Positions 1 through 64,000 of a stretch of DNA of 64,000 bases are shown piece after piece. The notes under the pieces are model-generated. The model had not been told where the DNA came from, ran no database searches, and was given only the letters and a program-made list of their open reading frames with translations. Position 1 is the first letter of the stretch. Each line of letters opens with the position of its first letter. Position numbers and translations under genes: made by a program. The DNA is from Micromonospora sp. NBC_01699 (GTDB lineage: Bacteria; Actinomycetota; Actinomycetes; Mycobacteriales; Micromonosporaceae). Location: assembly GCF_036250065.1 (NCBI RefSeq), contig NZ_CP109199.1:2046001-2110000 (forward strand). The letters are read 5' to 3'.

Positions 1-449
1 CCGCCAGCGGCTCGGGGGAGCGGGTCAGCTACACCCCTACCGCCGTGTGTGACAGTGGCGCAGACTGGCTGCCGGACGGGCACCGGGGCAAAATGGTCAC
101 GGTGGGTAACTGGACCGCGGTGGTCGCGGCCAACACCGCCACCGAGATGTTGCTCGCGCCGGTCCGGCCTGGTGCCACCACGGCCTGGGCCGGGGGTACG
201 CCACCAGCCGGCGCCACCTACCGGCTGCCCGAGGCGCCACCGGTCCGTCCCGGGATCACCCTCGCCGTCGCCACCACCGACCTGACCCTGCGCCACAACC
301 GTGTCTGGAACGCCCAGCAGCACAGGTCACAGACCCACGCCCTCTGGATCACCGCAGACGGCACCCACGGCTCGTCCAATTTCCAGGACAACGACTTCGT
401 CAACAACGCCATCGCCCCCACCCGCCTGGACACCCCCCACCCCACCTAA
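1..449 (+). CDS. 3' end of a secreted/beta-helix-like protein (partial)
   Basis: The gene enters from the left edge, open in the frame beginning at base 3, and stops with TAA at 447-449. About 148 residues are visible. The visible part is rich in Asn, Thr and Ala, and the stretch around NRVWNAQQHRSQTHALWI followed by NFQDNDFVNN resembles the turn ladders of right-handed parallel beta-helix (pectate-lyase-like) proteins. No catalytic residues can be assigned without the N-terminal part. It converges on the ThuA gene, with a strong hairpin between them. The start, and so the signal peptide, lies outside the window. Family assignment is tentative; a generic secreted protein is the alternative. 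Confidence 0.6.
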   Translation, partial: ASGSGERVSYTPTAVCDSGADWLPDGHRGKMVTVGNWTAVVAANTATEMLLAPVRPGATTAWAGGTPPAGATYRLPEAPPVRPGITLAVATTDLTLRHNRVWNAQQHRSQTHALWITADGTHGSSNFQDNDFVNNAIAPTRLDTPHPT

Positions 450-495
450 CCCACTCCCACTCCCCGCCCGCCGCCCCACCGCGGTCGCCTCGAAC

Positions 496-539
496 AGAGA
501 ATGAGTGGCTATCCGGGTACGGATAGCCACTCATTCTCT
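496..539. terminator. perfect 20-bp hairpin between convergent genes
   Basis: Arms 496-515 and 520-539 are perfectly complementary over 20 bp with a GGTA loop. It sits between the stops of two convergent genes, so it can act as a bidirectional terminator. There is no long T-tract on either side. The low GC of the arms (AGAGAATGAGTGGCTATCCG) is unusual for this genome. Confidence 0.8.
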
Positions 540-568
540 ACATTAGGGCGAACTGGTGGGGGGTGGGG

Positions 569-3500
569 TTACGGGGCGGTGGTGCCGAACTCGATCCAGT
601 TGAGGTTGAGGAGGCTCGTTGTCGGGCCGCCGGTTACCGGGGTGAACAGCAGGTAGAGGCGTTGCGGCCCGGCGGGGTGGGTGACGGGGATGGATTGGCT
701 CGCGTACGAGCTGTTTCCGCTGGTGGCGTTGAGGGTGGCGGTGGCGACGACCGTGCCGGTCGGCGAACCGACCCGGAGTTCCACGTTGGCCCGTGGTTGG
801 CCGACCGTGGCGGTGGAACCACCCGAGTAGCGCAGCGTCACCGAGTTCACGCCGGCGAAGTTGATCGGCTCGAACGCGATGTGGTCACCGGCGTCGATGC
901 CGCCGACCTGTGAACCACCGCCGGTGTCGGTGGTCGCGGCGATCGTCACGCCCTGCTGGACCTGGGCGTGCTCGGCCTGCTGCCGCCGTAGTTGGATGAT
1001 CGTCTGGCCGACCGTGGTCAGCGCCGGCTGACCGTTGGCGCCGAGGTCGGTGTACGTGGCGCTGACCCCGCCGTAGAGGTAACCACCGGCGTGGTCGGCA
1101 CCGTCGGCCGGGGTGGGCAGGGTGCCCGTGCAGCCACTGGTCTCGGTCTCGCCGTGACCGTGGGTGTCGTGCCCGAGCACGAACGAAACCGTGACCCGGC
1201 TACAGTCGACCGCCCCGTCCTCCGGGTCGGTGACGGCGACCGTGAACGGCACCGTGTCACCCCAGTTGAAGAACGTCCCGCCTGCCGGCACCGTCACGGT
1301 GACCGTCGGAGCGGTGTTGCCGACCACGATTTCCCTGGTCAGCACCGCCGTCTTGCCACTGGAGTCGGTGACGGTCAGCTTGGCGTTGTACACCCCGTTC
1401 GCGGTGTACGTGTGGGTCGGGTTCGGGTCGGCCGAGTCGACCGTGCCGTTGCTGTCGAAGTCCCAGGCGAAGGAGATCGACTCACCCGGGTCCGGGTCGG
1501 ACGAACCGGCGCTGGAGAAGCGCACCGGCAGCGGAGCCTGGCCCGAGGTCGGGTTGGCCGACAGGGCGGCGATCGGGGAGCGGGTGCCCTTCACGTACCG
1601 GATCATGGACAGTTGGGCGTCCGGGTTGGCCCGGAAGAAGCCGTCGCCGTACTCCAGCACGTAGAGGTTGCCGTCCGGGCCGAACTCCATCTCCATCGGG
1701 TTGTCGAAGACGACACCGGGCAGGAACGCCTCCACCCCGGTCAGCTGTCCGCTGCCGTTGGTACGCATCATGAACAGCTTGTCCCGGGTGAACTCCCCGA
1801 AGACCACGCTGTTGTTGTAGTACTCCGGGAACTTCGTCTCCGAGGTGTTCGCCGAGTCGTACTTGTAGATCGGTCCGCCGTGCGGACCGACGCCACCGGT
1901 GCCGATGACCGGCCACTGGAAGTCGCAGGTCGCCGGCGGGGTCTGGAGGTAGCCTCCGGCGCAGGTGGTCCGGGCCTCGTAGGTGTACCAGAACTGCGGC
2001 TGCGCCACCGCCGGCAGGACCGTACGACCGGTGTTGCGCGGCGAGTTGTTCACCGGGGCGCCGCAGTTGAACGGCTCCCCGGAGGTACGGGTGGCAAAGT
2101 CGTAGTCGATGTACGGCAGACTCGGCGAGTAGCAGTACGGCCAGCCGTAGTTGGCCGCCTTGTTGGTGGCGAACCACCGGCCGACGCCCTCCGGACCCCG
2201 GGTCGGGCTGGAGGTACGCGAGTCCGGCGAGTAGTCACCGACGTACACGAAGCCGTTGCTGTCCACGTCGAACCGGAACGGGTTGCGCAGGCCCATCAGG
2301 AAGATCTCCGGACGGGTCCGGTTGTCGTAGTCGGCGTTCTCCGGGAACAGGTTCCCGGCCGGGATGCTGTACGTACCATTTTCCTTGACCTTGAGTCGCA
2401 GCACCTTGCCGCGCAGGTCGTTGGTGTTGCCGGCGGAGCGCTGGGCGTCGTAGCCCGGCCCCTGGGTGGGCGACTCGTTGATCGGGACGAAGCCGTCCGA
2501 GCCGCTGGCGTTGGTGTCGTCACCGGTGATCAGGTAGACCAGACCCTTGCCGTCGAACTTCACCTTGCCGGCCACGTGGCAGCAGATGCCCCGGTCGGTG
2601 TCGACCCGGATGATCTGCTGCTCGGTCGACATGTCCAGTCGAGGGGTCGGCCCGTCGACGAACTTCACCCGGGACAGTTGGTTGTAGCCCTTGAACGCGT
2701 TCCAGACCGTCGGGTCGGTGCTGGTCGCCGGCGCGTCGCCCTCGTTGACACCGGGGGTGGCCGGGTTGTCCAACGGAGTGTTCAGCGGCGGCGAGTAGTA
2801 GATGTAGACCCACTTGCTGGTGGCGAAGTCGGGCGCGATCGTGATCGTCTGCAACCCGTCCTCGTCGTGCTGGTACACCGGCACGGTGGTGATCACCGGG
2901 CTGGCGCCGGTCGTCGGGTCGTACAGCCGGATCTCACCGCCACGGGTGTTGTGCAGCACCCGCCCGTCGGGCAGCACCGACAGCGACATCGGCTCGCCCG
3001 GCTCGTCGTTGAGGGTGACCTTCTCGTAGTTGCCGAGTACGGTCGCGCCGCAGTCGCCCTCGACCACGCCGGCCGCCCACTGGATGCCGCCGAGCAGGTG
3101 CTTCTTGAAACCACCAACCCGGTACGTCTCGATCGAATGGCCGAGGCCGGTGTAGAACGAACGACCGCCCTGGTAGTCCTTGCACCAGCTCACCGGGTGG
3201 TCGAAGCCCATCGTGCCGCCCGCGAAGCTCTTCTCCTGCGCGGTGGCGAGCACGTGCGACGTACCCCGGACGTTGCTGGAAAAGTTGTACCACTCCTCGG
3301 TCAGGGTCATCGTCTGCGGCGTCGCCTCGGTGGCCGGGTGCACCCGGTCGGCGACCTCGACCACACCGGCCTCGGTGCTGGCCACACCGGACGCCTTCGC
3401 GCCGACCAGGTTCTGGTAGAACGCCCAGTCCGGCTCGGTCTCCGCAGCCGCGTGCACGCCGACGTAACCGCCGCCGGCCTTGACGTACGACTCGAACGCC

Positions 3501-3889
3501 GCTTCCTGGCCGGGGTTGAGCACGTTGCCGGTGGTGTTGAGGAAGACCACCGCGCGGTAGTCCGCCAGGTTCTCGGCGGTGAACGCCGCCCCGTCCTGGG
3601 TGACCGTCGCGGTGAACCCGTTCGCCGAGGCCAAAGCCTGGATCGTACGCACACCGTCCGAGATGGACGGCCGGCGCGTACCGGCGGTCTTGGTGAAGAC
3701 GAGTACCCGGTAGTCGTCCGGTGCACGGACCTCGGAGCGCAGGGCCGCCGGCCCGTTCTCGGCGGTGACCAGGCGTTCCTCGGCGGTGCCCGGATCGGGT
3801 GCGGCCGAGGCCGGAACGGCGACCAGGCCGGGGATGACGATGGTGGCGCCGGCCACGGCGGCGAGCCACCGGCGCAGGGGTCTTGTCAT
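569..3889 (-). CDS. secreted ThuA domain - glucose/sorbosone dehydrogenase - PKD - CBM protein
   Basis: A 1106-residue exported multidomain protein. In order: signal peptide (about 1-30, ending PASAAP), ThuA-like domain (about 30-245; trehalose-utilisation family, glutamine-amidotransferase-like fold, GGGYVGVHAAAETEP), glucose/sorbosone dehydrogenase beta-propeller (about 260-720; LPDGRVLHNTRGGEIRLYD, GLRNPFRFDVD), PKD domain (about 740-825; FAWDFDSNGTVDSADP) and a C-terminal CBM6-like beta-sandwich (about 965-1105; GVNSVTLRYSGGS). I chose ATG 3889, not the longer frame from 3979, because GGAGG lies 7 bases upstream and the hydrophobic signal follows at once. The family oxidises or binds sugars outside the cell, with PQQ as the usual cofactor of the propeller. 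The polysaccharide-targeting role is inferred from the PKD and CBM. No operon partner on this strand. Confidence 0.88.
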   Translation of the reverse strand: MTRPLRRWLAAVAGATIVIPGLVAVPASAAPDPGTAEERLVTAENGPAALRSEVRAPDDYRVLVFTKTAGTRRPSISDGVRTIQALASANGFTATVTQDGAAFTAENLADYRAVVFLNTTGNVLNPGQEAAFESYVKAGGGYVGVHAAAETEPDWAFYQNLVGAKASGVASTEAGVVEVADRVHPATEATPQTMTLTEEWYNFSSNVRGTSHVLATAQEKSFAGGTMGFDHPVSWCKDYQGGRSFYTGLGHSIETYRVGGFKKHLLGGIQWAAGVVEGDCGATVLGNYEKVTLNDEPGEPMSLSVLPDGRVLHNTRGGEIRLYDPTTGASPVITTVPVYQHDEDGLQTITIAPDFATSKWVYIYYSPPLNTPLDNPATPGVNEGDAPATSTDPTVWNAFKGYNQLSRVKFVDGPTPRLDMSTEQQIIRVDTDRGICCHVAGKVKFDGKGLVYLITGDDTNASGSDGFVPINESPTQGPGYDAQRSAGNTNDLRGKVLRLKVKENGTYSIPAGNLFPENADYDNRTRPEIFLMGLRNPFRFDVDSNGFVYVGDYSPDSRTSSPTRGPEGVGRWFATNKAANYGWPYCYSPSLPYIDYDFATRTSGEPFNCGAPVNNSPRNTGRTVLPAVAQPQFWYTYEARTTCAGGYLQTPPATCDFQWPVIGTGGVGPHGGPIYKYDSANTSETKFPEYYNNSVVFGEFTRDKLFMMRTNGSGQLTGVEAFLPGVVFDNPMEMEFGPDGNLYVLEYGDGFFRANPDAQLSMIRYVKGTRSPIAALSANPTSGQAPLPVRFSSAGSSDPDPGESISFAWDFDSNGTVDSADPNPTHTYTANGVYNAKLTVTDSSGKTAVLTREIVVGNTAPTVTVTVPAGGTFFNWGDTVPFTVAVTDPEDGAVDCSRVTVSFVLGHDTHGHGETETSGCTGTLPTPADGADHAGGYLYGGVSATYTDLGANGQPALTTVGQTIIQLRRQQAEHAQVQQGVTIAATTDTGGGSQVGGIDAGDHIAFEPINFAGVNSVTLRYSGGSTATVGQPRANVELRVGSPTGTVVATATLNATSGNSSYASQSIPVTHPAGPQRLYLLFTPVTGGPTTSLLNLNWIEFGTTAP

Positions 3890-4514
3890 ATGTTCCTCCG
3901 GGGGTGTGGAGCGGGCATGCGGCCGCACCCGTCGAACCGGACGCGCACGGGTCCGGTCCCGGTGGTTCGGTTGCCACAATGAGGTGTGCTGCCGCGTCCG
4001 TATGGATGGTGCGCGATCTCGCAGGACCCGTCACCGGCTGCCGACCGATGATTCCGGGATGCTGTCCGTTACCGGGTGGACGCGTGCGCCGGCACGACGA
4101 TCCACGCTTCCTGCTGCTCGGGCCGGTCGTGCTGCACCGGTCCCGCCACCGCCGCGTGGGCGGAGGATCAGGGGCTCAGCCGCGCTGCGTCGGCCGAGAA
4201 AATCGGTACGGGAACTGGGCGGAGGGTTGGCCGCCTGTCGTACCGGGTCATCCGGCCGTGATGGGCCGGGGGAGCGTTGGCGGGCGGCTGGAGGCTGTCT
4301 TGTCCATGTCTCGCTACCTTCCTCGCGGCCGGAGCCGCGGCGACGATGCGGGAGTTGGCGGTGGGACAGTGGCGCCGCCGATGCGCAACTGAAACGTTTT
4401 TGTGTGCCCCGTACTGGGGTTTCGGGAGGTGCTCTGGCTGAAACAGAACCTTAATCCGTGGGCAACACGAAAGATAGACCCAAGACCAACTAACTTCCGT
4501 CGATCCCAACAGAA
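3890..4514. other. upstream non-coding region with a possible LacI-type operator
   Basis: No convincing gene here; short frames lack ribosome sites and codon bias. It holds the upstream region of the ThuA gene. An 8-bp palindrome AAACGTTT (4392-4399, within CTGAAACGTTTTTGTG) resembles the centre of LacI/CcpA-family operators, which commonly control actinobacterial sugar genes, but it lies about 500 bp from the ThuA start, so its relevance is uncertain. Confidence 0.4.
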
Positions 4515-4745
4515 GTCCCCCCTCCCCCCGCACAAAAGCCCCCTCCCCCCTCCCCCTCCCCCCTCCCTCCCCCTCCCCCCGCGCGCGTCCCTACCCTCCC
4601 GCGATCTAGGGCAAATACGTGTTGTTTGATCTCTGCGCGCCACCATTTGCCCTAGATCGACGGGGAGGGGGGCGGGCGCGGCGGGGGGAGGGAGGGGGGA
4701 GGGGGAGGGAGGGGGGAGGGGCGGGGAGGGGGTGCGGGTTTGGGG
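4515..4745. repeat. large inverted repeat: palindromic core flanked by C-tracts and G-tracts
   Basis: A perfect 15-bp inverted repeat (4602-4616 / 4645-4659, CGATCTAGGGCAAAT) encloses a 28-nt centre. Outside it, the left arm (about 4515-4600) is almost pure C/T with runs of C, and the right arm (about 4661-4745) almost pure G/A with runs of G, so the arms are imperfectly complementary for over 200 bp. The right strand has many G-runs and could form G-quadruplexes. It sits between the ThuA gene and the cold-shock gene. Its core/flank design resembles the 10162-10270 element. Confidence 0.8.
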
Positions 4746-4827
4746 GCGGGGTGGTATGGGGGTGTGCGCCTATGATGTTTGGGTGGTGTGTGTTTTGTGG
4801 AGTTGTCGGTGACGGATCGAGACGAGG

Positions 4828-5265
4828 TTGGGCACGGTGGTCAGAGGTAGGTTCATCCGGTTCGACGAGGCCCGTGGATACGGATTCATCACGCCTGACG
4901 GCGGTGGTGAGGACGTCTTCGTGCACGCGAATGTGTTGGGTGACGGGAAATACGCGTTCGTTCCGGGGATGCCGGTGGAGTTCGACGCGGTGGAGAGCGA
5001 TCGGGGCATGAAGGCCCTCGCGGTCCGCATTCTCAAATCGGACCGGGCGGCGACGCCGGCCGGCAACGGGCTGTCCGGCGAGGTTTCGGTGGTGGAGCGT
5101 TCCGAGGACGACGGCATGTGTGACGTACTCACCCCGGCCGGCTTCCGGCACGAGGTGACCGAGCTGCTGCTCAATGCCGTGCCGACGATGACCGGGGCGC
5201 AGATCGTCCAGTTACGGCAGGGTCTCGTCGTGCTCGCCCAGCGACACGGCTGGGTGGAGCACTGA
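4828..5265 (+). CDS. cold-shock domain protein with C-terminal extension
   Basis: 145 residues. The first ~65 form a cold-shock (OB-fold) nucleic-acid-binding domain with RNP1-like GYGFITP and RNP2-like DVFVHA. A further ~75 residues (TPAGFRHEVTELLLNAVPTMTGAQIVQLRQGLVVLAQRHGW) form a predicted helical tail that is absent from the 67-residue classical CspA. The start is TTG 4828, giving the family-like MGTVVRGRFIRFDEARGYGFI; GTG 4837 is an alternative. The protein is probably cytoplasmic and binds single-stranded RNA or DNA. The upstream 230-bp inverted repeat would lie just before its promoter. Confidence 0.88.
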   Translation: MGTVVRGRFIRFDEARGYGFITPDGGGEDVFVHANVLGDGKYAFVPGMPVEFDAVESDRGMKALAVRILKSDRAATPAGNGLSGEVSVVERSEDDGMCDVLTPAGFRHEVTELLLNAVPTMTGAQIVQLRQGLVVLAQRHGWVEH

Positions 5266-5281
5266 CGGTACGCACATACGG

Positions 5282-5319
5282 GCGGGCGGGCAGCGGCGGG
5301 AGAGTCGCGACCCGCCCGC
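5282..5319 (+). terminator. probable terminator of the cold-shock gene
   Basis: A 9-bp GC stem (5282-5290 / 5311-5319) with a 20-nt loop, followed by AGTTT, begins 16 bp after the cold-shock stop codon. The large loop makes this moderate rather than strong. Confidence 0.5.
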
Positions 5320-5538
5320 AGTTTGTGAAGGCGTATTTATAATGCTCGAATCTGCCGAAGACCCCTATTCTCCGGGTCATTCACCAGAATATGCGTACCG
5401 TCCGGGTAAGACAGTTCTCATCGGCATCACATTGACTTCAAATTGCCGTACTCCATAGATTTCCAGCTATTCGCGTCGCCGTGACCGTGGGTGTTCCGGG
5501 CGGCGTGTTCCGGCAGAAACAACTGGAGGCGGTTCATC

Positions 5539-6798
5539 ATGGCAGAAATTCGCGCATTCCGGCGGGCGTTGGGCGTGGCGCTCGGCGGGCTGGTCGCGAT
5601 CCCGGTCATACTCGTCGGATCCGCGGGGCCGGCGCAGGCCGCGCCGAACTGCGGTGCGGTGGTCACCGCCAGTACGACCGTCACCGCGAACCTGGTCGAC
5701 TGCCCCGGTGACGGACTCGTGATCGGGGCCCACAACATCGTGCTCAACCTCAACGGCAGGACCATCGACGGCGTCGGGCTCGGCGTGGGCGTACACAACA
5801 ACGGTTTCGACAGGGTGACCATCCGCAACGGTACGATCACCGGGTTCGACTACGGCGTCCGGCTCAACCCCGGCACCCTCGGGAACCTGGTCACCGCGAT
5901 CACCGCCCGGCACAACGAGGTCGCCGGGGTGGAACTGGTCAACGCCGACACCAACAACCGGGTCATCGGCAATGTGCTGGAGTTCCAGTCGCAGCGCGGG
6001 ATCGCCGTGCTCGGCGGTTCGACCGGCAACATCGTGCGCGGCAACACCGTACGGGAGAACCGGGACGGCATCTACGTCGAGAACTCGGCCAGCAACACCG
6101 TCGAGACCAACCAGGTGATCGACAGCAGTGACCGGGGAATCGAGGTGGTCGGCTCGCAACGGGTGACGCTGCGGTCCAACACCCTCACCGGCAGCGGGGA
6201 CGCGGCACTCGCCCTGTCCGGCTCCAATCTCAACACCGTCGACAGCAACACCGTCACCGGCAGTGGCGACGCCGGAATTCTGCTCGGCACCGCACACGAC
6301 AACCAGGTGCTCAACAACCGGGTCTCGGGCAGCGGCGACGCCGGGATCCTGCTCGACGTCGCGCACCGCAACACCGTACGGGCGAACAACCTGAACGTCA
6401 GCGCGCCCAACGCCAGCGGTATCGAGCTGATCGGGTCGAACAGCAACGTACTCCAGTCCAACACCGCCAACGCCCAGCTGAGCAGTGGTGTCGAACTACA
6501 GAACTCGGCCGCCAACCGGTTGCTGAGCAATACCGCGAACACGAACAACGGGGCCGGCATCTTCGTCACCGGCTCGGCCGAGACGGCGGGCAACGTACTC
6601 GACGGGAACACCACCAACGCCAACAACGGCAACGGCATCGTCGTCGACAACGCGGGCAACACGGTCCGGCGCAACATCGCCCGGAACAACAGTGGCTGGG
6701 GGATCTACGCCGCGCCGGGCAACACCGACGGCGGCGGCAACCGGGCCAGCGGCAACAGCCAGGTCGGCCAGTGTTACGGCGTGACCTGCACGGCATAA
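5539..6798 (+). CDS. secreted right-handed parallel beta-helix repeat protein
   Basis: 419 residues. ATG 5539 is preferred: GGAGG (5525-5529) precedes it and an N-terminal signal peptide follows (hydrophobic core ending GPAQAAP, cleavage near residue 35). The mature part is a regular ladder of about 22-residue coils rich in Asn and Gly, such as SNTVETNQVIDSSDRGIEV, typical of PbH1/NosD-type parallel beta-helices. Two near-identical coils (TVTGSGDAGILL... and RVSGSGDAGILL...) show recent internal duplication. These proteins are extracellular and bind or cleave polysaccharides, but I see no pectate-lyase catalytic motif, so activity is unassigned. It ends with a Cys pair (QCYGVTCTA) that probably forms a disulfide. 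It is monocistronic and followed by a tandem repeat. Confidence 0.85.
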   Translation: MAEIRAFRRALGVALGGLVAIPVILVGSAGPAQAAPNCGAVVTASTTVTANLVDCPGDGLVIGAHNIVLNLNGRTIDGVGLGVGVHNNGFDRVTIRNGTITGFDYGVRLNPGTLGNLVTAITARHNEVAGVELVNADTNNRVIGNVLEFQSQRGIAVLGGSTGNIVRGNTVRENRDGIYVENSASNTVETNQVIDSSDRGIEVVGSQRVTLRSNTLTGSGDAALALSGSNLNTVDSNTVTGSGDAGILLGTAHDNQVLNNRVSGSGDAGILLDVAHRNTVRANNLNVSAPNASGIELIGSNSNVLQSNTANAQLSSGVELQNSAANRLLSNTANTNNGAGIFVTGSAETAGNVLDGNTTNANNGNGIVVDNAGNTVRRNIARNNSGWGIYAAPGNTDGGGNRASGNSQVGQCYGVTCTA

Positions 6799-6800
6799 GC

Positions 6801-6860
6801 GAATCGGCTACGACCGAATCGGCTACGACCGAATCGGCTACGACCGAATCGGCTACGACC
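6801..6860 (+). repeat. four perfect 15-bp tandem repeats
   Basis: The unit GAATCGGCTACGACC occurs four times without change at 6801, 6816, 6831 and 6846, two bases after the beta-helix gene stop. Identity of the copies points to recent expansion by slippage or to a conserved site array. Confidence 0.95.
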
Positions 6861-6951
6861 GGGGTGGTTCCGGGGGCGCGGTATATCGGCCGTCCGGAGC
6901 CGCCCCCGGCTGTTCCGGACGGCGGGCGCTTCCGCCTGCGGTCAGTGGGCG

Positions 6952-6992
6952 CTGACGGTCGGTGCCACTGACGGTCGGTGCCACTGACGGTC
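6952..6992. repeat. 16-bp tandem repeat, 2.6 copies
   Basis: CTGACGGTCGGTGCCA is repeated at 6952 and 6968, with a partial copy to 6992. It abuts the stop codon of the YbaK gene on the other strand, so the convergent spacer 6799-6990 is largely repeats. Confidence 0.9.
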
Positions 6993-7461
6993 AGCGGGGC
7001 GGTTCGGGTTCGGTCACGTCGGCGACGGTGGCGTCGAGTGCGCGTACCGCCTCGTCGGCGTCGAGTGCGATGGCGACGCCCCGCTCGCCTGCGCCCAGGG
7101 TGATCCGCCGCCCGCGTACGCGTTCGTCGGCGACGACCGGCCAGGCGGTGGTCGCGCCGAACGGGGTGATGGTGCCGCGCTCGTACCCGGTCGCGTCCCT
7201 GGCCGTGCCGGCGTCGGGCAGCGAGAGCCGGTTGACGCCCAGCAGCGCGCGCAGCTTGGGCCAGGAGATGACCCGGTCACCCGGTACGAGTACGAAGACG
7301 TAGTCGTCGTCGCCCCGGCGGATCACGATCGTCTTCACGATGTCGGCGACCGCCAACCCGAGCGCGGCGGCGGCCTCGGCCACGCTGCCCACCGGCCCGT
7401 GTCGGATCACCTCGTACGTTACGGCGGCGGAGTCGAGAGCGGTGACGGCGGAGCCGGGCAT
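6991..7461 (-). CDS. YbaK/EbsC-type aminoacyl-tRNA editing protein
   Basis: 156 residues from ATG 7461. A longer frame to 7548 exists but its extra 29 residues look non-coding. The fold is that of YbaK/ProX/EbsC single-domain trans-editing enzymes, which deacylate mischarged tRNA such as Cys- or Ala-tRNA(Pro): AAALGLAVADIVKTIVIR contains the conserved Lys of the family (KT), followed by VLVPGDRVISWPKLR and a loop ending GTITPFG, near the substrate pocket. This is about the usual length for the family. It is monocistronic and convergent with the beta-helix gene. Substrate specificity cannot be read from sequence alone. Confidence 0.85.
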   Translation of the reverse strand: MPGSAVTALDSAAVTYEVIRHGPVGSVAEAAAALGLAVADIVKTIVIRRGDDDYVFVLVPGDRVISWPKLRALLGVNRLSLPDAGTARDATGYERGTITPFGATTAWPVVADERVRGRRITLGAGERGVAIALDADEAVRALDATVADVTEPEPPR

Positions 7462-7580
7462 GGCTGCACAGTACCTCCGGTCGGTGCGGCCGGTCGCGAG
7501 GTTCGGGAGGTGACGGCGTTCACCTGCCGATCCGAGGGAAGGCGGCATTCACCTGGCGATCCATCGGATGTCGATGTCCC

Positions 7581-7635
7581 GTCGGTAAGCCCGTGTCGAT
7601 CCGGGAACACGGGCTTTGCCGGCCTACTTACCGAC
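7581..7635. promoter_or_regulatory. nested inverted repeats in a divergent promoter region
   Basis: The spacer 7462-7847 (386 bp) holds no gene. It contains an inner 10-bp inverted repeat (7587-7596 / 7607-7616, AAGCCCGTGT) nested in an outer 9-bp one (7581-7589 / 7627-7635, GTCGGTAAG). The two overlap by three bases, so they are alternative pairings. The position, about 210 bp before the FadR-type gene, suits an operator or leader hairpin. Confidence 0.5.
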
Positions 7636-7847
7636 AGTGGTTGTGAAAGCGTTCAAAGTGCTGGTAGACATCGGATGTATCACGGCCGTTGGGTGCCCGA
7701 GAGCCGGATGAGTCACACCGCAGCGGACGGTCCGGCGGCGCTGGTGCAGCGTTGCCGCCACGCCGGGCGGTGCGGGTCGCCGACTCCGGTGGCGCCGCAC
7801 TGGGAGCCTGTGAGCTGACTGTCCGCGCGGGCCGGAGGGGAACGAGC

Positions 7848-8519
7848 ATGGCGCTCACCGACGAAGCGATCCACAAGATCAAAGAGATGATCGTCTCCGG
7901 CGAACTGCGCCCCGGCGACCGGCTGCCCAAGGAGGCCGACCTGGCCGACCGGCTGGGGCTGTCCCGCAATTCGCTGCGGGAGGCGGTCAAGGCGCTGTCG
8001 GTGATCCGCGTGCTTGACGTACGACAGGGCGACGGCACCTACGTGACCAGCCTCGACCCCGGTCTGCTGCTCGACGCGATGAGCTTCGTCGTCGATTTCC
8101 ACCGCGACGACACGGTGCTCCAGTTCCTGGAGGTGCGTCGGATCCTGGAGCCGGCCGCCGCCGCGATGGCCGCCCAGCGGATGACCGAGGAGGGCATCGC
8201 CACCCTGCGTACGCTGCTCGACGGGTTGGGCGGTGAGCCGACAATCGACGCGCTGGTCGCCAACGACCTCGAATTCCATCGGCAGATCGCGGCGGGCGCC
8301 GGCAACGACGTGCTCTGCTCGCTGATCGACAGCCTCTCCGGACCGACCACCCGGGCCCGGATCTGGCGCGGCCTGACCCAGGAGAGTGCGGTCGCCCGCA
8401 CCCGCGAGCAGCACGCGGCCATCCTCGACGCGATCGCCTCCCGGCAGCCCGAACTGGCCCGGTCCTGGGCCACCGTGCACGTGGCCGGCGTCGAGGAGTG
8501 GTTGCGCCGCGCGCTCTGA
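7848..8519 (+). CDS. GntR/FadR-family transcriptional regulator
   Basis: 223 residues. Residues 1-70 are a winged helix (IKEMIVSGELRPGDRLPKEA, then LGLSRNSLREAVKALSVI, then QGDGTYV). Residues ~80-215 are an all-helical FCD ligand domain (LEFHRQIAAGAGN and the paired His positions that bind a metal/carboxylate effector in FCD proteins). ATG 7848 is chosen because GGAGG lies nine bases before it; the longer frame to 7689 has no ribosome site. No metabolic gene adjoins it, so its regulon is unknown; the nested inverted repeats upstream could be its own operator. Confidence 0.9.
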   Translation: MALTDEAIHKIKEMIVSGELRPGDRLPKEADLADRLGLSRNSLREAVKALSVIRVLDVRQGDGTYVTSLDPGLLLDAMSFVVDFHRDDTVLQFLEVRRILEPAAAAMAAQRMTEEGIATLRTLLDGLGGEPTIDALVANDLEFHRQIAAGAGNDVLCSLIDSLSGPTTRARIWRGLTQESAVARTREQHAAILDAIASRQPELARSWATVHVAGVEEWLRRAL

Positions 8520-8658
8520 GCGCCGGCCCGCGTCCCGGTCGGTCCCGGACCGCTGCCGCAGGCTCGCGACGCCACCCGAGCGCCGGCGGTACGCGTCGAA
8601 GGCTGGTCACCGGTGGCTACCCTTCCGGCGTGTACCTCTCCGGCACCAGCTCCCCGGC

Positions 8659-9465
8659 ATGACCATGCGGCCCCCGGCCCCGCTCCGGTCGCGTCCGGTG
8701 CAGTACGCCATCCTCTGTGGATACGTCGTGCTCCTTGCCGCGTGGGTGGTCGGCAGCCTCCGGCTCCGGGACACCGGTTACGGGCAGTCGGTGTATCTCG
8801 GCGGCATCCTGGTGATGATCATCGTCCAGTCGCTGTGGGCGTGGGTGAACGGCCGGGAACACTCGGGCAGCCGCCGGAGGACGGTCTTCGCCCCACCCCG
8901 CACCGACGGGCCGCCGGTCCTGGTCGCGCCCGCCCGTGCCTGGTGGCGTACGGACCGGTCCTGGCGGCTGTTCGCCGGTGTGGCGTTGATCCAATACTCG
9001 ATTTTCACGCTGGGGCAGGACCTGTCCGAACTCGACTGGCTGCTCTGGGCGAGTGGCCTTGTCGTACTGCTCGCCGGGGTGGCCGTGGTCGGGACGATCG
9101 TGAGAATCCTGCTGGACATCCATCGGGGTGCGGATCTGGAGTTGCGGCCGGGCGGGGTGTCACTGCCCGGACTGACGGGTCGGCTGGAGGTGCCCTGGGC
9201 GGAGCTGCCGTCCGGCCGGTTGAGGGGACGCGGCCACACCGACCGGCTCGTCCTGCGGGTGCGGCGGCCGACGTCGAGCGGGCTGTTCCGTCGTCGCCGA
9301 CCGGTGACCGTCTGGTTCGACCGGTACGCCGTCGCGCCGGAGCTTCTGACCGGTGCGATCCGGCACTACCTGGATCATCCCGAGCACCGCGCCGCCATCG
9401 GCACCGACGAGGAGTACGTGCGGCTCCACGTCCTTCTCCACCGAGAGCCGGATCCGGTGGGGTAG
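8659..9465 (+). CDS. membrane protein of unknown function
   Basis: 268 residues from ATG 8659 (ATG 8665 is also possible; the ribosome site is weak). Two hydrophobic segments lie near the N-terminus (AILCGYVVLLAAWVVG; YLGGILVMIIVQSLWAWV), then two more (about 105-165, including LLWASGLVVLLAGVAVVG). The C-terminal ~100 residues are a soluble basic region (LELRPGGVSLPGLTGRLEVPWAEL) with the beta-strand pattern of bacterial PH-like membrane-adjacent domains. I do not recognise a named family. It is followed, 96 bp on, by the serine acetyltransferase gene on the same strand. Confidence 0.75.
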   Translation: MTMRPPAPLRSRPVQYAILCGYVVLLAAWVVGSLRLRDTGYGQSVYLGGILVMIIVQSLWAWVNGREHSGSRRRTVFAPPRTDGPPVLVAPARAWWRTDRSWRLFAGVALIQYSIFTLGQDLSELDWLLWASGLVVLLAGVAVVGTIVRILLDIHRGADLELRPGGVSLPGLTGRLEVPWAELPSGRLRGRGHTDRLVLRVRRPTSSGLFRRRRPVTVWFDRYAVAPELLTGAIRHYLDHPEHRAAIGTDEEYVRLHVLLHREPDPVG

Positions 9466-9561
9466 ATGGCGGGGACTGATACTCCCTTGTCGTATTTCTG
9501 ACCGGTAACCCTGGCCCGTTCGGCTGGGAGTCGACCGACTACAGGTCTTACGCTCTGCATC

Positions 9562-10113
9562 ATGTTCGATACTCTCCGGCAGGACTTTCGGCGGAACCGG
9601 GACCCGTTGGTCCGGCTCGTGCTCGCGGTCTTCCGCTTCGGGCAGTGGACGGCTGCCCGGCGTACCGCCACGCGGCGGTGCTGGACCCTGCCGTACAAGG
9701 TGTTGAATCTGCTGGTCATCCGGCTCGGCACGAACAGCGACCTGCCCCGCGAGCTGAGCTGCGGCCCGGGGCTGCGCCTGTTCCACCCGTACGGGCTGGT
9801 GTTCCACCGGGATGCCCGGCTCGGGCGGAACGTGAGCATGTACCACCAGGTGACGATCGGGCGGCGGGACCACAGTGGTGAGCCGGTCATCGGCGACGAG
9901 GTGACGGTGGGCGCGGGCGCGACCGTACTCGGGCCGATCGTGATCGGGCGGGGCGCGAAGATCGGGGCCGGGGCCACGGTGCTGGACGACGTCCCGCCCG
10001 GCGGCCGGGCCCTCGGCCCAAGAGCGTCGGTCACAAGCCTCTCCACCACCAACCGACCGCCCCTACTCGACCCCGCACTCCCCCCAGACACCCCCCTCAC
10101 AAACCCCAACTAG
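9562..10113 (+). CDS. serine O-acetyltransferase-like hexapeptide-repeat protein
   Basis: 183 residues. The N-terminal ~60 residues are helical; residues ~65-150 form a left-handed beta-helix of hexapeptide repeats (VIGDEVTVGAGATVLGPI, then VIGRGAKIGAGATVL), with the catalytic-type His in RLFHPYGLVFHRDARLG and in MYHQVTIG. This matches CysE-type acetyl-CoA:L-serine acetyltransferases, the first step of cysteine synthesis; related serine transferases of exopolysaccharide clusters look alike, so the acceptor is not certain. No cysK partner is adjacent. The last ~25 residues are Pro/Thr-rich and run directly into an 11-bp tandem repeat, which suggests the C-terminus has been altered by repeat expansion. 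Confidence 0.75.
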   Translation: MFDTLRQDFRRNRDPLVRLVLAVFRFGQWTAARRTATRRCWTLPYKVLNLLVIRLGTNSDLPRELSCGPGLRLFHPYGLVFHRDARLGRNVSMYHQVTIGRRDHSGEPVIGDEVTVGAGATVLGPIVIGRGAKIGAGATVLDDVPPGGRALGPRASVTSLSTTNRPPLLDPALPPDTPLTNPN

Positions 10114-10166
10114 CACGCCCCGAGCACGCCCCGAGCACGCCCCGAGCACGCCCCGAGCACGCGCCG
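10112..10166 (+). repeat. 11-bp tandem repeat, five copies
   Basis: AGCACGCCCCG is repeated at 10112, 10123, 10134, 10145 and, with one change, 10156. The first copy begins inside the TAG stop codon of the acetyltransferase gene, and the last overlaps the left arm of the adjacent palindromic element. Confidence 0.95.
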
Positions 10167-10238
10167 ATCTTGGACTTGTGGCTGTACGCAAATCCGTACG
10201 AGTTTCCTAACTCGGGCACCACAAGTGCAAGATCGGCG
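10162..10238. repeat. REP-like palindromic element
   Basis: Arms CGCCGATCTTGGACTTGTGG (10162-10181) and its reverse complement (10219-10238) match at 19 of 20 positions. The 37-nt centre holds further small inverted repeats (GTACG/CGTAC; CGAGTT/AACTCG). A G-rich run (GAGGGGAGGGGGGAGGGGGG) follows to about 10267. It lies between convergent genes. Such compound hairpins are typical of dispersed intergenic palindromes in Micromonosporaceae genomes, which I recall but cannot verify here. Confidence 0.75.
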
Positions 10239-10266
10239 ACGAGAGTGAGGGGAGGGGGGAGGGGGG

Positions 10267-11196
10267 CTAGTGGACTACGGCTAGTGGGGAGTGGGTGTGG
10301 TGGAGTAGTTGTTGGCTGACCGAGCCGAGGACGAGTCCTCGGAAGCCGCCCTGGCCTCGGCTGCCGACCACCACCAGTTGGGCCTGCCGGCTCGCCTCGA
10401 CCAGGACGGCGGTCGGGTGGCCGGGTACCACCTCGGCGGTGATCGGCAGGTCCGGGTACCGGTCCCGCCAGCCGGCCAGCTCCTCGTCCAGCGCGGCCAG
10501 CTCGTCCCGGCTGACGTCGGCCGGATCCGGGTCGGCCGGACGCCACGGCCGCCTCGGCTCATGCCGGGCCCGGATCGCGTGCACCGGGACCGCCCGGCTG
10601 AGCGCCCGCCGCACCGCCCAGTCCAGCGCGAGCCGGGCGTACGGCGAACCGTCCGTCCCGACCACGATCCGCCGCCGGCCGTGATCAGCACCCCGACCGG
10701 CATCCCGATCGGCGGCGACGGGGGCATCGGGAGGGTCGACGGTCGATGGGCGGACGATCACGACCGGGCACTGGGCGTGGGCGCTGACCGCGATCGTGGT
10801 CGAGCCCGCGAGCAGGCCGCTGAACCCGCCGTGTCCACGGCTGCCCAGCACCACCATCGCCGCGTCGGCGGAGCGCTGTCGCAGCCCGATCGCGGCCGGG
10901 GTGTCCAGCACCTCACCGCGTACGGTCAGGTCCGGGTGGGAGTCGGCGGCCTCGCTGACGGCGGCCGAGACCAGTTCCCCCACCTCCTGCCGGGTCGTGT
11001 CGTCCGGCCAGGTGCCCGGTCCGGGGCCGGGTCCGATCCAGCTGCCGGCGGTCATCCACTCGAAGGCGTACGCCAACCGGACCGGCGCCCCCGTCCGCGT
11101 GGCCTCGTCCAGCGCCCAGGCGAGCGCGAGCCGGGCTCCCTCGGAGCCGTCGTACCCGACCAGGATCGGCCGCTCACCCATGACTGCCCCGCTCAT
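10267..11196 (-). CDS. universal stress protein, tandem UspA domains
   Basis: 309 residues with two UspA domains (about 8-150 and 172-308). Each starts with a strand ending in an Asp (ILVGYDGSEGAR; IVVGTDGSPYARLALDWA), and each has the ATP-binding G-2x-G-9x-G(S/T) motif (VLGSRGHGGFSGLLAGS; VVGSRGQGGFRGLVLGS). ATP-binding tandem Usps of actinobacteria act under hypoxia and dormancy (mycobacterial DosR regulon). ATG 11196 is chosen with GAGGGG upstream; ATG 11181 is an alternative. It lies downstream of the phosphoketolase gene on the same strand, separated by a repeat array, and probably belongs to the same stress regulon. Confidence 0.9.
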   Translation of the reverse strand: MSGAVMGERPILVGYDGSEGARLALAWALDEATRTGAPVRLAYAFEWMTAGSWIGPGPGPGTWPDDTTRQEVGELVSAAVSEAADSHPDLTVRGEVLDTPAAIGLRQRSADAAMVVLGSRGHGGFSGLLAGSTTIAVSAHAQCPVVIVRPSTVDPPDAPVAADRDAGRGADHGRRRIVVGTDGSPYARLALDWAVRRALSRAVPVHAIRARHEPRRPWRPADPDPADVSRDELAALDEELAGWRDRYPDLPITAEVVPGHPTAVLVEASRQAQLVVVGSRGQGGFRGLVLGSVSQQLLHHTHSPLAVVH

Positions 11197-11223
11197 GGCT
11201 GCCCCTCATCCACGACCGCCCCC

Positions 11224-11385
11224 GCTCATGGCCGCCCCGCTCATGGCCGCCCCGCTCACGGCCGCCCCGCTCACGGCCCCCGCTCGTCACCGTCCCCGTT
11301 CCTCACCGTCCCCGTTCCTCACCGTCCCCGTTCCTCAGCGCCCCCGTTCCTCAGCGCCCCCGTTCCTCAGCGCCCCCGTTCCTCA
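11224..11385. repeat. two adjacent tandem-repeat arrays (15 bp and 16 bp)
   Basis: GCTCATGGCCGCCCC-type 15-bp units occupy 11224-11268, and a degenerate copy runs to 11280. They pass into six 16-bp units from 11290 to 11385: three CCGTCCCCGTTCCTCA, then three GCGCCCCCGTTCCTCA. The array fills the whole spacer between the phosphoketolase stop and the Usp start on the minus strand. The stepwise change between subgroups shows block expansion. Confidence 0.95.
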
Positions 11386-11406
11386 CCGCCCCGGCTCGTC
11401 CACCGC

Positions 11407-13788
11407 TCAGCCGCGGTTGCCGATCCAGCGCCATTCGGCTACCCGTGGCGCGTCCTCGCCGTACCGGCGGGTGTACTCGCGGCACTCCTGCCGGGCGTCG
11501 ATCATGGATTGGCGCAGGTGTGCGGCTCGGGCGGCCAGGCCGGGCACCCGGTCGATCACGTCGACCACCAGGTGGAACCGGTCGAGCTGGTTGAGCATCA
11601 CCATGTCGAACGGTGTGGTGGTGGTGCCCTCCTCCTGGTAGCCGCGTACGTGCAGGTTGTCGTGGTTGGCGCGGCGGTACGTCAGCCGGTGGATCAGCGC
11701 CGGATAACCGTGGTACGCGAAGATCACCGGCCGGTTCCGGGTGAAGATCGTGTCGAACTGGGCGTCCGGCAGCCCGTGTGGATGGGCTACCTCGGACTGG
11801 AGGCGCATCAGGTCGACCACGTTCACCACCCGTACCCGTAGTTCGGGCAGGTGCCGCCGGAGCAGGTCGGCGGCGGCCAGCGTCTCCAGGGTCGGTACGT
11901 CACCGGCGCACCCGAGCACCACGTCCGGCTCGGACCCGTCGTCGCTGCTGGCCCAGCCCCAGATCCCGAGCCCGCGCCGGCAGTGCAGCACCGCCTCGTC
12001 CATCGCCAGCCAGTTCGGGCCGGGCTGCTTGCCGGCGACCACCACGTTGATGTAGTGCCGGCTGCGCAGGCAGTGGTCCATCGTGCAGAGCAGGGTGTTG
12101 GCGTCCGGTGGCAGGTAGACCCGGACCACCTCGGCCTTCTTGTTCACCACGTGGTCGATGAAGCCCGGATCCTGGTGCGAGAAGCCGTTGTGGTCCTGCC
12201 GCCAGACATGACTGGACAGCAGGTAGTTCAGCGAGGCCAGCGGCTGCCGCCAGGCGATGTCGCGGGTCGTCTTGAGCCATTTGGCGTGCTGGTTGACCAT
12301 CGAGTCGACGATGTGGATGAACGCCTCGTAGCTGGTGAAGACGCCGTGCCGACCGGTCAGCAGGTAACCCTCCAGCCAACCCTGACAGAGGTGTTCGGAG
12401 AGCACCTCCATCACCCGGCCGTCGGGGGAGAGGTGGTCGTCGTCCGGGCGTCGTTCGGCGACGAAGACCCGGTCGGTCACCTCGAAGACCGCCTCCAGCT
12501 TGTTCGAGGCCACCTCGTCCGGGCCGAACAGCCGGAACCGGTCCGGGTTGGCCACGATCACGTCGCGCAGCCACCGCCCGGTCGGGATGGTCGCCCCGGT
12601 CGCGGTGGCGCCGGGTTCCGGCACCGCCACGCCGTAGTCGCGGTAGTCGGGCAGCACCAGGTCGCGCAACACCTGGCCACCATTGGTACGCGGGTTCGCG
12701 CTCATCCGCAGGTCGCCGGCGGGCACCAGCTCGCACACCTCGGGTACGGGCGAACCGGTGGCGTCGAACAGCTCCTCGGGGTGGTAGCCGCGCAGCCAGC
12801 GCTCCAACTGGGCCAGGTGCTCCGGGTTGTCCCGTACCCCGGCCAGCGGGACCTGGTGGGCGCGGAAGGTCCCCTCGACCCGGCGGCCGTCGACCTCGCG
12901 CGGTCCGGTCCAACCCTTCGGCGTACGGAGCACGATCATCGGCCAGCGGGGGCGCTCGACCACGCCGGTGCTCCTGGCCCGGCCCTGGATGGTGGCGATC
13001 TCGTCCAGCGCCCGGTCCAGGGTGCCGGCGAGTTCCCGGTGCACCCGGTCCGGTTCGTCGCCGGCAACCACGTACGGCCGGTAGCCGTAGCCGTGCAGCA
13101 CCGACAGCAGGTCCTGTTGCGGGATCCGGTCGAAGATCGACGGGTTGCCGATCTTGTAGCCGTTGAGGTGCAGGATCGGCAGTACGGCGCCGTCGCGGGC
13201 CGGGTTCAGGAAGACGTTCGACAGCCAGCTGCCGGCCAGTGGTCCGGTCTCCGCCTCGCCGTCGCCGATCACGCAGGCCACTATCAGGTCGGGGTTGTCG
13301 AACGCGGCGCCGTAGCCGTGCATCAGCGAGTAGCCGAGTTCGCCACCCTCGTGGATCGAGCCCGGCACCTCGGCGGCGACGTGGCTGGGGATGCCGCCGG
13401 GGAAGGAGAACTGCCGGAACAGTCGTTCCATCCCGCTCTCGTCCCGGTTGACCGACGGGTAACGCTCGCTGTAGGTCCCCTCCAGCCAGGTGTTGGCCAC
13501 GATCGCCGGCCCACCGTGTCCGGGCCCGGTCACGTAGATCATTTGTAGTTGGCGCCGGACGATGGTCCGGTTCAGGTGCGCGTAGATCAGGTTCAGTCCG
13601 GGGCTGGTGCCCCAGTGGCCGAGCAGCCGGGGCTTGATCTGGGCCGCGGTCAGCGGCTCGCGCAGCAGCGGGTTGGCCATCAGGTAGATCTGGCCCACGG
13701 TCAGGTAGTTCGCCGCCCGCCAGTACGCGTTCAGCCGACGCAGCTCGTCGTCGGTCAGCGGGGCGTGCGGATCCAGGGCGGTGTCCAT
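11407..13788 (-). CDS. xfp: xylulose-5-phosphate/fructose-6-phosphate phosphoketolase
   Basis: 793 residues, the usual length of the family. It is a thiamine-diphosphate enzyme that splits xylulose-5-P (or fructose-6-P) with phosphate into acetyl-P plus a triose-P (or erythrose-4-P). Visible: the N-terminal ThDP half ([43 protein letters not shown]), the central pyrimidine domain ([36 protein letters not shown]) and the C-terminal domain ([20 protein letters not shown]). ATG 13788 is chosen; a frame to 13875 has an unlikely N-terminus. It is flanked on both sides by UspA genes on the same strand, which fits an anaerobic/stress carbon-shunt regulon. No acetate kinase is adjacent. Confidence 0.96.
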
Positions 13789-13900
13789 CGGCCTGAGCCT
13801 GCCGTCTGTCGGGTGCCCGCGCAGGCGGATCGGCGGATTGTTCCCCCGAGCGGGGACCCGCCCGCCCGTACCCACGCCTTCCGCCTACCGGGTACGGCGT

Positions 13901-14740
13901 TCAGGCCTGCACGTACAGGCCGTGCGGGGTGCGGACGATGACCACCGGGGTGGGCGAGTGGTAGAGCAGGGCCTGGCTGAGCGCACCGAGCATGCTGCGC
14001 GAGGGTTGCTCGCCGCGCATGCTGACCACCACGACCTCGGCCGAGCGCGACTCGTCGATCAGGATCTGTTTCGAGTCGCCGCTGCGCACCCGGGGGACGA
14101 CCCGCACGTCCGGGTACTTCCGCCGCCACGGCACCAACGCGCTGTCGAGTTCGTCGGCCACCGAGTGGTCCGGCTCCTGCGCCGGATTGTCCGCCTCCCA
14201 GATCCGCAGGGCGACGAGTTCGGTCTCGCGCCAGGAGGCGGCGTCGAACGCGAAGCCGAGCGCGGTTTCCGTACCGACTCCGCAGTCGATGCCGACCAGC
14301 ACCGGGCCCGACGGTGGGGAGCTTTCGCGTACGACCAGCACGCTGCACCCGGCGCGGGCGGCGACCTGAACCGACAGCGCCTCGATCGGTACGGCGGTCT
14401 GGCCGGAGAGCCCGCCGTCGCCGAGCACCATCAGCGCGGCGCTGCCCGATTCGCGCAGCAGGGTGGTCAGTGCCGGTCCCTCGATCAGCGCGCAGGACAG
14501 TCGTAGTTCCGGTGCGGCCTCGGTCGCGGTGTTGGCGGCCTCGTTGAGGAGATGTTCGGCGGGTGCGCGCAGTTCTCCTTCGAGCGGGGTGTCCGGGTCG
14601 GCGACCCAGTTGAAGGCGTGCACGATCCGTAACGTACGGCGGTGTGCCGCGGCCTCGTGGGCGGCCAGCCGGACGGCGGTCATGCTCTGCGCGGAGTTGT
14701 CCACCCCGACCACGACCGGTGCGTTCGCGGGCAGGCTCAT
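13901..14740 (-). CDS. universal stress protein, tandem UspA domains
   Basis: 279 residues, ATG 14740 with GGAGG upstream. Domain 1 (about 5-140) starts VVVGVDNSAQSMTAVRLA; domain 2 (about 147-275) starts VLVGIDCGVGTETALGFA. The ATP-loop glycines are poor in both: VLGDGGLSGQ in domain 1 and VSMRGEQPSRSM in domain 2 lack the G-2x-G-9x-G pattern. This copy is therefore probably a non-nucleotide-binding partner, unlike the Usp at 10267-11196. It lies 112 bp upstream of the phosphoketolase gene on the same strand and is likely co-regulated with it. Confidence 0.88.
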   Translation of the reverse strand: MSLPANAPVVVGVDNSAQSMTAVRLAAHEAAAHRRTLRIVHAFNWVADPDTPLEGELRAPAEHLLNEAANTATEAAPELRLSCALIEGPALTTLLRESGSAALMVLGDGGLSGQTAVPIEALSVQVAARAGCSVLVVRESSPPSGPVLVGIDCGVGTETALGFAFDAASWRETELVALRIWEADNPAQEPDHSVADELDSALVPWRRKYPDVRVVPRVRSGDSKQILIDESRSAEVVVVSMRGEQPSRSMLGALSQALLYHSPTPVVIVRTPHGLYVQA

Positions 14741-14859
14741 CGTCGTCACCTCCGGGCCCGGTCGCCGGCAGCCGGGTGGCGGGCTGGCACGTTGCGTTTG
14801 GCTCCGGTACCGACAGTAGTGGCGGGTCCGGGTCGGCGGACCGGGTTCGGCGGGGTGGG

Positions 14860-15003
14860 TGGCTCGACCATCGGCCCGAACACATCCTGCTCGGCCTGCT
14901 GCGCGAGGGGGAGGGGCTGGCCGCGATGACCCTCGGTCGGGCCGGGCCGGACCTCGCCGAGCTGCGCCGCCAGGTGATCCACTCCCTCGGCGCGGCCGCC
15001 TGA
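14860..15003 (+). pseudogene. Clp N-terminal (double Clp-N) domain remnant
   Basis: The translation ending at TGA 15001-15003 reads PEHILLGLLREGEGLAAMTL followed by AELRRQVIHSL. This matches the second helical repeat of the ClpA/ClpC N-terminal domain (consensus TEHILLGLLREGEGVAA). Only ~45 residues remain; the first half and any ATPase modules are absent, and the frame upstream is non-coding in character. It is a fragment of a Clp-N protein, or a very short free-standing half domain. It sits in the divergent spacer between the Usp gene and the protease gene (14741-15219), which otherwise holds only promoter sequence. Confidence 0.65.
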
Positions 15004-15219
15004 CGTACGCCGGACGAGCCCACGTCCGCCGCCGGCCGCGACCGGCGGCGGATGTGACGGTCCCACTACTGCCGACTGCAAGGTATGACATGGAGGATAT
15101 GTATCTGCATCAATAGATTGGGGCTAGCGTGAGGCGCACTGACGGCGTTGCCGCACCGGACCGGGAACCGGCCGCAGCGTGTGCAGCGTTGCTCAACCCC
15201 CAATCGAAGGGACCCGTCA

Positions 15220-16356
15220 ATGCAGCACAGATCCTCGTCTGTCGCAGCGGCAATCCTGCTCGCGGCCGGCATGCTGGCCACGCTGCCGCAAGCGGCCTCG
15301 GCCAAGCCCACCAACGAGGCGGCCCCCGCCGTCTCCGCGGAGATCCTCAACGCGATGCAGCGCGACCTCGGCCTCACCGCCGGCCAGGCGCAGGCGCGGC
15401 TCGCCGCTGACGACCGGGCCGCCAAGGCCGAGGAGTCGCTGCGTGGCGCCCTCGGCAACCGCTTCGGCGGCGCCTGGCTCGCCGACGGCAGCCAGGTCGT
15501 CGTCGCGGTTACCGACGCCGCCGCCGCCGAGCGGGTACGCGCCGCCGGTGCGCAGCCGAAGGTCGTCGCCCGCAGCGAGGCGGCGTTGACGGCGATCAAG
15601 GACACCCTCGACGCGAAGGAGTCCGCCGCACCGAAGTCCGTGACCGGCTGGTACGTCGACGTCACCAGCAACACCGTGGTCGTCGAGGCCACCGCCAACG
15701 GTCTCGCGGCCGCCAGCAGCTTCGCCGCCGCCAGTGGCGCGCCGGCCGGCGCGGTCCGGGTGGCCGTCGCGGCCGAGGCCCCGAAGACGCTCTACGACAT
15801 CCGGGGCGGGGACGCGTTCTACATCGGCGGCGGGCGCTGCTCGATCGGCTTCTCGGTGAACGGCGGCTTCGTTACCGCCGGACACTGCGGCCGCAGCGGT
15901 CAGGCCGTCCAGGGTTCGAACGGGGTCGCCGCGGGCAGCTTCGCCGGCTCGTCCTTCCCGGGCAACGACTACGCCTGGGTACGCACCAACGCCAACTGGG
16001 TCCCGCGCGGTGTGGTGAACCGCTACAGCGGCAGCACCACCGTGGCCGTACGCGGCTCGACCGAGTCCGCCGTCGGCGCCTCCATCTGCCGCTCCGGCTC
16101 GACCACCGGCTGGCGCTGCGGCACCGTCCAGGCGAAGAACCAGACGGTGAACTACTCGCAGGGTTCGGTCGGCGGTCTGACCCGTACCAACGCCTGCGCC
16201 GAACCGGGTGACTCGGGCGGCTCGTGGCTCAGCGGCAACCAGGCCCAGGGCGTCACCTCCGGCGGCTCGGGCAACTGCTCCAGCGGCGGCACGACCTACT
16301 TCCAGCCGGTCCGGGAGATCCTCTCCGCGTACGGCTTGAGCCTGGTCCTCGGCTAG
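15220..16356 (+). CDS. secreted alpha-lytic-protease-like serine protease (S1E)
   Basis: 378 residues: signal peptide (about 1-29, PQAASA), an alpha-lytic-protease-type pro-region (about 45-190) that acts as a folding chaperone in this family, and a mature chymotrypsin-fold domain (about 195-378). The catalytic triad is visible: H222 (VTAGHC), D250 (GNDYAW) and S332 (GDSGGS). Three Cys pairs suit the disulfides of extracellular streptogrisins. ATG 15220 follows AAGG by nine bases. It is monocistronic and ends in a strong hairpin. It probably digests exogenous protein; primary specificity was not deduced. Confidence 0.93.
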   Translation: MQHRSSSVAAAILLAAGMLATLPQAASAKPTNEAAPAVSAEILNAMQRDLGLTAGQAQARLAADDRAAKAEESLRGALGNRFGGAWLADGSQVVVAVTDAAAAERVRAAGAQPKVVARSEAALTAIKDTLDAKESAAPKSVTGWYVDVTSNTVVVEATANGLAAASSFAAASGAPAGAVRVAVAAEAPKTLYDIRGGDAFYIGGGRCSIGFSVNGGFVTAGHCGRSGQAVQGSNGVAAGSFAGSSFPGNDYAWVRTNANWVPRGVVNRYSGSTTVAVRGSTESAVGASICRSGSTTGWRCGTVQAKNQTVNYSQGSVGGLTRTNACAEPGDSGGSWLSGNQAQGVTSGGSGNCSSGGTTYFQPVREILSAYGLSLVLG

Positions 16357-16373
16357 TTCACGACGCACGACCA

Positions 16374-16407
16374 CGAACGGGCCGGCGTACCCACGCCGGC
16401 CCGTTCG
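16374..16407 (+). terminator. terminator of the protease gene
   Basis: A perfect 15-bp GC-rich stem (16374-16388 / 16393-16407) with an ACCC loop starts 17 bases after the protease stop. There is no T-tract, as usual in actinobacteria. Confidence 0.85.
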
Positions 16408-16484
16408 GCAACGTCATGTCGGTGCGGGTTACGTCACGGCCCGCCGGGTCGCTGGCTCCGCCGACTTGCTGCACACTGACGCGC

Positions 16485-17477
16485 GTGAGCCAGCGAAGCG
16501 ACACCAGCAGTGATGGCGGCCTACGCTCCGCGGTCGTGGTGAACCCGACGAAGGTCGACGTCGACCAGTTGCGTGACACGGTCACCCGCGCCCTCGCCGA
16601 CGCGGGCTGGCCGGAACCGAGCTGGTACGAGACCACCGTGAACGACCCCGGCCGAGGACAGACCCGGCAGGCGGTCGAGGCCGGGGCCGAGGTCGTCTTC
16701 GTCTGCGGCGGCGACGGGACCATCCTGTCCTGCGTGAACGCGCTGGTCGGCACCGACGTCGCGATGGCCGTGCTGCCGGTGGGCACCGGCAACCTGCTCG
16801 CCGCGAACCTCGGGCTCTCCGGCGACGTGGCCGGCGGCATCGAGATCGCGCTCGAACGGGGTCGCCGGCTGCTCGACGTCGGCGTCGTCGGGGACCAGGT
16901 CTTCACCGTGATGGCCGGAATGGGCTTCGACGCCCAGATGCTCGCCGCCACCTCCGAGACCACCAAGGCCCGGATCGGCTGGCCGGCGTACCTGGTCGGG
17001 GCCGTACGACACCTTCGCGACCGGCCGATGCGGGTGGTCATCCGGATCGACGACGACGCACCGCGCCGCCGCCGGGCCCGGACCGTGCTGGTCGCCAACG
17101 TCGGCCGGCTACAGGGCGGGGTACGCCTGCTCGCCGACGCCGAACCCGACGACGGTTACCTCGACGTCGCCATCCTCACCCCGCGCACCGTCCGGCACTG
17201 GGCCGTACTGATCTGGGCGGTGGTGGCCAAGCGCGAGCGGGTGCCCCGGATGGAGGTCTTCCGCTGCCGCCGGGTGCAGATCACCAGCAACCGCCGGCAG
17301 CCGAGGCAGCTCGACGGAGACCTGATCACGCCCGAGAAGGCGCTGCGGGCACACGTGCGGCCGAAGGCGCTGTGGCTGTGCGTACCGCGCCCGGCCGAGG
17401 CGCCGGACCTGTCGGTGGACGCCGCGACGGTGAGTCGGCGGGGGGAGCGCCGGATCGAGCGGGTACGCGGTGAGTAG
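16485..17477 (+). CDS. diacylglycerol/lipid kinase family protein
   Basis: 330 residues from GTG 16485. The N-terminal domain has the nucleotide-binding pattern of the DagK/YegS/sphingosine-kinase family: AVVVNPTKVD, then VCGGDGTILSCVNALVGTD (catalytic GGDGT), then LPVGTGNLLAANLGL. The C-terminal beta-sandwich has LLADAEPDDGYLDVAIL and QLDGDLI, both typical of the family. These enzymes phosphorylate diacylglycerol or related lipids using ATP at the inner membrane face. The stop overlaps the next gene by 8 bp, so they are co-translated; the following genes are YihY and PAP2 phosphatase, giving a kinase/phosphatase pair. Confidence 0.9.
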   Translation: MSQRSDTSSDGGLRSAVVVNPTKVDVDQLRDTVTRALADAGWPEPSWYETTVNDPGRGQTRQAVEAGAEVVFVCGGDGTILSCVNALVGTDVAMAVLPVGTGNLLAANLGLSGDVAGGIEIALERGRRLLDVGVVGDQVFTVMAGMGFDAQMLAATSETTKARIGWPAYLVGAVRHLRDRPMRVVIRIDDDAPRRRRARTVLVANVGRLQGGVRLLADAEPDDGYLDVAILTPRTVRHWAVLIWAVVAKRERVPRMEVFRCRRVQITSNRRQPRQLDGDLITPEKALRAHVRPKALWLCVPRPAEAPDLSVDAATVSRRGERRIERVRGE

Positions 17478-18507
17478 CACCCGCATCGTCCCCGAGACCC
17501 GGCTGATGGCCGATGACCAGCTCTCCGCCGACGACGCCTGGCACACCCTGCGCCGGTACGGCGGCTGGCACCTGCTGCGGGACGCGTTCATCCGGTTCCG
17601 GTACGGCGACGGCTTCAGCCACTCCCGCGCCACCGCCCTGCAACTCTGCCTGGCCGTGGTCCCGTTCCTGATCGCGCTCACCGGTCTGATCAGCGACCTC
17701 GGGGTGGAGGACGGCGGACGGGTGGTGGCCGACACCGTGGTCGCGCTGACCCCCGGCCAGAGCGACGCCATGGTCGAGGAACTGCTGGTCGACACCGAAC
17801 GCACCGAGGAGGCGGGTGAACTCGCCCTGCTGCTCGGCCTGATCACCGGCCTGGTGGCACTGACCTCGACGATGGCGCAGGTCGAGCGGGGCGCGAACCG
17901 GATCTACGGGGTGGAGCGGGACCGACCCGCGCTGCGCAAGTACGCCCGCGCGGTGGTACTGGCGCTCGGTGCCGGCGTACCGGCGCTGTTCGGGTTCCTC
18001 ATCCTGGTCGGCGGCGGACCGCTCGGCGACTCGGTGCAGCGCTACTACGCCTGGGGCGAGGTCGCGCACACGTTCTGGAACGTGCTCCGCTGGCCGCTGA
18101 GCCTCGGCCTGACCGTCTTCGCGGTCGCGGTGCTGTTCCGGTACGCCCCGCGTCGCCGCCAACCGGGCGTGTCCTGGCTGCTGTTCGGGGCGGCGCTGGC
18201 CACCGCGCTGTGGTGGCTGGCGAGCGTGCTGCTGGCCGCGTACATCGGGCTCAGCGACGGGTTCGGGGAGACGTACGGTGCGCTCGCCGGGATGATGGCG
18301 CTGCTGCTCTGGGCCAACCTCACCGGGATCGCGCTGCTCGGCGGGCTGGCCTTCAGCGCCCAACTGGAGGCACTGCGGATCGGGGTGCCGGAGCCGGCCG
18401 AGCCGGACCGCTGGCAGCCCCGGACGGACGTGACCGTACCGGTCGCCCGTACCGCCGACCACGACGCCGCCACCGACCACGCCGAACCGGGGCCGCCCTC
18501 GCCCTGA
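17470..18507 (+). CDS. YihY/UPF0761-type (BrkB-like) membrane protein
   Basis: 345 residues from GTG 17470, overlapping the lipid kinase gene by 8 bp. About six transmembrane segments can be read (ATALQLCLAVVPFLIALTGL; LALLLGLITGLVALTSTMA; AVVLALGAGVPALFGFLILV; WPLSLGLTVFAVAVLFRYAP; the LLFGAALATALWWLASVLLA segment; GMMALLLWANLTGIALLGGL), with the family signatures QVERGANRIYGVERDRP and ETYGALAGMM. A function for the family is not established (earlier called ribonuclease BN, now considered wrong). The C-terminus is a hydrophilic tail. The neighbours suggest a role at the membrane linked to lipid turnover. Confidence 0.9.
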   Translation: MSSTRIVPETRLMADDQLSADDAWHTLRRYGGWHLLRDAFIRFRYGDGFSHSRATALQLCLAVVPFLIALTGLISDLGVEDGGRVVADTVVALTPGQSDAMVEELLVDTERTEEAGELALLLGLITGLVALTSTMAQVERGANRIYGVERDRPALRKYARAVVLALGAGVPALFGFLILVGGGPLGDSVQRYYAWGEVAHTFWNVLRWPLSLGLTVFAVAVLFRYAPRRRQPGVSWLLFGAALATALWWLASVLLAAYIGLSDGFGETYGALAGMMALLLWANLTGIALLGGLAFSAQLEALRIGVPEPAEPDRWQPRTDVTVPVARTADHDAATDHAEPGPPSP

Positions 18508-18590
18508 CCGGTCGCCCGCCCGCCGCGAGCCGGGGTGTACCGAGCTACCCGATCGGGTATCGGCACGCCAGGCATCGAGGAGGTGCGGGT

Positions 18591-20057
18591 GTGAGCGCGG
18601 TCAAGGACATACTGCGGCGGCCGGGCGGCCAGTTCACCGAACGAAGCCTGGCCGGTCTCGTGTTCATCATCGGCACCGGCGTGGGATTCGCCCTGCTGCT
18701 GACCCTGGTCCGGGTCGAGTGGGGACCGCTGCACCGCGTCGACGGCGGGGTCGCGGCCTGGTTCAACGACCTGGTCTCCGCCCACGACCCGTTGGTCACG
18801 GTGCTGCGGGCGATCACCGACCTCGGTGGACGACCGATCATGCTCTGGCTGGTCACGGTCGCGGTGGTCGGGCTGCTGATCCGCCGGCAGGGGCGGTTGG
18901 CCGGCTACCTGGTGGTCACCGGGCTCGGTGCGCTGGCCCTGGACCCGTCCCTGAAGGCACTGGTCGGGCGGCTGCGTCCGGTGGTCGACGTGCCGGTCGC
19001 GGCGGGCGTGGGCAACAGCTTCCCCAGCGGGCACGCGCTCGGCTCGCTGGTCGCGTACGGGGCCCTGCTGCTGGTCTTCCTGCCGGCGATCCGGCCCCGG
19101 TGGCGCCGCCCGGCGATCGCGTTCGTCGCCGTACTGGTGTTCGCGATCGGGCTGACCCGGATCGCGCTCGGCGTGCACTTCGTCTCCGACGTACTCGGTG
19201 GCTGGTTGCTCGGGCTGGCCTGGCTGGTCGTCACCGGGTACGCCTTCCGCCTCTGGCGGCGCGAGCGGGGCCGCCCGGTGCCGGCGCTGACCGAGGGGCT
19301 GGAACCGGAGGCCCGGCGCGACCTGGAGCCGGCGCCGGAGGAGGAACGGATGCTGCCACACCCCTGGGCCGGCGCTGCCGAACTGGTGACCGGCTGGGTG
19401 CTGGTGTTCGCCGCGCTGTACGGCTTCGGCATGCTGGTCAGCTACTACGCCGACGGTACGTTCGTGGCGACGCTCGATACCGAGGTGCCGCGCTGGTTCG
19501 AGCAGCACCGCACGGCCACCCTGAACGACATCAGCTGGGGCTGGAGCAAGGTCGGTGACACGCACGCGATCATGTTCGTCTCGCTGATCTTCTGTCCGCT
19601 GGTGCTGGCGGTCTGGCGTCGTTGGCGACCGGTGCTCTTCGTCGCCCTGACCATGTTCGGTGAGCTGGCGCTCTTCCTGGCCAGCGCCCGCGCGGTCGAC
19701 CGGCCCCGGCCGGCGGTGGAGAACCTGGACGGCCAGATGCCGACGGCGTCGTTCCCGTCCGGCCACATCGCCGCCACCATGTGCCTGTACGTGGCGATCG
19801 CGGTGCTGGTGATGCCGCGTACCGACCGGTGGTGGCGGTGGCTGACGGTGGTCGCCGCGGTGGTGATGCCGGTCGGCGTCGCGATCTCCCGGATGTACCG
19901 GGGCATGCACCACCCGAGCGACTTCGCCGGGGCCATCCTGCTCACCGTGCTCTGGGTCGGCCTGCTCTACCTCGTGGTACGCCCCAACGCCGACCTCGAA
20001 CAGGGCAACCGGCCGAGCACTACGGAACCCGACGCGCTGGTTAGAGTGGCGGCATGA
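18591..20057 (+). CDS. double PAP2 (type 2 phosphatidic acid phosphatase) membrane protein
   Basis: 488 residues from GTG 18591 with GAGGAGG upstream. It holds two complete PAP2 domains in one chain. Copy 1 (about 15-220): KALVGRLRP, FPSGH at 144-148, RIALGVHFVSDVLGG. Copy 2 (about 265-475): ARAVDRPRPAVENL, FPSGH at 388-392, SRMYRGMHHPSDFAGA. Each copy has the KX6RP, PSGH and SRX5HX3D catalytic motifs, slightly degenerate in copy 1 (T in place of S in motif 3, TRIALGVH). The family dephosphorylates phosphatidate, undecaprenyl pyrophosphate or similar lipid phosphates. The tandem fusion is unusual; ATGA couples it to the next gene. Confidence 0.9.
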   Translation: MSAVKDILRRPGGQFTERSLAGLVFIIGTGVGFALLLTLVRVEWGPLHRVDGGVAAWFNDLVSAHDPLVTVLRAITDLGGRPIMLWLVTVAVVGLLIRRQGRLAGYLVVTGLGALALDPSLKALVGRLRPVVDVPVAAGVGNSFPSGHALGSLVAYGALLLVFLPAIRPRWRRPAIAFVAVLVFAIGLTRIALGVHFVSDVLGGWLLGLAWLVVTGYAFRLWRRERGRPVPALTEGLEPEARRDLEPAPEEERMLPHPWAGAAELVTGWVLVFAALYGFGMLVSYYADGTFVATLDTEVPRWFEQHRTATLNDISWGWSKVGDTHAIMFVSLIFCPLVLAVWRRWRPVLFVALTMFGELALFLASARAVDRPRPAVENLDGQMPTASFPSGHIAATMCLYVAIAVLVMPRTDRWWRWLTVVAAVVMPVGVAISRMYRGMHHPSDFAGAILLTVLWVGLLYLVVRPNADLEQGNRPSTTEPDALVRVAA

Positions 20058-20725
20058 GGATCGGCCCGGAGCAGACCGTCTCGTCCGCCGCCGCCAGTCC
20101 GGCCCCGCCCCCGGTGGCCCGGCCCCCGGCCGCCCGCCTCGCGGCCACGGTCGGCGGCGCGCCGACCGGCGGCACGCCGACCCCGCTGCTGCGCCGGCTG
20201 ATCGGCTCGGTGCTGCGCCGGGTCCGGTTGCGGCAGGGGCGGACCCTGCGCGACGTCGCCCGGACGGCGGGCGTTTCGGTGCCGTACCTGTCCGAGATCG
20301 AGCGGGGCCGCAAGGAACCCTCCTCCGAGGTGCTGGCCGCGATCTGCCGCGCGCTCGGACTGCACCTGACCGAACTGCTCGAACAGGTACGCGACGACCT
20401 GTCCCGGATCGAGCCCGCGCGCCCGGTCGTCCCGCCGCGGGTCGGAGAGCTGCCCACCGGGCAGCCGTCGGCCGTGCGTCGGGCACCGGAGATCACTTGC
20501 GCTGTCGGCGGATCTCCCGACAGCAGAATCCGTTCCCCTCGCCCCCGTCGGGGCGGGAAGCTGCATGGGTCGGTTATCCGGGCGAACACCTCGCCCGCCG
20601 GCCGGGCAGGAGGCGGGATCTATGACCGGGCAAAGGGTATGGATGCGCGCGGAGGCACAGGTCTCGTTCGGCGACCAGGTCTACGACCGGTTGCTCCAGG
20701 AACGGATCATCTTCCTCGGCAGTGA
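20054..20725 (+). CDS. ClgR/PopR-like XRE-family activator
   Basis: 223 residues as read. ATG 20054 overlaps the PAP2 stop (ATGA). Residues ~47-115 are a Cro/C1 helix-turn-helix (LRDVARTAGVSVPYLSEIER) followed by GRKEPSSEVLAAICRALGL, very close in pattern to Streptomyces ClgR, which activates clpP and clpC genes. The first 45 residues are Ala/Pro-rich. The ~85 residues after TELLEQVRDD are basic and low in complexity and run 104 bp into the clpP-like gene; the last part is probably a passive read-through of the clpP region, so the functional protein may be the N-terminal ~130 residues. Its position upstream of a ClpP paralogue supports the ClgR/PopR role. Confidence 0.8.
   Translation: MRIGPEQTVSSAAASPAPPPVARPPAARLAATVGGAPTGGTPTPLLRRLIGSVLRRVRLRQGRTLRDVARTAGVSVPYLSEIERGRKEPSSEVLAAICRALGLHLTELLEQVRDDLSRIEPARPVVPPRVGELPTGQPSAVRRAPEITCAVGGSPDSRIRSPRPRRGGKLHGSVIRANTSPAGRAGGGIYDRAKGMDARGGTGLVRRPGLRPVAPGTDHLPRQ
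20500..20510. promoter_or_regulatory. candidate ClgR-type operator CGC-N5-GCG
   Basis: CGCTGTCGGCG (20500-20510) fits the core CGC-N5-GCG of the ClgR box known from Streptomyces and corynebacteria. It lies 112 bp before the clpP-like start, inside the C-terminal end of the regulator frame. In a 70+% GC genome such short matches occur by chance, so this is weak. Confidence 0.3.
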
Positions 20726-21230
20726 GGTCGACGACGCCTCGGCGAACCGGATCAGCGCGCAGATACTGCTGCTCTCGGCCGCCGACCCGACCCGGGACAT
20801 CAAGCTCTACATCAACTCACCGGGTGGCTCGATCAGCGCCGGCATGGCGGTCTACGACACCATGCAGTTCGTCCCGAACGACGTCGCCACCATCGCCCTG
20901 GGACTCGCCGGTTCGATGGCGCAGTTCCTGCTCTGCACCGGCACCGCCGGCAAGCGCTACGCGCTGCCGCACGCGCAGGTGATGATGCACCAGCTCTCCG
21001 GCGGCATCGGTGGCACCGCAGCCGACATCGCCATCCAGGCGGAGAACATGCTGCACGTCAAGCGGACCACACACGAGCTGCTGGCCCGGCACACCGGGCG
21101 TACGGTCGAGGAGATCACCACCGACTCCGACCGGGACCGTTGGTTCACCGCCGAGCAGGCGAAGTCGTACGGCATGATCGACCACGTGATCGCCCGAGCC
21201 GGCCAACTCCCGGATCCCGAGCCGGCCTGA
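20622..21230 (+). CDS. ClpP-family serine protease subunit (paralogue)
   Basis: 202 residues from ATG 20622 with AGGAGG eight bases before. It matches the ~200-residue ClpP peptidase: QERIIFLGSEVDDASANRI, LYINSPGGSISAGMAVYDTM, catalytic S98 (GLAGSMAQFLL) and H123 (VMMHQ), and the head-domain helix with LLARHTGRT. A catalytic Asp is likely in TTDSDRDRWF. The subunits form a barrel that works with ClpX or ClpC unfoldases to degrade proteins. The loop GLAGSMAQ differs from the usual GMAASMGA, so this is probably a secondary paralogue like Streptomyces ClpP3/4, in keeping with the adjacent PopR/ClgR-like gene. Confidence 0.92.
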   Translation: MTGQRVWMRAEAQVSFGDQVYDRLLQERIIFLGSEVDDASANRISAQILLLSAADPTRDIKLYINSPGGSISAGMAVYDTMQFVPNDVATIALGLAGSMAQFLLCTGTAGKRYALPHAQVMMHQLSGGIGGTAADIAIQAENMLHVKRTTHELLARHTGRTVEEITTDSDRDRWFTAEQAKSYGMIDHVIARAGQLPDPEPA

Positions 21231-21282
21231 CCGGACCGGACGGCGGACGTCCTGCTGGCGGCCGGACACTAGGGTCGGGCGG

Positions 21283-22386
21283 GTGACCAGGCCAGAGCCG
21301 AACGGTGAGATCCGGGTGGTGGCGCCACCGTTGGAGCCGGACGTTCCCCGATGGATCCAACTGCCGGTGCGCGTGCTCGCCGCGTTGGTGATCGTGCCAC
21401 TGGGCCTGCTCTGGGAGGCCGCCCGGCTGACCGGCCGGCTCCTGTACCGCTACCTGGTCCGTCCCGTGGGCCGGGCCGTCGACCGGTTGCTCTGGCGCCC
21501 GCTGGTGTGGGCCGCCCGGCACCTGGTGTGGCTACCCCTGGTCTGGGCGGCGCGTCATCTCGTCTGGCTACCCCTGGTCTGGGCGGCGCGTCATCTCGTC
21601 TGGCTACCCCTGGTCTGGGCGGCCCGTGGGGTGGGCTGGGTGGCCCGTCAGATGGTCTGGCTGCCGGTGCGGTGGATCGCGCTGAACCTGGTCTGGCGGC
21701 CGCTGGTCTGGGCCGGACGGTACCTGCTCTGGTACCCGTTGGCCTGGCTCGTCCGTTACCTGGTCCTGGCACCGCTGAGCTGGCTGCACGGGCTGCTCGC
21801 CGCACCGGCACGGGCGTTCGTACGCGTGCTCGCGGCGGTTGCCGGCTGGCTGCTGGGCCGGCTCGCCGCCGTACTGGGCCTGCTCTGGGCGGGGGTGTGG
21901 TGGGTCGGGCGGGTGTTGGCGGGCGGAGCCCGGTTCGGCTGGTGGCTGCTCGGGCTGACGGTCCGGTCCGGGTACCGGTACCTGCTGCGTCCGATCGGGT
22001 GGGCGGTGCGCTGGACCTGGTGGCAGACGGTGGTTCCGCTCGGGCGCGCGATCGGCTGGTCGGTCGGCCAACTCGCCCGCGTGCTGCGCCCGCTCGGGCT
22101 GGCCGCGGTCCACCTGGGACGGCTGCTGTGGGCGGGGGTGCGGTTCGGCTGGTGGCTGTGCGGTGTGCTGATGCGGTTCGTCCACCGGTTCCTGCTGCGC
22201 CCGGTCGGGCGGGCGGTGCGTTGGACCTGGCGGCACACCCTGGTCCCGGTCGGGCGGGCGATCGGTCGGCTGTGGTCGGGCGGTGTCGTACCGGCGGGTC
22301 GGTGGCTGCGCGACGACGTGGTCCGGCCGGTGCGGGTGACCACCCGGCAGGTCCTCGTCGCGTTCGGCTTCCGCCGCCGCACCTGA
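21283..22386 (+). CDS. Trp/Arg/Leu-rich repetitive membrane-associated protein
   Basis: 367 residues from GTG 21283. I do not recognise a family. After a hydrophilic ~25-residue start it is almost entirely W, R, L, V and A, with one or more Trp every 5-7 residues and Arg or His every few residues. A 12-residue motif LVWAARHLVWLP occurs three times in tandem (74-85, 86-97, 98-109), with diverged copies continuing as LVWAARGVGWVARQMVWLP. A second type of repeat, LLRP(I/V)GxAVRWTWxxTxVPxGRAIG, occurs twice (about 233-265 and 305-332). Such amphipathic segments would lie in or along the membrane interface. It may be the last gene of the lipid/ClpP block. Confidence 0.75.
   Translation: MTRPEPNGEIRVVAPPLEPDVPRWIQLPVRVLAALVIVPLGLLWEAARLTGRLLYRYLVRPVGRAVDRLLWRPLVWAARHLVWLPLVWAARHLVWLPLVWAARHLVWLPLVWAARGVGWVARQMVWLPVRWIALNLVWRPLVWAGRYLLWYPLAWLVRYLVLAPLSWLHGLLAAPARAFVRVLAAVAGWLLGRLAAVLGLLWAGVWWVGRVLAGGARFGWWLLGLTVRSGYRYLLRPIGWAVRWTWWQTVVPLGRAIGWSVGQLARVLRPLGLAAVHLGRLLWAGVRFGWWLCGVLMRFVHRFLLRPVGRAVRWTWRHTLVPVGRAIGRLWSGGVVPAGRWLRDDVVRPVRVTTRQVLVAFGFRRRT
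21502..21609 (+). repeat. three 36-bp tandem repeats inside the Trp-rich gene
   Basis: Units 21502-21537, 21538-21573 and 21574-21609 each encode LVWAARHLVWLP. The second and third are identical in DNA; the first differs only at synonymous sites. Recent duplication in frame is clear. Confidence 0.95.
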
Positions 22387-22487
22387 CCCGGTCGGCGCCG
22401 TACCCCACCGTGACGGGGCGACGATGACGGGGCGACGATATAGTGACAAGCTTGACTATCTTGGGTCGCGGCGGGTAGCGTACCGGG

Positions 22488-22501
22488 CTTAACCGGTTAA
22501 G
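22488..22501. promoter_or_regulatory. 14-bp perfect palindrome CTTAACCGGTTAAG
   Basis: A perfect palindrome 171 bp before the M1 aminopeptidase start, just downstream of a promoter-like TTGACT (22452-22457)...TAGCGT. It is followed by GCCGGTT. The core AACCGGTT recurs upstream of the mannanase gene. This has the form of a dimeric repressor operator. Confidence 0.6.
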
Positions 22502-22672
22502 AAGCCGGTTGATCCGACATCCTGTGGTGGGGATGATGCCGTCCGGGCGGCCTGGCGGGCGACTGCCGGGCCGCCCGGACGCGCGCCACCCGAGCCGCGC
22601 GCCGGCTCACGCTCCGTGCCGTCGGGCCGGGTGTCTTCCCCGGCCCGAACACCGGCACTAGCGTGACGCGCT

Positions 22673-24061
22673 ATGCACATGATTCGACGGATCACGGCGG
22701 TCGTCGCAGCGGCGACCCTCACCCTCACCGTCACCGGATCGCCGGCCAGCGCCGGCAGGAGCCGGGCCGGCGCGCCCGGGGCCGGGGACGGCTACTTCCC
22801 GCTCGCCGGCAACGGCGGGTACGACGTACGACACTACGGACTTGAGATCCGATACCAGCCGGCCACCCGCGCGTTCTCCGGGGTGGCGACGATCAGTGCG
22901 CGGGCCACCGACCGGCTCACCCGGTTCAACCTTGACCTGCGCGGTTTCGAGGTGCGGTCGGTGACCGTTGACGGGCGGTCGGCGCGGTTCGACCGGGACG
23001 GCCAGGAGCTGCGGATCTCGCCCCGGCACGACCTCTCGTCCGGCGAGCGGTTCACCGTCGTCGTGCGCTACGACGGTACGACCGGCCAACCGACCGACAA
23101 CGAGGGCGCGCTCTACGGCTGGGTCTCCACCCCGGATGGTTCCTTCGTGGCCAACGAGCCGGAGGGGGCGTCGACCTGGTACCCGGTCAACGACCACCCC
23201 ACCGACAAGGCGAGCTACGACTTCCGGATCACCGTCCCGGAGGGCAAGACGGCGGTGGCCAACGGTGAACTGGTCGACCAGCGGACCAGGGCCGGCTGGA
23301 CCACCTTCACCTGGCGGGCCACCGACCAGATGGCCAGCTACCTGTCCACCGCCTCGGTCGGCGACTACGACCTGCGGCGCAGCACCGGCCCCCGGGGACT
23401 GCCGATCATCGACGCGATCGACCGGGATCTGCCGGCGGACGCCGCCGCCAACCTGGCCCGTACGCCGGAGATGATCGCCTACTTCAGTGACCTGTTCGGG
23501 CGCTACCCGTTCACCTCGTTCGGCGCGATCATCGACGACGACGAGGACGCCGGTTACGCGCTGGAGACCCAGACCCGGCCGATCTACTCCGGCCCGCCGT
23601 CCGAGGGTACGGTCGCGCACGAGCTGGCCCACCAGTGGTTCGGCAACAGTGTGAGCCCGGAGCGCTGGCAGGATATCTGGCTCAACGAGGGCTTCGCCAC
23701 GTACGCGGAGTGGTTGTGGACCGAGCACACCGGCGGCACCACCGCGGCGGCCCGGTTCGACACCTACTACGCCCGGCCGGACACCTCCGGCATCTGGAAC
23801 CCGCCGCCGGGTGACCCGGGCGCGGACAACCTGTTCGCCGGTTCGGTCTACACCAAGGGCGCGATGACCCTCCAGGCACTGCGCGAGAAGATCGGCGACC
23901 GGGCCTTCTTCGCCCTGCTGCGCACCTGGTACGCGGCGAACCGCGACGGTACGGTCGGCACCGCCGACTTCGTCCGGCTCGCCGAGCGGGTCTCCGGCAA
24001 GCGGCTGGGCGCATTCTTCCAGACCTGGGTCTACACCCCGGGCAAGCCCACCACCTGGTGA
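22673..24061 (+). CDS. secreted M1-family zinc aminopeptidase
   Basis: 462 residues; signal peptide (about 1-27, GSPASAG). It is a gluzincin of the M1 family, removing N-terminal residues from peptides outside the cell. The zinc site is complete: H316-E317-x2-H320 (HELAHQWFGN) and E339 (NEGFATYAEW) with 18 residues between. The exopeptidase motif of this group is present only loosely (YALETQTRPIY instead of the classic GAMEN), a form seen in the secreted actinobacterial M1 proteins. Length is about half that of PepN because the C-terminal helical domain is missing, again typical of the secreted type. ATG 22673 or 22679 may start. A candidate operator is upstream. Confidence 0.92.
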   Translation: MHMIRRITAVVAAATLTLTVTGSPASAGRSRAGAPGAGDGYFPLAGNGGYDVRHYGLEIRYQPATRAFSGVATISARATDRLTRFNLDLRGFEVRSVTVDGRSARFDRDGQELRISPRHDLSSGERFTVVVRYDGTTGQPTDNEGALYGWVSTPDGSFVANEPEGASTWYPVNDHPTDKASYDFRITVPEGKTAVANGELVDQRTRAGWTTFTWRATDQMASYLSTASVGDYDLRRSTGPRGLPIIDAIDRDLPADAAANLARTPEMIAYFSDLFGRYPFTSFGAIIDDDEDAGYALETQTRPIYSGPPSEGTVAHELAHQWFGNSVSPERWQDIWLNEGFATYAEWLWTEHTGGTTAAARFDTYYARPDTSGIWNPPPGDPGADNLFAGSVYTKGAMTLQALREKIGDRAFFALLRTWYAANRDGTVGTADFVRLAERVSGKRLGAFFQTWVYTPGKPTTW

Positions 24062-24132
24062 CCCGGTAGTCGTTCCGGCCCCTCGTCGTCGCCCCCTCGG
24101 CGGCGGCGGGGGGCCGTTCCGGGAGGCGCCAA

Positions 24133-24143
24133 CTTAACCGGTT
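24133..24143. promoter_or_regulatory. partial copy of the CTTAACCGGTT palindrome
   Basis: CTTAACCGGTT at 24133-24143 is identical to the first 11 bases of the palindrome at 22488 and includes the perfect 8-bp core AACCGGTT. It lies 127 bp upstream of the mannanase start and is probably a second site for the same regulator. Confidence 0.5.
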
Positions 24144-24269
24144 GCGTTCATCGATACATGCCCCTACTCTGATCCGTGCGCCGCAGGAAGCCGGGTGGCA
24201 GCTGCCGGGCAGCAGTTGCCGAACCCTCACGTCCCCTCCCCGTTCCAGGGGCTCTTCCTGAGGTAGGCC

Positions 24270-25682
24270 ATGAAAACACGTGTCTTCGCCGCCATCGCGG
24301 CGCTGCTCGCCGTACTCGTCTCCGTACTCGCGTTCATCCAGCCGGCGCATGCCGCGGCCGGCTTCACCGTGAGCGGGGGCCAGCTAATCGACGCCAACGG
24401 CAATCCGTTCGTGATGCGCGGGGTCAGTCACGCGCACGCCTGGTACCCGACCCAGACCGGCTCGTTCGCCAGCATCAAGGCGCTCGGCGCGAACACCGTC
24501 CGGGTCGTGCTGAGCTCCGGTGCCCGCTGGACGCAGAACACCGCCAGCGACGTGTCCAACGTGATCTCCACCTGCAAACAGAACCGGCTGATTTGCGTAC
24601 TGGAGGTGCACGACACCACCGGGTACGGCGAGGAGGGCGCGGCCATCACCCTCGACCAGGCGGTCAGTTACTGGATCAGCATCCAGAGCGCACTCGCCGG
24701 TCAGGAGCGGTACGTCATCCTCAACATCGGCAACGAGCCGTTCGGCAACAACGCCAGCGTCAGCGCCACCTGGCCGACGGCCACCCGCAACGCGATCACC
24801 CGGCTGCGCGACGCCGGCTTCGACCACACGATCATGGTCGACGCGCCGCACTGGGGTCAGGACTGGCAGTTCATCATGCGCGACAACGCGCAGTCGGTGT
24901 TCAACAGCGACCCGGACCGCAACACCGTTTTCAGCGTCCACATGTACGGCGTCTACGACACCGCCGCCGAGATCACCGACTACCTCGGCCGGTTCCGCAG
25001 CGCCAACCTGCCGATAGTGGTCGGCGAGTTCGGCCACAACCACTCCGACGGCAACCCGGACGAGGACACGATCATGTCCTACACCCAGGCCAACGGGATC
25101 GGTTACATCGGCTGGTCGTGGAGCGGCAACGGGGGTGGCGTCGAGTATCTGGACATGGTGACCAACTTCAACGCCGCCAGTCTGACCTCCTGGGGTCAGC
25201 GGATCTTCAACGGTGCCAACGGGATCCGGCAGACCTCCCGCGAGGCGAGCGTCTACAGCGGCAACCCGACCACCCCGCCGACCACCCGGCCCCCGACCAC
25301 GCCGCCGACCACCCCGCCCACGACCCGCCCGCCCACCACGCCGCCGACCACGCCACCGGTGACCACGCCGCCGGCCGGTACGCGCACCTGCACCGCGACG
25401 TACGCGGTGACCGGCCAGTGGCAGGGCGGGTTCCAGGCCGACGTACGGGTCACCGCCGGCAGTACGCCGATCAGCGGCTGGACGGTCAACTGGACCTTCG
25501 GCAACGGGCAGACGCTCAGCCAGTCCTGGAACGCCACGGTCAGCAGCAGCGGTTCGGCGGTCACCGCCCGGAACGTGGCCTACAACGGCAGCCTCGCCGC
25601 CGGGGCCGGTACGAGCTTCGGCTTCATCGGTACCTGGAACGGCACCAACGGCGTCCCGACCCTGCGCTGCACGGCCAGTTGA
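24270..25682 (+). CDS. secreted GH5 (subfamily 8-like) beta-mannanase with CBM2
   Basis: 470 residues. Signal peptide (about 1-28, PAHAAA), GH5 catalytic barrel (about 31-325), a Thr/Pro linker (about 330-370, repeats of TTPPTTRPP), then a CBM2 cellulose-binding module (about 372-470, with Trp of GQWQGGF and TVNWTFGNGQ, and the terminal disulfide Cys pair). Catalytic residues are E156 (NIGNEPFG, acid/base) and E253 (VGEFGHNHSDG, nucleophile). The features RGVSHAHAWYP and WSWSGNGGGVEYLDM are diagnostic of the actinobacterial beta-1,4-mannanases in GH5_8, so the likely substrate is mannan or galactomannan bound to cellulose. Ends in an intrinsic terminator. Confidence 0.94.
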   Translation: MKTRVFAAIAALLAVLVSVLAFIQPAHAAAGFTVSGGQLIDANGNPFVMRGVSHAHAWYPTQTGSFASIKALGANTVRVVLSSGARWTQNTASDVSNVISTCKQNRLICVLEVHDTTGYGEEGAAITLDQAVSYWISIQSALAGQERYVILNIGNEPFGNNASVSATWPTATRNAITRLRDAGFDHTIMVDAPHWGQDWQFIMRDNAQSVFNSDPDRNTVFSVHMYGVYDTAAEITDYLGRFRSANLPIVVGEFGHNHSDGNPDEDTIMSYTQANGIGYIGWSWSGNGGGVEYLDMVTNFNAASLTSWGQRIFNGANGIRQTSREASVYSGNPTTPPTTRPPTTPPTTPPTTRPPTTPPTTPPVTTPPAGTRTCTATYAVTGQWQGGFQADVRVTAGSTPISGWTVNWTFGNGQTLSQSWNATVSSSGSAVTARNVAYNGSLAAGAGTSFGFIGTWNGTNGVPTLRCTAS

Positions 25683-25771
25683 CCCACCGAAGCTGACCCA
25701 GCTGATTCGTCGGCGCCGATCAATTCGGGGCGCCGTGACATCGGAACCGATGGCGGCGGGCCAACCCGACA

Positions 25772-25817
25772 CCGGCGGCCGGACCCCATTTCTCGGGGGC
25801 CCGGCCGCCGGCTTTTT
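25772..25817 (+). terminator. intrinsic terminator of the mannanase gene
   Basis: An 11-bp stem CCGGCGGCCGG (25772-25782 / 25801-25811), extended by CCCC/GGGG, is followed by CTTTTT. This is one of the few classical Rho-independent terminators in the window. Confidence 0.9.
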
Positions 25818-26432
25818 CCCACCGGGTCTCCCGGAGGCGCCCCGGAGCGGTTTCGCGCAATCTTCGGCCCGCCCGGATTCGCCGATAATTGACTTGCGTA
25901 TTGTCGCCTTCATTGCATCGGACCGGGACGTGGCGGAATGCATCCCGCCCGGCGCGATGCCGCGTCTCATTCGGCAGCGTGAGCGGTACGGCGGGGTCCC
26001 ACCGAAATCTGTGCCGGCCGTGGTAGAGCCAGTTCAGTGGGGGAGCAAACGTGAAGGATCACCCGGTTTCGAATTCCGTACGGCAGCGCGACTTCTGCCG
26101 TACGGATGTGATTTAACGCCTTGTCGCGGATCTGACACGGTATATCCCGGTAAAGCCGTCGCGGCTCCCTTCCCTCTCTGTAATCGTCGTTCTACAGTGA
26201 GCGATATCAGCAGGTGGGGGTAGTAGCCCACCGCGAGGGGGTGCCGAGTCGAGATTGTCCGGGGAGCCCGTACCGGCAACCGGTTGACGACCGGCTCTTG
26301 GCATGGCTCGCCGACGTTTGTCGCGGACCGACGCCGCTATCACTTCGAATATCCGGCCGGAGCGAAGGCTTCGGAGCCGTATATCGCCGTGCTCATTCGA
26401 GCCCGGATACGTGAGGGAAAGGGAGTTCCCGA
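25818..26432. other. 615-bp non-coding region with an 11-bp hairpin
   Basis: No convincing gene; frames here lack ribosome sites. Its lower GC content and several AT-rich steps make it a likely promoter/leader region for the following protease gene. A perfect 11-bp inverted repeat (26076-26086 / 26095-26105, CCGTACGGCAG) lies about 330 bp before that gene. A 21-codon frame 26051-26116 (GTG, after GGGGGAG) overlaps the hairpin; I would not call it a gene. Confidence 0.6.
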
Positions 26433-27407
26433 ATGAACACAGGAAAAGGGCTGGGTCGAACCTGGCTGCGCGGGATGACGGTCGTCGTGACCATCATGGC
26501 CACCGGCCTGACCGTCGCGACCGCTCCGGCGGGTGCGGCACGGTCCTCGGTCCGTCCCGACACCCCGGTCGCCAGTGACGGCTCGCGTATGTCGGTGCCG
26601 AGCCGGGCCTCGGTCGGCGGCGCCTCCGGGTACGCCGGCACCGGCAGCACGGTGGGCACGAACGTGACCGCACCCACCGGCTCCTCGACCACCGCGCTCG
26701 GTACCGAGTCGATTTTCGGCCCGGACAACCGGATCCAGATCAACCCGACCACGTCGTTCCCGGCCCGCGCCGTCGTGATGATCACGCGAAGCGGTGGCGC
26801 GCACTGCACCGGCTGGATGTACGGCCCCGACATCGTGGCCACCGCCGGACACTGCGTACACACCGGGGGCAGCGGCGGTTCGTGGTACACCGGCCAGCTC
26901 ACCGTCTGGCCGGGCCGCAACGGTGCCTCGGCGCCGTACGGATCGTGCACGGTCAAGCAGCTCTACTCGGTCACCGGCTGGACGGTCAGCGGCGACGAGG
27001 CGTACGACTACGGCGCGATCAAACTGAACTGCACCATCGGCTACACCACCGGCTGGTTCGGTTACTGGTGGCAGGCGGCGAGCCTCGCCGGTGCCAGCAC
27101 CCTGATCAACGGCTACCCCGGCGAGAAGCCGTTCGGCCAGCAGTGGCGGGGCGACTCGGTGGCCCGGACGGTCGCGGTGAGCCAGGCGAACCAGATCTTC
27201 TACAGCAACGACACCACCGGTGGCATGAGCGGCAGCCCGATCTACCAGAACCGGGCGGCGGGCAGTCCATGGTGCACCGGCTACTGCTCGATGGGGATCC
27301 ACGCGTACGGCTTCCCGCACATCGGGTACCCACACGACACGTACAACCACGGAACCCGCATCACCGAGGCGCGGTTCAACAATTTGCAGGCCTGGAAGGC
27401 TGCCTGA
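26433..27407 (+). CDS. secreted glutamyl-endopeptidase-like serine protease (S1B)
   Basis: 324 residues: signal peptide (about 1-36), a Ser/Thr-rich pro-region (about 37-92) and a V8-type chymotrypsin-fold domain (about 93-324). The triad is H140 (TAGHC), D192 (DYGAI) and S266 (GGMSGSP). The substrate-pocket His typical of Glu-specific enzymes may be the one in MGIHAYG, which fits cleavage after Glu, as for V8 protease and actinobacterial trypsin-like relatives. AAGGGAG precedes ATG 26433. It is followed by a hairpin and then the lipoprotein gene. Confidence 0.9.
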   Translation: MNTGKGLGRTWLRGMTVVVTIMATGLTVATAPAGAARSSVRPDTPVASDGSRMSVPSRASVGGASGYAGTGSTVGTNVTAPTGSSTTALGTESIFGPDNRIQINPTTSFPARAVVMITRSGGAHCTGWMYGPDIVATAGHCVHTGGSGGSWYTGQLTVWPGRNGASAPYGSCTVKQLYSVTGWTVSGDEAYDYGAIKLNCTIGYTTGWFGYWWQAASLAGASTLINGYPGEKPFGQQWRGDSVARTVAVSQANQIFYSNDTTGGMSGSPIYQNRAAGSPWCTGYCSMGIHAYGFPHIGYPHDTYNHGTRITEARFNNLQAWKAA

Positions 27408-27420
27408 CCGATCAGGTGGG

Positions 27421-27449
27421 TGGGCCGGGGGAGTACCTCCTCCGGCCCA
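27421..27449 (+). terminator. terminator of the protease gene
   Basis: A 13-bp stem (27421-27433 / 27437-27449, TGGGCCGGGGGAG) with one G-T pair starts 14 bases after the protease stop. Confidence 0.75.
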
Positions 27450-27539
27450 TCCGGCTGTCCGCTCACTGACTGTCACCGGAACGGAACCGGAGGAGCCGCC
27501 TGCGCGTCATATGGTCCAGATCATCTTAAGGAGCTACCA

Positions 27540-27980
27540 ATGAGGTCAACTCGCACTCGCGTACTCGTCTCCGCGGTCTTTGTCGTCGCCGTACTCTCGG
27601 CCTGTGCCCAACCCGCCGACGCGCCCGGCGCGGCCGGCGGGCCCGGCGGTGACTCGCCGATCTCCGCGTCCGACCCACCGGCCGACTCCGGCCAGGCCAC
27701 CAACCGGGGTACGGTCACCGGCCGGGTCCGCGCCGCCGACGGCTCACCGCTGGCCGGCGTGGCGGTCCACCCGAAGTCGCTGGACAACCCGGCCAACGCC
27801 ATCCCGGAACTGCTCGTCACCACCGACGAGGCCGGAACCTTCCGGTGGACCCTGGCACCCGGCCGGTACGAGTTCCAGGCCCAGCCTCCGGCCGGCTCCA
27901 CGATCACCGGCCGGGCCGCACCGCAGACCGCCACGGTGACCCTCGGCCAGACCGCCACCGTCGACTTCACCCTCGGCTGA
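27540..27980 (+). CDS. lipoprotein with carboxypeptidase-regulatory-like fold
   Basis: 146 residues from ATG 27540, with AAGGAG seven bases upstream. A lipoprotein signal peptide ends in the lipobox VLSAC, so the mature protein is anchored by a lipidated Cys at about residue 21. After a Gly/Ala/Pro-rich linker, residues 56-146 form an Ig-like carboxypeptidase regulatory domain (GTVTGRVRAADGSPLAGVAV, then TTDEAGTFRWTLAPGRYEF), a fold that stabilises or presents other proteins and binds peptides or sugars. No catalytic residues. Monocistronic. Confidence 0.82.
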   Translation: MRSTRTRVLVSAVFVVAVLSACAQPADAPGAAGGPGGDSPISASDPPADSGQATNRGTVTGRVRAADGSPLAGVAVHPKSLDNPANAIPELLVTTDEAGTFRWTLAPGRYEFQAQPPAGSTITGRAAPQTATVTLGQTATVDFTLG

Positions 27981-28131
27981 TCGACCACGGCGCAGCCCGG
28001 TCCATCGATGACGGATTCTCGCGTACGAATACGCACAGGTGACGTTCCGGCTGCTCTCAGCGATCCCACAGGAATGTCCACTAGTCTGTCGTGCGTCGTA
28101 CGTCGATCCACGGTGGATGGTGTCAGAGCCC

Positions 28132-29073
28132 ATGGTCTTCAAGAAACTGTTAGGCGCCCTCGGCGTCGGTGGTCCGAGCGTGGACACGGTGCTGTCCAAC
28201 CCGAACACCCGACCCGGTCTGGTGCTCGACGGCCAGGTCAACCTCCGCGGTGGGGACGCCGCGGCCAACATCGAACACATCAGCCTGGCCCTGGTCACCC
28301 GGGTCGAGATGGAGTCCGGCGACAACGAGTACGCCGGCACGATGGAGTTCCACCGGCTGCCGGTGACCGGAGCGCTCCAGCTCGCCGCCGGCCAGCAGCT
28401 CAGCATCCCGTTCCAGCTTCCGGTGCCGTGGGAAACCCCGATCACCGACGTCTACGGTCAGCGCCTGCACGGCATGACCATGGGCCTGCGCACCGAGTTG
28501 GCGATCGCCCGCGCGGTCGACAAGGGTGACCTCGACCAGGTGTCGGTGCACCCGTTGCCGGTGCACGAGCGGATCCTCGGGGCGTTCAGCCAGCTCGGGT
28601 TCCGGTTCAAGGGCGCCGACCTGGAGCGCGGCCACCTCCGTGGGGTCCAGCAGACGCTCCCGTTCTACCAGGAGATCGAGTTCTTCGCCGCTCCGCAGTA
28701 CTCGCACGTCGTACGCGAGGTCGAGCTGACCTTCGTGACCAACCAGTACAGCGTCGACGTGATCATCGAGTGCGACAAGCGGGGCGGCCTGTTCTCCGGT
28801 GGGCACGACAGCTTCGGCCGTTACTCCGTACCGCACGCCGGCGCCGAGTCGGTCGACTGGGCCCGTCAGGTCGACGGCTGGCTGAACGAGACGATCTCCG
28901 GTTACGGCAGCCGGGCCAAGCAGGGCTCGCACGGTTACGGCGGTGGGCACCACGGCGGTGGGATCGGCGGCGCCGTGGTCGGTGGGGCGCTCGGCTTCGG
29001 TGCCGGCATGCTCGCCGGTGAGGTGCTGGACGACGCGTTCGGTGGCGACGACGGCGGCGACTTCGAGGAGTAA
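28132..29073 (+). CDS. SpoOM-family (arrestin-like) sporulation-control protein
   Basis: 313 residues. The N-terminal ~230 match the Spo0M family, with the start MVFKKLLGALGVGGPSVDTVL, the arrestin-like double beta-sandwich, and PFQLPVPWETPITDVYG. In Bacillus Spo0M influences sporulation onset; in actinobacteria the role is unproven. The C-terminus is Gly/His-rich (GYGGGHHGGG) and then Asp/Glu-rich (DDAFGGDDGGDFEE), with a short hydrophobic glycine-zipper (GGAVVGGALGFGAGMLAGEV) that may insert in a membrane. ATG 28132 is chosen by family; ATG 28117 is also possible. The terminator at 29101 follows. Confidence 0.88.
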   Translation: MVFKKLLGALGVGGPSVDTVLSNPNTRPGLVLDGQVNLRGGDAAANIEHISLALVTRVEMESGDNEYAGTMEFHRLPVTGALQLAAGQQLSIPFQLPVPWETPITDVYGQRLHGMTMGLRTELAIARAVDKGDLDQVSVHPLPVHERILGAFSQLGFRFKGADLERGHLRGVQQTLPFYQEIEFFAAPQYSHVVREVELTFVTNQYSVDVIIECDKRGGLFSGGHDSFGRYSVPHAGAESVDWARQVDGWLNETISGYGSRAKQGSHGYGGGHHGGGIGGAVVGGALGFGAGMLAGEVLDDAFGGDDGGDFEE

Positions 29074-29100
29074 CCCGAAGGTCCGTTCACGCAGCGTGAA

Positions 29101-29141
29101 GGTGCTGCGGTCGCCAGGGTGAACCTGACGACCGCAGCACC
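29101..29141. terminator. perfect 13-bp hairpin between convergent genes
   Basis: GGTGCTGCGGTCG (29101-29113) pairs fully with 29129-29141. It lies between the SpoOM stop and the stop of the membrane protein on the other strand, so it can serve both. Confidence 0.85.
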
Positions 29142-29189
29142 GTGATGCTCAGGGGTTACCCGGTTCCGGTCGTACCTGACGGCGGACGG

Positions 29190-29591
29190 CTAACGATCGT
29201 CACCGCGCCACCGAGACTTGCTACCGGCCTTCGCGAGACCACGGCTGAGCATGTAACCGATGCTCAGCAGGGCGATGAAGAACCAGGCCCGGTCCGCGCG
29301 GAACACATCGATGCCCGCATTGTCGTTCCCGATGATGACCGAGGCGGCGATCACGCCACCGACGGCAGCCAGGAAGACGTAGAACTCGGTGGTCAGGAAC
29401 GCGGGCTTGGTCTCGCTACCCGGCCTTCCGCGGCCACCGCGCCTACCCGGCATCATCCGCTGGTCGGACATCTGCTGGTCCGACATGTCCATGTCGTAAC
29501 CCTGCATGTTTCGCGCGTCCGAGATGGGTCGGTTCATGGTGGGCTGGTCCGACATCGGTCGCTGGGACCTGGACGGAGTCTGCGTACTCAT
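29190..29591 (-). CDS. small two-TM membrane protein of unknown function
   Basis: 133 residues from ATG 29591 with a strong GAGGAGGAAA ribosome site. The first ~65 residues are hydrophilic, Met/Gln/Asp-rich with MSDQ repeats (MSDQPTMNRP, MSDQQMSDQRMM); a basic Arg/Gly run (GRRGGRGRPG) follows. Two membrane segments then occupy residues ~68-125 (FYVFLAAVGGVIAASVIIG; AWFFIALLSIGYMLSRGL). I do not recognise a family. The N-terminal tail is cytosolic by the positive-inside rule. It is divergent from the small hydrophilic gene at 29839. Confidence 0.75.
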   Translation of the reverse strand: MSTQTPSRSQRPMSDQPTMNRPISDARNMQGYDMDMSDQQMSDQRMMPGRRGGRGRPGSETKPAFLTTEFYVFLAAVGGVIAASVIIGNDNAGIDVFRADRAWFFIALLSIGYMLSRGLAKAGSKSRWRGDDR

Positions 29592-29838
29592 CTTTTCCTC
29601 CTCAGGATTCGATGAGGCTTACTGCGCTCCCCCGGCCCCGGACCTTTCGGCCCGAGGTGAGGGCGGCACCACCTGGCTACCCGGCCCACCTGCCGGCAAA
29701 CAGCCCGGCTCCGATCGGCTTTGCCCCGGCTCGGGTCCGGCTTCGGGAACCGGCCCCGGTCCGGGTCGGGAACCGTTTAGCCGGCTGCCGCACGGGCAGG
29801 CAGCGGGCACGGATGGTTCCCATAGAGGTGGTGAGAAC

Positions 29839-30240
29839 GTGCGCGGAGACGACAGGAAACGACAGTCGACCCGGCGGGCCGAGGATCGGGTCGGTCGGGG
29901 CGAGTACGGGCCAGCCGCGACGGACGAGGTGACCCTGCCGGGCGACGAGCGCCGGGAAGCCCAGGCACGGGACGTGGACGATCCGGCGGACGCCAAGGCC
30001 GATACCGGCGTCTGGCGCGACGGCGGCCCGACCCGGACACCACGGGGCATGGTGACCACCACCGGCGGCACCGCCGGCCCGGCGAGTGTTCGCCGGACCG
30101 GTCCGCCACGGGGCAGAGGCAAGGTGGCGCCGACCACCACCGGCGACGCCACCACCGGTGGGATGGGTACGCCGGCCGGCGGCTCGACCAGCGACCAGTC
30201 CAGTGACGCCAGCCAGGTCGGCAACTTCACCGACCGGTGA
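29839..30240 (+). CDS. hydrophilic low-complexity protein, function unknown
   Basis: 133 residues from GTG 29839; GAGGTGGTGAG just upstream can serve as ribosome site. The translation is rich in Arg, Gly, Thr and Asp, without membrane segments or recognised domain (RAEDRVGRGEYGPAATDEVT, TTGGTAGPASVRRTG, TTTGDATTGGMGTP). Codon usage agrees with its neighbours, which supports a real gene. The frame is open upstream to 29506 but that part has no ribosome site and overlaps the divergent gene. Convergent with the helicase gene, 20 bp from its stop. Confidence 0.5.
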   Translation: MRGDDRKRQSTRRAEDRVGRGEYGPAATDEVTLPGDERREAQARDVDDPADAKADTGVWRDGGPTRTPRGMVTTTGGTAGPASVRRTGPPRGRGKVAPTTTGDATTGGMGTPAGGSTSDQSSDASQVGNFTDR

Positions 30241-30260
30241 GCCCGCCCCGTCCGGGTGGG

Positions 30261-32582
30261 TCAGCCCAGCGCCGCCCCGGTGGTCCGCAGTACGCCGAGC
30301 CGCTGGGTGGCGCGGGTGAGCGCGACGTAGAGGTCGCTGTGGCCACGGGGTGACTCGGCCACTATCCGGTCCGGCTCCACCACCAGTACGGAGTCGAACT
30401 CCAGCCCCTTGGCCTGCGGCACGGTCAGCACCACCACCCGGCTCTCCAGTTCGGGGTGCTCGCCGATGGCCGCCTCCGGGACCGCGTCGGTGACGACCCG
30501 GCCCAGTTCGGCGGCCAGGCCCTCGGGCACGATCACCCCGAGCCGGCCGTCGTCCACCGCGCCCGCCTCGGCGAGCGTGCACTCGACCAGGCGCGCGGCC
30601 AGGTCGGCGGGGGCCACCCGCACGTCCCACGGCGGTAGGCCGGTGCTGCGTACCGCTCGGGGCGGCTCCATCGTGGGGTCGATCTCGGCCAGGACCCGGC
30701 CGGCGACCGCCATGATCTCGGCCGGGGTGCGGTAGCTGACGCTCAGTTCCCGTACCCGCCACCGGTCCGCCACGTACGGTCCGAGCACCTGCCGCCAGGA
30801 GGCGGCGCCGCCCAGCGCACCGGTCTGCGCCACGTCCCCGACCACGGTCATCGACCGGCTGGGGCAGCGGCGCATCAGCAGCCGCCAGGCCATCGGGGAG
30901 AGTTCCTGCGCCTCGTCGACGATGATGTGCCCGAAGGCCCACTTCCGGTCGGCCGCCGCCCGTTGCGCGGTGGTGAGCCGGTCGCCGGTCTCCTGCCGCT
31001 CGGCCAACTCGTCCGCGCCGAGCAGGTCGGTGACGCTGAGGATCTCACCGCCCTCCGCCTCGTCCTCGGTGTCGATCGACCGGGAGCCGAGTGCGATCTC
31101 CAGCGCGCCCTCGGCGTACTCGATCAGTTGCCGGCGTTCCCGTTCGGCCAGCGCCTGTGCGGACCGGTCGTCCTCGCCGAGCAGTTCGGCGCACTCGTCG
31201 AGCAGCGGTACGTCGGCCGGGGTGAAGCCGCCGTCGGGGTCCCGGTGCAGCAGGTCGAGTTCGGCCTCGGTGAGCCCGTCGCCGACCAGTTCCGCCCCGG
31301 CGGCGGCGATCCGTCCGGCGGAGCCGAGCAGGTCGGACAGGAGTTGTTGCGGGGTGAGCACCGGCCACAGTTCGGCCAGCGCGTCCTGGACCCCGGACTC
31401 GTCGCGCAACTCGCGCCGGATCTCGGCGAGGTCGGCCTCTTCGAGCAGGTTCTCCCCGCCGAGCGGGTCGGTGCCGATCCGCTCGGCGACCTGCCGGGCC
31501 AGCGCGTGGATGATCTCGATGTCGAAGAGCGGTTGGGCCAGGTTGTGCGGTCGCCCCGACCGCCGGGCCCGCTCCCGGGCGGCCAGCACGGTCTGCCGGT
31601 CCAGGCGCAGGGTGTCCCGCTCGACCAGCACGTCCAGGCCGTCCTCGGGCACCTGCTGGCGGTCGCGGACCGCCGCGGCGAGCAACTCGGTCATCACCGG
31701 TCGGCCCTTGATCTCGGCCACCGCCGCCGGTTCGGGCCGGGTCGCGGTGACGCCGGGGAACAGCTCGCCGACCGTACGCAGCAGCACGCCGGTTTCGGCC
31801 AGCGTCGGCAGGACCTGCGAGATGTAGCGCAGGAAGGTGGCGTTCGGGCCGACCACCAGCACGCCCCGGGTGGAGAGCTGCTGCCGGTGGGTGTAGAGCA
31901 GGTACGCGGCCCGGTGCAGTGCCACCGCGGTCTTGCCGGTGCCCGGTCCACCCTGTACCACCAGCACTCCGGGCAGGTCGGCCCGGATCACCCGGTCCTG
32001 TTCGGCCTGGATGGTCTGCACGATGTCGCCCATCCTGCCCGTCCGGCTGGCGGTGACGGCGGCCAGCAGGGCGGCCTCACCGGTCAGCCCCTCGTGCTCG
32101 GTCCTGCGGGCGGCGGCCAGGTCCAGCACCTCGTCGTTGATCCCGGTCACCTTGCGGAACCGGGTACGGATGTGCCGGCGGCGCCGTACCCCGTCGGGTG
32201 AGGCGGCGGTGGCGAGGTAGAACGAACGCGCGACCGGAGCCCGCCAGTCGATCAGCAGCGGCTCGTACTCGCCGTCCTCGTCGAAGATGCCGATCCGGCC
32301 GATGTAGCGCGGTGGACCCTCGTCGACGTCGAGTCGCCCGAAGCAGAGACCATCCTCCACCGCGCCGTACTGCTCGACCTGTTCGGCGTACATGGCGATG
32401 GTGCTGTCCCGTTGGGAGCGGGCCTGCTGCGTGCCGCCGACGCTGCGCAGCTGTCCGGCCAGGCGTTGTGCGGCCCGGTCGCGCAGCCGGTCGAGTCGGC
32501 CGTAGAGCATGGAGACATAATCCTGCTCGTGGCCGATCTCGTCGGCGGGCTGGTCATCCGAGGTTTCGGAGTACCTTGACAA
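30261..32582 (-). CDS. HelD/HelR-type RNA-polymerase-associated UvrD-like helicase
   Basis: 773 residues from TTG 32582 with GGAGAAGG just upstream. Superfamily 1 motifs: a coiled-coil N-terminal arm (about 15-75), the HelD-type DWRAPVA segment (~110-135), Walker A GGPGTGKT (about 210), Walker B IIVDEAQELSPMAW, and motif VI VALTRATQRLG near the C-terminus. The absence of a UvrD 2B domain, together with DWRAPVA, identifies HelD/HelR. In actinobacteria such proteins insert into RNA polymerase, recycle it, and can protect against rifamycin by pulling the drug off. Upstream I see no clear rifamycin-associated element. Monocistronic, minus strand. Confidence 0.9.
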   Translation of the reverse strand: MSRYSETSDDQPADEIGHEQDYVSMLYGRLDRLRDRAAQRLAGQLRSVGGTQQARSQRDSTIAMYAEQVEQYGAVEDGLCFGRLDVDEGPPRYIGRIGIFDEDGEYEPLLIDWRAPVARSFYLATAASPDGVRRRRHIRTRFRKVTGINDEVLDLAAARRTEHEGLTGEAALLAAVTASRTGRMGDIVQTIQAEQDRVIRADLPGVLVVQGGPGTGKTAVALHRAAYLLYTHRQQLSTRGVLVVGPNATFLRYISQVLPTLAETGVLLRTVGELFPGVTATRPEPAAVAEIKGRPVMTELLAAAVRDRQQVPEDGLDVLVERDTLRLDRQTVLAARERARRSGRPHNLAQPLFDIEIIHALARQVAERIGTDPLGGENLLEEADLAEIRRELRDESGVQDALAELWPVLTPQQLLSDLLGSAGRIAAAGAELVGDGLTEAELDLLHRDPDGGFTPADVPLLDECAELLGEDDRSAQALAERERRQLIEYAEGALEIALGSRSIDTEDEAEGGEILSVTDLLGADELAERQETGDRLTTAQRAAADRKWAFGHIIVDEAQELSPMAWRLLMRRCPSRSMTVVGDVAQTGALGGAASWRQVLGPYVADRWRVRELSVSYRTPAEIMAVAGRVLAEIDPTMEPPRAVRSTGLPPWDVRVAPADLAARLVECTLAEAGAVDDGRLGVIVPEGLAAELGRVVTDAVPEAAIGEHPELESRVVVLTVPQAKGLEFDSVLVVEPDRIVAESPRGHSDLYVALTRATQRLGVLRTTGAALG

Positions 32583-32611
32583 ACCTTCTCCCCATTAACT
32601 AAGATGTTGTG

Positions 32612-32640
32612 AGAACGGCATTCAACTGCCGTTCTTTTTT
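32612..32640 (+). terminator. T-tract hairpin upstream of the helicase gene
   Basis: Stem AGAACGGCA (32612-32620) / TGCCGTTCT (32627-32635), loop TTCAAC, T-run 32635-32640. It is a classical intrinsic terminator reading rightward, though no rightward gene precedes it. It lies 30 bp before the TTG start of the leftward helicase gene, so on that strand it would be a leader hairpin. Confidence 0.7.
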
Positions 32641-32872
32641 GCATTCAAATGACGAACATAGCGCGGCAACGGGCACCCCGACCATGGTCCTATCGGTTGG
32701 TGCCGCGAGTCCGGCTGATCGTCGAAACCATTATCGAATCGACCGGTGGGAACTGGCGCGTCGGCGCTGGGGATCCTTGCGCTCGACCCCGCACGAGTTC
32801 CGCCGGCCGGCATCGCCCGTGGGCGACACCGACCGGCGGATTCGGTCGGAGCGGATCAGGTCACGGCCGCGG

Positions 32873-34024
32873 TCAGCGCGGGACCGCGGCCACCTCGTAC
32901 AGCCGTTGCGGGGTGACCGCGCCGGCCAGCACCCGGCCGTCGTCGAGCAGCAGCACGTTGACCAGCTTCGTGGTGAACAGCCGCCCGCTGCCCCAGTCGC
33001 CGCTCACCTTCGGGAACGAGCCGAGCAGATTGCCCAGCACGTCCGCCGAACCGAGCGGGTTGCCGGGCTGGGCGCCGCCGTCGGCCGCCGGGAGCTTCCC
33101 GGCCGCCAGCTCGGCCGGTACCCGACCGACCAGGACCGTGGTCCAGCCGGTGCCGACGGTCGTCGGCGAGTCCGCCGCCGGGCCGCTGTCGTGTGGCTTC
33201 CGGGCGGTCCGGTCACCGGTGCTCTCGGTCACCTTCGTACCCGGCGGCGGGTTGAAGGTGAACTGACTGTCGCCCGGCCGGTTGAAGTCGACCTGGGTGA
33301 AGGCCAGCTCGAAGGCGGGTTCCTCGCTGCCCTCGGCGAACAACTCGAACCGCAGCGGCAGGTGCTCCTCGGCGTCGATGGCGATCCGCACCTGGCCGAC
33401 CAGGGAGGCCGCGTCCCGGGGCTGCAACACCAATTCGTACGCGTCCCGCCCGGCGATGGTCGCGGACCGGCCCACCGTCACCTCGGTGCTCGGGTCGATC
33501 GCCGCCAACGCCCGGTCGGCCGCCTCCTGCGGAGTCGACGGCAGCCCGGCCGGGCCGGACCCGCCGGTGTGGCCAGCCTCGTCACCGGCCAGCGCGGCGG
33601 GCAGCCGGTGGTGGGTGGCCTCGTTGGACTGGCTGCGCCAGGTCCACACGTCGGCACCGTTGCGGACGATGTCGCTCTCCCCGAGGGTGCCGAGCAACGC
33701 CACCCTGGCCTTGTCCGGGCCGGCGTACCAGACCCGGAGGGTGTGCGTACCCGAGGCGAGCGCGGTCAGGTCGGAACTGCCGGACCCGGCGATGCCCGCC
33801 AGGGCGGGCAGACCCAGGTCGGCCCGCTGCACCACGGTGCCGGAGAAGCCCTCCACCTGGGCGGTCTGAAGGTCGACCAGGAGTTGGGCGGCGCTGCGCG
33901 GTGGCAGCGCCGGCTCGGCGTTCGCGCTGAGTGTGCCGATCGCGGCGCCGCCGCCGATGACCACCGCCGCCGCGGCGACCGGTACCAGCCAGCGCAGGGC
34001 CGGGCGGTTCGTGAAAACTGACAT
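32873..34024 (-). CDS. LolA/RseB-like exported protein
   Basis: 383 residues from ATG 34024 with AGGAGGTGC upstream. An N-terminal membrane anchor or signal (LVPVAAAAVVIGGGAAIGTLSANA) precedes a beta-sheet domain of the LolA/RseB type (LVDLQTAQVEGFSGTVVQRA, then GTHTLRVWYAGPDKARVALLGTLGESDIVRNG). Proteins of this type bind lipids or sense envelope damage and control anti-sigma factors; in actinobacteria, homologues are usually called outer-membrane lipoprotein carrier-like. It is divergent from the two-component system, with 93 bp between, so it may be its target or sensor partner. Confidence 0.8.
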   Translation of the reverse strand: MSVFTNRPALRWLVPVAAAAVVIGGGAAIGTLSANAEPALPPRSAAQLLVDLQTAQVEGFSGTVVQRADLGLPALAGIAGSGSSDLTALASGTHTLRVWYAGPDKARVALLGTLGESDIVRNGADVWTWRSQSNEATHHRLPAALAGDEAGHTGGSGPAGLPSTPQEAADRALAAIDPSTEVTVGRSATIAGRDAYELVLQPRDAASLVGQVRIAIDAEEHLPLRFELFAEGSEEPAFELAFTQVDFNRPGDSQFTFNPPPGTKVTESTGDRTARKPHDSGPAADSPTTVGTGWTTVLVGRVPAELAAGKLPAADGGAQPGNPLGSADVLGNLLGSFPKVSGDWGSGRLFTTKLVNVLLLDDGRVLAGAVTPQRLYEVAAVPR

Positions 34025-34117
34025 GTAGCACCTCCTGCCCCCATGGTGCCCCGTCGGTGCTGTGGTCCGGCTGAGAGGTGGTGTGGCCCCACCCGTTCGC
34101 GGTGGCACCCTTGGCGG

Positions 34118-34774
34118 GTGCGGTTGCTGGTGGTGGAGGACGAGGCGCGGCTCGCCGCGGCGCTCCAGCGTGGGTTGCAGGCCGAGGGATTCGCGGTCGA
34201 CGTGGCCGGCGACGGCCTGACCGGGCTCGACCTGGCCCGGCACGGCGGCTACGACGCGATGATCCTCGACGTGATGCTGCCCGGCCTCTCCGGTTACCGG
34301 GTGGTGCGCCAACTGCGGGCCGAGCAGCAGTGGCTGCCGGTGCTGATGCTGTCGGCCAAGGACGGCGAGTACGACCAGGCCGACGGGCTGGACTGCGGCG
34401 CGGACGACTACCTCACCAAACCCTTCTCGTACGTCGTGCTGCTGGCCCGGCTGCGCGCGTTGCTGCGTCGGGGCGCGCCCCAGCGACCGACGGTGTTGAC
34501 CCTCGGCGACCTCAGCCTCGACCCGGCCCGACGGCGGGTGACCAGCGGCGACGCCGAGATCGAGCTGACCGCCCGCGAGTACGGCCTGCTGGAGTACCTG
34601 CTGCGCCGGGCCGGGCAGGTGGTCTCCAAGACCGAGCTGCTGGACCATGTCTGGGACGCCAGCCTGGAGACCGCGCCGAACGCGGTCGAGGTCTACGTCG
34701 GCTACCTGCGCCGCAAGATCGGTCGGGACCGGTTGCAGACCGTCCGGGGTGCCGGTTACCGGCTGACCGCATGA
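34118..34774 (+). CDS. OmpR/PhoB-family response regulator
   Basis: 218 residues from GTG 34118. The receiver domain (1-115) has the acidic pair (VVEDE), phospho-acceptor D51 (ILDVMLPG), and K101 (YLTKPFSY). The C-terminal winged helix (about 125-218) ends RRKIGRDRLQTVRGAGYRL, typical of OmpR/PhoB. It overlaps the kinase gene by ATGA, forming a classical operon. The target genes are not known; the divergent LolA/RseB-like gene is the obvious candidate. Confidence 0.95.
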   Translation: MRLLVVEDEARLAAALQRGLQAEGFAVDVAGDGLTGLDLARHGGYDAMILDVMLPGLSGYRVVRQLRAEQQWLPVLMLSAKDGEYDQADGLDCGADDYLTKPFSYVVLLARLRALLRRGAPQRPTVLTLGDLSLDPARRRVTSGDAEIELTAREYGLLEYLLRRAGQVVSKTELLDHVWDASLETAPNAVEVYVGYLRRKIGRDRLQTVRGAGYRLTA

Positions 34775-36279
34775 GCCCGCGTAGCGGCCTGCGGCGCCGG
34801 TCCGTCGCCCCGCCGGCCGCCCCCGGCCGGTCCGACGGCGGCGGGGACCGGGCCGGCCGGAAGCGGTTCTTCCTGACATTGAGCCTGCGTACCCGGTTGA
34901 TGGTGATCGGCGTCGCGGGGCTGGCCGCCGGGTTGTTCGTGGGTGGGGTGCTGCTGGTCGGCGCGCTCGGCTGGGCGCTGCAACGCACCGTCGACACCGA
35001 GGCGTTCAAGACCGCCGACGCGGTTGCCATGCTGACCGCCGAGAACGCCCTGCCGGACCCGCTTCCGGTCGCCGGGGCCGAGGTACGGGTCCAGGTGATC
35101 GACCAGCGGTCGCGGATCCTGGCCGCCAGCATTGACGCCGATCGCCTGGTGCCGATGCTGAACCGGGAGCAGCTCGCCCGTACCCACGATCGGTCCGGGG
35201 TCTACATCCCCGGTCGGCAGATCGGCCTGACCGGCCCGGTACGCGTGGTCGCGGTGCCCGCCGGGCCGCCCGACGACCCGCAGACCGTACTGGTGGCGAA
35301 GTCGATGACCGACGTGGCGCACAGCGTGAAGATGGTCCGGGCCATCCTCCTGGTCGGGTTCCCGCTGCTGCTGGTCCTGCTCGCGGTGGTGGCCTGGCGG
35401 GTGATCGGCGCGACCCTGCGTCCGGTGGAGGCGCTGCGGGCCGGGGCCGAGGAGATCACCGGCGGTGCCCGGCCGGGACAGTTGCCGGTACCGGCGTCCC
35501 GCGACGAGATCCATCGGTTGGCGGTCACCCTCAACGGCATGCTCGACCGGCTGGAGTCGGCCCGGGTACGTCAGCGGGCCTTCGTCGCCGACGCCGCCCA
35601 CGAGTTGCGCAGCCCACTGACGAACATGCGTACGCAGTTGGAGGTGGCGCAGCACCTCGGCGCCCGTACGGACTGGCCGGCGGTCGCCGACGACCTGCTC
35701 GCCGACACCAAGCGGCTGAGCCGGCTCGTCGACGACCTGCTGCTGCTCGCGCGGGCGGACGACGGAACACCCCGGCCGCGCAGGTCGAGCGGCCCGGTCG
35801 AGCTGGTGGAACTGGTCGTCGGTGTGGCCCAGCGCTACCCGTCGCCGCCGGTACGGGTCGAGCCGCCGGACGGCCCGGTGTGGGTGCAGGGGGAGCCGGA
35901 CGCGTTGGACCGGGTGCTGGCGAACCTGCTCGACAACGCCGTACGGCACGCGGCCGGCGAGGTGGTGGTGGCCGTGCTGCCGCAGCCGCAGGACGGCGCG
36001 GACTGGCACCTGGTGACCGTCACCGATGACGGTCCGGGCATCCCGGCGGTGGACCGGGACCGGGTGTTCGACCGGTTCACCCGGCTGGACGACGCCCGTA
36101 CCCGGGACAGCGGCGGTGCCGGCCTGGGCCTCGCCATCGTCCGCGAGCTGGTACGCCGGCAGGGCGGCACGGTCCGGCTGGCCGACGCGGGCGCCGACGC
36201 CGGTGGTACCCGTTCCGGCGCCGGCCCCGGCCTGCGGGTGGAGGTGCGCCTCCCGGCGGCGGCCCGGTTGCCCGATTGA
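34771..36279 (+). CDS. sensor histidine kinase
   Basis: 502 residues from ATG 34771. A basic cytosolic start, TM1 (about 45-70), an extracytoplasmic sensor domain (about 70-190), TM2 (VRAILLVGFPLLLVLLAVVAWRVI without its ends), HAMP (about 212-262), a DHp domain with phospho-acceptor H277 (DAAHELRSPLTNM), and a HATPase domain with N-box NLLDNAVRHA, G1 DDGPGIP and G2 GGAGLGLAI. It is the partner of the overlapping response regulator. The sensor domain shows no recognised ligand-binding motif. The 3' end converges with the TPR/Fn3 gene only 27 bp on. Confidence 0.95.
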   Translation: MSPRSGLRRRSVAPPAAPGRSDGGGDRAGRKRFFLTLSLRTRLMVIGVAGLAAGLFVGGVLLVGALGWALQRTVDTEAFKTADAVAMLTAENALPDPLPVAGAEVRVQVIDQRSRILAASIDADRLVPMLNREQLARTHDRSGVYIPGRQIGLTGPVRVVAVPAGPPDDPQTVLVAKSMTDVAHSVKMVRAILLVGFPLLLVLLAVVAWRVIGATLRPVEALRAGAEEITGGARPGQLPVPASRDEIHRLAVTLNGMLDRLESARVRQRAFVADAAHELRSPLTNMRTQLEVAQHLGARTDWPAVADDLLADTKRLSRLVDDLLLLARADDGTPRPRRSSGPVELVELVVGVAQRYPSPPVRVEPPDGPVWVQGEPDALDRVLANLLDNAVRHAAGEVVVAVLPQPQDGADWHLVTVTDDGPGIPAVDRDRVFDRFTRLDDARTRDSGGAGLGLAIVRELVRRQGGTVRLADAGADAGGTRSGAGPGLRVEVRLPAAARLPD

Positions 36280-36306
36280 CCGGCGTGACCGCGGTGGCGG
36301 CTCCGG

Positions 36307-38391
36307 TCAGCTGGCCCCGGACCGGTTGGTGCAGACCGGCTTGGTCCGGCCGACCAGGTCCACCGAGTAGACGACGGCCACCGTGAAGCAGTAGTCGGTG
36401 TTCCGGTTCAGCGAGTAGACGATGAAACTGGTGGTCCCCGGCGCCAACTCGTAGATCGCCCGTGGGTCCTGGCCGGTGCGTCCGGCCGACACCACTATCG
36501 GGCCCTCGGCGCCGGGCGGGTAGACCCAGCTCAGGTTCACGCTGTCCCGGCTGTCCCGGATCGCCAGGGCGGTGGGCGGTGCACCGGGGGAGACCTGCGG
36601 CCCGGCGACCGGGCCGGGCGGTGCGCCGGCCCCGGGCGTCGTACTCGCGGCCGGGCCGCTCGGCGTCGGCCCGGTGGGGCCGGTCGGGTCCGGGTCCGAG
36701 CCGCTGGTCAGGGCGAACCCGGCGACCACGGCGACCGTGCCGAGCAGCACCACGACCAGGCCGGCGACGATAACCGGCAGGGTCCGCCGCAGTGGTCGGC
36801 GCGGCGGCTGGTAGATCCGGACCGGCACCTTGGCCTGCGGGCGGCGCTCCGGCAGGTGCCTGGTCCCGCCGGCTTCGCGGGACGGCTCCCGGCCACCGCC
36901 GGGGTCGGCCGCCATGCCCGGTACGGCGGGCGGCAGCGGGGACGATCCGGCACCCGGTGTGCCGCGGCTCCAGCCGGTGTCGGGCGGTGCGTGGTCCCAA
37001 CCGGCGCCGGGCGGTGCGTGGTCCCAGTCGGTGCCGGTGGGTTCGCGGGCCCAGGAGTCGTTGTCCGGGTCGGCGGGGTGCTCGGTCCGCCAGCCGGCCC
37101 GGCCGGTGGACGTCCAGCCGGCCCGGTGGTCGTCGAGGCCGTCGACGGGCTCGTCGGCGGGGTCGGACTCGGCCCGGTCGGGCGGCCACCACTGGTTGTC
37201 CCGGTCGGCCGGGCGGTTGTCGGACGGGGGGTAGACGGTGTCGGCCGACGACGCGCCGGGGCCGAACGGCCCGTGGTCGACCGGGAGCCGGGGCGGTGGC
37301 ACGCGGGGCGGCGGCATCCTGGGCGGTACGGCCGGTGGTGGCGGCTCGGTCGGCGCGGTGTGGCTGCCGCCCGGAATCGGGTACGCCTGCGCCGCGGCGG
37401 CGTAGCTGTCGGCCGGATCGGGGTAACCGGCGCCGGTGGAGGCGTCCGACGGCGCCGGATACCCGACCGCAGAGGAATGCTCGGCCGGCGCCGAATACCC
37501 GGTGGAGGAATGCTCGGCCGCCACCGGGTAGGCGCTGGGGGAGGCCGGGGCCGGGTACGCGGCGGGGGAGGTCGGGGCGGGGTACGTGTCGGCCGGGGCC
37601 GGATACGTGGCGGCGGCGGACGGGTAGGTGTCCACCGGTCCGCCGGTGCGGGTGCCCGTTTCCGTCGCGCCATCGGGATCGGCCGACTCGCCGTCCCGGC
37701 AGGTGTGGTCGGGATTCGCCGCCGCTCGGGCGAGGGCCGCCACCTGGATGGCGAGCGGATGGTCGGCGGTCAGGTGCTCCCGGCACAGCTCCCGGGCCAG
37801 GGCCAGGTGCTCGTGTGCCTCGGTGAAGTGGCCGCAGTCGCGCTGCATCGAGCCGAGCCGGGCGAGCATCCGGATTCCGCTGACGTGGCCGTCGCCGTAC
37901 ACCTCGCGGTGCAGTTCCCAGGCGTCCTCAAGCCGGTTTCGGGCGAGTTGGCACTCGCCCTGGGCGTACTCCACCGTGGCCAGGTCGGCGTGGGCGGCGA
38001 GCACCCGCAGGGATTCCGGGCCGTCGGTCGCGGTCAGCTCGATGATCACGTCGCGGTAGAGCCGGGCCGCCCGTTCATGACTGCCGACCCGGTGCAGTAC
38101 GGCCGCGAGGGTGGCCGCGCTGGCGACCGTACGCTGGTCGGCCGGGCCGTAGAGCCGGTCGGCCGCGGCGTACGCGAACGCGGCCCAGCCCCGGGCGGAG
38201 TGCGGTTCGCCGAGGGCGACCAGCACCCTTGCCTGGAGCCCGGCCGCCTCGACCAGTTCGGGTGAGGCGTTTGCCGGGCTGGGATCGGCGCTGTTGAGGG
38301 CGGCACCGAGCAGTTCCTGCGCGCCGGCGAGGTCGCCGGAGGCCACGAGCTGTTGCGCCTGGGGGGTGAGATCGCCGAAGCCGGGAGACAC
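36307..38391 (-). CDS. TPR / fibronectin type III single-pass membrane protein
   Basis: 694 residues from GTG 38391. Residues 1-230 are helical TPR-like repeats (RAARLYRDVIIELTATDGPESL, LARNRLEDAWELHREVYGDG). Residues ~235-515 are a low-complexity Pro/Ala/Tyr/Ser linker with YPAP repeats. A single membrane helix (about 540-565, PVIVAGLVVVLLGTVAVVAG) follows an Arg-rich stretch. A fibronectin-III domain (about 610-694) is predicted outside, with NLSWVYPPGAEGPIVVSAG. TPR inside and Fn3 outside suggests a link between a cytosolic scaffold and the cell surface. Function is unknown. Confidence 0.8.
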   Translation of the reverse strand: MSPGFGDLTPQAQQLVASGDLAGAQELLGAALNSADPSPANASPELVEAAGLQARVLVALGEPHSARGWAAFAYAAADRLYGPADQRTVASAATLAAVLHRVGSHERAARLYRDVIIELTATDGPESLRVLAAHADLATVEYAQGECQLARNRLEDAWELHREVYGDGHVSGIRMLARLGSMQRDCGHFTEAHEHLALARELCREHLTADHPLAIQVAALARAAANPDHTCRDGESADPDGATETGTRTGGPVDTYPSAAATYPAPADTYPAPTSPAAYPAPASPSAYPVAAEHSSTGYSAPAEHSSAVGYPAPSDASTGAGYPDPADSYAAAAQAYPIPGGSHTAPTEPPPPAVPPRMPPPRVPPPRLPVDHGPFGPGASSADTVYPPSDNRPADRDNQWWPPDRAESDPADEPVDGLDDHRAGWTSTGRAGWRTEHPADPDNDSWAREPTGTDWDHAPPGAGWDHAPPDTGWSRGTPGAGSSPLPPAVPGMAADPGGGREPSREAGGTRHLPERRPQAKVPVRIYQPPRRPLRRTLPVIVAGLVVVLLGTVAVVAGFALTSGSDPDPTGPTGPTPSGPAASTTPGAGAPPGPVAGPQVSPGAPPTALAIRDSRDSVNLSWVYPPGAEGPIVVSAGRTGQDPRAIYELAPGTTSFIVYSLNRNTDYCFTVAVVYSVDLVGRTKPVCTNRSGAS

Positions 38392-38449
38392 GTCCCATCG
38401 TGCTGGTCCAGCGACGTTCAGTACAAGGGGCCGATGGGGGGCAGTTTGG

Positions 38450-38914
38450 TCATGATGCCGGACGTTTCGGGTCGAGATGGTCGACCAATGCTTCGCTGAT
38501 CCGCCGCAGTTGGTCGATCTGTGCTGGGCTGAGCGGATCGAACAGGTGCCGGCGTACGCCCTCGACGTGTCCGGGTGCGGCGGCGGCGAGGGCCGCGAAT
38601 CCGGCGTCGGTGAGGACGGCGTTCTGCCCGCGCCGGTCGGTGGGACAGTTCTCCCGCCGTACCCAGCCGGTCTGCTCCAGTCGTCCGACGGCGTGGGACA
38701 GGCGGCTGCGGGACGACCCGGTCGCGTCGGCGAGTTCGCTCATCCGCAGCCGGCGGCCGGGTGCCTCGGAGAGGTGCACCAGGATGACGTAGTAGGCGTG
38801 TGGCACACCGGCGTCGTGTTGGAGCTCCCGGTCGAGCGTCTCCATCAGCGACTGGGTCGCGGCGAGGAAGGTCCGCCAGGTGCGCTGTTCGTCGGGATCG
38901 AGCCACCGGGTCAT
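38450..38914 (-). CDS. MarR-family transcriptional regulator
   Basis: 154 residues from ATG 38914. A winged helix-turn-helix occupies ~30-110 (RRLRMSELADATGSSRSRLS, GRLEQTGWVRRENCPTDRRG, where the wing DRRG is diagnostic). Dimerising helices lie at both ends. It is divergent from the VOC gene; the 57-bp spacer holds a perfect operator-like palindrome, so it most likely represses both genes until a phenolic, oxidant or other ligand binds. There is one Cys in the wing (ENCPTD), of possible redox relevance. Confidence 0.92.
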   Translation of the reverse strand: MTRWLDPDEQRTWRTFLAATQSLMETLDRELQHDAGVPHAYYVILVHLSEAPGRRLRMSELADATGSSRSRLSHAVGRLEQTGWVRRENCPTDRRGQNAVLTDAGFAALAAAAPGHVEGVRRHLFDPLSPAQIDQLRRISEALVDHLDPKRPAS

Positions 38915-38933
38915 GGACGGAGTCTAGCCCGCT

Positions 38934-38951
38934 TAGTTGAACGCTCAACTA
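38934..38951. promoter_or_regulatory. MarR operator candidate TAGTTGA-N4-TCAACTA
   Basis: A perfect 7-bp inverted repeat (38934-38940 / 38945-38951) with spacer ACGC lies in the middle of the 57-bp divergent spacer. This AT-rich sequence is typical of MarR operators, which often contain a core like TTGA-N4-TCAA. Confidence 0.85.
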
Positions 38952-38971
38952 TCTCGCGCTACCGTGGGCGC

Positions 38972-39493
38972 ATGGGTATCCATCGGCTCAACCACGCCGT
39001 CCTCTTCGTCAGCGACGTCGCCCGCAGCGTCGCCTTCTACCGCGACGTGCTCGGCTTCCGGCCGGTCGCGATGACCCCGGACAACTTCGCCGGTGCCGCG
39101 TTCCTCCAGGCGCCGGGTTCCACCAACGACCACGACCTCGGCCTGTTCGAGCTGGGCGCGGGCGCCGGACCGTCGGCCGCCGGGCGCAGCACGGTCGGGC
39201 TCTACCACCTCGCCTGGGAGGTCGACACGCTGGACGAACTCGCGGCCACGGCGGTCCGGCTCGGCGAGGTCGGCGCGCTCGCCGGCAGCTCCGACCACGG
39301 CACCACCAAGAGCCTCTACGCCCGTGACCCGGACGGGTTGGAGTTCGAGGTGGTCTGGCTGGTCCCGGCCGACCGGCTCGACGACGCGGCGCTCGCCGCG
39401 CGCAAGCGGATCGGCCGGCTCGACCTCGATCGGGAGAAGCAGCGGTACGGCGGCCAGACGCGCGGCGGCGTCGGCATCTCCGTACCGGTCTGA
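38972..39493 (+). CDS. VOC-family (glyoxalase/dioxygenase-like) protein
   Basis: 173 residues from ATG 38972. Two beta-alpha-beta-beta-beta modules of the vicinal-oxygen-chelate fold: HAVLFVSDVARSVAFYRDVLG and LYHLAWEVDTLDELA. Metal ligands fit H8 (LNHAVLF), the His in GLYHLAWEV and the Glu in GLEFEVVW, as in extradiol catechol dioxygenases (CatE-like) and glyoxalases. The pairing with a divergent MarR regulator is typical of catechol or quinone detoxification genes; that role is inferred. Confidence 0.88.
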   Translation: MGIHRLNHAVLFVSDVARSVAFYRDVLGFRPVAMTPDNFAGAAFLQAPGSTNDHDLGLFELGAGAGPSAAGRSTVGLYHLAWEVDTLDELAATAVRLGEVGALAGSSDHGTTKSLYARDPDGLEFEVVWLVPADRLDDAALAARKRIGRLDLDREKQRYGGQTRGGVGISVPV

Positions 39494-39560
39494 GCGGCGG
39501 CCCGGCTCGACCGGGCGGGGCGGATGTGACAGCACCGGCGGGGCACGGTAGAACCGCAGC

Positions 39561-40595
39561 ATGGTTCCCGATCCGATCGCCGGCCTCGTCCGTGAGCTGC
39601 TCGTCCGTCAGGTTGCCGAGTGGGCGCCGGGCGCCCTGCACCGGGGCCGCCGGGCGACCGTCGTGTACGCCTACGGCGGCCCGGACACCGGCACGGTCGG
39701 GTCGGTCCTGCGGGTGTTCACCGGGCTGGCCGAGCCGTTACGGGGCCGCCGGCTGGCGGTGGTGGTGCTCGCCGCGCAACCGGGTGACCCGGGGCTCGCC
39801 GCCGACCAGTCCGGCCTGCCCGCCGAGGTGAGCCTGTACGCCGTACCCGGTGCTCCGGACCGGCTGGGCGTGGTGCTCAAGGCGGCCGGCGCGGCCGGTG
39901 CCCCGGTGCTGGCGCTGCTCGACGCGAGCGACGGACCGACGCCGTCCCCGGCCACGTTCGCGGCGCTGGCCGCCGGCCGGCCGGCGGAGTTGCTGCTGAT
40001 CCTCGGCGACCGGTCCCGCGCCGGGTCGGATCACCGCCGCACGCTGCCGGAAGCCGGATTCGACCTGGTCAGCGAGGTGGAACTGGTCACCGAGCCGGAT
40101 CCGGGCGCCGAACGCGAGGCGGGCGCCGAACGCGAGGCGGGCGCTGAGCCGGATCCGGGCGCCGCGCCGGGTCGGGCCGGTGGGGCGGATTCGGCGGGTG
40201 TGCCGGGGCGCGGGTCGCGGCTGGTGGTCTTCGGCACCTCGTCCGGCAAGCGGTTGGAGGCGTTCAAGGACGGGATCTGGGCGCTCGGCCACGGCACCGG
40301 GGTGCGCTACCGCGACCCGTACGGGCCGGGGCCGTCGGTGGACGTGCCGCCGACGGCCCCGGACCCGCTCGGGTCGCGGCTGCTGACCCGGCTCGCCACC
40401 GGTGGTCCCGCCACGGTCAGCGAACTACGTCTGTTCACGGTGACGCGGACCGTCTACCGGGCAGAGGACGCCAACCGGGCGTTGACCGGACTGCTCGCCG
40501 CGGGTCTGGTCAGCCGGGAACCCGCGACCGGGCGGCTCGGCGGCGACGTACTGGTCGAGGCGGTCGGGCCCGTACCGGACCCGGCGGTCGGCTGA
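39561..40595 (+). CDS. hypothetical protein, two-domain, with 18-bp internal repeats
   Basis: 344 residues from ATG 39561. The N-terminal ~170 residues have alternating strands and helices (TVVYAYGGPDTGTVGSVLRV, LAVVVLAAQPGDPGLAAD) of a Rossmann-type appearance, but with no motif I can name. A hydrophilic repeat EREAGAEREAGAEPDPGA (around 183-200) forms a linker. The C-terminal half (FGTSSGKRLEAFKDGIWALG, then SELRLFTVTRTVYRAEDANR) ends in a likely winged-helix segment (LTRLATGGPATVSELR...). It has a faint similarity of arrangement to three-Cys-motif partner proteins; I am not sure. Confidence 0.7.
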   Translation: MVPDPIAGLVRELLVRQVAEWAPGALHRGRRATVVYAYGGPDTGTVGSVLRVFTGLAEPLRGRRLAVVVLAAQPGDPGLAADQSGLPAEVSLYAVPGAPDRLGVVLKAAGAAGAPVLALLDASDGPTPSPATFAALAAGRPAELLLILGDRSRAGSDHRRTLPEAGFDLVSEVELVTEPDPGAEREAGAEREAGAEPDPGAAPGRAGGADSAGVPGRGSRLVVFGTSSGKRLEAFKDGIWALGHGTGVRYRDPYGPGPSVDVPPTAPDPLGSRLLTRLATGGPATVSELRLFTVTRTVYRAEDANRALTGLLAAGLVSREPATGRLGGDVLVEAVGPVPDPAVG

Positions 40596-40615
40596 CCGTT
40601 TCCCGGCTTCGGAAC

Positions 40616-40650
40616 CGCTGCGGGGCCGGCGGGTCACCGGCCCCGCAGCG
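40616..40650. terminator. perfect 14-bp convergent terminator
   Basis: CGCTGCGGGGCCGG (40616-40629) pairs with 40637-40650, loop CGGGTCA. It lies between the hypothetical gene at 39561 (plus) and the DUF4236 gene (minus). Confidence 0.85.
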
Positions 40651-40662
40651 AGGTTCGGGGAG

Positions 40663-40836
40663 TCAGCGCTTGTCCTGCTTCCAGGACAGCGGTCCGGGCA
40701 GGTCGACGCGGTGTGCGCGAGCCCTGGAGTTCCACGACCAGCGTCCGATCTTGATGCTCCATGAGGAAAAGCCGTTTTCGGTGAAGTTCAGGATCAGCGG
40801 GCCGTACTTCTTGCGCTTGCGGAACATCAGACCCAT
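40663..40836 (-). CDS. small DUF4236-like protein
   Basis: 57 residues from ATG 40836, with GGGAGC upstream. The N-terminus MGLMFRKRKKYGPLILNFTE, followed by GFSSWSIKIGRWSWNSR, matches the layout of DUF4236 proteins (a short basic start, then strand-turn-strand with SxSI and Gly). Function is unknown. A longer frame to 40995 exists, but the extra part looks non-coding. The upstream region (40837-41368) holds only promoters. Confidence 0.7.
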   Translation of the reverse strand: MGLMFRKRKKYGPLILNFTENGFSSWSIKIGRWSWNSRARAHRVDLPGPLSWKQDKR

Positions 40837-41368
40837 GGCTGTGCTCCCTTCGTTGGAACGTCTATGTCGGGGGACGGCTCGAAGGTTCCCCCGGCGCCGG
40901 TCCGGCAAACCTCCGGCCGTCCTCATCGGACGGTCGGGACCCGGCGACAGCCCCGCCGACCACGAGAAGCATCGATATGTAATCCTACTTAACACGTGGA
41001 GATAGAGGAGTTTTTCTGGGCATCATGTCGCGAGTCGATCTGTTAGCTGATCAAATGTCCCGAATGGTGGATGGGGGTTGACCGGTTCACCCGGCAGCGG
41101 CAGCATGGGGGGAGGCGATGGCGGGCCGCGCCTGTCAATCCCATTTCCCACGACCGCGTTCTCCTGCGGCCAACCCGGTCCGTCCGGCAGGTCACCGCCC
41201 CCGCCGTCGAGCTGGTCCGAACCCCGTGCCGCACAGCCACCGGTAGCGGTCGCTCCCGCTCCGGTCGTCGGCCGCCGCTGTCCGAGACCACGCTCCCTGA
41301 TCCGTTGTGCAGCCCGGCCGCCACCCGCCCTCGGGTGAGTCGACCCAGCAACGCTGAGGAGGGACACC
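40837..41368. other. 532-bp non-coding spacer
   Basis: A divergent spacer between the DUF4236 gene and the FMN-reductase gene. The central part (about 40960-41060) is AT-richer than its surroundings and includes AACACGTGGAGATAGAGGAG, a plausible but unsupported promoter/leader. I see no gene, RNA or repeat. Confidence 0.5.
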
Positions 41369-41890
41369 ATGATCGTCACCGTGTCCGGCGATCCGCGTCC
41401 GCAGTCATCCACCCTGGACCTGGCCGAACGGGCCAGTGCCGCGATCGCCGCTCACCTCGGCCAACCGGCACCGGTCACCGTCGACCTCGCCTGGCTGGCC
41501 CCGCACCTGCTCGTCCCGGACAGCCCCGAGGTCACCAAGGCGGTGGACCTGATCTGTCGGGCCAGTCTGCTGGTGGTCGCCACGCCGACCAGACAGGGCG
41601 GCTACGCGGGCGTACTCAAGCTTCTGGGGGAGGCCCTGCCCGCCGCCGGCCTGCTCGGGATCGGCGCGGTGCCGGTGGTGACCGCACCCGAGCCGCGCGG
41701 CACCCACGAGACACACCGGCAGCTCGCCGACTGGCTCACCGCCCTGGGCGCGTCGGTGGTGGACCCGCCACTGCTGGTGCCGGACACCCTCGCCGCCCGG
41801 CCGAGAGCGGTGGCGCTGGCGTACGCGGCCCGGCTCTTCAGCGACCGAGCCGCCGTACCGAGCCGCCGCGCGGTACGACTGTCCGCCTGA
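41369..41890 (+). CDS. NADPH-dependent FMN reductase-family flavoprotein
   Basis: 173 residues from ATG 41369 after GAGGAGG. A flavodoxin-like fold: the first strand and phosphate loop (VSGDPRPQSSTLDLAERASA), the second strand with LLVVATPTRQGGYAGVLKLL (typical SsuE/ArsH family, PTxxGGY), and VVTAPEPRGTHETHR. Family members reduce FMN with NAD(P)H or act as NADPH-dependent quinone reductases. It is convergent with an Rrf2-type regulator. The substrate partner is not apparent. Confidence 0.9.
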   Translation: MIVTVSGDPRPQSSTLDLAERASAAIAAHLGQPAPVTVDLAWLAPHLLVPDSPEVTKAVDLICRASLLVVATPTRQGGYAGVLKLLGEALPAAGLLGIGAVPVVTAPEPRGTHETHRQLADWLTALGASVVDPPLLVPDTLAARPRAVALAYAARLFSDRAAVPSRRAVRLSA

Positions 41891-41917
41891 CGGGTCCCGC
41901 CCCTCGGGGCGGCCCGG

Positions 41918-42373
41918 TCAGCGTGGCTGCCAGGCGTCCGGCCGGGTGGTCAGTTTCCGTACGTGCGCGGGCATCCGACCACTGACCAGTTCGGCGAGGC
42001 TCACCTCGTCCACCACGTCGCGTACCGCCGCCCGGACCGCGACCCACAGTCGGGGCAGGTTCTCGGCGGCACCGTCGTACCGGGTCTCCTCGGGGCGCAG
42101 CCCGCGTACGCCGGCAAGCGGGCCGTCGACGGCCCGCAGGATCGTCCCGACGCTGACCTCGCGGGGTGGATTGGCCAGGGTGTAGCCGCCCTCCGCGCCC
42201 CGCTGCGCCCGCACGATGCCGGCGCGGCGCAGGTCGGCGAGCACCGCTTCGAGGAACTTGCGCGGCATGTCCTGCTGTTGGGCGATGGCCTGGGCCGACA
42301 TCAGCGACGGGTACGCCGAGGCGAGACTCAGTGCCGCCCGGACCGCGTAGTCGCCGCGCGCTGAGATTTGCAC
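41918..42373 (-). CDS. Rrf2-family transcriptional regulator lacking cluster cysteines
   Basis: 151 residues from ATG 42373. The N-terminus MQISARGDYAVRAALSLA and the winged helix (AQAIAQQQDMPRKFLEAVLA, RAQRGAEGGYTLANPPREVS) are diagnostic of Rrf2. The Cys-triad of iron-sulfur members (IscR, NsrR, RsrR) is absent: the segment around LRPEETRYDGAAENLPRLW has no Cys. It therefore belongs with non-cluster Rrf2 proteins such as CymR, and may sense a metabolite or protein instead. Convergent with the FMN-reductase gene. Confidence 0.92.
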   Translation of the reverse strand: MQISARGDYAVRAALSLASAYPSLMSAQAIAQQQDMPRKFLEAVLADLRRAGIVRAQRGAEGGYTLANPPREVSVGTILRAVDGPLAGVRGLRPEETRYDGAAENLPRLWVAVRAAVRDVVDEVSLAELVSGRMPAHVRKLTTRPDAWQPR

Positions 42374-42421
42374 GACTCCATCATGCCTGCGGACACCGCC
42401 GAGCAGGCAGCAGGCTCGCTC

Positions 42422-43609
42422 TTATCCGAATACGGACGCGTGCTTCGGCGAACCGACCAGCGGGCCGGGCCCGACCGGACGCTGTCCCGGCACCCGCTGT
42501 TGGCCGCTCGCCCCGCTCCCGCCGCCACTCCCGGCCCCGTTACCGCCGCCGCCACTCCCGGCCCCGCCACTCCCGGCCCCGCCACTCCCGGCCCCGGCAC
42601 CTCCGGCACCGTTGCCGCCGGCCGCGCCGATGCCGGCGAGCGGGGATGGGCCGGCGCCGCCGAGTGCCACTCCCGTACCGCGGCCGGCGTGCGGGTCGCC
42701 GCGGTCCAGACCGGCCCGGAAATTACCCGGGCTCTGGCCGACCTCGCGCTGGAAGAACCGGCCGAAGTTGGTCGGCTCGGGGAAGCCGAGCCGGCGTCCG
42801 ACGTCGGCGATCGGCTCGTCGGTCGCCGCCAGCAGCCGCCGGGCCTGCAACGTCACCCGGTCGTCGACCAGCTGCTTGGCGCTGCGGCCGGTCGCCGCCA
42901 GGCAGGCGCGGGTCAGCGTACGCACCGAGCAGCCCAGCCGGGCGGCGTAGTCCTCCACCCGCCGGCTGCTCCGGTAGTGCTCCTCGATCTCCCGGCGCAG
43001 CCGCCGGTAGGTGTCGGTCGACTCCGCGTTCGTCTGGCGGGCCGACGCGGGTACGGGTGCGGTGGGAACCGGTCGGGTGGCCGAGGGTACGGCCGCCGGA
43101 CCGGCGGGCAGCAGGGCCAGTCGGAGCAGTAACACCGCGAGCTGGTGGCGGAGCAGTTCGGCGGCGAGTGGGCCGCCGCCGTGACGCTGGCAGTCCACCA
43201 CCAGTTGGCTCACCTCGTTGATCACCGCATCCTGGTCCTCACCGGCGAGCTGCCAGTGGACGGCACCGAACGGAACGCCGGTGCCGCCGTCGGGGGCGAG
43301 TCGGGCCAACGCGTCACCCGTCCAGCAGACCACCACCGCGTCCAGCCCGCTCGGGCCGTCGGCGCGGATCAGCTGTCCGGGCCGGACCAGGATCAGCGTG
43401 CCGGGTCGGCACTGGTACGTGCGGAAGTCGACCTCGTACGTCCCGTGCCCGACGGTCACCAGGACCAGCACGTGGTGGTCGAGCAGCAGCGGTCGGCCCG
43501 GTCCGGGATCGACCGCCAACTCGCGCAGCGTCGTGGTGCCGATGCCCGCCCATTCCGGTACGGAGGCGGACCCGGCCGTGTCGGGGGAAGTCTGACCGAA
43601 ACGGACCAT
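42422..43609 (-). CDS. AraC-family transcriptional regulator with a Gly-rich tail
   Basis: 395 residues from ATG 43609. The N-terminal cupin-like sensor (about 40-165; CRPGTLILVRPGQLIRADG) precedes two HTH motifs (about 205-305): VEDYAARLGCSVRTLTRACL and DVGRRLGFPEPTNFGRFFQR, typical of AraC/XylS. Beyond residue ~310 comes a Gly/Ser/Ala tail (GGAGAGSGGAGSGGAGSG and on), ending PVGSPKHASVFG, not part of the family. The tail DNA is a set of CCACTCCCGGCCCCG-like repeats (about 42530-42620), so it may be a recent expansion. No adjacent target identified. Confidence 0.88.
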   Translation of the reverse strand: MVRFGQTSPDTAGSASVPEWAGIGTTTLRELAVDPGPGRPLLLDHHVLVLVTVGHGTYEVDFRTYQCRPGTLILVRPGQLIRADGPSGLDAVVVCWTGDALARLAPDGGTGVPFGAVHWQLAGEDQDAVINEVSQLVVDCQRHGGGPLAAELLRHQLAVLLLRLALLPAGPAAVPSATRPVPTAPVPASARQTNAESTDTYRRLRREIEEHYRSSRRVEDYAARLGCSVRTLTRACLAATGRSAKQLVDDRVTLQARRLLAATDEPIADVGRRLGFPEPTNFGRFFQREVGQSPGNFRAGLDRGDPHAGRGTGVALGGAGPSPLAGIGAAGGNGAGGAGAGSGGAGSGGAGSGGGGNGAGSGGGSGASGQQRVPGQRPVGPGPLVGSPKHASVFG

Positions 43610-43764
43610 CCGCCTGACGGTAGCGGCAGCTCAACCGTCGCGCATCTGCGCGCGCCGAGGCGTGACTGATCGATTGCGCTGTGCTGACCGGATGGGACCA
43701 TCGAGAACCCGGCCGGCGGCCGGTGCCGTACGGGCGGGTCGGATCGGGCCGCCGGCGGTCGCGG

Positions 43765-44235
43765 TTACTGACCGGGCGTACGGTCGTCGATGCCGTACAC
43801 CAGCAGTTCGCGGACCCGCTCGGCGTCGAAGGTGGCGCCCGCGCGCTCCAGCAGCGTCGGGTCGTCGTCGATCGCGAACTCCGCCAGCACCTCGGTCTCC
43901 TCCGCCTGGATGTGCTGGGTGACGGCGTCGCCGAACTCCCGGAGCGCCTGCTCGAACTTCCGGCTGTCCGGGTCGCTCGACCGCAGCGTGTCCAGCCGCT
44001 CCTCGGCCGGGCCGAGGTCCGGCATCAGGGGCGCCGGTCCCGCCGCCCGGTCGGGCGAGGAGTCCGCGGCGACCAGCAGGGGGTAGACCCGCTCGGTGGC
44101 CCGCCGGTGCGCGGCCAGCCGGGCGGCGACCTCGTCCACCACCGCTACCCGGTCGACGGCGGTGTCCCGCAGTTGGTGGAGCAGTTTCTCCAGGACCCGA
44201 TGGTCCTGCTGGATCAGGCTTACCGCGTCGGTCAT
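43765..44235 (-). CDS. hemerythrin HHE-domain protein
   Basis: 156 residues from ATG 44235. Four-helix hemerythrin-like domain with the first ligands in DHRVLEKLLHQLRD (H and E), then RLAAHRRATERVYPLL and FGDAVTQHIQAEETEVL. The non-heme di-iron site of this family binds O2, NO or iron; actinobacterial HHE proteins protect against oxidative or nitrosative stress. It is divergent from the GH44 gene. A much longer frame on this strand, to 46911, is antisense to that gene and is not real. Confidence 0.85.
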   Translation of the reverse strand: MTDAVSLIQQDHRVLEKLLHQLRDTAVDRVAVVDEVAARLAAHRRATERVYPLLVAADSSPDRAAGPAPLMPDLGPAEERLDTLRSSDPDSRKFEQALREFGDAVTQHIQAEETEVLAEFAIDDDPTLLERAGATFDAERVRELLVYGIDDRTPGQ

Positions 44236-44496
44236 CGTCTCATCCTCCCGGAGCCCCGAACAGTGGCCGGGGCGGTGCCCGGATGGGGCGTACCCGTGGC
44301 CGGGTCGGGCCAAACGGCGGGTGCCGTCAAGCATCGATGCCCATCGTTGACCGGCGCGGTCGCGGGTCGGTAACGTGACCGCAGTCCGGGCTGGACGAAG
44401 CACATCGGGAGCGGTCGCGGCGGTCACGCCTGCCCGCACCCCGCCACCACCGTCCGCCGCGCCCGTACGGGCGCCGGAGTCTCCGGGAGTCCGCCC

Positions 44497-46746
44497 ATGC
44501 ACCACCGACCCGTCCCGCCGGTCGCCGTCGCCGGCCCGCTCGCAAAACCCGGGGCGGCCACCGCCACCCGACCGGCCCGCGTCGCCGGCCTGCTCGTCGC
44601 CACCCTGCTCACCACCACCGCCGGTCTGGTACCCGCCCGGCCCGCACCCGCCTACCTGGCGGGCCCGGTCGGCGCGAGTGCGGTCGGACCGGCGCTGGAG
44701 ATCGACATCGCCGCCGACCGACAGCCGATCAGCCCGTACATCTACGGGATGAACTTCGCCGACGAGGCGCTCGCGGCCGAGTTGGACCTTCCGGTACGCC
44801 GGTGGGGCGGCAACGCCACCACCCGCTACCACTACCGCCACGACACCACCAACCGCGCCTCGGACTGGTTCTTCGAGAACATCGCCGAGGCCAACGAGAA
44901 CCCGGACGCGCTGCCCGACGGATCGACCACCGACCGGTTCGTCGAGCAGGACCGGCGGACCGGCGGCGACACCGTTCTCACCGTGCCGCTGATCGGCTGG
45001 GCGCCGAAGGCCCGCGACGGCTCCTGCGGCTTCTCGGTGGCGAAGTACGGGGCGCAGCAGCGTACCGACGAGTGGCGGCCGGACTGCGGCAACGGGCTGC
45101 GGCCGGACGGCACTCCGGTCACCGGCAACGATCCGGGCGACACCAGTGTGCCGGTCGGTGCGGAGTACGTACGGGACTGGATCGGGCACCTGACCGACCG
45201 GTACGGCACCGCCGACGAGGGCGGGGTGAAGTTCTACAACCTGGACAACGAGCCGGACATCTGGCACTCCACCCACCGCGACGTGCACCCGCTCGGCGCC
45301 GGCTCGGTCGAGCTGCGGGACCGGGCGTACGAGATCGGCGCGGCGGTCAAGGCGGCCGATCCCGGCGCGGCCACCCTCGGGCCGGTCGGCTGGGGCTGGA
45401 GTTCGTGGGACTACTCCGGGCTGGACCAGGAGACCTGTGGGCGTACCGGGTGCTGGTCCGACCCGCCGGACCGGGCGGCCCGGGACGGCCTGCCGTTCAC
45501 CACCTGGTACCTGCGTGAGATGAAGCGGTATGAGGACGAGCACGACCAGCGGGTGCTGGACTACTTCGACATGCACTTCTACCCGCAGGCGTCCGGGGTC
45601 GCGTTCGGCAACGGCTCCGACCCGGCCACCAACGCGTTGCGGTTGCGGTCCACCCGCGCGCTCTGGGATCCGTCCTACCTCGACGAGAGCTGGATCAACA
45701 CCCAGGTACGGCTGGTGCCCCGGATGCGGGAGCTGGTGGCGGCGAACTATCCGGGTACGAAGACGGCGATCACCGAGTACAACTGGGGTGCGCTGGACCA
45801 CGTCAACGGTGCCCTGACCCAGGCCGACATCCTCGGCATCTTCGGCCGGGAGGGGCTCGACCTGGCCACCCTCTGGGCACCACCGTCGGCCGACCAGCCG
45901 GGCGCGTACGCGTTCCGGATGTACCGGAACTACGACGGCGCCGGCGGCCGGTTCGGCGACGTCGCGGTCCGCGCCGGCAGCGCCGACCGGGACCGCCTCT
46001 CGGTGTACGGGGCCGAGCGCTCCACCGACGGCGCGCTGACCGTGATGGTGGTCAACAAGAGCGGGGTGGAGCAGACGAGCAGCGTCTCGCTGCGCGGCCG
46101 GACCGCCCCACACGCCCGGGTCCACCAGTACGCGGCCACCGACCCGTCCTCGATCACGCGCCTGCCGGACCGGCCGATCCTGGTTCCGCCGCCGTCCGCC
46201 GGAGCACCGTCGGGCGTCTTCGAGCACACCTTCCCGGCCGACTCGGTGACCCTGTTCGTGATCGAGAAGCCGCCGCCGGCGGCCCTGCCCCGACTGGCCG
46301 TACGGCACCAGAACGTCGACTGGGCGCCGAACGACAACCAGCTCAAACCGGTGCTGCTGCTCGACAACACGGGGACCGTGCCGGTGGACCTGTCCCGGCT
46401 GACGCTGCGCTACTGGTTCACCCGCGACGGTGGAACCGTGCCGGTCAACGTCTGGTGCGACTGGGCGCAGGTCGACTGCGCGACGGTCACCCGGCGGGTG
46501 GTCCCGCTGGCGACGGCGCGTACCGGGGCGGACGGTTATCTGGAGGTGGGCTTCACGCCGGGGGCCGGCACGCTGGCCGTCGGCGCGGGCACCGGTCCGG
46601 TCAAGCTCCGGCTGGGCAAGGCCGACTGGGCGGCGTTCGCCGAGTCGGACGACCACAGTTGGTTGCCGGCGGCGCCCGGTTACGCGGCGAACCCGCGGGT
46701 GACGGTGTATCTCGACGGGGTCCGGGTCGCGGGCACGGAGCCCTGA
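44497..46746 (+). CDS. secreted GH44 endoglucanase/xyloglucanase with CBM3
   Basis: 749 residues from ATG 44497. An N-terminal signal region (about 1-52), a GH44 TIM barrel and beta-domain (about 65-590), and a C-terminal family-3 cellulose-binding module (about 600-749; QNVDWAPNDNQLKPVLLLDN, TLRYWFTRDGG). Catalytic residues fit E252 (FYNLDNEPDIW, acid/base) and E427 (AITEYNWGAL, nucleophile). GH44 enzymes cut beta-1,4-glucan, often xyloglucan, with retention. CBM3 targets crystalline cellulose, so the protein acts on plant cell walls with the mannanase at 24270. Monocistronic, divergent from the hemerythrin gene. Confidence 0.93.
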   Translation: MHHRPVPPVAVAGPLAKPGAATATRPARVAGLLVATLLTTTAGLVPARPAPAYLAGPVGASAVGPALEIDIAADRQPISPYIYGMNFADEALAAELDLPVRRWGGNATTRYHYRHDTTNRASDWFFENIAEANENPDALPDGSTTDRFVEQDRRTGGDTVLTVPLIGWAPKARDGSCGFSVAKYGAQQRTDEWRPDCGNGLRPDGTPVTGNDPGDTSVPVGAEYVRDWIGHLTDRYGTADEGGVKFYNLDNEPDIWHSTHRDVHPLGAGSVELRDRAYEIGAAVKAADPGAATLGPVGWGWSSWDYSGLDQETCGRTGCWSDPPDRAARDGLPFTTWYLREMKRYEDEHDQRVLDYFDMHFYPQASGVAFGNGSDPATNALRLRSTRALWDPSYLDESWINTQVRLVPRMRELVAANYPGTKTAITEYNWGALDHVNGALTQADILGIFGREGLDLATLWAPPSADQPGAYAFRMYRNYDGAGGRFGDVAVRAGSADRDRLSVYGAERSTDGALTVMVVNKSGVEQTSSVSLRGRTAPHARVHQYAATDPSSITRLPDRPILVPPPSAGAPSGVFEHTFPADSVTLFVIEKPPPAALPRLAVRHQNVDWAPNDNQLKPVLLLDNTGTVPVDLSRLTLRYWFTRDGGTVPVNVWCDWAQVDCATVTRRVVPLATARTGADGYLEVGFTPGAGTLAVGAGTGPVKLRLGKADWAAFAESDDHSWLPAAPGYAANPRVTVYLDGVRVAGTEP

Positions 46747-46879
46747 TCCGGCCGGTCTTCGCCCCTCGCTCGCGGCCCTGTTCGGCGGGGTGTGCGATAG
46801 CGCCACCGGGGCACGGCCGGACCCGAGGGACGGGCGGGTCCGGCGGGGTTGCCCCGGTGGCGGTACCGCGACTAAGTTA

Positions 46880-46893
46880 CCGAACAGTATCGG
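46880..46893. promoter_or_regulatory. CCGA-N6-TCGG inverted repeat before the SDR gene
   Basis: CCGAACAGTATCGG (46880-46893) is an imperfect dyad in GTTACCGAACAGTATCGG, 55 bp before the SDR start. Its look is that of TetR-type operators, but no such regulator is in the window. Low confidence. Confidence 0.3.
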
Positions 46894-46947
46894 ATGCGTT
46901 AGGGATGTCACAAGAGTGACAAACGACGATTCCTGGGAGAGTTGCGC

Positions 46948-47724
46948 ATGCCGGGGTTGTTCGCGGTCGAGGGCAAAACGGTGCTGGTCACCGGCGGGTC
47001 CCGGGGGATCGGGCTGATGATCGCGCGGGGCTTCGTCGAGGCCGGCGCCCGGGTGATCGTCTCCTCCCGCCGGGCCGACGTGTGCGACGAGGTGGCGCGG
47101 AGTCTGTCCGACTTCGGCAGGTGTGAGGCGATCCCGGCTGACCTGTCCAGTGCGGCGGGGGCGCTGCGTCTGGCCGAGGCGGTGTCGGCGCGGGTGCCCG
47201 CGCTCGACGTACTGGTGAACAACGCCGGGGCCACCTGGGGGGCGCCGCTGGAGGCGTACCCGGAGAGCGCGTTCGACAAGCTCTGGGCGATCAACGTCAA
47301 GGCGGTGTTCACGCTCACCACCGCGCTGCTGCCGGCGTTACGGGGTGCGGCGACGGTCGAGGACCCGGCCCGGGTCATCAACATCGGCTCGGTCGACGGC
47401 ATCCGGGTGCCGTCGATGGAGGTCTACGCCTACTCGGCGACCAAGGCGGCCGTGCACATGCTGACCCGGAGCCTGGCTCACCAACTGGCGCCCGAGCACA
47501 TCACCGTCAACGCCATCGCCCCCGGTCCGTTCGAGACCAAGATGTTGGCTTTCGCGTTGGATGACCCGAATACCCGGGCCACCATCGAGCACCAGGTGCC
47601 GCTGGGTCGGGTCGGCCGGCCCGACGACATGGCCGGGGCCGCGATCTACCTGGCGTCGCGGGCGGGCGCGTACCTGACCGGGGCGGTCATCCCGGTCGAC
47701 GGCGGGATCACCACCCACGGCTGA
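46948..47724 (+). CDS. short-chain dehydrogenase/reductase (SDR)
   Basis: 258 residues from ATG 46948 with GGGAGAG upstream. A classical SDR: nucleotide-binding TGGSRGIG, NNAGATWG, catalytic Ser (NIGSVDG), Tyr-x3-Lys (YAYSATKAA) and PGPFETKM. The Arg pair after strand 2 (SSRRAD) favours NADP(H). The family reduces or oxidises alcohols and ketones; the FabG-like closing motif VIPVDGGITTHG is present, but the substrate is unknown. Monocistronic; a hairpin separates it from SsgB. Confidence 0.92.
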   Translation: MPGLFAVEGKTVLVTGGSRGIGLMIARGFVEAGARVIVSSRRADVCDEVARSLSDFGRCEAIPADLSSAAGALRLAEAVSARVPALDVLVNNAGATWGAPLEAYPESAFDKLWAINVKAVFTLTTALLPALRGAATVEDPARVINIGSVDGIRVPSMEVYAYSATKAAVHMLTRSLAHQLAPEHITVNAIAPGPFETKMLAFALDDPNTRATIEHQVPLGRVGRPDDMAGAAIYLASRAGAYLTGAVIPVDGGITTHG

Positions 47725-47793
47725 GGCGCGTCGGTTCGCCGCCGTCGGGTCGGCGGTGACCGGCCGTCCGCGTACCGGATCGGGGTAGGTCGA

Positions 47794-47824
47794 CGCCGCG
47801 CGGACTCGGCAGGTCCGCGCGGCG
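47794..47824. terminator. 12-bp convergent hairpin terminator
   Basis: CGCCGCGCGGAC (47794-47805) pairs with 47813-47824 over 12 bp, loop TCGGCAG. It lies between the SDR stop and the SsgB stop. Confidence 0.8.
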
Positions 47825-47846
47825 CCGTTGTTGTCCCGTCCGCTGC

Positions 47847-48278
47847 TCAGCGACCGGCGAGGAGCCGGTTGACGGCGGCGTCCACGTCGAGGTGCTCGCT
47901 CTCCCGGCCCCGAGGCACGACCACGTAGGTCCGCCGAAGGAACCTGACCAGAACGCTGCGAGGCACCTCAAAAAGGGCATTCCCATCCGGTGAAGAAAGG
48001 GCAAGCGCGACGAAGTCCCCCCGCGGTGTGGCCCATGGCCATACCCGGACATCGCCAATTCCCGCGGGCTCGTCGAGCCCGGTGACCAATAGCTCTCGGG
48101 CGAAGGACCAACTGACCGCTTCGCCGCCGGCAGATTCGGCATGAAACAGGACATGGACCGCGTACGGGTCGGCTGGGTCGTAGCGCAGACTGGCACGCAC
48201 CGGCAGCGCGGTGGCATCAGGTGCGACGAGCCTTAACGACGTCTCGACCTCGACTGTCGTCGGTCGGATGACACTCAT
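47847..48278 (-). CDS. ssgB: SsgB-like sporulation and cell-division regulator
   Basis: 143 residues from ATG 48278. The SsgA-like protein (SALP) family, found only in morphologically complex actinobacteria: LRYDPADPYAVHVLFHAESA, then WSFARELLVTGLDEPAGIGD and VRVWPW, PRGDFVALALSSPDGNALFE. In Streptomyces, SsgB recruits FtsZ at future sporulation septa. The paralogue closest to SsgB is inferred from length and the shared motifs, not from alignment. It suggests a sporulating organism. Confidence 0.88.
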   Translation of the reverse strand: MSVIRPTTVEVETSLRLVAPDATALPVRASLRYDPADPYAVHVLFHAESAGGEAVSWSFARELLVTGLDEPAGIGDVRVWPWATPRGDFVALALSSPDGNALFEVPRSVLVRFLRRTYVVVPRGRESEHLDVDAAVNRLLAGR

Positions 48279-48660
48279 GGACGTTCTCCCCCCGGCACCG
48301 CTGCGGGGCGTACGTGCCCCGCTTTTCCCATCCTCAGGTGATGAACCTGGTTACGCTCCGCCATACGCTGATCTCACCCAGTAGTGGGAAGAGGGTCCCC
48401 GAACGCCGCTCGAAATCGAAAATTTAGGTAGGATGTCCAGTTCTACCCAGGTCTCTGATCCCACCCGGCGTCGGGTGGTTCACACGTCGACTCACTCCGG
48501 TAACGTCCAGTCGTCCTGTTGAGTGACGGGCCGGACCGACACTGACGGGCGAAACGGTCTTGAAATGCTCCTTAATGGAGCAATGGCCAGAGTGACGGCG
48601 ACCACGGTGCCGCCGGTCGAGCACGGGGGGACACTGGTGGTCGAGGAGCGGAGGAACCAC
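48279..48660. other. 382-bp divergent spacer
   Basis: Spacer between ssgB and the PGPGW gene. A 6-bp hairpin TGCTCC-TTAAT-GGAGCA (48566-48582) lies about 80 bp before the latter. An open frame from 48523 runs into the PGPGW gene but lacks a ribosome site. The segment 48400-48440 is AT-rich (GAAATCGAAAATTTAGGTAGGAT) and probably carries a promoter. Confidence 0.5.
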
Positions 48661-49143
48661 GTGCCCGACGACGAGCGCGTCGCCCACGAGAGCCAGCCAC
48701 GGCCGGTGGACGGCGACTCCCTGCTGGCGGAGCGGGATCGGCCTCCCTCGGGTCTCCGGCAGCGGGTGCTGACCGCCCTGGAGATCATTCGGGCCAACCC
48801 CACCGGCCGGATAGCGCTGAAGATCATCGTTGCGGTGGTCGGGGCGATCGTGGTGCTCGTCGGCCTGGCCCTCATCCCGCTGCCCGGACCGGGCTGGCTC
48901 CTGGTGATCGCCGGCCTGGGCGTCTGGGCGGTCGAATACCACTGGGCCCGTCGGCTGCTCACCTTCACCCGGCGCAACGTGCAGCTCTGGACCCGCTGGG
49001 CGACCCGCCAGTCCTGGCCCGTACGCCTCCTGCTCGGTACGGTCGGCCTGGTCTTCGTCAGCGTCGTCGTCTGGCTGTCGTTGAAGTACAGCGTCGGCAT
49101 CGACCTCGTCGCGGAGGCGCGCCGCTACCTCGCGAGCGACTGA
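48661..49143 (+). CDS. PGPGW-motif transmembrane protein
   Basis: 160 residues from GTG 48661 with GGAGG six bases upstream. A hydrophilic start is followed by ALKIIVAVVGAIVVLVGLAL and IPLPGPGWLLVIAGLGVWAV, holding the signature P-G-P-G-W of this actinobacterial family (TIGR02611-like), then a third hydrophobic segment (LLLGTVGLVFVSVVVWLSL). The Arg-rich loop EYHWARRLLTFTRR lies between. A role for the family is not established. The tRNA gene follows 50 bp on. Confidence 0.85.
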   Translation: MPDDERVAHESQPRPVDGDSLLAERDRPPSGLRQRVLTALEIIRANPTGRIALKIIVAVVGAIVVLVGLALIPLPGPGWLLVIAGLGVWAVEYHWARRLLTFTRRNVQLWTRWATRQSWPVRLLLGTVGLVFVSVVVWLSLKYSVGIDLVAEARRYLASD

Positions 49144-49193
49144 CCCCGAAGATGCGCGGTGCCGACCGGATCAGGTACAGTCATGCGCGCTGA

Positions 49194-49265
49194 GGGCGAT
49201 TAGCTCAGTGGGAGAGCGCTTCGTTCACACCGAAGAGGTCGCTGGTTCGATACCAGCATCGCCCA
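49194..49265 (+). tRNA. tRNA-Val(CAC)
   Basis: A complete cloverleaf of 72 nt: acceptor GGGCGAT/ATCGCCC, D-arm GCTC-AGTGGGA-GAGC, anticodon stem CTTCG/CGAAG with loop TTCACAC (anticodon CAC), variable loop, T-arm CTGGT-TCGATAC-CAG region. Discriminator A; the 3' CCA is not encoded (ACCC follows). Three non-syntenic genes that follow may reflect integration at its 3' end. Confidence 0.97.
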
Positions 49266-49283
49266 CCCTCTGTATAGCAAGGT

Positions 49284-49316
49284 CAGGCCCTGGATGCGAG
49301 AAGCATCCGGGGCCTG
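49284..49316 (+). terminator. terminator of the tRNA gene
   Basis: A 14-bp stem with one T-G pair (49284-49297 / 49303-49316, CAGGCCCTGGATGC), loop GAGAA, then TTCT. It starts 19 nt after the tRNA. Confidence 0.85.
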
Positions 49317-49321
49317 TTCTC

Positions 49322-49627
49322 GATCTACATCCGGTCCGTGGAGTTGCTGGAGAGTTACCGGTCCGATCTGGCGCCTGCTCGGCCCGCTGCCATGTCCCAC
49401 TCTCTTCGGCGCTGTCCATACGACTGACGCAGGGATCGCCGGGACGGGCGGTGCGGCGACGCGACCAGCCATCAGGTCCGGGCACAAGCAGATAGGTCCG
49501 AAGATCGTCGAAGCCCATGAGGCCGAGGTCGAACAGAAGACGATCGCCGACGGCCTACTGCTGCTTGACCTGCGGCAACACACCGCCATCTCGTGGTAGA
49601 ACGCTACGGATCCGCTACGATCCGGGC
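49322..49627 (+). other. probable gene remnant downstream of the tRNA
   Basis: An open frame through 49294-49599 has no ribosome site, but its last ~45 codons look protein-like (IGPKIVEAHEAEVEQKTIAD, then GLLLLDLRQHTAISW), ending in TAG at 49597-49599. GC content is lower than in surrounding genes. It may be the eroded 3' end of a gene brought in with the toxin-antitoxin pair. I do not recognise a family. Confidence 0.3.
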
Positions 49628-50044
49628 ATGACCGCAGCGCACGCGCACGAGTACGAGGTGCCCGAGCACGCCCCCGCCCCTGTCGAGGCTGTCGACCGCG
49701 CCGTGGACGGACAGGTCGTCTACCTCACCCGCGCTGGGCAGCGCGTCGCCGCCGTCGTCCCACCCGAACAAGCCGCCGACCGGCAAGCCGTTGACGCTGT
49801 CGTTCAGGTCGTTACGGACCTCATCAGGTTAGACCCGCAACGCGCGCGGATTACGATTCTCACCCTGCTCCGGTCCGTCCCGGCACCGTCGACAGCCACC
49901 CAGCAGGAGATCCGCGAAGAGCTGATCGACTTCTTGGACGACATCGACAGCGCCCCCCGCATGCGTGAAGTTCTCGAACGGGTCCGCTCCGGGCGGGCCG
50001 AAACCGTCCCCATGGAACAGGTTGAGGCAGGGCTTGACCTGTGA
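49628..50044 (+). CDS. Phd/YefM-like antitoxin
   Basis: 138 residues from ATG 49628. The segment VDGQVVYLTRAGQRVAAVVP is the Phd/YefM N-terminal DNA-binding strand-helix pattern (normally near residues 20-45). The C-terminal half is acidic and helical (TQQEIREELIDFLDDIDSAP), unusually long for the ~85-residue antitoxin family, and would bind the toxin. Its stop overlaps the toxin start (GTGA). With the toxin broken, this antitoxin is probably an orphan now. Confidence 0.8.
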   Translation: MTAAHAHEYEVPEHAPAPVEAVDRAVDGQVVYLTRAGQRVAAVVPPEQAADRQAVDAVVQVVTDLIRLDPQRARITILTLLRSVPAPSTATQQEIREELIDFLDDIDSAPRMREVLERVRSGRAETVPMEQVEAGLDL

Positions 50045-50291
50045 CCTGGACGATCGAGATTGAGCAAACAGCAGCCAAACAGCTTTCCAACCTCGACAAA
50101 CCAATCCGGGTACGTGTTACCGCGGCGATCAAGAAACTCGCCGATGATCCGCACCCACCCGGTTCCCGTCTGGTTATCACTGAGGGTACTGGCGCATTCG
50201 GGTCGGGGACTACCGGGTCAAGTACGACCTTGATGACGGGCGGGTAGTCGTTACCGTCGTGGAGGTCGTGCACCGCTCCAAGGCGTACTGA
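50041..50291 (+). pseudogene. frameshifted RelE-family toxin
   Basis: The GTG 50041 frame encodes RelE-type sequence (WTIEIEQTAAKQLSNLDKPI, AAIKKLADDPHPPGSRLV), but ends early at TAG 50245-50247 after TGAFGSGTTG. The next frame carries the true continuation from 50199 to TGA 50289-50291: RVGDYRVKYDLDDGRVVVTV, then EVVHRSKAY, the conserved RelE C-terminus. A deletion near 50199 explains it: one base at least, or seven if two residues of the usual R-x-R-V-G-D-Y are also missing. The catalytic C-terminal residues are lost, so this toxin should be inactive. Confidence 0.9.
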
Positions 50292-50394
50292 CCGCGGCCG
50301 GTCGTCTGTCGACTCGACACCACCGGCTGCTGCCCGTACACCGGATGCGTCGGCGTGGCCGCTGGTCCGGGCGTGGCTGCGCGCCATTCCTAAC

Positions 50395-51066
50395 ATGGCG
50401 AAGATGGACATCAACCTGGCTGAAGAACTGCTCCTGATCGGCTACGGGGATGACGGGTCGCCCGCTGCGGACTCGTCCTGGCTGGACTACGGACTGGCTG
50501 GCGCGGTGCTGGTCGAGTTGGCGATCGCCGGCCGGTTGTCCCCGGTCGACGGCGTGCTGCGGGTGCTCGACCCGACGCCCACCGGAGACCCGGTCGTCGA
50601 CCGGGGGCTGGCCGAGATCGTCGGGTCCCGGACCGAGTTGTCGGCCCTGAACTGGGTCAACCGGCTGCGTGAGTGGGTACGCGACGCGGTGCTCGACCGG
50701 CTCGTCGAACGTGGCCTGCTGCGGCGTACGGAGCAGCGGGTGCTGTGGGTCTTCCCGACCACCCGGTTCCCGTCGGGCTCGGACGGGCAGCCGGCCGCCG
50801 AACTCGACGCCCGCCACCGGCTGCTGCGCGCCCTGGACGGCGCCACCCCGCCCGACCCCCGGACCCACGCGCTCTGGGCGCTGGTCTGTGGCACCGGACT
50901 GGTCGCGTCGGCCTTCCCCGGCCGCGCACCGGACGAGGTGAAGCGGCGGCTCGACGCGCTCGGTGAGCCGCAGTGGGCCGACCGGGCGGTACGCGACGCG
51001 CTCGCCGAACTGGAGATCGCGCTGACGACCACCACCACCGTGACGATCATCGGCGGGGGCAGCTGA
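50395..51066 (+). CDS. GOLPH3/VPS74-like (GPP34) protein
   Basis: 223 residues from ATG 50395. The helical GPP34 domain: INLAEELLLIGYGDDGSP, LDYGLAGAVLVELAIAGRLS, LVERGLLRRTEQRVLWVFPT. Eukaryotic GOLPH3 binds phosphatidylinositol 4-phosphate; the bacterial version, common in actinobacteria, has no settled role, but membrane or lipid association is likely. The C-terminus is RAVRDALAELEIALTTTTTV. It is the first of two tandem plus-strand genes with separate ribosome sites. Confidence 0.9.
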   Translation: MAKMDINLAEELLLIGYGDDGSPAADSSWLDYGLAGAVLVELAIAGRLSPVDGVLRVLDPTPTGDPVVDRGLAEIVGSRTELSALNWVNRLREWVRDAVLDRLVERGLLRRTEQRVLWVFPTTRFPSGSDGQPAAELDARHRLLRALDGATPPDPRTHALWALVCGTGLVASAFPGRAPDEVKRRLDALGEPQWADRAVRDALAELEIALTTTTTVTIIGGGS

Positions 51067-51207
51067 TCACCCGCCCGCTCGGAAGTGGGCGTACGGTCGC
51101 CCGGGCGGCACCCGTCGACCGTACGGGCCGGCGGGTCCGTACGGCCGGTGGTTTTAGGCTCGTCCACGGCGGGCATCTGCCGGCCACGGGCAGCGAGGAG
51201 AGACGAC

Positions 51208-51675
51208 ATGACCACCCCTGATGGATCGGCCGAGACGGACGTCTGGTTCCCCCACGACGAGGGCCAACTGTCGGCCGACGACACGCTGGAGGACCGCGGG
51301 CTCGACGACGCCCTGGACGAGGGCTACTCCCCGCCGGAGAACTACCGGGGCTCGACCGCCTTCGGCGTGACCGCCGAGGAGGCCGGCATCGGCGAGTCGC
51401 TCGACCAGCGGATCGTCCAGGAGGTCCCGGAGCAGGCGACGCCGTGGGAGAGCCCGCTGCTCCCGACCGACCTCGACGAGGACGCGCTGTCCCGCGAGGC
51501 CGACGAGTTCCTCGACGCGGACGAGGTCGGTGACCTGCGCGCCGGTCGGCTGGTCGCACCCGACCAGGGGCTGGGGCCGGACGAGGAGGCCGACTCGATC
51601 GGCAATGACGTCGGCATCGACGGTGGCGGCGCGTCGGCCGAGGAGGCCGCCATGCACATCGTCGAGTTCCCCTGA
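51208..51675 (+). CDS. DUF5709-family protein
   Basis: 155 residues from ATG 51208 after GAGGAGAG. Very acidic, no membrane segment: DEGQLSADDTLEDRGLDDAL, EGYSPPENYRGSTAFG, then GESLDQRIVQEVPEQ and the closing HIVEFP. These are the hallmarks of the actinobacterial DUF5709 family, of unknown function. Codon use matches the neighbours. Confidence 0.85.
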   Translation: MTTPDGSAETDVWFPHDEGQLSADDTLEDRGLDDALDEGYSPPENYRGSTAFGVTAEEAGIGESLDQRIVQEVPEQATPWESPLLPTDLDEDALSREADEFLDADEVGDLRAGRLVAPDQGLGPDEEADSIGNDVGIDGGGASAEEAAMHIVEFP

Positions 51676-51742
51676 CCGACCGTCGCGGCGCTACCGGTCC
51701 GCCGTAACCCGGTCGGCCCGCTTCCGTACCCGTACCGGGCGG

Positions 51743-52507
51743 TTATGCGGCCCGGTGGTCGTCGTGGCGGGCGTGGGCCGGGCCGGGGTGGGCGCGGACG
51801 AGGCGCAGCGGCGGGACCGGGGCGGCGGTCTCGTCGGCGTCGAAGCTGACCCGCCAGCGGGACGGGCCGGACCGGCGTCGCTGCGGCGGCTCGCCGGGAT
51901 CCAGCGCCGGCCGGGTCAGGGCGAGGATGATCAGGTAGCCGGCCAGGATGAAGCCGTGGCTGAGGATCCGGCTGAGGTCGACCCGTCCGACGATCATGTC
52001 GTTCGCGGAGAGCAGGGTGAGCACCGCGACGAAGGCGGTGAGCGTGGGCAGGATCCCGGTCGGCCGGGTACGGCGCAGCGCGATCCACGCGAAGCCGGCG
52101 CCGATCGCCACGTTCCAGGCGGCCGACTCGTGCCAGAGATGGTTCGGTGGCACGGTGGTGCCGCTGAGGTCATGCAGGTGCTGGGTGCCCGCGATGCCGG
52201 CGATCTGCGCCGAGCCGAGCACGAACTGCACCGCGCCGAGTACGCCGAGCAGCGTACGCAGCGCGATGGCGAGTCGGAACCGGCCCGGTCCGGGCGCCGC
52301 CGCGAGCAGCCGCTCGTCGATTTCGGGACCGGCGCCGACCAGACTGGTCCGGGCGAGCCGGGTCACCGAAGCGGCAGAATCCACCCAAGACTGGCATTCC
52401 TGGCATTTTCCGAGATGCGCCTCGACGGCGTGCCGCTCGGCGGGGTCGTCCTCGCCGTCCAGCCACGCCGAGAGCGTCTCCCGATACTGTTCACACCCCA
52501 CACCCAT
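51743..52507 (-). CDS. zinc-finger anti-sigma factor with a membrane domain
   Basis: 254 residues from ATG 52507. The N-terminal zf-HC2 (ZAS) domain has C5, then H36-x3-C40-x2-C43 (AVEAHLGKCQECQSW), which binds zinc and holds the cognate ECF factor. The C-terminal half has about six hydrophobic segments (LRTLLGVLGAVQFVLGSAQI, WNVAIGAGFAWIALR, ILPTLTAFVAVLTLLS and others). Unusually it is divergent from its presumed sigma factor, 78 bp away, rather than downstream of it. A long frame extending upstream is antisense. Confidence 0.88.
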   Translation of the reverse strand: MGVGCEQYRETLSAWLDGEDDPAERHAVEAHLGKCQECQSWVDSAASVTRLARTSLVGAGPEIDERLLAAAPGPGRFRLAIALRTLLGVLGAVQFVLGSAQIAGIAGTQHLHDLSGTTVPPNHLWHESAAWNVAIGAGFAWIALRRTRPTGILPTLTAFVAVLTLLSANDMIVGRVDLSRILSHGFILAGYLIILALTRPALDPGEPPQRRRSGPSRWRVSFDADETAAPVPPLRLVRAHPGPAHARHDDHRAA

Positions 52508-52585
52508 ATTGTCGGTCCCCGGATCCGTCGAGTTCCCATGGACTGCCGCAACCCTAACCGCGGGGCCACAGGTTAACCTTCCACC

Positions 52586-53170
52586 ATGCCTGCGACCGGG
52601 TCCGACGATGACGAGATCACCCGATGGGCGTTGGCCGCGAAGGCCGGCGACCGGACCGCGGCGGGCGCCTTCATCCGGGCCACCCAGCATGACGTACATC
52701 GATTCGTCACGCACCTGATCGGGCACGGCGAGGCCGAGGACCTGACCCAGGAGACGTACCTGCGGGCGATGCGGGCGCTGCCCCGGTTCGCCGCCCGGTC
52801 GTCCGCGCGTACCTGGCTGCTGGCGATCGCCCGCCGGGTCGCGGCCGACCACATCCGGGTGCTGGTCCGCAGCCCGCGCAGCGCCGAACTGGCCGACTGG
52901 CAGGCGGCGGCCGACGCCGCCAGGTCCGGTCACGGCGGCGGCTTCGAGGAGGGCGTGCTGCTCGACCAGTTGCTCCGTACGCTGCCACGCGACCGGCGGG
53001 AGGCGTTCGTCGCCACCCAGGTCGCCGGGCTGAGCTACGCCGAGGCGGCCGAGGTCTGCGACTGTCCGGTCGGCACCATCCGGTCCCGGGTGGCCCGCGC
53101 GCGGGCGGACCTGGTCGCGGCGATGCGGGCCCAGGGCGACCCGGACGACCAGGTACGCATCAGCGGCTGA
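52586..53170 (+). CDS. ECF-family RNA polymerase sigma factor
   Basis: 194 residues from ATG 52586. Region 2 (about 25-85): IRATQHDVHRFVTHLIG, EDLTQETYLRAMRALPRF, RTWLLAIARRVAADHIR. Region 4 (about 125-185): LLRTLPRDRREAFVATQVAG, LSYAEAAEVCDCPVGTIRSR, VARARADL. It is an extracytoplasmic-function type sigma factor, probably sequestered by the divergent zf-HC2 anti-sigma factor. A promoter with an ECF-like AAC -35 (GGTTAACC, 52571-52578) lies in the shared spacer. Confidence 0.93.
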   Translation: MPATGSDDDEITRWALAAKAGDRTAAGAFIRATQHDVHRFVTHLIGHGEAEDLTQETYLRAMRALPRFAARSSARTWLLAIARRVAADHIRVLVRSPRSAELADWQAAADAARSGHGGGFEEGVLLDQLLRTLPRDRREAFVATQVAGLSYAEAAEVCDCPVGTIRSRVARARADLVAAMRAQGDPDDQVRISG

Positions 53171-53209
53171 CCCCGCCGACCGACCTCCGCGACACCACCC
53201 CGTTGCCGC

Positions 53210-53277
53210 GCGCCCATCGAGCTGTGCACCGATCGACTCGATCCCGCACCGATCGAATCGATCTCCGCACCCATCGA
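53210..53277. repeat. four direct repeats GCaCC(G/C)ATCGA
   Basis: Copies at 53210-53220, 53226-53236, 53246-53256 and 53267-53277, with start-to-start spacing 16, 20 and 21 bp, i.e. close to two helical turns for the last three. They precede the amine oxidase gene by 95 bp and may be an activator-binding array. Iteron-like function is possible but not supported by a rep gene. Confidence 0.75.
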
Positions 53278-53372
53278 AGATCAACGAAATCCGGCGGCAA
53301 CATCATTTCGCCTCGTCGGTAACAGTCGGCACAGAGACTCGGCGTCCCACGGATCTTGAAAAAGGGGGACGT

Positions 53373-54974
53373 ATGAGCCACCACACCACACCCGCCCTGA
53401 ACCGGCGCGGCTTCCTGCGAGCGGTCGGCGCGAGCGGTGGAGCGGGCGCGATGCTCGCCACCATGGGCGCGTTGGGACTCGCGCCGACCGCCGCGTCGGC
53501 CGCGCCCGCGTTCCGCGCACCCGAGCGATCCGACTTTCACCTGACCGGCCGCTCGGCAGCGCGCGTCGTCATCCTCGGTGGCGGCATCGCCGGCCTCGCC
53601 ACCGCGTACGAGCTGGGCAAGGCCGGGTACGACTGCACCATTCTGGAGGCGCGCGGTGTCGCCGGCGGCCGGAACCTGACCATCCGTGGCGGTGACGTCG
53701 AGACCGACCTCGACGGCCGTACCCAGAAGGCGAAGTTCTCCTCCGGCACCTACTTCAACGCGGGCCCCGGCCGGTTGGCCCAGTGGATGGTCACCCTGGA
53801 CTACTGCCGCGAACTCGGGGTGCCGATCGAGGTCTTCACCAACGCCAACGCCGACGCCCGGATCTACAACGAGTCGACCGGCATGACCTCGGCCCAGCGC
53901 TTCCGGACCGCCAAGGCCGACGTGTACGGCTACGTCTCCGAACTGCTGGCCAAGGCGACCGACCAGGGGGCGCTGGACGCCCGGCTGACCGCCGAGGACA
54001 AGACCCGCCTGCTGTCGTTCCTCCAGAGCTTCGGTGCGATCGGCGGGCGGACCAGCGGGTTCGCGTACACCGGGACCAACCGGCGCGGTTACGCGGCCTA
54101 TCCGGGGGCCGGCAACGACGCCGGTACCCCGCTCGGCAGTCCGCCGCCGCTGTCGGACGTGTTCGCCAGCAACGTCGGCCGCTACTTCTCCTTCGAGCTC
54201 GGTTACGACCAGGCGATGCTGATGTTCCAGCCGGTCGACGGCATGGACGCTATCCCGAGGGCGCTCAGCCGGGCGGTCGGCAACCACCGGATCAAGCTCG
54301 GCGCCGAGGTCACCGGCGTGACCAACCGGGGCGAAGGAGTCGAGGTGACCTACCGGCAGGGCCGGTACGAGCGGTCGATCAGGGCCGACTTCTGCGTGGG
54401 TACGCTGCCGCCGAACCTGATGGCCCGGGTGCCGCACAACCTCGGCACCAACGTGACCGCCGCGCTGGCCGGCTTCCCGGTCACCGCCTCCGGCAAGATC
54501 GGCCTGGAGTACCGCAGCCGTTGGTGGGAGACGGACGAGCGGATCTACGGTGGCATCACCGAGACCGACCTCGACCTGTCCCACATCTGGTACCCGTCGT
54601 ACGGCTTCCATGGCAAGCGGGGGCTGATCGTCGGTTACTACAACACCGGCGCGAACGCGCGGACGTACAGCGCGCTCACTCCGGCCGAGCGCGAGGCGCG
54701 GGCGGTGGCCCAGGGCGTGAAGATCCACGGGGAGAAGTACCGCAGCGAGTTGTCCGCCTCCTTCTCGCACGCCTGGGACCGGACCCGCTACCTGGAGGGG
54801 GCCTGGACCTCCCCGCCGCGCGGCAGCGCCGGATACAACCTGCTGCTCCAGCCGGCCGGTCGGGTCTACTTCGCCGGTGACTGGCTCAGCCACGAGACCG
54901 CGTGGCAGCACGGCGCGTTCGTCTCCGCCCGGTCGGTGGTGACGGCCCTGCACCAGCGGGTGATGTCGAGCTGA
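53373..54974 (+). CDS. Tat-exported flavin-containing amine oxidase
   Basis: 533 residues from ATG 53373. A twin-arginine signal (NRRGFLRAVGASGG, cleavage near ASAAPAF) shows that it is exported folded with FAD bound. The Rossmann FAD site is VVILGGGIAGLATAYELGKAG with E at ILEARGVAGGR, and a second motif RVYFAGDWLSHETAWQHGAF, typical of monoamine and L-amino-acid oxidases. Between them lies a substrate domain of normal size. The family oxidises amines or amino acids to imines, forming H2O2. The substrate is not identifiable. It ends in a hairpin. Confidence 0.92.
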   Translation: MSHHTTPALNRRGFLRAVGASGGAGAMLATMGALGLAPTAASAAPAFRAPERSDFHLTGRSAARVVILGGGIAGLATAYELGKAGYDCTILEARGVAGGRNLTIRGGDVETDLDGRTQKAKFSSGTYFNAGPGRLAQWMVTLDYCRELGVPIEVFTNANADARIYNESTGMTSAQRFRTAKADVYGYVSELLAKATDQGALDARLTAEDKTRLLSFLQSFGAIGGRTSGFAYTGTNRRGYAAYPGAGNDAGTPLGSPPPLSDVFASNVGRYFSFELGYDQAMLMFQPVDGMDAIPRALSRAVGNHRIKLGAEVTGVTNRGEGVEVTYRQGRYERSIRADFCVGTLPPNLMARVPHNLGTNVTAALAGFPVTASGKIGLEYRSRWWETDERIYGGITETDLDLSHIWYPSYGFHGKRGLIVGYYNTGANARTYSALTPAEREARAVAQGVKIHGEKYRSELSASFSHAWDRTRYLEGAWTSPPRGSAGYNLLLQPAGRVYFAGDWLSHETAWQHGAFVSARSVVTALHQRVMSS

Positions 54975-54981
54975 CCGCCGC

Positions 54982-55013
54982 CGTCCACCCCGGACGTGGG
55001 ACCGGGGTGGACG
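54982..55013. terminator. perfect 12-bp convergent terminator
   Basis: CGTCCACCCCGG (54982-54993) pairs with 55002-55013, loop ACGTGGGA. It lies between the amine oxidase (plus) and a GntR gene (minus). Confidence 0.88.
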
Positions 55014-55059
55014 CGCGGACGCCGGTCGGGGCCAGCCTCCCGGCCCGGTGGCGCCGCAC

Positions 55060-55755
55060 TCAGGTCAGCCGCTGCCGGGCCCGTTCCAGGTGGGCTTCCA
55101 TCGCCGCGTACGCACCGTCCGGATCGCCCGCACCGACGGCCGCCGCGATGTCCCGGTGTTCGGCAACCGTCGCGCTGCCCAGCGGGGCGGTGTAGCGACG
55201 CCGGAACAGGTGCAGGTGGAAGTGCGTACGGGCGAACGCGCGCAGGAGCTGGTGGTTGCCGGCCAGCTCGGCGATCTGCCGGTGGAACCGGTCGTCGTGG
55301 CCGGCGAGGTGCTGGTAGTCGGCGTAGCTCTCGCCGGCCGGCAGGGTGCTGACCGAGTCCACTTCGGCGCGGAGCCGGGCCAGTCCGGCCTCGTCGCGCC
55401 GCAGTGCCGCGCGGGCGGCGGCCCAGGGTTCGATCAGGCCGCGGAACTCGAACAGGTCGTCCACCTGGGCCGGGGTGAGGATCGGGGTGACCGAGTAGCC
55501 GCGCAGCGGTTCCTTCTCGGCCAGCCCCTCGGATTCCAGCCGGACCAGCGCCTCCCGGATCGGGGTGGAGGAGACCCTCAGGTCACGGGCGAGCTGGTCG
55601 ATGCTGAGCCGGCCCCGGGGCGGGATGACGTGGTCCATCACGAGTCGCTTGATCGCCTGGTAGACGTCCTCGGTCAGGGTCTGTCGGGCGGGCAGTGGTG
55701 CCAGCGTCGCCGGCCCGGCCGGTCGTGCCGTACGGTCCACCGGTGCATTGACCAT
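55060..55755 (-). CDS. GntR/FadR-family regulator (second of a pair)
   Basis: 231 residues from ATG 55755. HTH domain (about 28-95: QTLTEDVYQAIKRLVMDHVI, LARDLRVSSTPIREALVRLE, EPLRGYSVTPILTP) and FCD domain (about 100-231: FHRQIAELAGNHQLLRAF, EHRDIAAAVGAGDPDGAYAA). It is a paralogue of the next GntR at 55883, and both lie divergent to the sugar operon. It is encoded downstream of that gene with a 127-bp spacer of its own. Either could be the operon repressor. Confidence 0.92.
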   Translation of the reverse strand: MVNAPVDRTARPAGPATLAPLPARQTLTEDVYQAIKRLVMDHVIPPRGRLSIDQLARDLRVSSTPIREALVRLESEGLAEKEPLRGYSVTPILTPAQVDDLFEFRGLIEPWAAARAALRRDEAGLARLRAEVDSVSTLPAGESYADYQHLAGHDDRFHRQIAELAGNHQLLRAFARTHFHLHLFRRRYTAPLGSATVAEHRDIAAAVGAGDPDGAYAAMEAHLERARQRLT

Positions 55756-55796
55756 CGATGTCTCCCGCCCGGGCGATGAAACTCGTAGATGACGAG

Positions 55797-55822
55797 GATA
55801 GCCCAGTGACGATGGCCCTATC
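55797..55822. promoter_or_regulatory. GATAG-N16-CTATC in the spacer between the two GntR genes
   Basis: A dyad GATAG (55797-55801) and CTATC (55818-55822), extended by GCCC/GGCC. It precedes the ATG 55755 gene by about 40 bp and is a possible autoregulatory operator. Low confidence. Confidence 0.3.
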
Positions 55823-55882
55823 GTGCGTTGTCTCTCCCGTCGCCTTCGGACCCCGGTCGGGTGTCCACGAGGGGTGGTCCCG

Positions 55883-56560
55883 TTACTCGAAGGCGGGCAG
55901 GTGGCGGTCCCGGGCCCGGTCCAGGTGGTCGCGCATGGCCGCCTCGGCGGCAGCCGGTGCGCCGACCCGGATCGCGTCGGCGATCCGCTGGTGCTCGGCG
56001 CCGGTGGTGCCGGTCTCCGCGTACGGGAAGTAGCGGCGGTGCAGGTGCAGGTGGGCGTGTAGCCGGGCGATGCCGTCGGCGAGCAGCGGGTTGCCGGCGG
56101 CGGTGGCGACCAGCTCGTGGAACCGGGCGTCGAGCGTGGTGAACGCGGCGTGCCAGTGCCAGCCCTCCGGATCACCGTCGTCGGTGTCGACCGTGGTGGC
56201 GGCCTCGGCGCTGATCGCCGCGCGGAGGGTGTCGCTGGCCCGCTCGGCGGCGTACCGGGCGGCGGCGGCCTCCAGCAGCGAGCGCATCTCGAACATGTGG
56301 GTGAACTCGGCCCGGGTCAGCAGCGGGCTCACCGTGTAGCCGACCAGCGGACGCTTGCGGACCAGCCCGTCGGCCTCCAGTCGGGCCAGCGCCTCGCGGA
56401 TCGGGGTGGGGGAGACGGCGAGGTCGCGGGCCAGCGCGTCGATGTTGATCCGGTCGCCGGGGGTCAGCGTGTGTTCCAGCACCAGGACCTTGAGCGTCTC
56501 GTACACGTCTTCGCCGAGGGTGGAGCGGCGCAGCGGCCGGACCGGCTGCTGGTTGACCAT
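55883..56560 (-). CDS. GntR/FadR-family regulator, likely controls the sugar operon
   Basis: 225 residues from ATG 56560, with AGGAGGAG upstream. HTH domain (about 12-85: RSTLGEDVYETLKVLVLEHT, LARDLAVSPTPIREALARLE, RPLVGYTVSPLL) and FCD domain (about 90-225, with the metal-type FTTLDARFHELVATAAGN and DHLDRARDRH). It is divergent from the binding-lipoprotein gene; the 157-bp shared spacer carries a strong palindrome. Position and orientation make it the most likely regulator of the catabolic operon. Confidence 0.92.
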   Translation of the reverse strand: MVNQQPVRPLRRSTLGEDVYETLKVLVLEHTLTPGDRINIDALARDLAVSPTPIREALARLEADGLVRKRPLVGYTVSPLLTRAEFTHMFEMRSLLEAAAARYAAERASDTLRAAISAEAATTVDTDDGDPEGWHWHAAFTTLDARFHELVATAAGNPLLADGIARLHAHLHLHRRYFPYAETGTTGAEHQRIADAIRVGAPAAAEAAMRDHLDRARDRHLPAFE

Positions 56561-56679
56561 CCGTCTCCTCCTGCGGGTGTCGCCGCGCTCGGGCCCGACA
56601 CGCCTTGATAACGACGGCATGTTTCTTCGAGGTTAAGCCTTGACGCGAGCGAGTGTGATCGACTAAACATCCATGATAC

Positions 56680-56691
56680 ATCCTATAGGAT
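56680..56691. promoter_or_regulatory. 12-bp palindrome ATCCTATAGGAT in the divergent spacer
   Basis: A perfect palindrome in the AT-rich part of the spacer (CATGATACATCCTATAGGATCCACGATATG), 27 bp before the binding-protein start. Flanking half-sites (ATGATAC and CACGATAT) resemble the same pattern. It is the best candidate operator of the GntR pair. Confidence 0.7.
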
Positions 56692-56717
56692 CCACGATAT
56701 GCGCGAAAGGTGCGGTC

Positions 56718-57773
56718 ATGAATCGGAGCCCGTTGACTCGGCTCGGCGCCGCGGCTGCCATCCTGGTGCTCGGCACCCTGGCCACCGCCGGATGCACCAA
56801 GAAAAGTGACAACGAGGCGGCCGGCGCGACCACGCGGGCGGCCGACCAGGTGAAGATCGCCCTCGTCTCGGGCGGAGCCCACCCCTACTTCCAGCCGTGG
56901 AAGGACACGGCCGCGAAGGTCAAGTCCGACCTCGGTGTGGCCGACGTCGCGTTCAACGAGACCTCGGGCTGGGACCAGACCAAGCAGAACGACGTCCTCA
57001 AGGCGCTGGCGGCCCAGGGCTACAACGCCTTCGGCATCTTCGGGGTCGCCCCGGAGAACATCAACGCCACCTTCGAGGACCTCAAGGGCCAGGGCTTCGC
57101 GGTCGCCTCGCTCGCCTCCTGCCCCGCCGGTGACGTCAACAAGGCCGACTTCTGCCTCTCCACCGACGTCGAACTGGCCGCGTACAAGGCCGGACAGGCC
57201 GCGATCGAGGCGATCGGCGGGCAGGGCAACCTGGTCCACCTGACCGGTAACAAGGTCGACTCGAACACCCAGCGTCGGATGGCCGGCGTGCAGAAGGCGG
57301 TCGACGAGACCGGCGGCAAGGTCAAGCTGGTGCAGACCGTGACCGATGTGGACAAGGACCTGCAAAGCGCGCAGAAGGCCGTCGCCGACCTGCTCGCCGC
57401 GAAGGGCACCCAGATCCAGGGCATCGTCAACACCGCGTACAACCCGGCGGTCGCCTCCGCCGAGGGCGTCAAGCAGGCCAAGCTGCCGATCAAGGTGATC
57501 GCGATCGACGACGACCAGACCATCCTGGCCGGCATCCGGGACGGCTCCGTCGCCGGCACCGTGCTCCAGAACCCGGTCGGACAGGCGTCCGTCGGGTCGT
57601 ACGCGCTGACCAAGCTCTCCGGCGGTTGCACGGTCAGCACCCCCGGCGTGGTCGTCGACTCCGGGTCCTTCGTGGTCACCAAGGCCAACGTGGACAACTA
57701 CGAGACCGACCGGCAGGCCAAGACGGACGAGCTGAAGAAGGCGTTCGACAGCCAGTACCTGACCTGCCAGTAG
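56718..57773 (+). CDS. sugar ABC transporter substrate-binding lipoprotein
   Basis: 351 residues from ATG 56718. A lipoprotein signal ends in the lipobox ATAGC, placing it at the outer face of the membrane. The mature protein has the periplasmic-binding fold of the RbsB/LacI-like type 1 family (KIALVSGGAHPYFQPWKDTA, AFGIFGVAPENINA, GQGNLVHLTGNKVDSNTQRR, IKVIAIDDDQTI). It delivers a sugar to the two permeases downstream. A GC hairpin separates it from the next gene, which would keep it at higher expression, as is common for binding proteins. Confidence 0.93.
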   Translation: MNRSPLTRLGAAAAILVLGTLATAGCTKKSDNEAAGATTRAADQVKIALVSGGAHPYFQPWKDTAAKVKSDLGVADVAFNETSGWDQTKQNDVLKALAAQGYNAFGIFGVAPENINATFEDLKGQGFAVASLASCPAGDVNKADFCLSTDVELAAYKAGQAAIEAIGGQGNLVHLTGNKVDSNTQRRMAGVQKAVDETGGKVKLVQTVTDVDKDLQSAQKAVADLLAAKGTQIQGIVNTAYNPAVASAEGVKQAKLPIKVIAIDDDQTILAGIRDGSVAGTVLQNPVGQASVGSYALTKLSGGCTVSTPGVVVDSGSFVVTKANVDNYETDRQAKTDELKKAFDSQYLTCQ

Positions 57774-57780
57774 TCGACCC

Positions 57781-57808
57781 GGCCGGCCAGCGGAGACGCT
57801 GGCCGGCC
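57781..57808 (+). terminator. attenuating hairpin after the binding-protein gene
   Basis: GGCCGGCCAGCG (57781-57792) pairs perfectly with 57797-57808 around a GAGA tetraloop. No T-run. It lies inside the operon and probably stabilises the upstream mRNA or attenuates downstream transcription. Confidence 0.7.
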
Positions 57809-57873
57809 CGGTAGTCGGACACGCCCCTCACCCCGTACCACCGGCGCGTCCGCCACCCCTCGAAGGAGCCTCG

Positions 57874-58959
57874 TTGCCCGCGATCACCCACGCCGAGGCG
57901 TACCTCGTCGACCTTGAGGTCGAGACCGTACGCACCGACGCCGTACAGTCGTTCCTCAAACAGGAGACCATCTTCGTCGAGATCCGTACCGACGACGGTG
58001 GGACCGGCACCGGTTACGCGTACACGATCGGCACCGGCGGCACCGCGGTGCTCGCGCTGCTGCGCGACTACCTGGTGCCCCGACTGGTCGGCGCGGATCC
58101 CCGGCGGGTCGAGGCGGTCTGGCGGGACCTGTTCGCCACCACCCGCGCCACCACCGTCGGCGCGATCACCTCCCTCGCCCTCGCCGCCGTCGACACCGCC
58201 CTGTGGGACTGGCGGTGCCGCGACGCCGGCCAACCGCTCTGGGTGCTCGCCGGTGGCGCCAAGGACCGCATCCCGCTCTACGACACCGAGGGTGGCTGGC
58301 TGCACCTGAGCACCGACGAGCTGATCGCCGGGGCACGGGCCAGTCGGGCGGCCGGCTGGCCCGGCGCCAAACTCAAGATCGGCCGATCGCCGGTCGAGGA
58401 CGCGGCCCGGCTCGCCGCGGTACGGGCCGAGGTCGGCCCCGACTTCGACCTGATGCTCGACGCCAACCAGTCGCTCACCGCAGCCGAGGCGATCCGGCGG
58501 GCCCGGCTGCTGGAACCGTCCGACCCGTACTGGTTCGAGGAACCACTGCCCGCCGACGACGTCTCCGGGCACCGGGCACTGGCGCAGGCCACCTCGATCC
58601 CGGTCGCGGTCGGCGAGTCGATGTACTCGATCGGCCAGTTCCGCGACTACCTGCACCGGGGCGCCGCCGGCATCGTCCAGGTCGACGTGGCCCGGATCGG
58701 CGGCATCACCCCCTGGCTGAAGGTCGCCCACCTGGCCGAGGCGTACAACGTCACGGTCTGCCCGCACTTCCTGATGGAACTGCACGTCAGCCTCTGCTGC
58801 GCGGTGCCCAACAGCGGCTATCTGGAACACATCCCGCAACTGCGCGCGATCACCCGGCGCGAGATCGACGTCGTCGACGGGCACGCGCTGCCGCCGACCG
58901 CCGCCGGACTCGGCATCGACTGGGACCGCGACGCGATCGACAACCGGAGAGTCCAGTGA
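57874..58959 (+). CDS. mandelate racemase/enolase-superfamily sugar acid dehydratase
   Basis: 361 residues from TTG 57874, with AAGGAG before it. It has the enolase-superfamily active site: K166-x-K168 (AKLKIG), metal ligands D196 (LMLDANQSL), E222 (WFEEPL) and E248 (VGESMY), and H298 (CPHFLMELH) as second base. These catalyse proton abstraction and dehydration of sugar acids to 2-keto-3-deoxy acids. With the oxidoreductase and lactonase-like genes it forms a non-phosphorylative pathway. L-fuconate, L-rhamnonate, D-arabinonate or galactonate are all possible substrates. GTGA couples it to the permease gene. Confidence 0.9.
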   Translation: MPAITHAEAYLVDLEVETVRTDAVQSFLKQETIFVEIRTDDGGTGTGYAYTIGTGGTAVLALLRDYLVPRLVGADPRRVEAVWRDLFATTRATTVGAITSLALAAVDTALWDWRCRDAGQPLWVLAGGAKDRIPLYDTEGGWLHLSTDELIAGARASRAAGWPGAKLKIGRSPVEDAARLAAVRAEVGPDFDLMLDANQSLTAAEAIRRARLLEPSDPYWFEEPLPADDVSGHRALAQATSIPVAVGESMYSIGQFRDYLHRGAAGIVQVDVARIGGITPWLKVAHLAEAYNVTVCPHFLMELHVSLCCAVPNSGYLEHIPQLRAITRREIDVVDGHALPPTAAGLGIDWDRDAIDNRRVQ

Positions 58960-60032
58960 GTGATCAGACCACCACGGTCGCACCGGAGGCGCCGTCGGCG
59001 GCCGAGCCTCCGGCGCCACGCAAGCCGCCGGGGATCCCGCTCTGGGCCAACCCGCGCCTCGGCCTGGTCATCCTGCTGATCGCACTCGTCGTGCTGTTCA
59101 GCTCGCTGCGGCCGGCGTTCCTCAACACCGCGCTGACCCTGGTGCCACTACAGGCCGACATCAGCGTCTACGCGGTGGTCGGGCTGGCCCAGCTCATGGT
59201 GCTCTCGCTCGGGCACATGAACATGGCCGTCGGCCGGATGGCCGCGATGAGCGCCTTCGCCATGGGGCTCGCGTACGACCGGCTCGGCGTACCGCTGCCG
59301 GTCGGGCTGGTGATCGGACTGGCCGTCGGCACCCTGCTCGGGGCGCTCGCCGGGCTGATCATCTCGCGTACCGGGGTGAACTCGTTCGTGGTCACCCTGG
59401 CGCTCGACTTCGCCATGATCGGCCTGATCACGATCCTCTACACCCGGTTCACCGACGGGGTCGCCTTCGGCAGCCAGCCGGCGAGCATGACCGCGCTGCG
59501 CAACGACACCTTCGCCGACTACTGCATGGGCAACGTGTGCGGCCCGAACGTGCCGCTGGTCGTACCGTTCGCCCTGGTCGCGGCGCTCGCGGTCGCCCTG
59601 CTGTTCCGGTACGGCCGACTCGGCCGGGAGATCCTGATGACCGGCGCCAACGCCAAGGCGGCCGAGCTGTCCGGCATCCCGGTCAAGGACCGGGTGGTGC
59701 AGGCACACGCGCTTTCCGGCCTGCTCGCCGGCCTCGCCGGCTTCCTCCTGGCGGCCAACAACGGCGCCTTCTCGGCCAGCATCGGCGACCAGTTCCTGCT
59801 CCCGTCGTTCCTCGGCCCGGTGCTCGGCGGCACACTGCTCGCCGGCGGCGCGGTCAGCATCCTGGGTACGGTCCTCGGCGCCACCCTCACCCAGGTCATC
59901 TACAAGGGCCTCAACCTGTTGCAGTTCCAGCTCGACCAGCTCAAGCTCTACATCGGGCTGGTGCTGCTGGTCGCGCTCTCACTGGACCGGGTACGCCACG
60001 TGCTCGCCGAACGTCGGGGGGTGCGGGCATGA
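58956..60032 (+). CDS. sugar ABC transporter permease (RbsC family)
   Basis: 358 residues from GTG 58956, overlapping the dehydratase stop by 4 bp. A hydrophilic N-terminus precedes about 8-10 membrane segments. The family signature in the cytosolic loop is REILMTGANAKAAELSGIPV, and the LGHMNMAVGRMAAM segment is typical of the RbsC/XylH fold. A pair of Cys (YCMGNVCG) lies in an outer loop and may form a disulfide. Works as a heterodimer with the following permease. Confidence 0.95.
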   Translation: MSDQTTTVAPEAPSAAEPPAPRKPPGIPLWANPRLGLVILLIALVVLFSSLRPAFLNTALTLVPLQADISVYAVVGLAQLMVLSLGHMNMAVGRMAAMSAFAMGLAYDRLGVPLPVGLVIGLAVGTLLGALAGLIISRTGVNSFVVTLALDFAMIGLITILYTRFTDGVAFGSQPASMTALRNDTFADYCMGNVCGPNVPLVVPFALVAALAVALLFRYGRLGREILMTGANAKAAELSGIPVKDRVVQAHALSGLLAGLAGFLLAANNGAFSASIGDQFLLPSFLGPVLGGTLLAGGAVSILGTVLGATLTQVIYKGLNLLQFQLDQLKLYIGLVLLVALSLDRVRHVLAERRGVRA

Positions 60033-61036
60033 GCACGGCTGTTCGCGAGGCGGAGTTGACCGGGCGGATCGAGCCGGCCGGGCGCTGGCGTTCGATCGCC
60101 CGGCGGCCCGAGTTCACCCTCGCCGTGATCGCCCTGGTCGGGTTCGTCGCCCTGGCCATCGCCACCGGCGGCAACCTGCTCTCCGCCGGCACCCTCGGCG
60201 CGTTCTTCCGGTTCCTCGCCGTACCGATCGTCATCGGGCTCTCCCAGATGGTGGTGCTGGCGATCGGCCAGATGAACCTGTCGGTCGGCGCGCTGACCGG
60301 CTTCTGCGCCATGGTCGCCGCCTGGGTCATGGTCGAGGCCGGCCTGCCCGCACCGCTCGCGGTGCTGGTCGCGCTCGCCGTCGGCCTGATCGCCGGCATG
60401 GTCAACGGCGCGCTGGTCGTCTTCACCCGGATCAACGGCTTCATCGTCACCCTGGCGACGATGACCATCATCGAGGGGCTTCGGTACGGGGTGAACGGCC
60501 CCGACACCTTCCAGGGCTACTCGCCGGGGCTGCGCGAGTTCGGTCGCGCCTCGGTGCTCGGGCTGCCGGTGGTGTTCCTGGTCGCGCTCGCGGTCGCCGG
60601 CCTGGTCGCCTTCTTCTTCGCCCGTACGGTCACCGGGCGGCAGTTGCTCGCCAGCGGCGGCAGCCCGTTCTCCGCCCGACTGTCCGGGATCTCCAACGAT
60701 CGCTCGATCGTCATCGCGCACGCCCTGTCCGGGCTGCTCGCCGGCGTCGCCGCGGTCATCACGGTCGCCTCGTCCGGCTCGGTGAACTCCAGCATCGGCG
60801 ACGACCTGCTGCTGCCGAGCTTCGCCGCGCCGATCATCGGCGGGGTGGCGCTCACCGGCGGGGCGGTCAGCGTCGCCGGCACCTGCCTGGCCGCGTTCCT
60901 GGTCCGGCTGGTGGACGTGTTGCAGGCCCAGTTTGACATCAACCGGCGCTGGATCGACCTGATCGTCGGCGCGGTCGTCCTCGGTGCGGTGCTGCTCGGC
61001 ACCGTCCGGCAGAAGCTGTTGCGGAGGTCGTCGTGA
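60029..61036 (+). CDS. second sugar ABC transporter permease (RbsC family)
   Basis: 335 residues from ATG 60029 (ATGA overlap). It has the same topology as its neighbour, with IGQMNLSVGALTGFCA and the RQLLASGGSPFSARLSGISN loop that binds the ATPase. The two permeases are diverged paralogues, so the transporter is a heterodimer, unlike the homodimeric RbsC system of Escherichia coli. Confidence 0.95.
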   Translation: MSTAVREAELTGRIEPAGRWRSIARRPEFTLAVIALVGFVALAIATGGNLLSAGTLGAFFRFLAVPIVIGLSQMVVLAIGQMNLSVGALTGFCAMVAAWVMVEAGLPAPLAVLVALAVGLIAGMVNGALVVFTRINGFIVTLATMTIIEGLRYGVNGPDTFQGYSPGLREFGRASVLGLPVVFLVALAVAGLVAFFFARTVTGRQLLASGGSPFSARLSGISNDRSIVIAHALSGLLAGVAAVITVASSGSVNSSIGDDLLLPSFAAPIIGGVALTGGAVSVAGTCLAAFLVRLVDVLQAQFDINRRWIDLIVGAVVLGAVLLGTVRQKLLRRSS

Positions 61037-62592
61037 TGCTCACGGCCGAGGGCCTGGTCAAGACGTTCCCGGGGGTACGCGCGCTGGACGGCGCGAGCCT
61101 GCGGCTGGCGGCGGGCAGCGTACACGCGCTGCTGGGCGAGAACGGGGCCGGCAAGAGCACCATGGTCAAGCTGCTGACCGGGGTCTACCGCCCCGACGGC
61201 GGCACGATCACGCTCGACGGCAGGGAACTCCAGCTCACCGGTCCGCTGGACGCGCAGCGGGCCGGCATCGGGGTGGTCCACCAGGAACGGAACCTGATCC
61301 CGGCGTTCTCCATCGCGGAGAACATCGTGCTGCACCACCTGCCGCGCCGCTTCGGCGTGGTGGACCGGGCCCGGATGCGGGCCGAGGCGCGACGCTGCCT
61401 CGACCTGCTCGACCTGGACCTGGACCCGGACACCCCGGTCGCCGACCTGTCGGTGGCACACGGGCAACTGGTCGAGATCGCCAAGGCGCTCAGCCTGGAC
61501 AGCAAGGTGCTGCTGCTCGACGAGCCGACCGCGTCGCTGACCGGCGACGAAGCCGACCGGCTCTACCACATCGTCCGGAAACTCCGCGACAGCGGGCAGG
61601 CGGTGGTGCTGGTCAGCCACAAGCTGGAAGAGGTGTTCGCGGTCGCGGACACGGTCACCGTGCTGCGCGACGGGCACAGCGTGGCCGAGGCCGAGCCGCT
61701 GTCGTCGTACAGCCAGGAAAAGGTCGTGGACCTGATGGTGGGTCGGGCGTACGCGTCGGTCACGCTGGCGAAACGCGAGATCGACCCGCAGACCCCGCCG
61801 GCCCTGCGGCTGTCCGGCGTGAGCACCGCCGGTGGACACCGGGACGTCTCGCTCGCCGTCCGCCCCGGCGAGATCCTCGGCCTGTACGGGCTGGTCGGCG
61901 CCGGCCGCAGTGAACTGGCCAAGGCCCTGCTCGGCCTGGACCGGATCACCGCCGGCACGGTCGAGGTGCACGGCAAGCCGGTACGCATCCGTACCGTCGG
62001 CGAGGCGCTGCACCGCTACAAGATCGGGTACGTCACCGAGAACCGCAAGGAGGAGGGGGTCTTCCTCGACCAGCCGATCACCCGCAACATCGGGGTGACG
62101 ATCTGGCGCCGGATCGCCCGCGCCGGGCTGGTCACCGAGGCGGCCGAGCGGACCGTGGTGGCCGAGTACACCGAACGCCTCGGGATCCGGGCCGCCTCCC
62201 CGCGCCAACTCGCCGGGCAGCTCTCCGGCGGCAACCAGCAGAAGGTCAGCCTGGCCAAGTGGCTCGCCGCCCAGTGCGAGATCCTGGTCGTGGACGAACC
62301 GACCGTCGGCATCGACGTACGCACCAAGGCCGCGTTCCACGAGCTGATCGCCGAACTGGCCGGTGCCGGCATGGCCCTGTTGCTGATCTCCTCCGATCTT
62401 CCGGAGATCGTGACCCTGGCGGATCGGGTAGCGGTGATGAACGATTTCACCGTTCGTGGTGAACTCGCCAACGACCATGACTACAGCCGGATGAGCCAGG
62501 CGATCATCCGGATGATCCACGCTGGACCGGCCCGGGAGCAGACGGGCACCGGCCCGGACCGGCCCGATGCAGCAGGGGAGTCAGCCGCGTGA
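61036..62592 (+). CDS. sugar ABC transporter ATPase, double NBD (RbsA family)
   Basis: 518 residues from ATG 61036; GTG 61033 gives 519. Two nucleotide-binding domains. NBD1: Walker A GENGAGKST, a VAHGQLVEIAKAL signature, Walker B LLLDEPTASL. NBD2: GLYGLVGAGRSELAKALLGL (degenerate Walker A, usual for RbsA), LSGGNQQKVSLAKWLA signature, VVDEPTVGID. It energises import through the two permeases. GGAGG lies eight bases upstream of ATG. Confidence 0.96.
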   Translation: MLTAEGLVKTFPGVRALDGASLRLAAGSVHALLGENGAGKSTMVKLLTGVYRPDGGTITLDGRELQLTGPLDAQRAGIGVVHQERNLIPAFSIAENIVLHHLPRRFGVVDRARMRAEARRCLDLLDLDLDPDTPVADLSVAHGQLVEIAKALSLDSKVLLLDEPTASLTGDEADRLYHIVRKLRDSGQAVVLVSHKLEEVFAVADTVTVLRDGHSVAEAEPLSSYSQEKVVDLMVGRAYASVTLAKREIDPQTPPALRLSGVSTAGGHRDVSLAVRPGEILGLYGLVGAGRSELAKALLGLDRITAGTVEVHGKPVRIRTVGEALHRYKIGYVTENRKEEGVFLDQPITRNIGVTIWRRIARAGLVTEAAERTVVAEYTERLGIRAASPRQLAGQLSGGNQQKVSLAKWLAAQCEILVVDEPTVGIDVRTKAAFHELIAELAGAGMALLLISSDLPEIVTLADRVAVMNDFTVRGELANDHDYSRMSQAIIRMIHAGPAREQTGTGPDRPDAAGESAA

Positions 62593-63617
62593 ACCCATTT
62601 GAACGGACCCGACTGGGCGGTACCGGGGTCGAGGTGACCAGGCTCGGTCTCGGCCTCGCCCCGCTCGGCGGCCTCTACCGGGCGGTCGGCGCGCAGCAGG
62701 CGTCCGCCACCCTGGAACGGGCCTGGGAACTGGGCTACCGGTACTTCGACACCGCACCGCTCTACGGCGCCGGGCTCTCCGAGCGGCGGGCCGGCTCGGT
62801 GCTGTCCGGCAAACCCCGGGCCGAGTTCGCACTGTCCACCAAGGTCGGCCGGCTCCTGGTACCGGGAACGGACGAGCCCCGGGGCGGCCGGCACCGCAGC
62901 GAACCCGACCCGGCCACCGGTGACCACAACGACGAGATCTGGGCCGAGCCGGTCGACGCCACCCCGGCCTGGGACTTCAGCGCCGACGGCACCCGCCGGT
63001 CGTACGCCGAGAGCCTGGACCGGCTCGGCCTGGACCGGGCCGACGTGCTGCACATCCACGACCCGGACGACCACTACGCCGACGCGCTCGCCGGTGCCCT
63101 GCCGGCGCTGGTCGCGTTGCGCGAGGAGGGTCGGATCGGTGCGGTGTCGGTCGGCATGAACCAGGCCGAGATGCTCGCCGACTTCGTCCGCACCGGTCAC
63201 CTCGACGCGGTCCTGCTCGCCGGCCGCTACACCCTGCTCGACCAGTCCGGCCTGGCCGAACTGCTGCCGCTCTGCGCCGAGCGGGGCGTGTCGGTGATCG
63301 CCGGTGGGGTCTACAACTCGGGGCTGCTCGCCGACCCGAAACCGGGCGCCACCTACGACTACCTGCCGGCGCCGACCGCGATCCTGGACCGGGCCCTGGC
63401 CATCCAGGACGTCTGCGCCAAACACGGGGTGCCGCTGCGGGCCGCCGCCGCCCAGTTCCCGCTCGGCCACCCGGCGGTCGCCAGTGTCGTGCTCGGCGCC
63501 CGCTCGGCCGACGAGGTGACCGACGCGGCGCAGATGTTCGACCACCCGATCCCCGGTCAGCTCTGGCGCGACCTGAAAGACTCCGGGCTGCTGCCGGAGG
63601 AGGTGCCGACGCCGTGA
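62589..63617 (+). CDS. aldo/keto reductase, probable sugar 1-dehydrogenase
   Basis: 342 residues from GTG 62589 (4-bp overlap with the ATPase stop). AKR TIM barrel: catalytic D52 and Y57 region (YFDTAPLYGAGLSERRAG), Lys in LSTKVGRLL, His in VLHIHDPD. This matches D-threo-aldose 1-dehydrogenases (L-fucose dehydrogenase type), which oxidise the sugar to its lactone with NAD(P). The N-terminal RTRLGGTGVEVTRLGLGLAP resembles the family. The closest assigned pathway is L-fucose; D-arabinose and L-galactose are alternatives. Confidence 0.92.
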   Translation: MNPFERTRLGGTGVEVTRLGLGLAPLGGLYRAVGAQQASATLERAWELGYRYFDTAPLYGAGLSERRAGSVLSGKPRAEFALSTKVGRLLVPGTDEPRGGRHRSEPDPATGDHNDEIWAEPVDATPAWDFSADGTRRSYAESLDRLGLDRADVLHIHDPDDHYADALAGALPALVALREEGRIGAVSVGMNQAEMLADFVRTGHLDAVLLAGRYTLLDQSGLAELLPLCAERGVSVIAGGVYNSGLLADPKPGATYDYLPAPTAILDRALAIQDVCAKHGVPLRAAAAQFPLGHPAVASVVLGARSADEVTDAAQMFDHPIPGQLWRDLKDSGLLPEEVPTP

Positions 63618-64000
63618 TCGTCGACTCGCACCAGCATCTCTGGACCGCCGACTACGCCTGGCTGGCCGAACCGGCGCTGACCCGGATCCGGCGCGACTAC
63701 GGCGTCGAGGACCTGCGGCGCAACCTACGGGCGGCGGGCGTCGACCGGACCGTGCTGGTCGAGGCGGCCCGGGGCGACAACGCCGAAACCACCGAATTCC
63801 TGGCGCTCGCCGCCGCCACCGACGAGATCGCCGGGGTGGTCGGCTGGGCGTCGCTCACCGACCCGGACCTCGCCGGAACCCTGGCCGCGCACCGGGCCGG
63901 TCCCGGCGGGCACCTGCTCGTCGGCATCCGGGACCAGGTGCAGGGACAACCCGACGACCACCTCGACCGCGCGGACGTGCGCGCCGGACTCCGTACGGTC
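63614..64000 (+). CDS. amidohydrolase-2-family lactonase (partial, runs off the window)
   Basis: 129 residues visible from GTG 63614, which overlaps the reductase stop (GTGA). The metal motif HxH (IVDSHQHLWTADYAWL) is that of L-fucono-1,5-lactonase/L-rhamnono-lactonase-like amidohydrolases, and GIRDQVQGQPDD resembles their substrate-loop pattern (RHQVQGE). It would hydrolyse the lactone made by the aldo/keto reductase to the acid used by the dehydratase. The 3' end lies beyond the window. Confidence 0.88.
   Translation, partial: MIVDSHQHLWTADYAWLAEPALTRIRRDYGVEDLRRNLRAAGVDRTVLVEAARGDNAETTEFLALAAATDEIAGVVGWASLTDPDLAGTLAAHRAGPGGHLLVGIRDQVQGQPDDHLDRADVRAGLRTV

Follow-up and report, generated by a model that had tools for sequence, protein, structure and literature searches.

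Long amphipathic helices built from repeats are known from exchangeable apolipoproteins and synucleins, and in apolipoprotein A-I the repeats are also punctuated by proline. Right-handed coiled coils, such as those of adhesin stalks, follow a 15/4 or 19/5 periodicity. For amphipathic helices of the 3-11 type, passages of a study that deals with perilipin 4 give a stripe at about 98° per residue, corresponding to 3.67 residues per turn (PMC6164224). In the same passages, perilipin 4 is described as a giant, continuous and repetitive amphipathic helix of 33-residue repeats that acts as a coat, lacks large hydrophobic residues and binds bilayer liposomes only very weakly (PMC6164224).

The protein family described here was encountered in Micromonospora sp. 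NBC_01699, within a stretch of 64,000 nucleotides (contig NZ_CP109199.1, positions 2,046,001–2,110,000) that was analysed as a whole and is called the window in the following. Like the apolipoproteins and synucleins, the family appears to form a long, repeat-built amphipathic helix, with 98.0–98.5° per residue in proline-free pairs. Unlike them, it uses units of 7, 11, 12, 18/19 and 22 residues in place of a strict 11/22 (or 33) repeat, the units of the window protein being of 12 (and 7) residues; it is also rich in Trp and Arg, carries few acidic residues, and is bacterial and presumably intracellular. No sequence homology of the window protein to apolipoprotein, perilipin or synuclein profiles was found (Pfam at E ≤ 1, PDB at E ≤ 10). 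With perilipin 4 the family would share the giant repetitive amphipathic helix and possibly the coat role, whereas its richness in Trp, Leu and Pro and a hydrophobic face with large residues set it apart. An average period of about 95°, or about 3.8 residues per turn, is reminiscent of right-handed coiled coils; unlike these, the family has many prolines and one strongly hydrophobic side. The best reading of these comparisons is, by analogy, that the family would work in the manner of apolipoprotein, synuclein and perilipin helices while being unrelated to them by sequence or repeat length.

Coding status, homology and distribution

The gene is an open reading frame of 367 aa with a GTG start on the forward strand, covering exactly positions 21283–22386. 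Its product, a predicted Trp/Arg-rich amphipathic-helix protein, contains 36 Trp residues (9.8%; 5–12% among 24 proteins of the family), 13.6% Arg plus Lys and only 2.2% Asp plus Glu, giving a net charge of +42. The frame is regarded as coding because of its codon-position GC (0.78/0.55/0.90), the nearly full-length homologues (75% and 61% identity) that the two other genomes of the genus contain, and a dN/dS of 0.42–0.56 across three pairs. This evidence rules out a non-coding or composition artefact, and the ORF is a real coding gene. Its homologues carry similar repeats; the opposite outcome considered in the initial annotation, a non-coding frame without repeat-bearing relatives, was checked for and did not occur.

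Matches were obtained by single-sequence search in 108 of 354 genomes (8 of 44 genera) of the same taxonomic family, and by profile searches in 8 of 200 genomes of the order, 16 of 296 of the class and 10 of 296 of the phylum; these counts are probably lower bounds, since at most 5–11 first-look candidates were scored per genome. Each of the three genomes of the genus contains one match. When an alignment of the Streptomyces type was used in a scan of named genomes, 365 of 377 stretches were confirmed; the titles of the best 80 of these 365 name Streptomyces in 79 cases and ‘Actinobacteria bacterium’ in the remaining case. A contig scan with the window protein alone as query returned 38 stretches, none of which was confirmed.

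The relationship between the window family and the Streptomyces proteins is supported by an hhalign comparison of the two alignments (99.8%). In line with this, the profile of alignment A1 scored 67.7–106.2 bits for nine real Streptomyces proteins and negatively for nine reversed and 180 shuffled sequences, so that, together with the hhalign result, composition alone is ruled out as the source of this homology. For 180 sequences shuffled in blocks of 19 residues, scores of 8.4–69.3 (median 32.3) were retained, which indicates that part of the A1 score stems from a common short motif and the rest from order.

The window protein has no Pfam match at E ≤ 1, no NCBIfam match above a curated cut-off and no match in a sequence search of the PDB at E ≤ 10, and its best hit in PHROGs has an E-value of 3. 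Likewise, no credible NCBIfam match was found for 22 members and no credible Pfam family for 33, one of which matches a disordered PT repeat (0.0023). An unambiguous match to an established family, named beforehand as a refuting outcome, was looked for in Pfam, NCBIfam, PHROGs and the PDB and did not turn up. The initial statement that no family with this pattern is known therefore stands for the curated libraries searched; it does not stand in the sense of an orphan, as an actinobacterial family exists. A phage or plasmid origin was rejected, with no PHROG better than E 3 and no plasmid match for one Streptomyces homologue. Literature searches revealed neither a paper on such a protein, judged by the titles listed, nor a proposed structure, and the protein is not described in the passages seen of papers naming S. 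coelicolor SCO2600-2605. Judged from the sequence comparisons, the window gene belongs to a real but unannotated actinobacterial protein family.

For close comparison, 24 loci were picked by hand, and hence not randomly, among the family matches. The 32 members used below are the window protein, 22 of these 24 loci and nine of ten Streptomyces loci, leaving out L011 (frame breaks in mid-gene), L040 (no start located) and L095 (called start far upstream). In L011, from genome G008, the parts homologous to the N- and C-termini lie in different frames, the gene being either broken or mis-assembled.

Gene neighbourhoods

In the window, the gene is preceded by a run of genes on the same (forward) strand, identified by Pfam and synteny unless stated otherwise: a diacylglycerol-kinase-family protein with DAGK_cat and YegS_C domains (16224–17477), a YihY/BrkB-family membrane protein (17470–18507), a protein with two PAP2 phosphatase matches (18330–20057), a ClgR-like helix-turn-helix regulator (20054–20725; NCBIfam, 94 bits, below the ClgR cut-off of 170) and a ClpP protease (20565–21230; Pfam CLP_protease, 5.8e-71), which stops 52 nt before the ORF. 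The order from the kinase gene to ClpP is kept in both same-genus genomes. In a large sister genus (g4), the kinase and PAP2 genes lie upstream in 11 of 11 loci and YihY in 10 of 11; in two loci, a gene of the endonuclease/exonuclease/phosphatase type was confirmed to separate PAP2 from the homologue. A search for 13 neighbour genes of the window gave no match at all in 10 of the 24 compared loci, which come from more distant genera.

A different setting is found in Streptomyces, where the order is pbp2, rodA, CYTH/CHAD, radical SAM, homologue, DUF2344, RNase E/G, with Pfam assignments for one locus. Where a locus extends far enough, the homologue is placed near genes of the mre/spore-wall locus (mreBCD-pbp2-rodA), downstream of pbp2, rodA, CYTH/CHAD and radical SAM and adjacent to DUF2344; the protein is not mentioned in the parts seen of the literature on the spore-wall complex, including PMC4416010 and PMC4255298. 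Within the limited length of the best 80 Streptomyces-type loci, DUF2344 follows the homologue in 80 of 80 and RNase E was found in 65; upstream, radical SAM was found in 44, CYTH/CHAD in 34, rodA in 24 and pbp2 in eight. The 36 loci in which radical SAM was not found upstream include four with a short upstream stretch, the rest having about 6 kb. The attachment site of the phage phiJoe is generally located 74 bp from the end of the radical SAM gene, according to passages of PMC5311408, so mobile elements may separate radical SAM from the homologue. The absence of radical SAM upstream in 36 of these 80 loci (L106-L185) fits an insertion at this site. The DUF2344 locus of the window genome itself contains no copy of the family in the 14 kb examined. 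As neighbourhoods differ between genera, gene context does not fix a role.

Several further features of the window were observed. A scan of 15900–22800 for promoters and terminators found none; an inverted repeat, whose arms of 17 nt are 94% complementary and enclose a loop of 8 nt, lies at 22540–22581, between the ORF and the next gene, and is absent from the list of the terminator scan. The gene of the ClgR-like regulator overlaps that of ClpP (20054–21230), downstream of DAGK-YihY-PAP2, and our guess would be that the two form a small self-regulated unit. At 4520–4740, a C-rich tract of CCCCCT units and, about 100 nt further on, a G-rich near-complement enclose a short inverted repeat; this arrangement might fold into a long hairpin or else a G-quadruplex. 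A 15-bp unit occurs in about four perfect copies at 6800–6861, and tandem arrays of 15–16 bp with up to 7.7 copies are located at 11179–11392, just downstream of a minus-strand ORF (11407–13875) which resembles phosphoketolase by eye.

Repeats, helical stripe and proline lag

According to the alignments, members share conserved N- and C-terminal blocks separated by a middle part of variable length. In the window protein, the N-terminal block comprises residues 22–46 (21346–21420; alignments A1 and A3), with R30 conserved in 97% and P39 and W44 in 100% of those of the 33 aligned sequences that have a residue at the position, and the C-terminal block comprises residues 303–365 (22189–22377). Between them, a variable Trp-Pro-Arg repeat region spans residues 71–170 (21493–21792), where the alignment with the two same-genus homologues shows one 12-residue and one 5-residue gap.

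This region contains three tandem copies of the 12-residue unit LVWAARHLVWLP, beginning at residues 74, 86 and 98, and half a fourth from residue 110. On the DNA level, repeat scans gave a 36-nt array of 3.8 copies (TRF) at 21491–21627, and 21539–21574 is identical to 21575–21610. The three copies and the identity of the second and third, which had been read off the sequence initially, are thereby confirmed. The longest exact peptide repeat of the protein is 31 residues, compared with at most nine among 1000 residue shuffles. A second duplication comprises 149 nt (about 50 aa) and is present at 21907–22055 and 22117–22265 with 77% DNA identity; at its period of 70 residues, 33 of 70 residues are identical. 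Three earlier descriptions have to be modified accordingly. The second repeat type does occur twice, being 50–70 aa long and not about 30; the 12-residue unit is one among several (7, 11, 12, 18/19, 22); and a Trp every five to seven residues holds within the array, where spacings mostly alternate between 5 and 7, but not outside it, where they vary irregularly from 1 to 27.

Structure prediction, suggested from the outset as a check, was performed with AlphaFold2 and yielded helices only, with no lipid in the prediction and with a low pTM in both models. In the window protein the helices cover 23–171, 174–232 and 239–360 (mean pLDDT 74.9, pTM 0.28); a relative of 223 residues was predicted to have four (mean pLDDT 80.9, pTM 0.34). 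A fold search with the first model against the PDB gave no match at E ≤ 10. Given these helical models, helix content is likely.

The arrangement of residues along the chain has a helical period. Local spectra of the hydrophobic moment peak at 94–97° per residue in all 32 members, with z-scores of 3.7–8.6 against each protein's own shuffles and above 5 in 30 of 32. Six control proteins of the window reach at most 1.9. All of 125 control ORFs, taken from related loci, stay below 5; these were chosen by codon-position GC and a length of 220–520 aa, so that some may be wrong frames, and ten further ORFs with a family match had been taken out before the count. The weakest family member (3.7) falls below the two highest of these controls (4.1 and 3.9). 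When the spectra of five proteins were computed in 144-residue windows, the signal was kept (z 5.4–7.6, peaks at 92–98°). In a leave-one-out wheel of the 32 proteins, R and K are found at the polar pole and L, V and I at the opposite pole. Of the two flanks, one holds most of the W and the other most of the G, and P falls on the hydrophobic side. The chain therefore carries an alpha-helical polar (Arg) stripe with a Leu/Val/Ile face at the helical period. These and the following hydrophobicity calculations use the Eisenberg and Kyte-Doolittle scales and a rough membrane-insertion scale.

A proline kink unwinds the turn preceding the proline. When residue pairs without an intervening Pro were considered, the stripe was found at 98.5° (bootstrap 98.0–98.5), and each Pro between a pair adds about −50° (bootstrap between −46 and −60, of which −60 is the grid edge); inclusion of the Pro term raises R2 from 0.55 to 0.78. 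Separate fits are alike, with 98.5°/−60° (grid edge) for Streptomyces and 98°/−48° for the remaining members. Of 14 residue types used as marker, Pro gave the largest gain (0.233), with smaller gains of opposite sign for Gly (0.162) and Ala (0.137); R2 values of different markers rest on different bins and are only roughly comparable. The best of 15 marker positions lies three residues before Pro, with 99.5°, −78° per Pro and an R2 of 0.87. Five models were compared on six segments of the window protein, which was among the 32 proteins used for the Pro fit; this three-before-Pro model yields the largest moment in every segment, and the Pro-corrected moment of the 12-residue array has a z of only 2.2. 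A constant 95° helix was dropped in favour of 98° plus a Pro lag, which fits better; the average of about 95° results from a near-standard helix (98–99.5°) with a lag at each Pro. Each Pro thus corresponds to a lag of about 50–80°, as from a proline kink, and prolines act as phase correctors.

The same register is visible in the insertions and deletions. Among the nearest relatives within Streptomyces, 70 of 78 indels lie within 40° of a whole turn; they were de-duplicated but are not fully independent, C-terminal tails had been cut, and the count is drawn from those of the 80 Streptomyces proteins that pass its pattern. In neighbouring genes of the same loci, the corresponding numbers are 90 of 331 for RNase E (40 of the 65 loci with a match, length-filtered), 8 of 41 for DUF2344 and 10 of 37 for radical SAM, and a fraction of 0.29 is expected for uniform lengths. 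The Streptomyces indels are mostly of 4, 7, 11, 18 or 22 residues, with 7, 11, 22 and 4 the commonest; an initial listing of them covers 77 of 80 proteins and excludes pairs with more than three gaps as well as gaps near the end. In the window's family (28 proteins), 12 residues is the commonest length, with exactly one Pro in eight of nine cases, and the 19-residue indels contain exactly one Pro in four of four. In this set, whose events are likewise de-duplicated but not fully independent, the mean cosine is 0.19 without the Pro correction and 0.62 with it. The correction, whose parameters were fitted on sequences overlapping this set, also raises the number within 40° from 15 of 40 to 22 (−50°) or 27 (−78°), leaving 13–18 of 40 off register. 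The proteins of the family thus gain and lose pieces mostly in whole helix turns, the rule being looser in the window's family and dependent there on the Pro term.

Possible placement and role at the membrane

We consider it reasonably probable that the window protein is an extended, cationic, proline-punctuated amphipathic alpha-helix of an unannotated actinobacterial family which lies along the membrane surface. Membrane location and role are what we infer from the sequences. Placement at the surface of the inner membrane is suggested by the net charge (+14 to +48 in the 32 members), by Trp on a flank and Arg at the pole, and by the 25% of family core windows with a moment of at least 0.5, compared with 0–2.5% in four control proteins of the window. 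The helices would run along the membrane on its cytoplasmic leaflet: Arg would contact the anionic headgroups, Trp would occupy the interface, and Leu/Val/Ile would reach into the acyl region. The N-terminal block may act as an anchor, and the units of 7, 11, 12, 18/19 and 22 residues would set the length of the protein and thereby that of a membrane-surface rod or coat. Among the ideas of the initial annotation, that of a membrane-surface scaffold is the one that fares best.

A reading to which we assign a low probability is that of an ordinary multi-pass integral membrane protein, in which short hydrophobic Pro/Trp segments cross or re-enter the membrane as kinked hairpins and the stripe reflects helix packing within it. 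It would agree with the positive mean hydropathy of the five proteins computed and with the charge-free runs of at least 19 residues that 22 of 32 members contain, their number ranging from one to the five of a single Streptomyces protein. It would also agree with the 12-residue array, whose plain moment is low (mostly 0.15–0.27) at a moderate to rather high hydrophobicity. The N-terminal segment is possibly transmembrane on the rough membrane-insertion scale. However, a charge-free run of 19 residues is absent from the window protein and nine other members, and TM-like windows make up 5.6% of the family cores, compared with 18% for YihY and 12% for PAP2. Furthermore, moments of at least 0.5 are reached in none of the windows of YihY and 1.4% of those of PAP2, in contrast to the 25% of the family, and both polytopic controls lack a comparable stripe (z 0.4 and 1.5).

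Still less probable appears a perilipin-like coat of intracellular neutral-lipid inclusions in triacylglycerol-storing actinobacteria. Such inclusions are reported for actinobacteria including Streptomyces, and a putative amphipathic helix for many candidate inclusion proteins, in passages of PMC10699116; the long 3-11-type helix recalls perilipin 4 as portrayed in parts of PMC6164224, and DAGK- and PAP2-family genes adjoin. The 9.8% Trp nevertheless contrasts with the perilipin 4 helix, which has no large hydrophobic residues according to the same parts of PMC6164224, the strong positive charge would be better suited to anionic bilayers, and no lipid-storage gene is present in the Streptomyces neighbourhood (one locus scanned).

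The cationic, amphipathic composition rich in Trp and Arg resembles that of antimicrobial peptides in general; apart from this resemblance no support was found for the antimicrobial-like assembly proposed initially, and a secreted or membrane-disrupting protein of this or a toxin-like kind is very improbable in view of the single match in each of three genus genomes at a conserved site among housekeeping genes, the repeats that hold one long register in place of cleavable units, and the lack of a signal peptide apparent by eye.

Returning to the helix along the membrane surface, the role to which the data, if weakly, most likely point would be that of a scaffold on the membrane where envelope or phospholipid metabolism takes place. 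More tentatively, and with somewhat more doubt than confidence, the family might represent a hitherto unrecognised class of bacterial membrane-surface rods, in which a proline-geared amphipathic helix of tens of nanometres serves as molecular ruler or scaffold beneath the membrane at sites of envelope growth. Such rods would evolve mainly by whole helical turns, with prolines as phase correctors.

The family occurs in many actinobacteria, is found near cell-wall genes in Streptomyces and has no curated entry in the libraries searched. Two rules read from the sequences, namely a stripe that lags by a constant angle at each proline and indels mostly of whole turns, amount to a testable physical model of how such a protein may be seated on a membrane. 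If this holds true, the family would be a bacterial, Trp/Arg-based counterpart of the apolipoprotein and perilipin helices, and would offer a clear example from nature of how proline kinks keep a helix in register.
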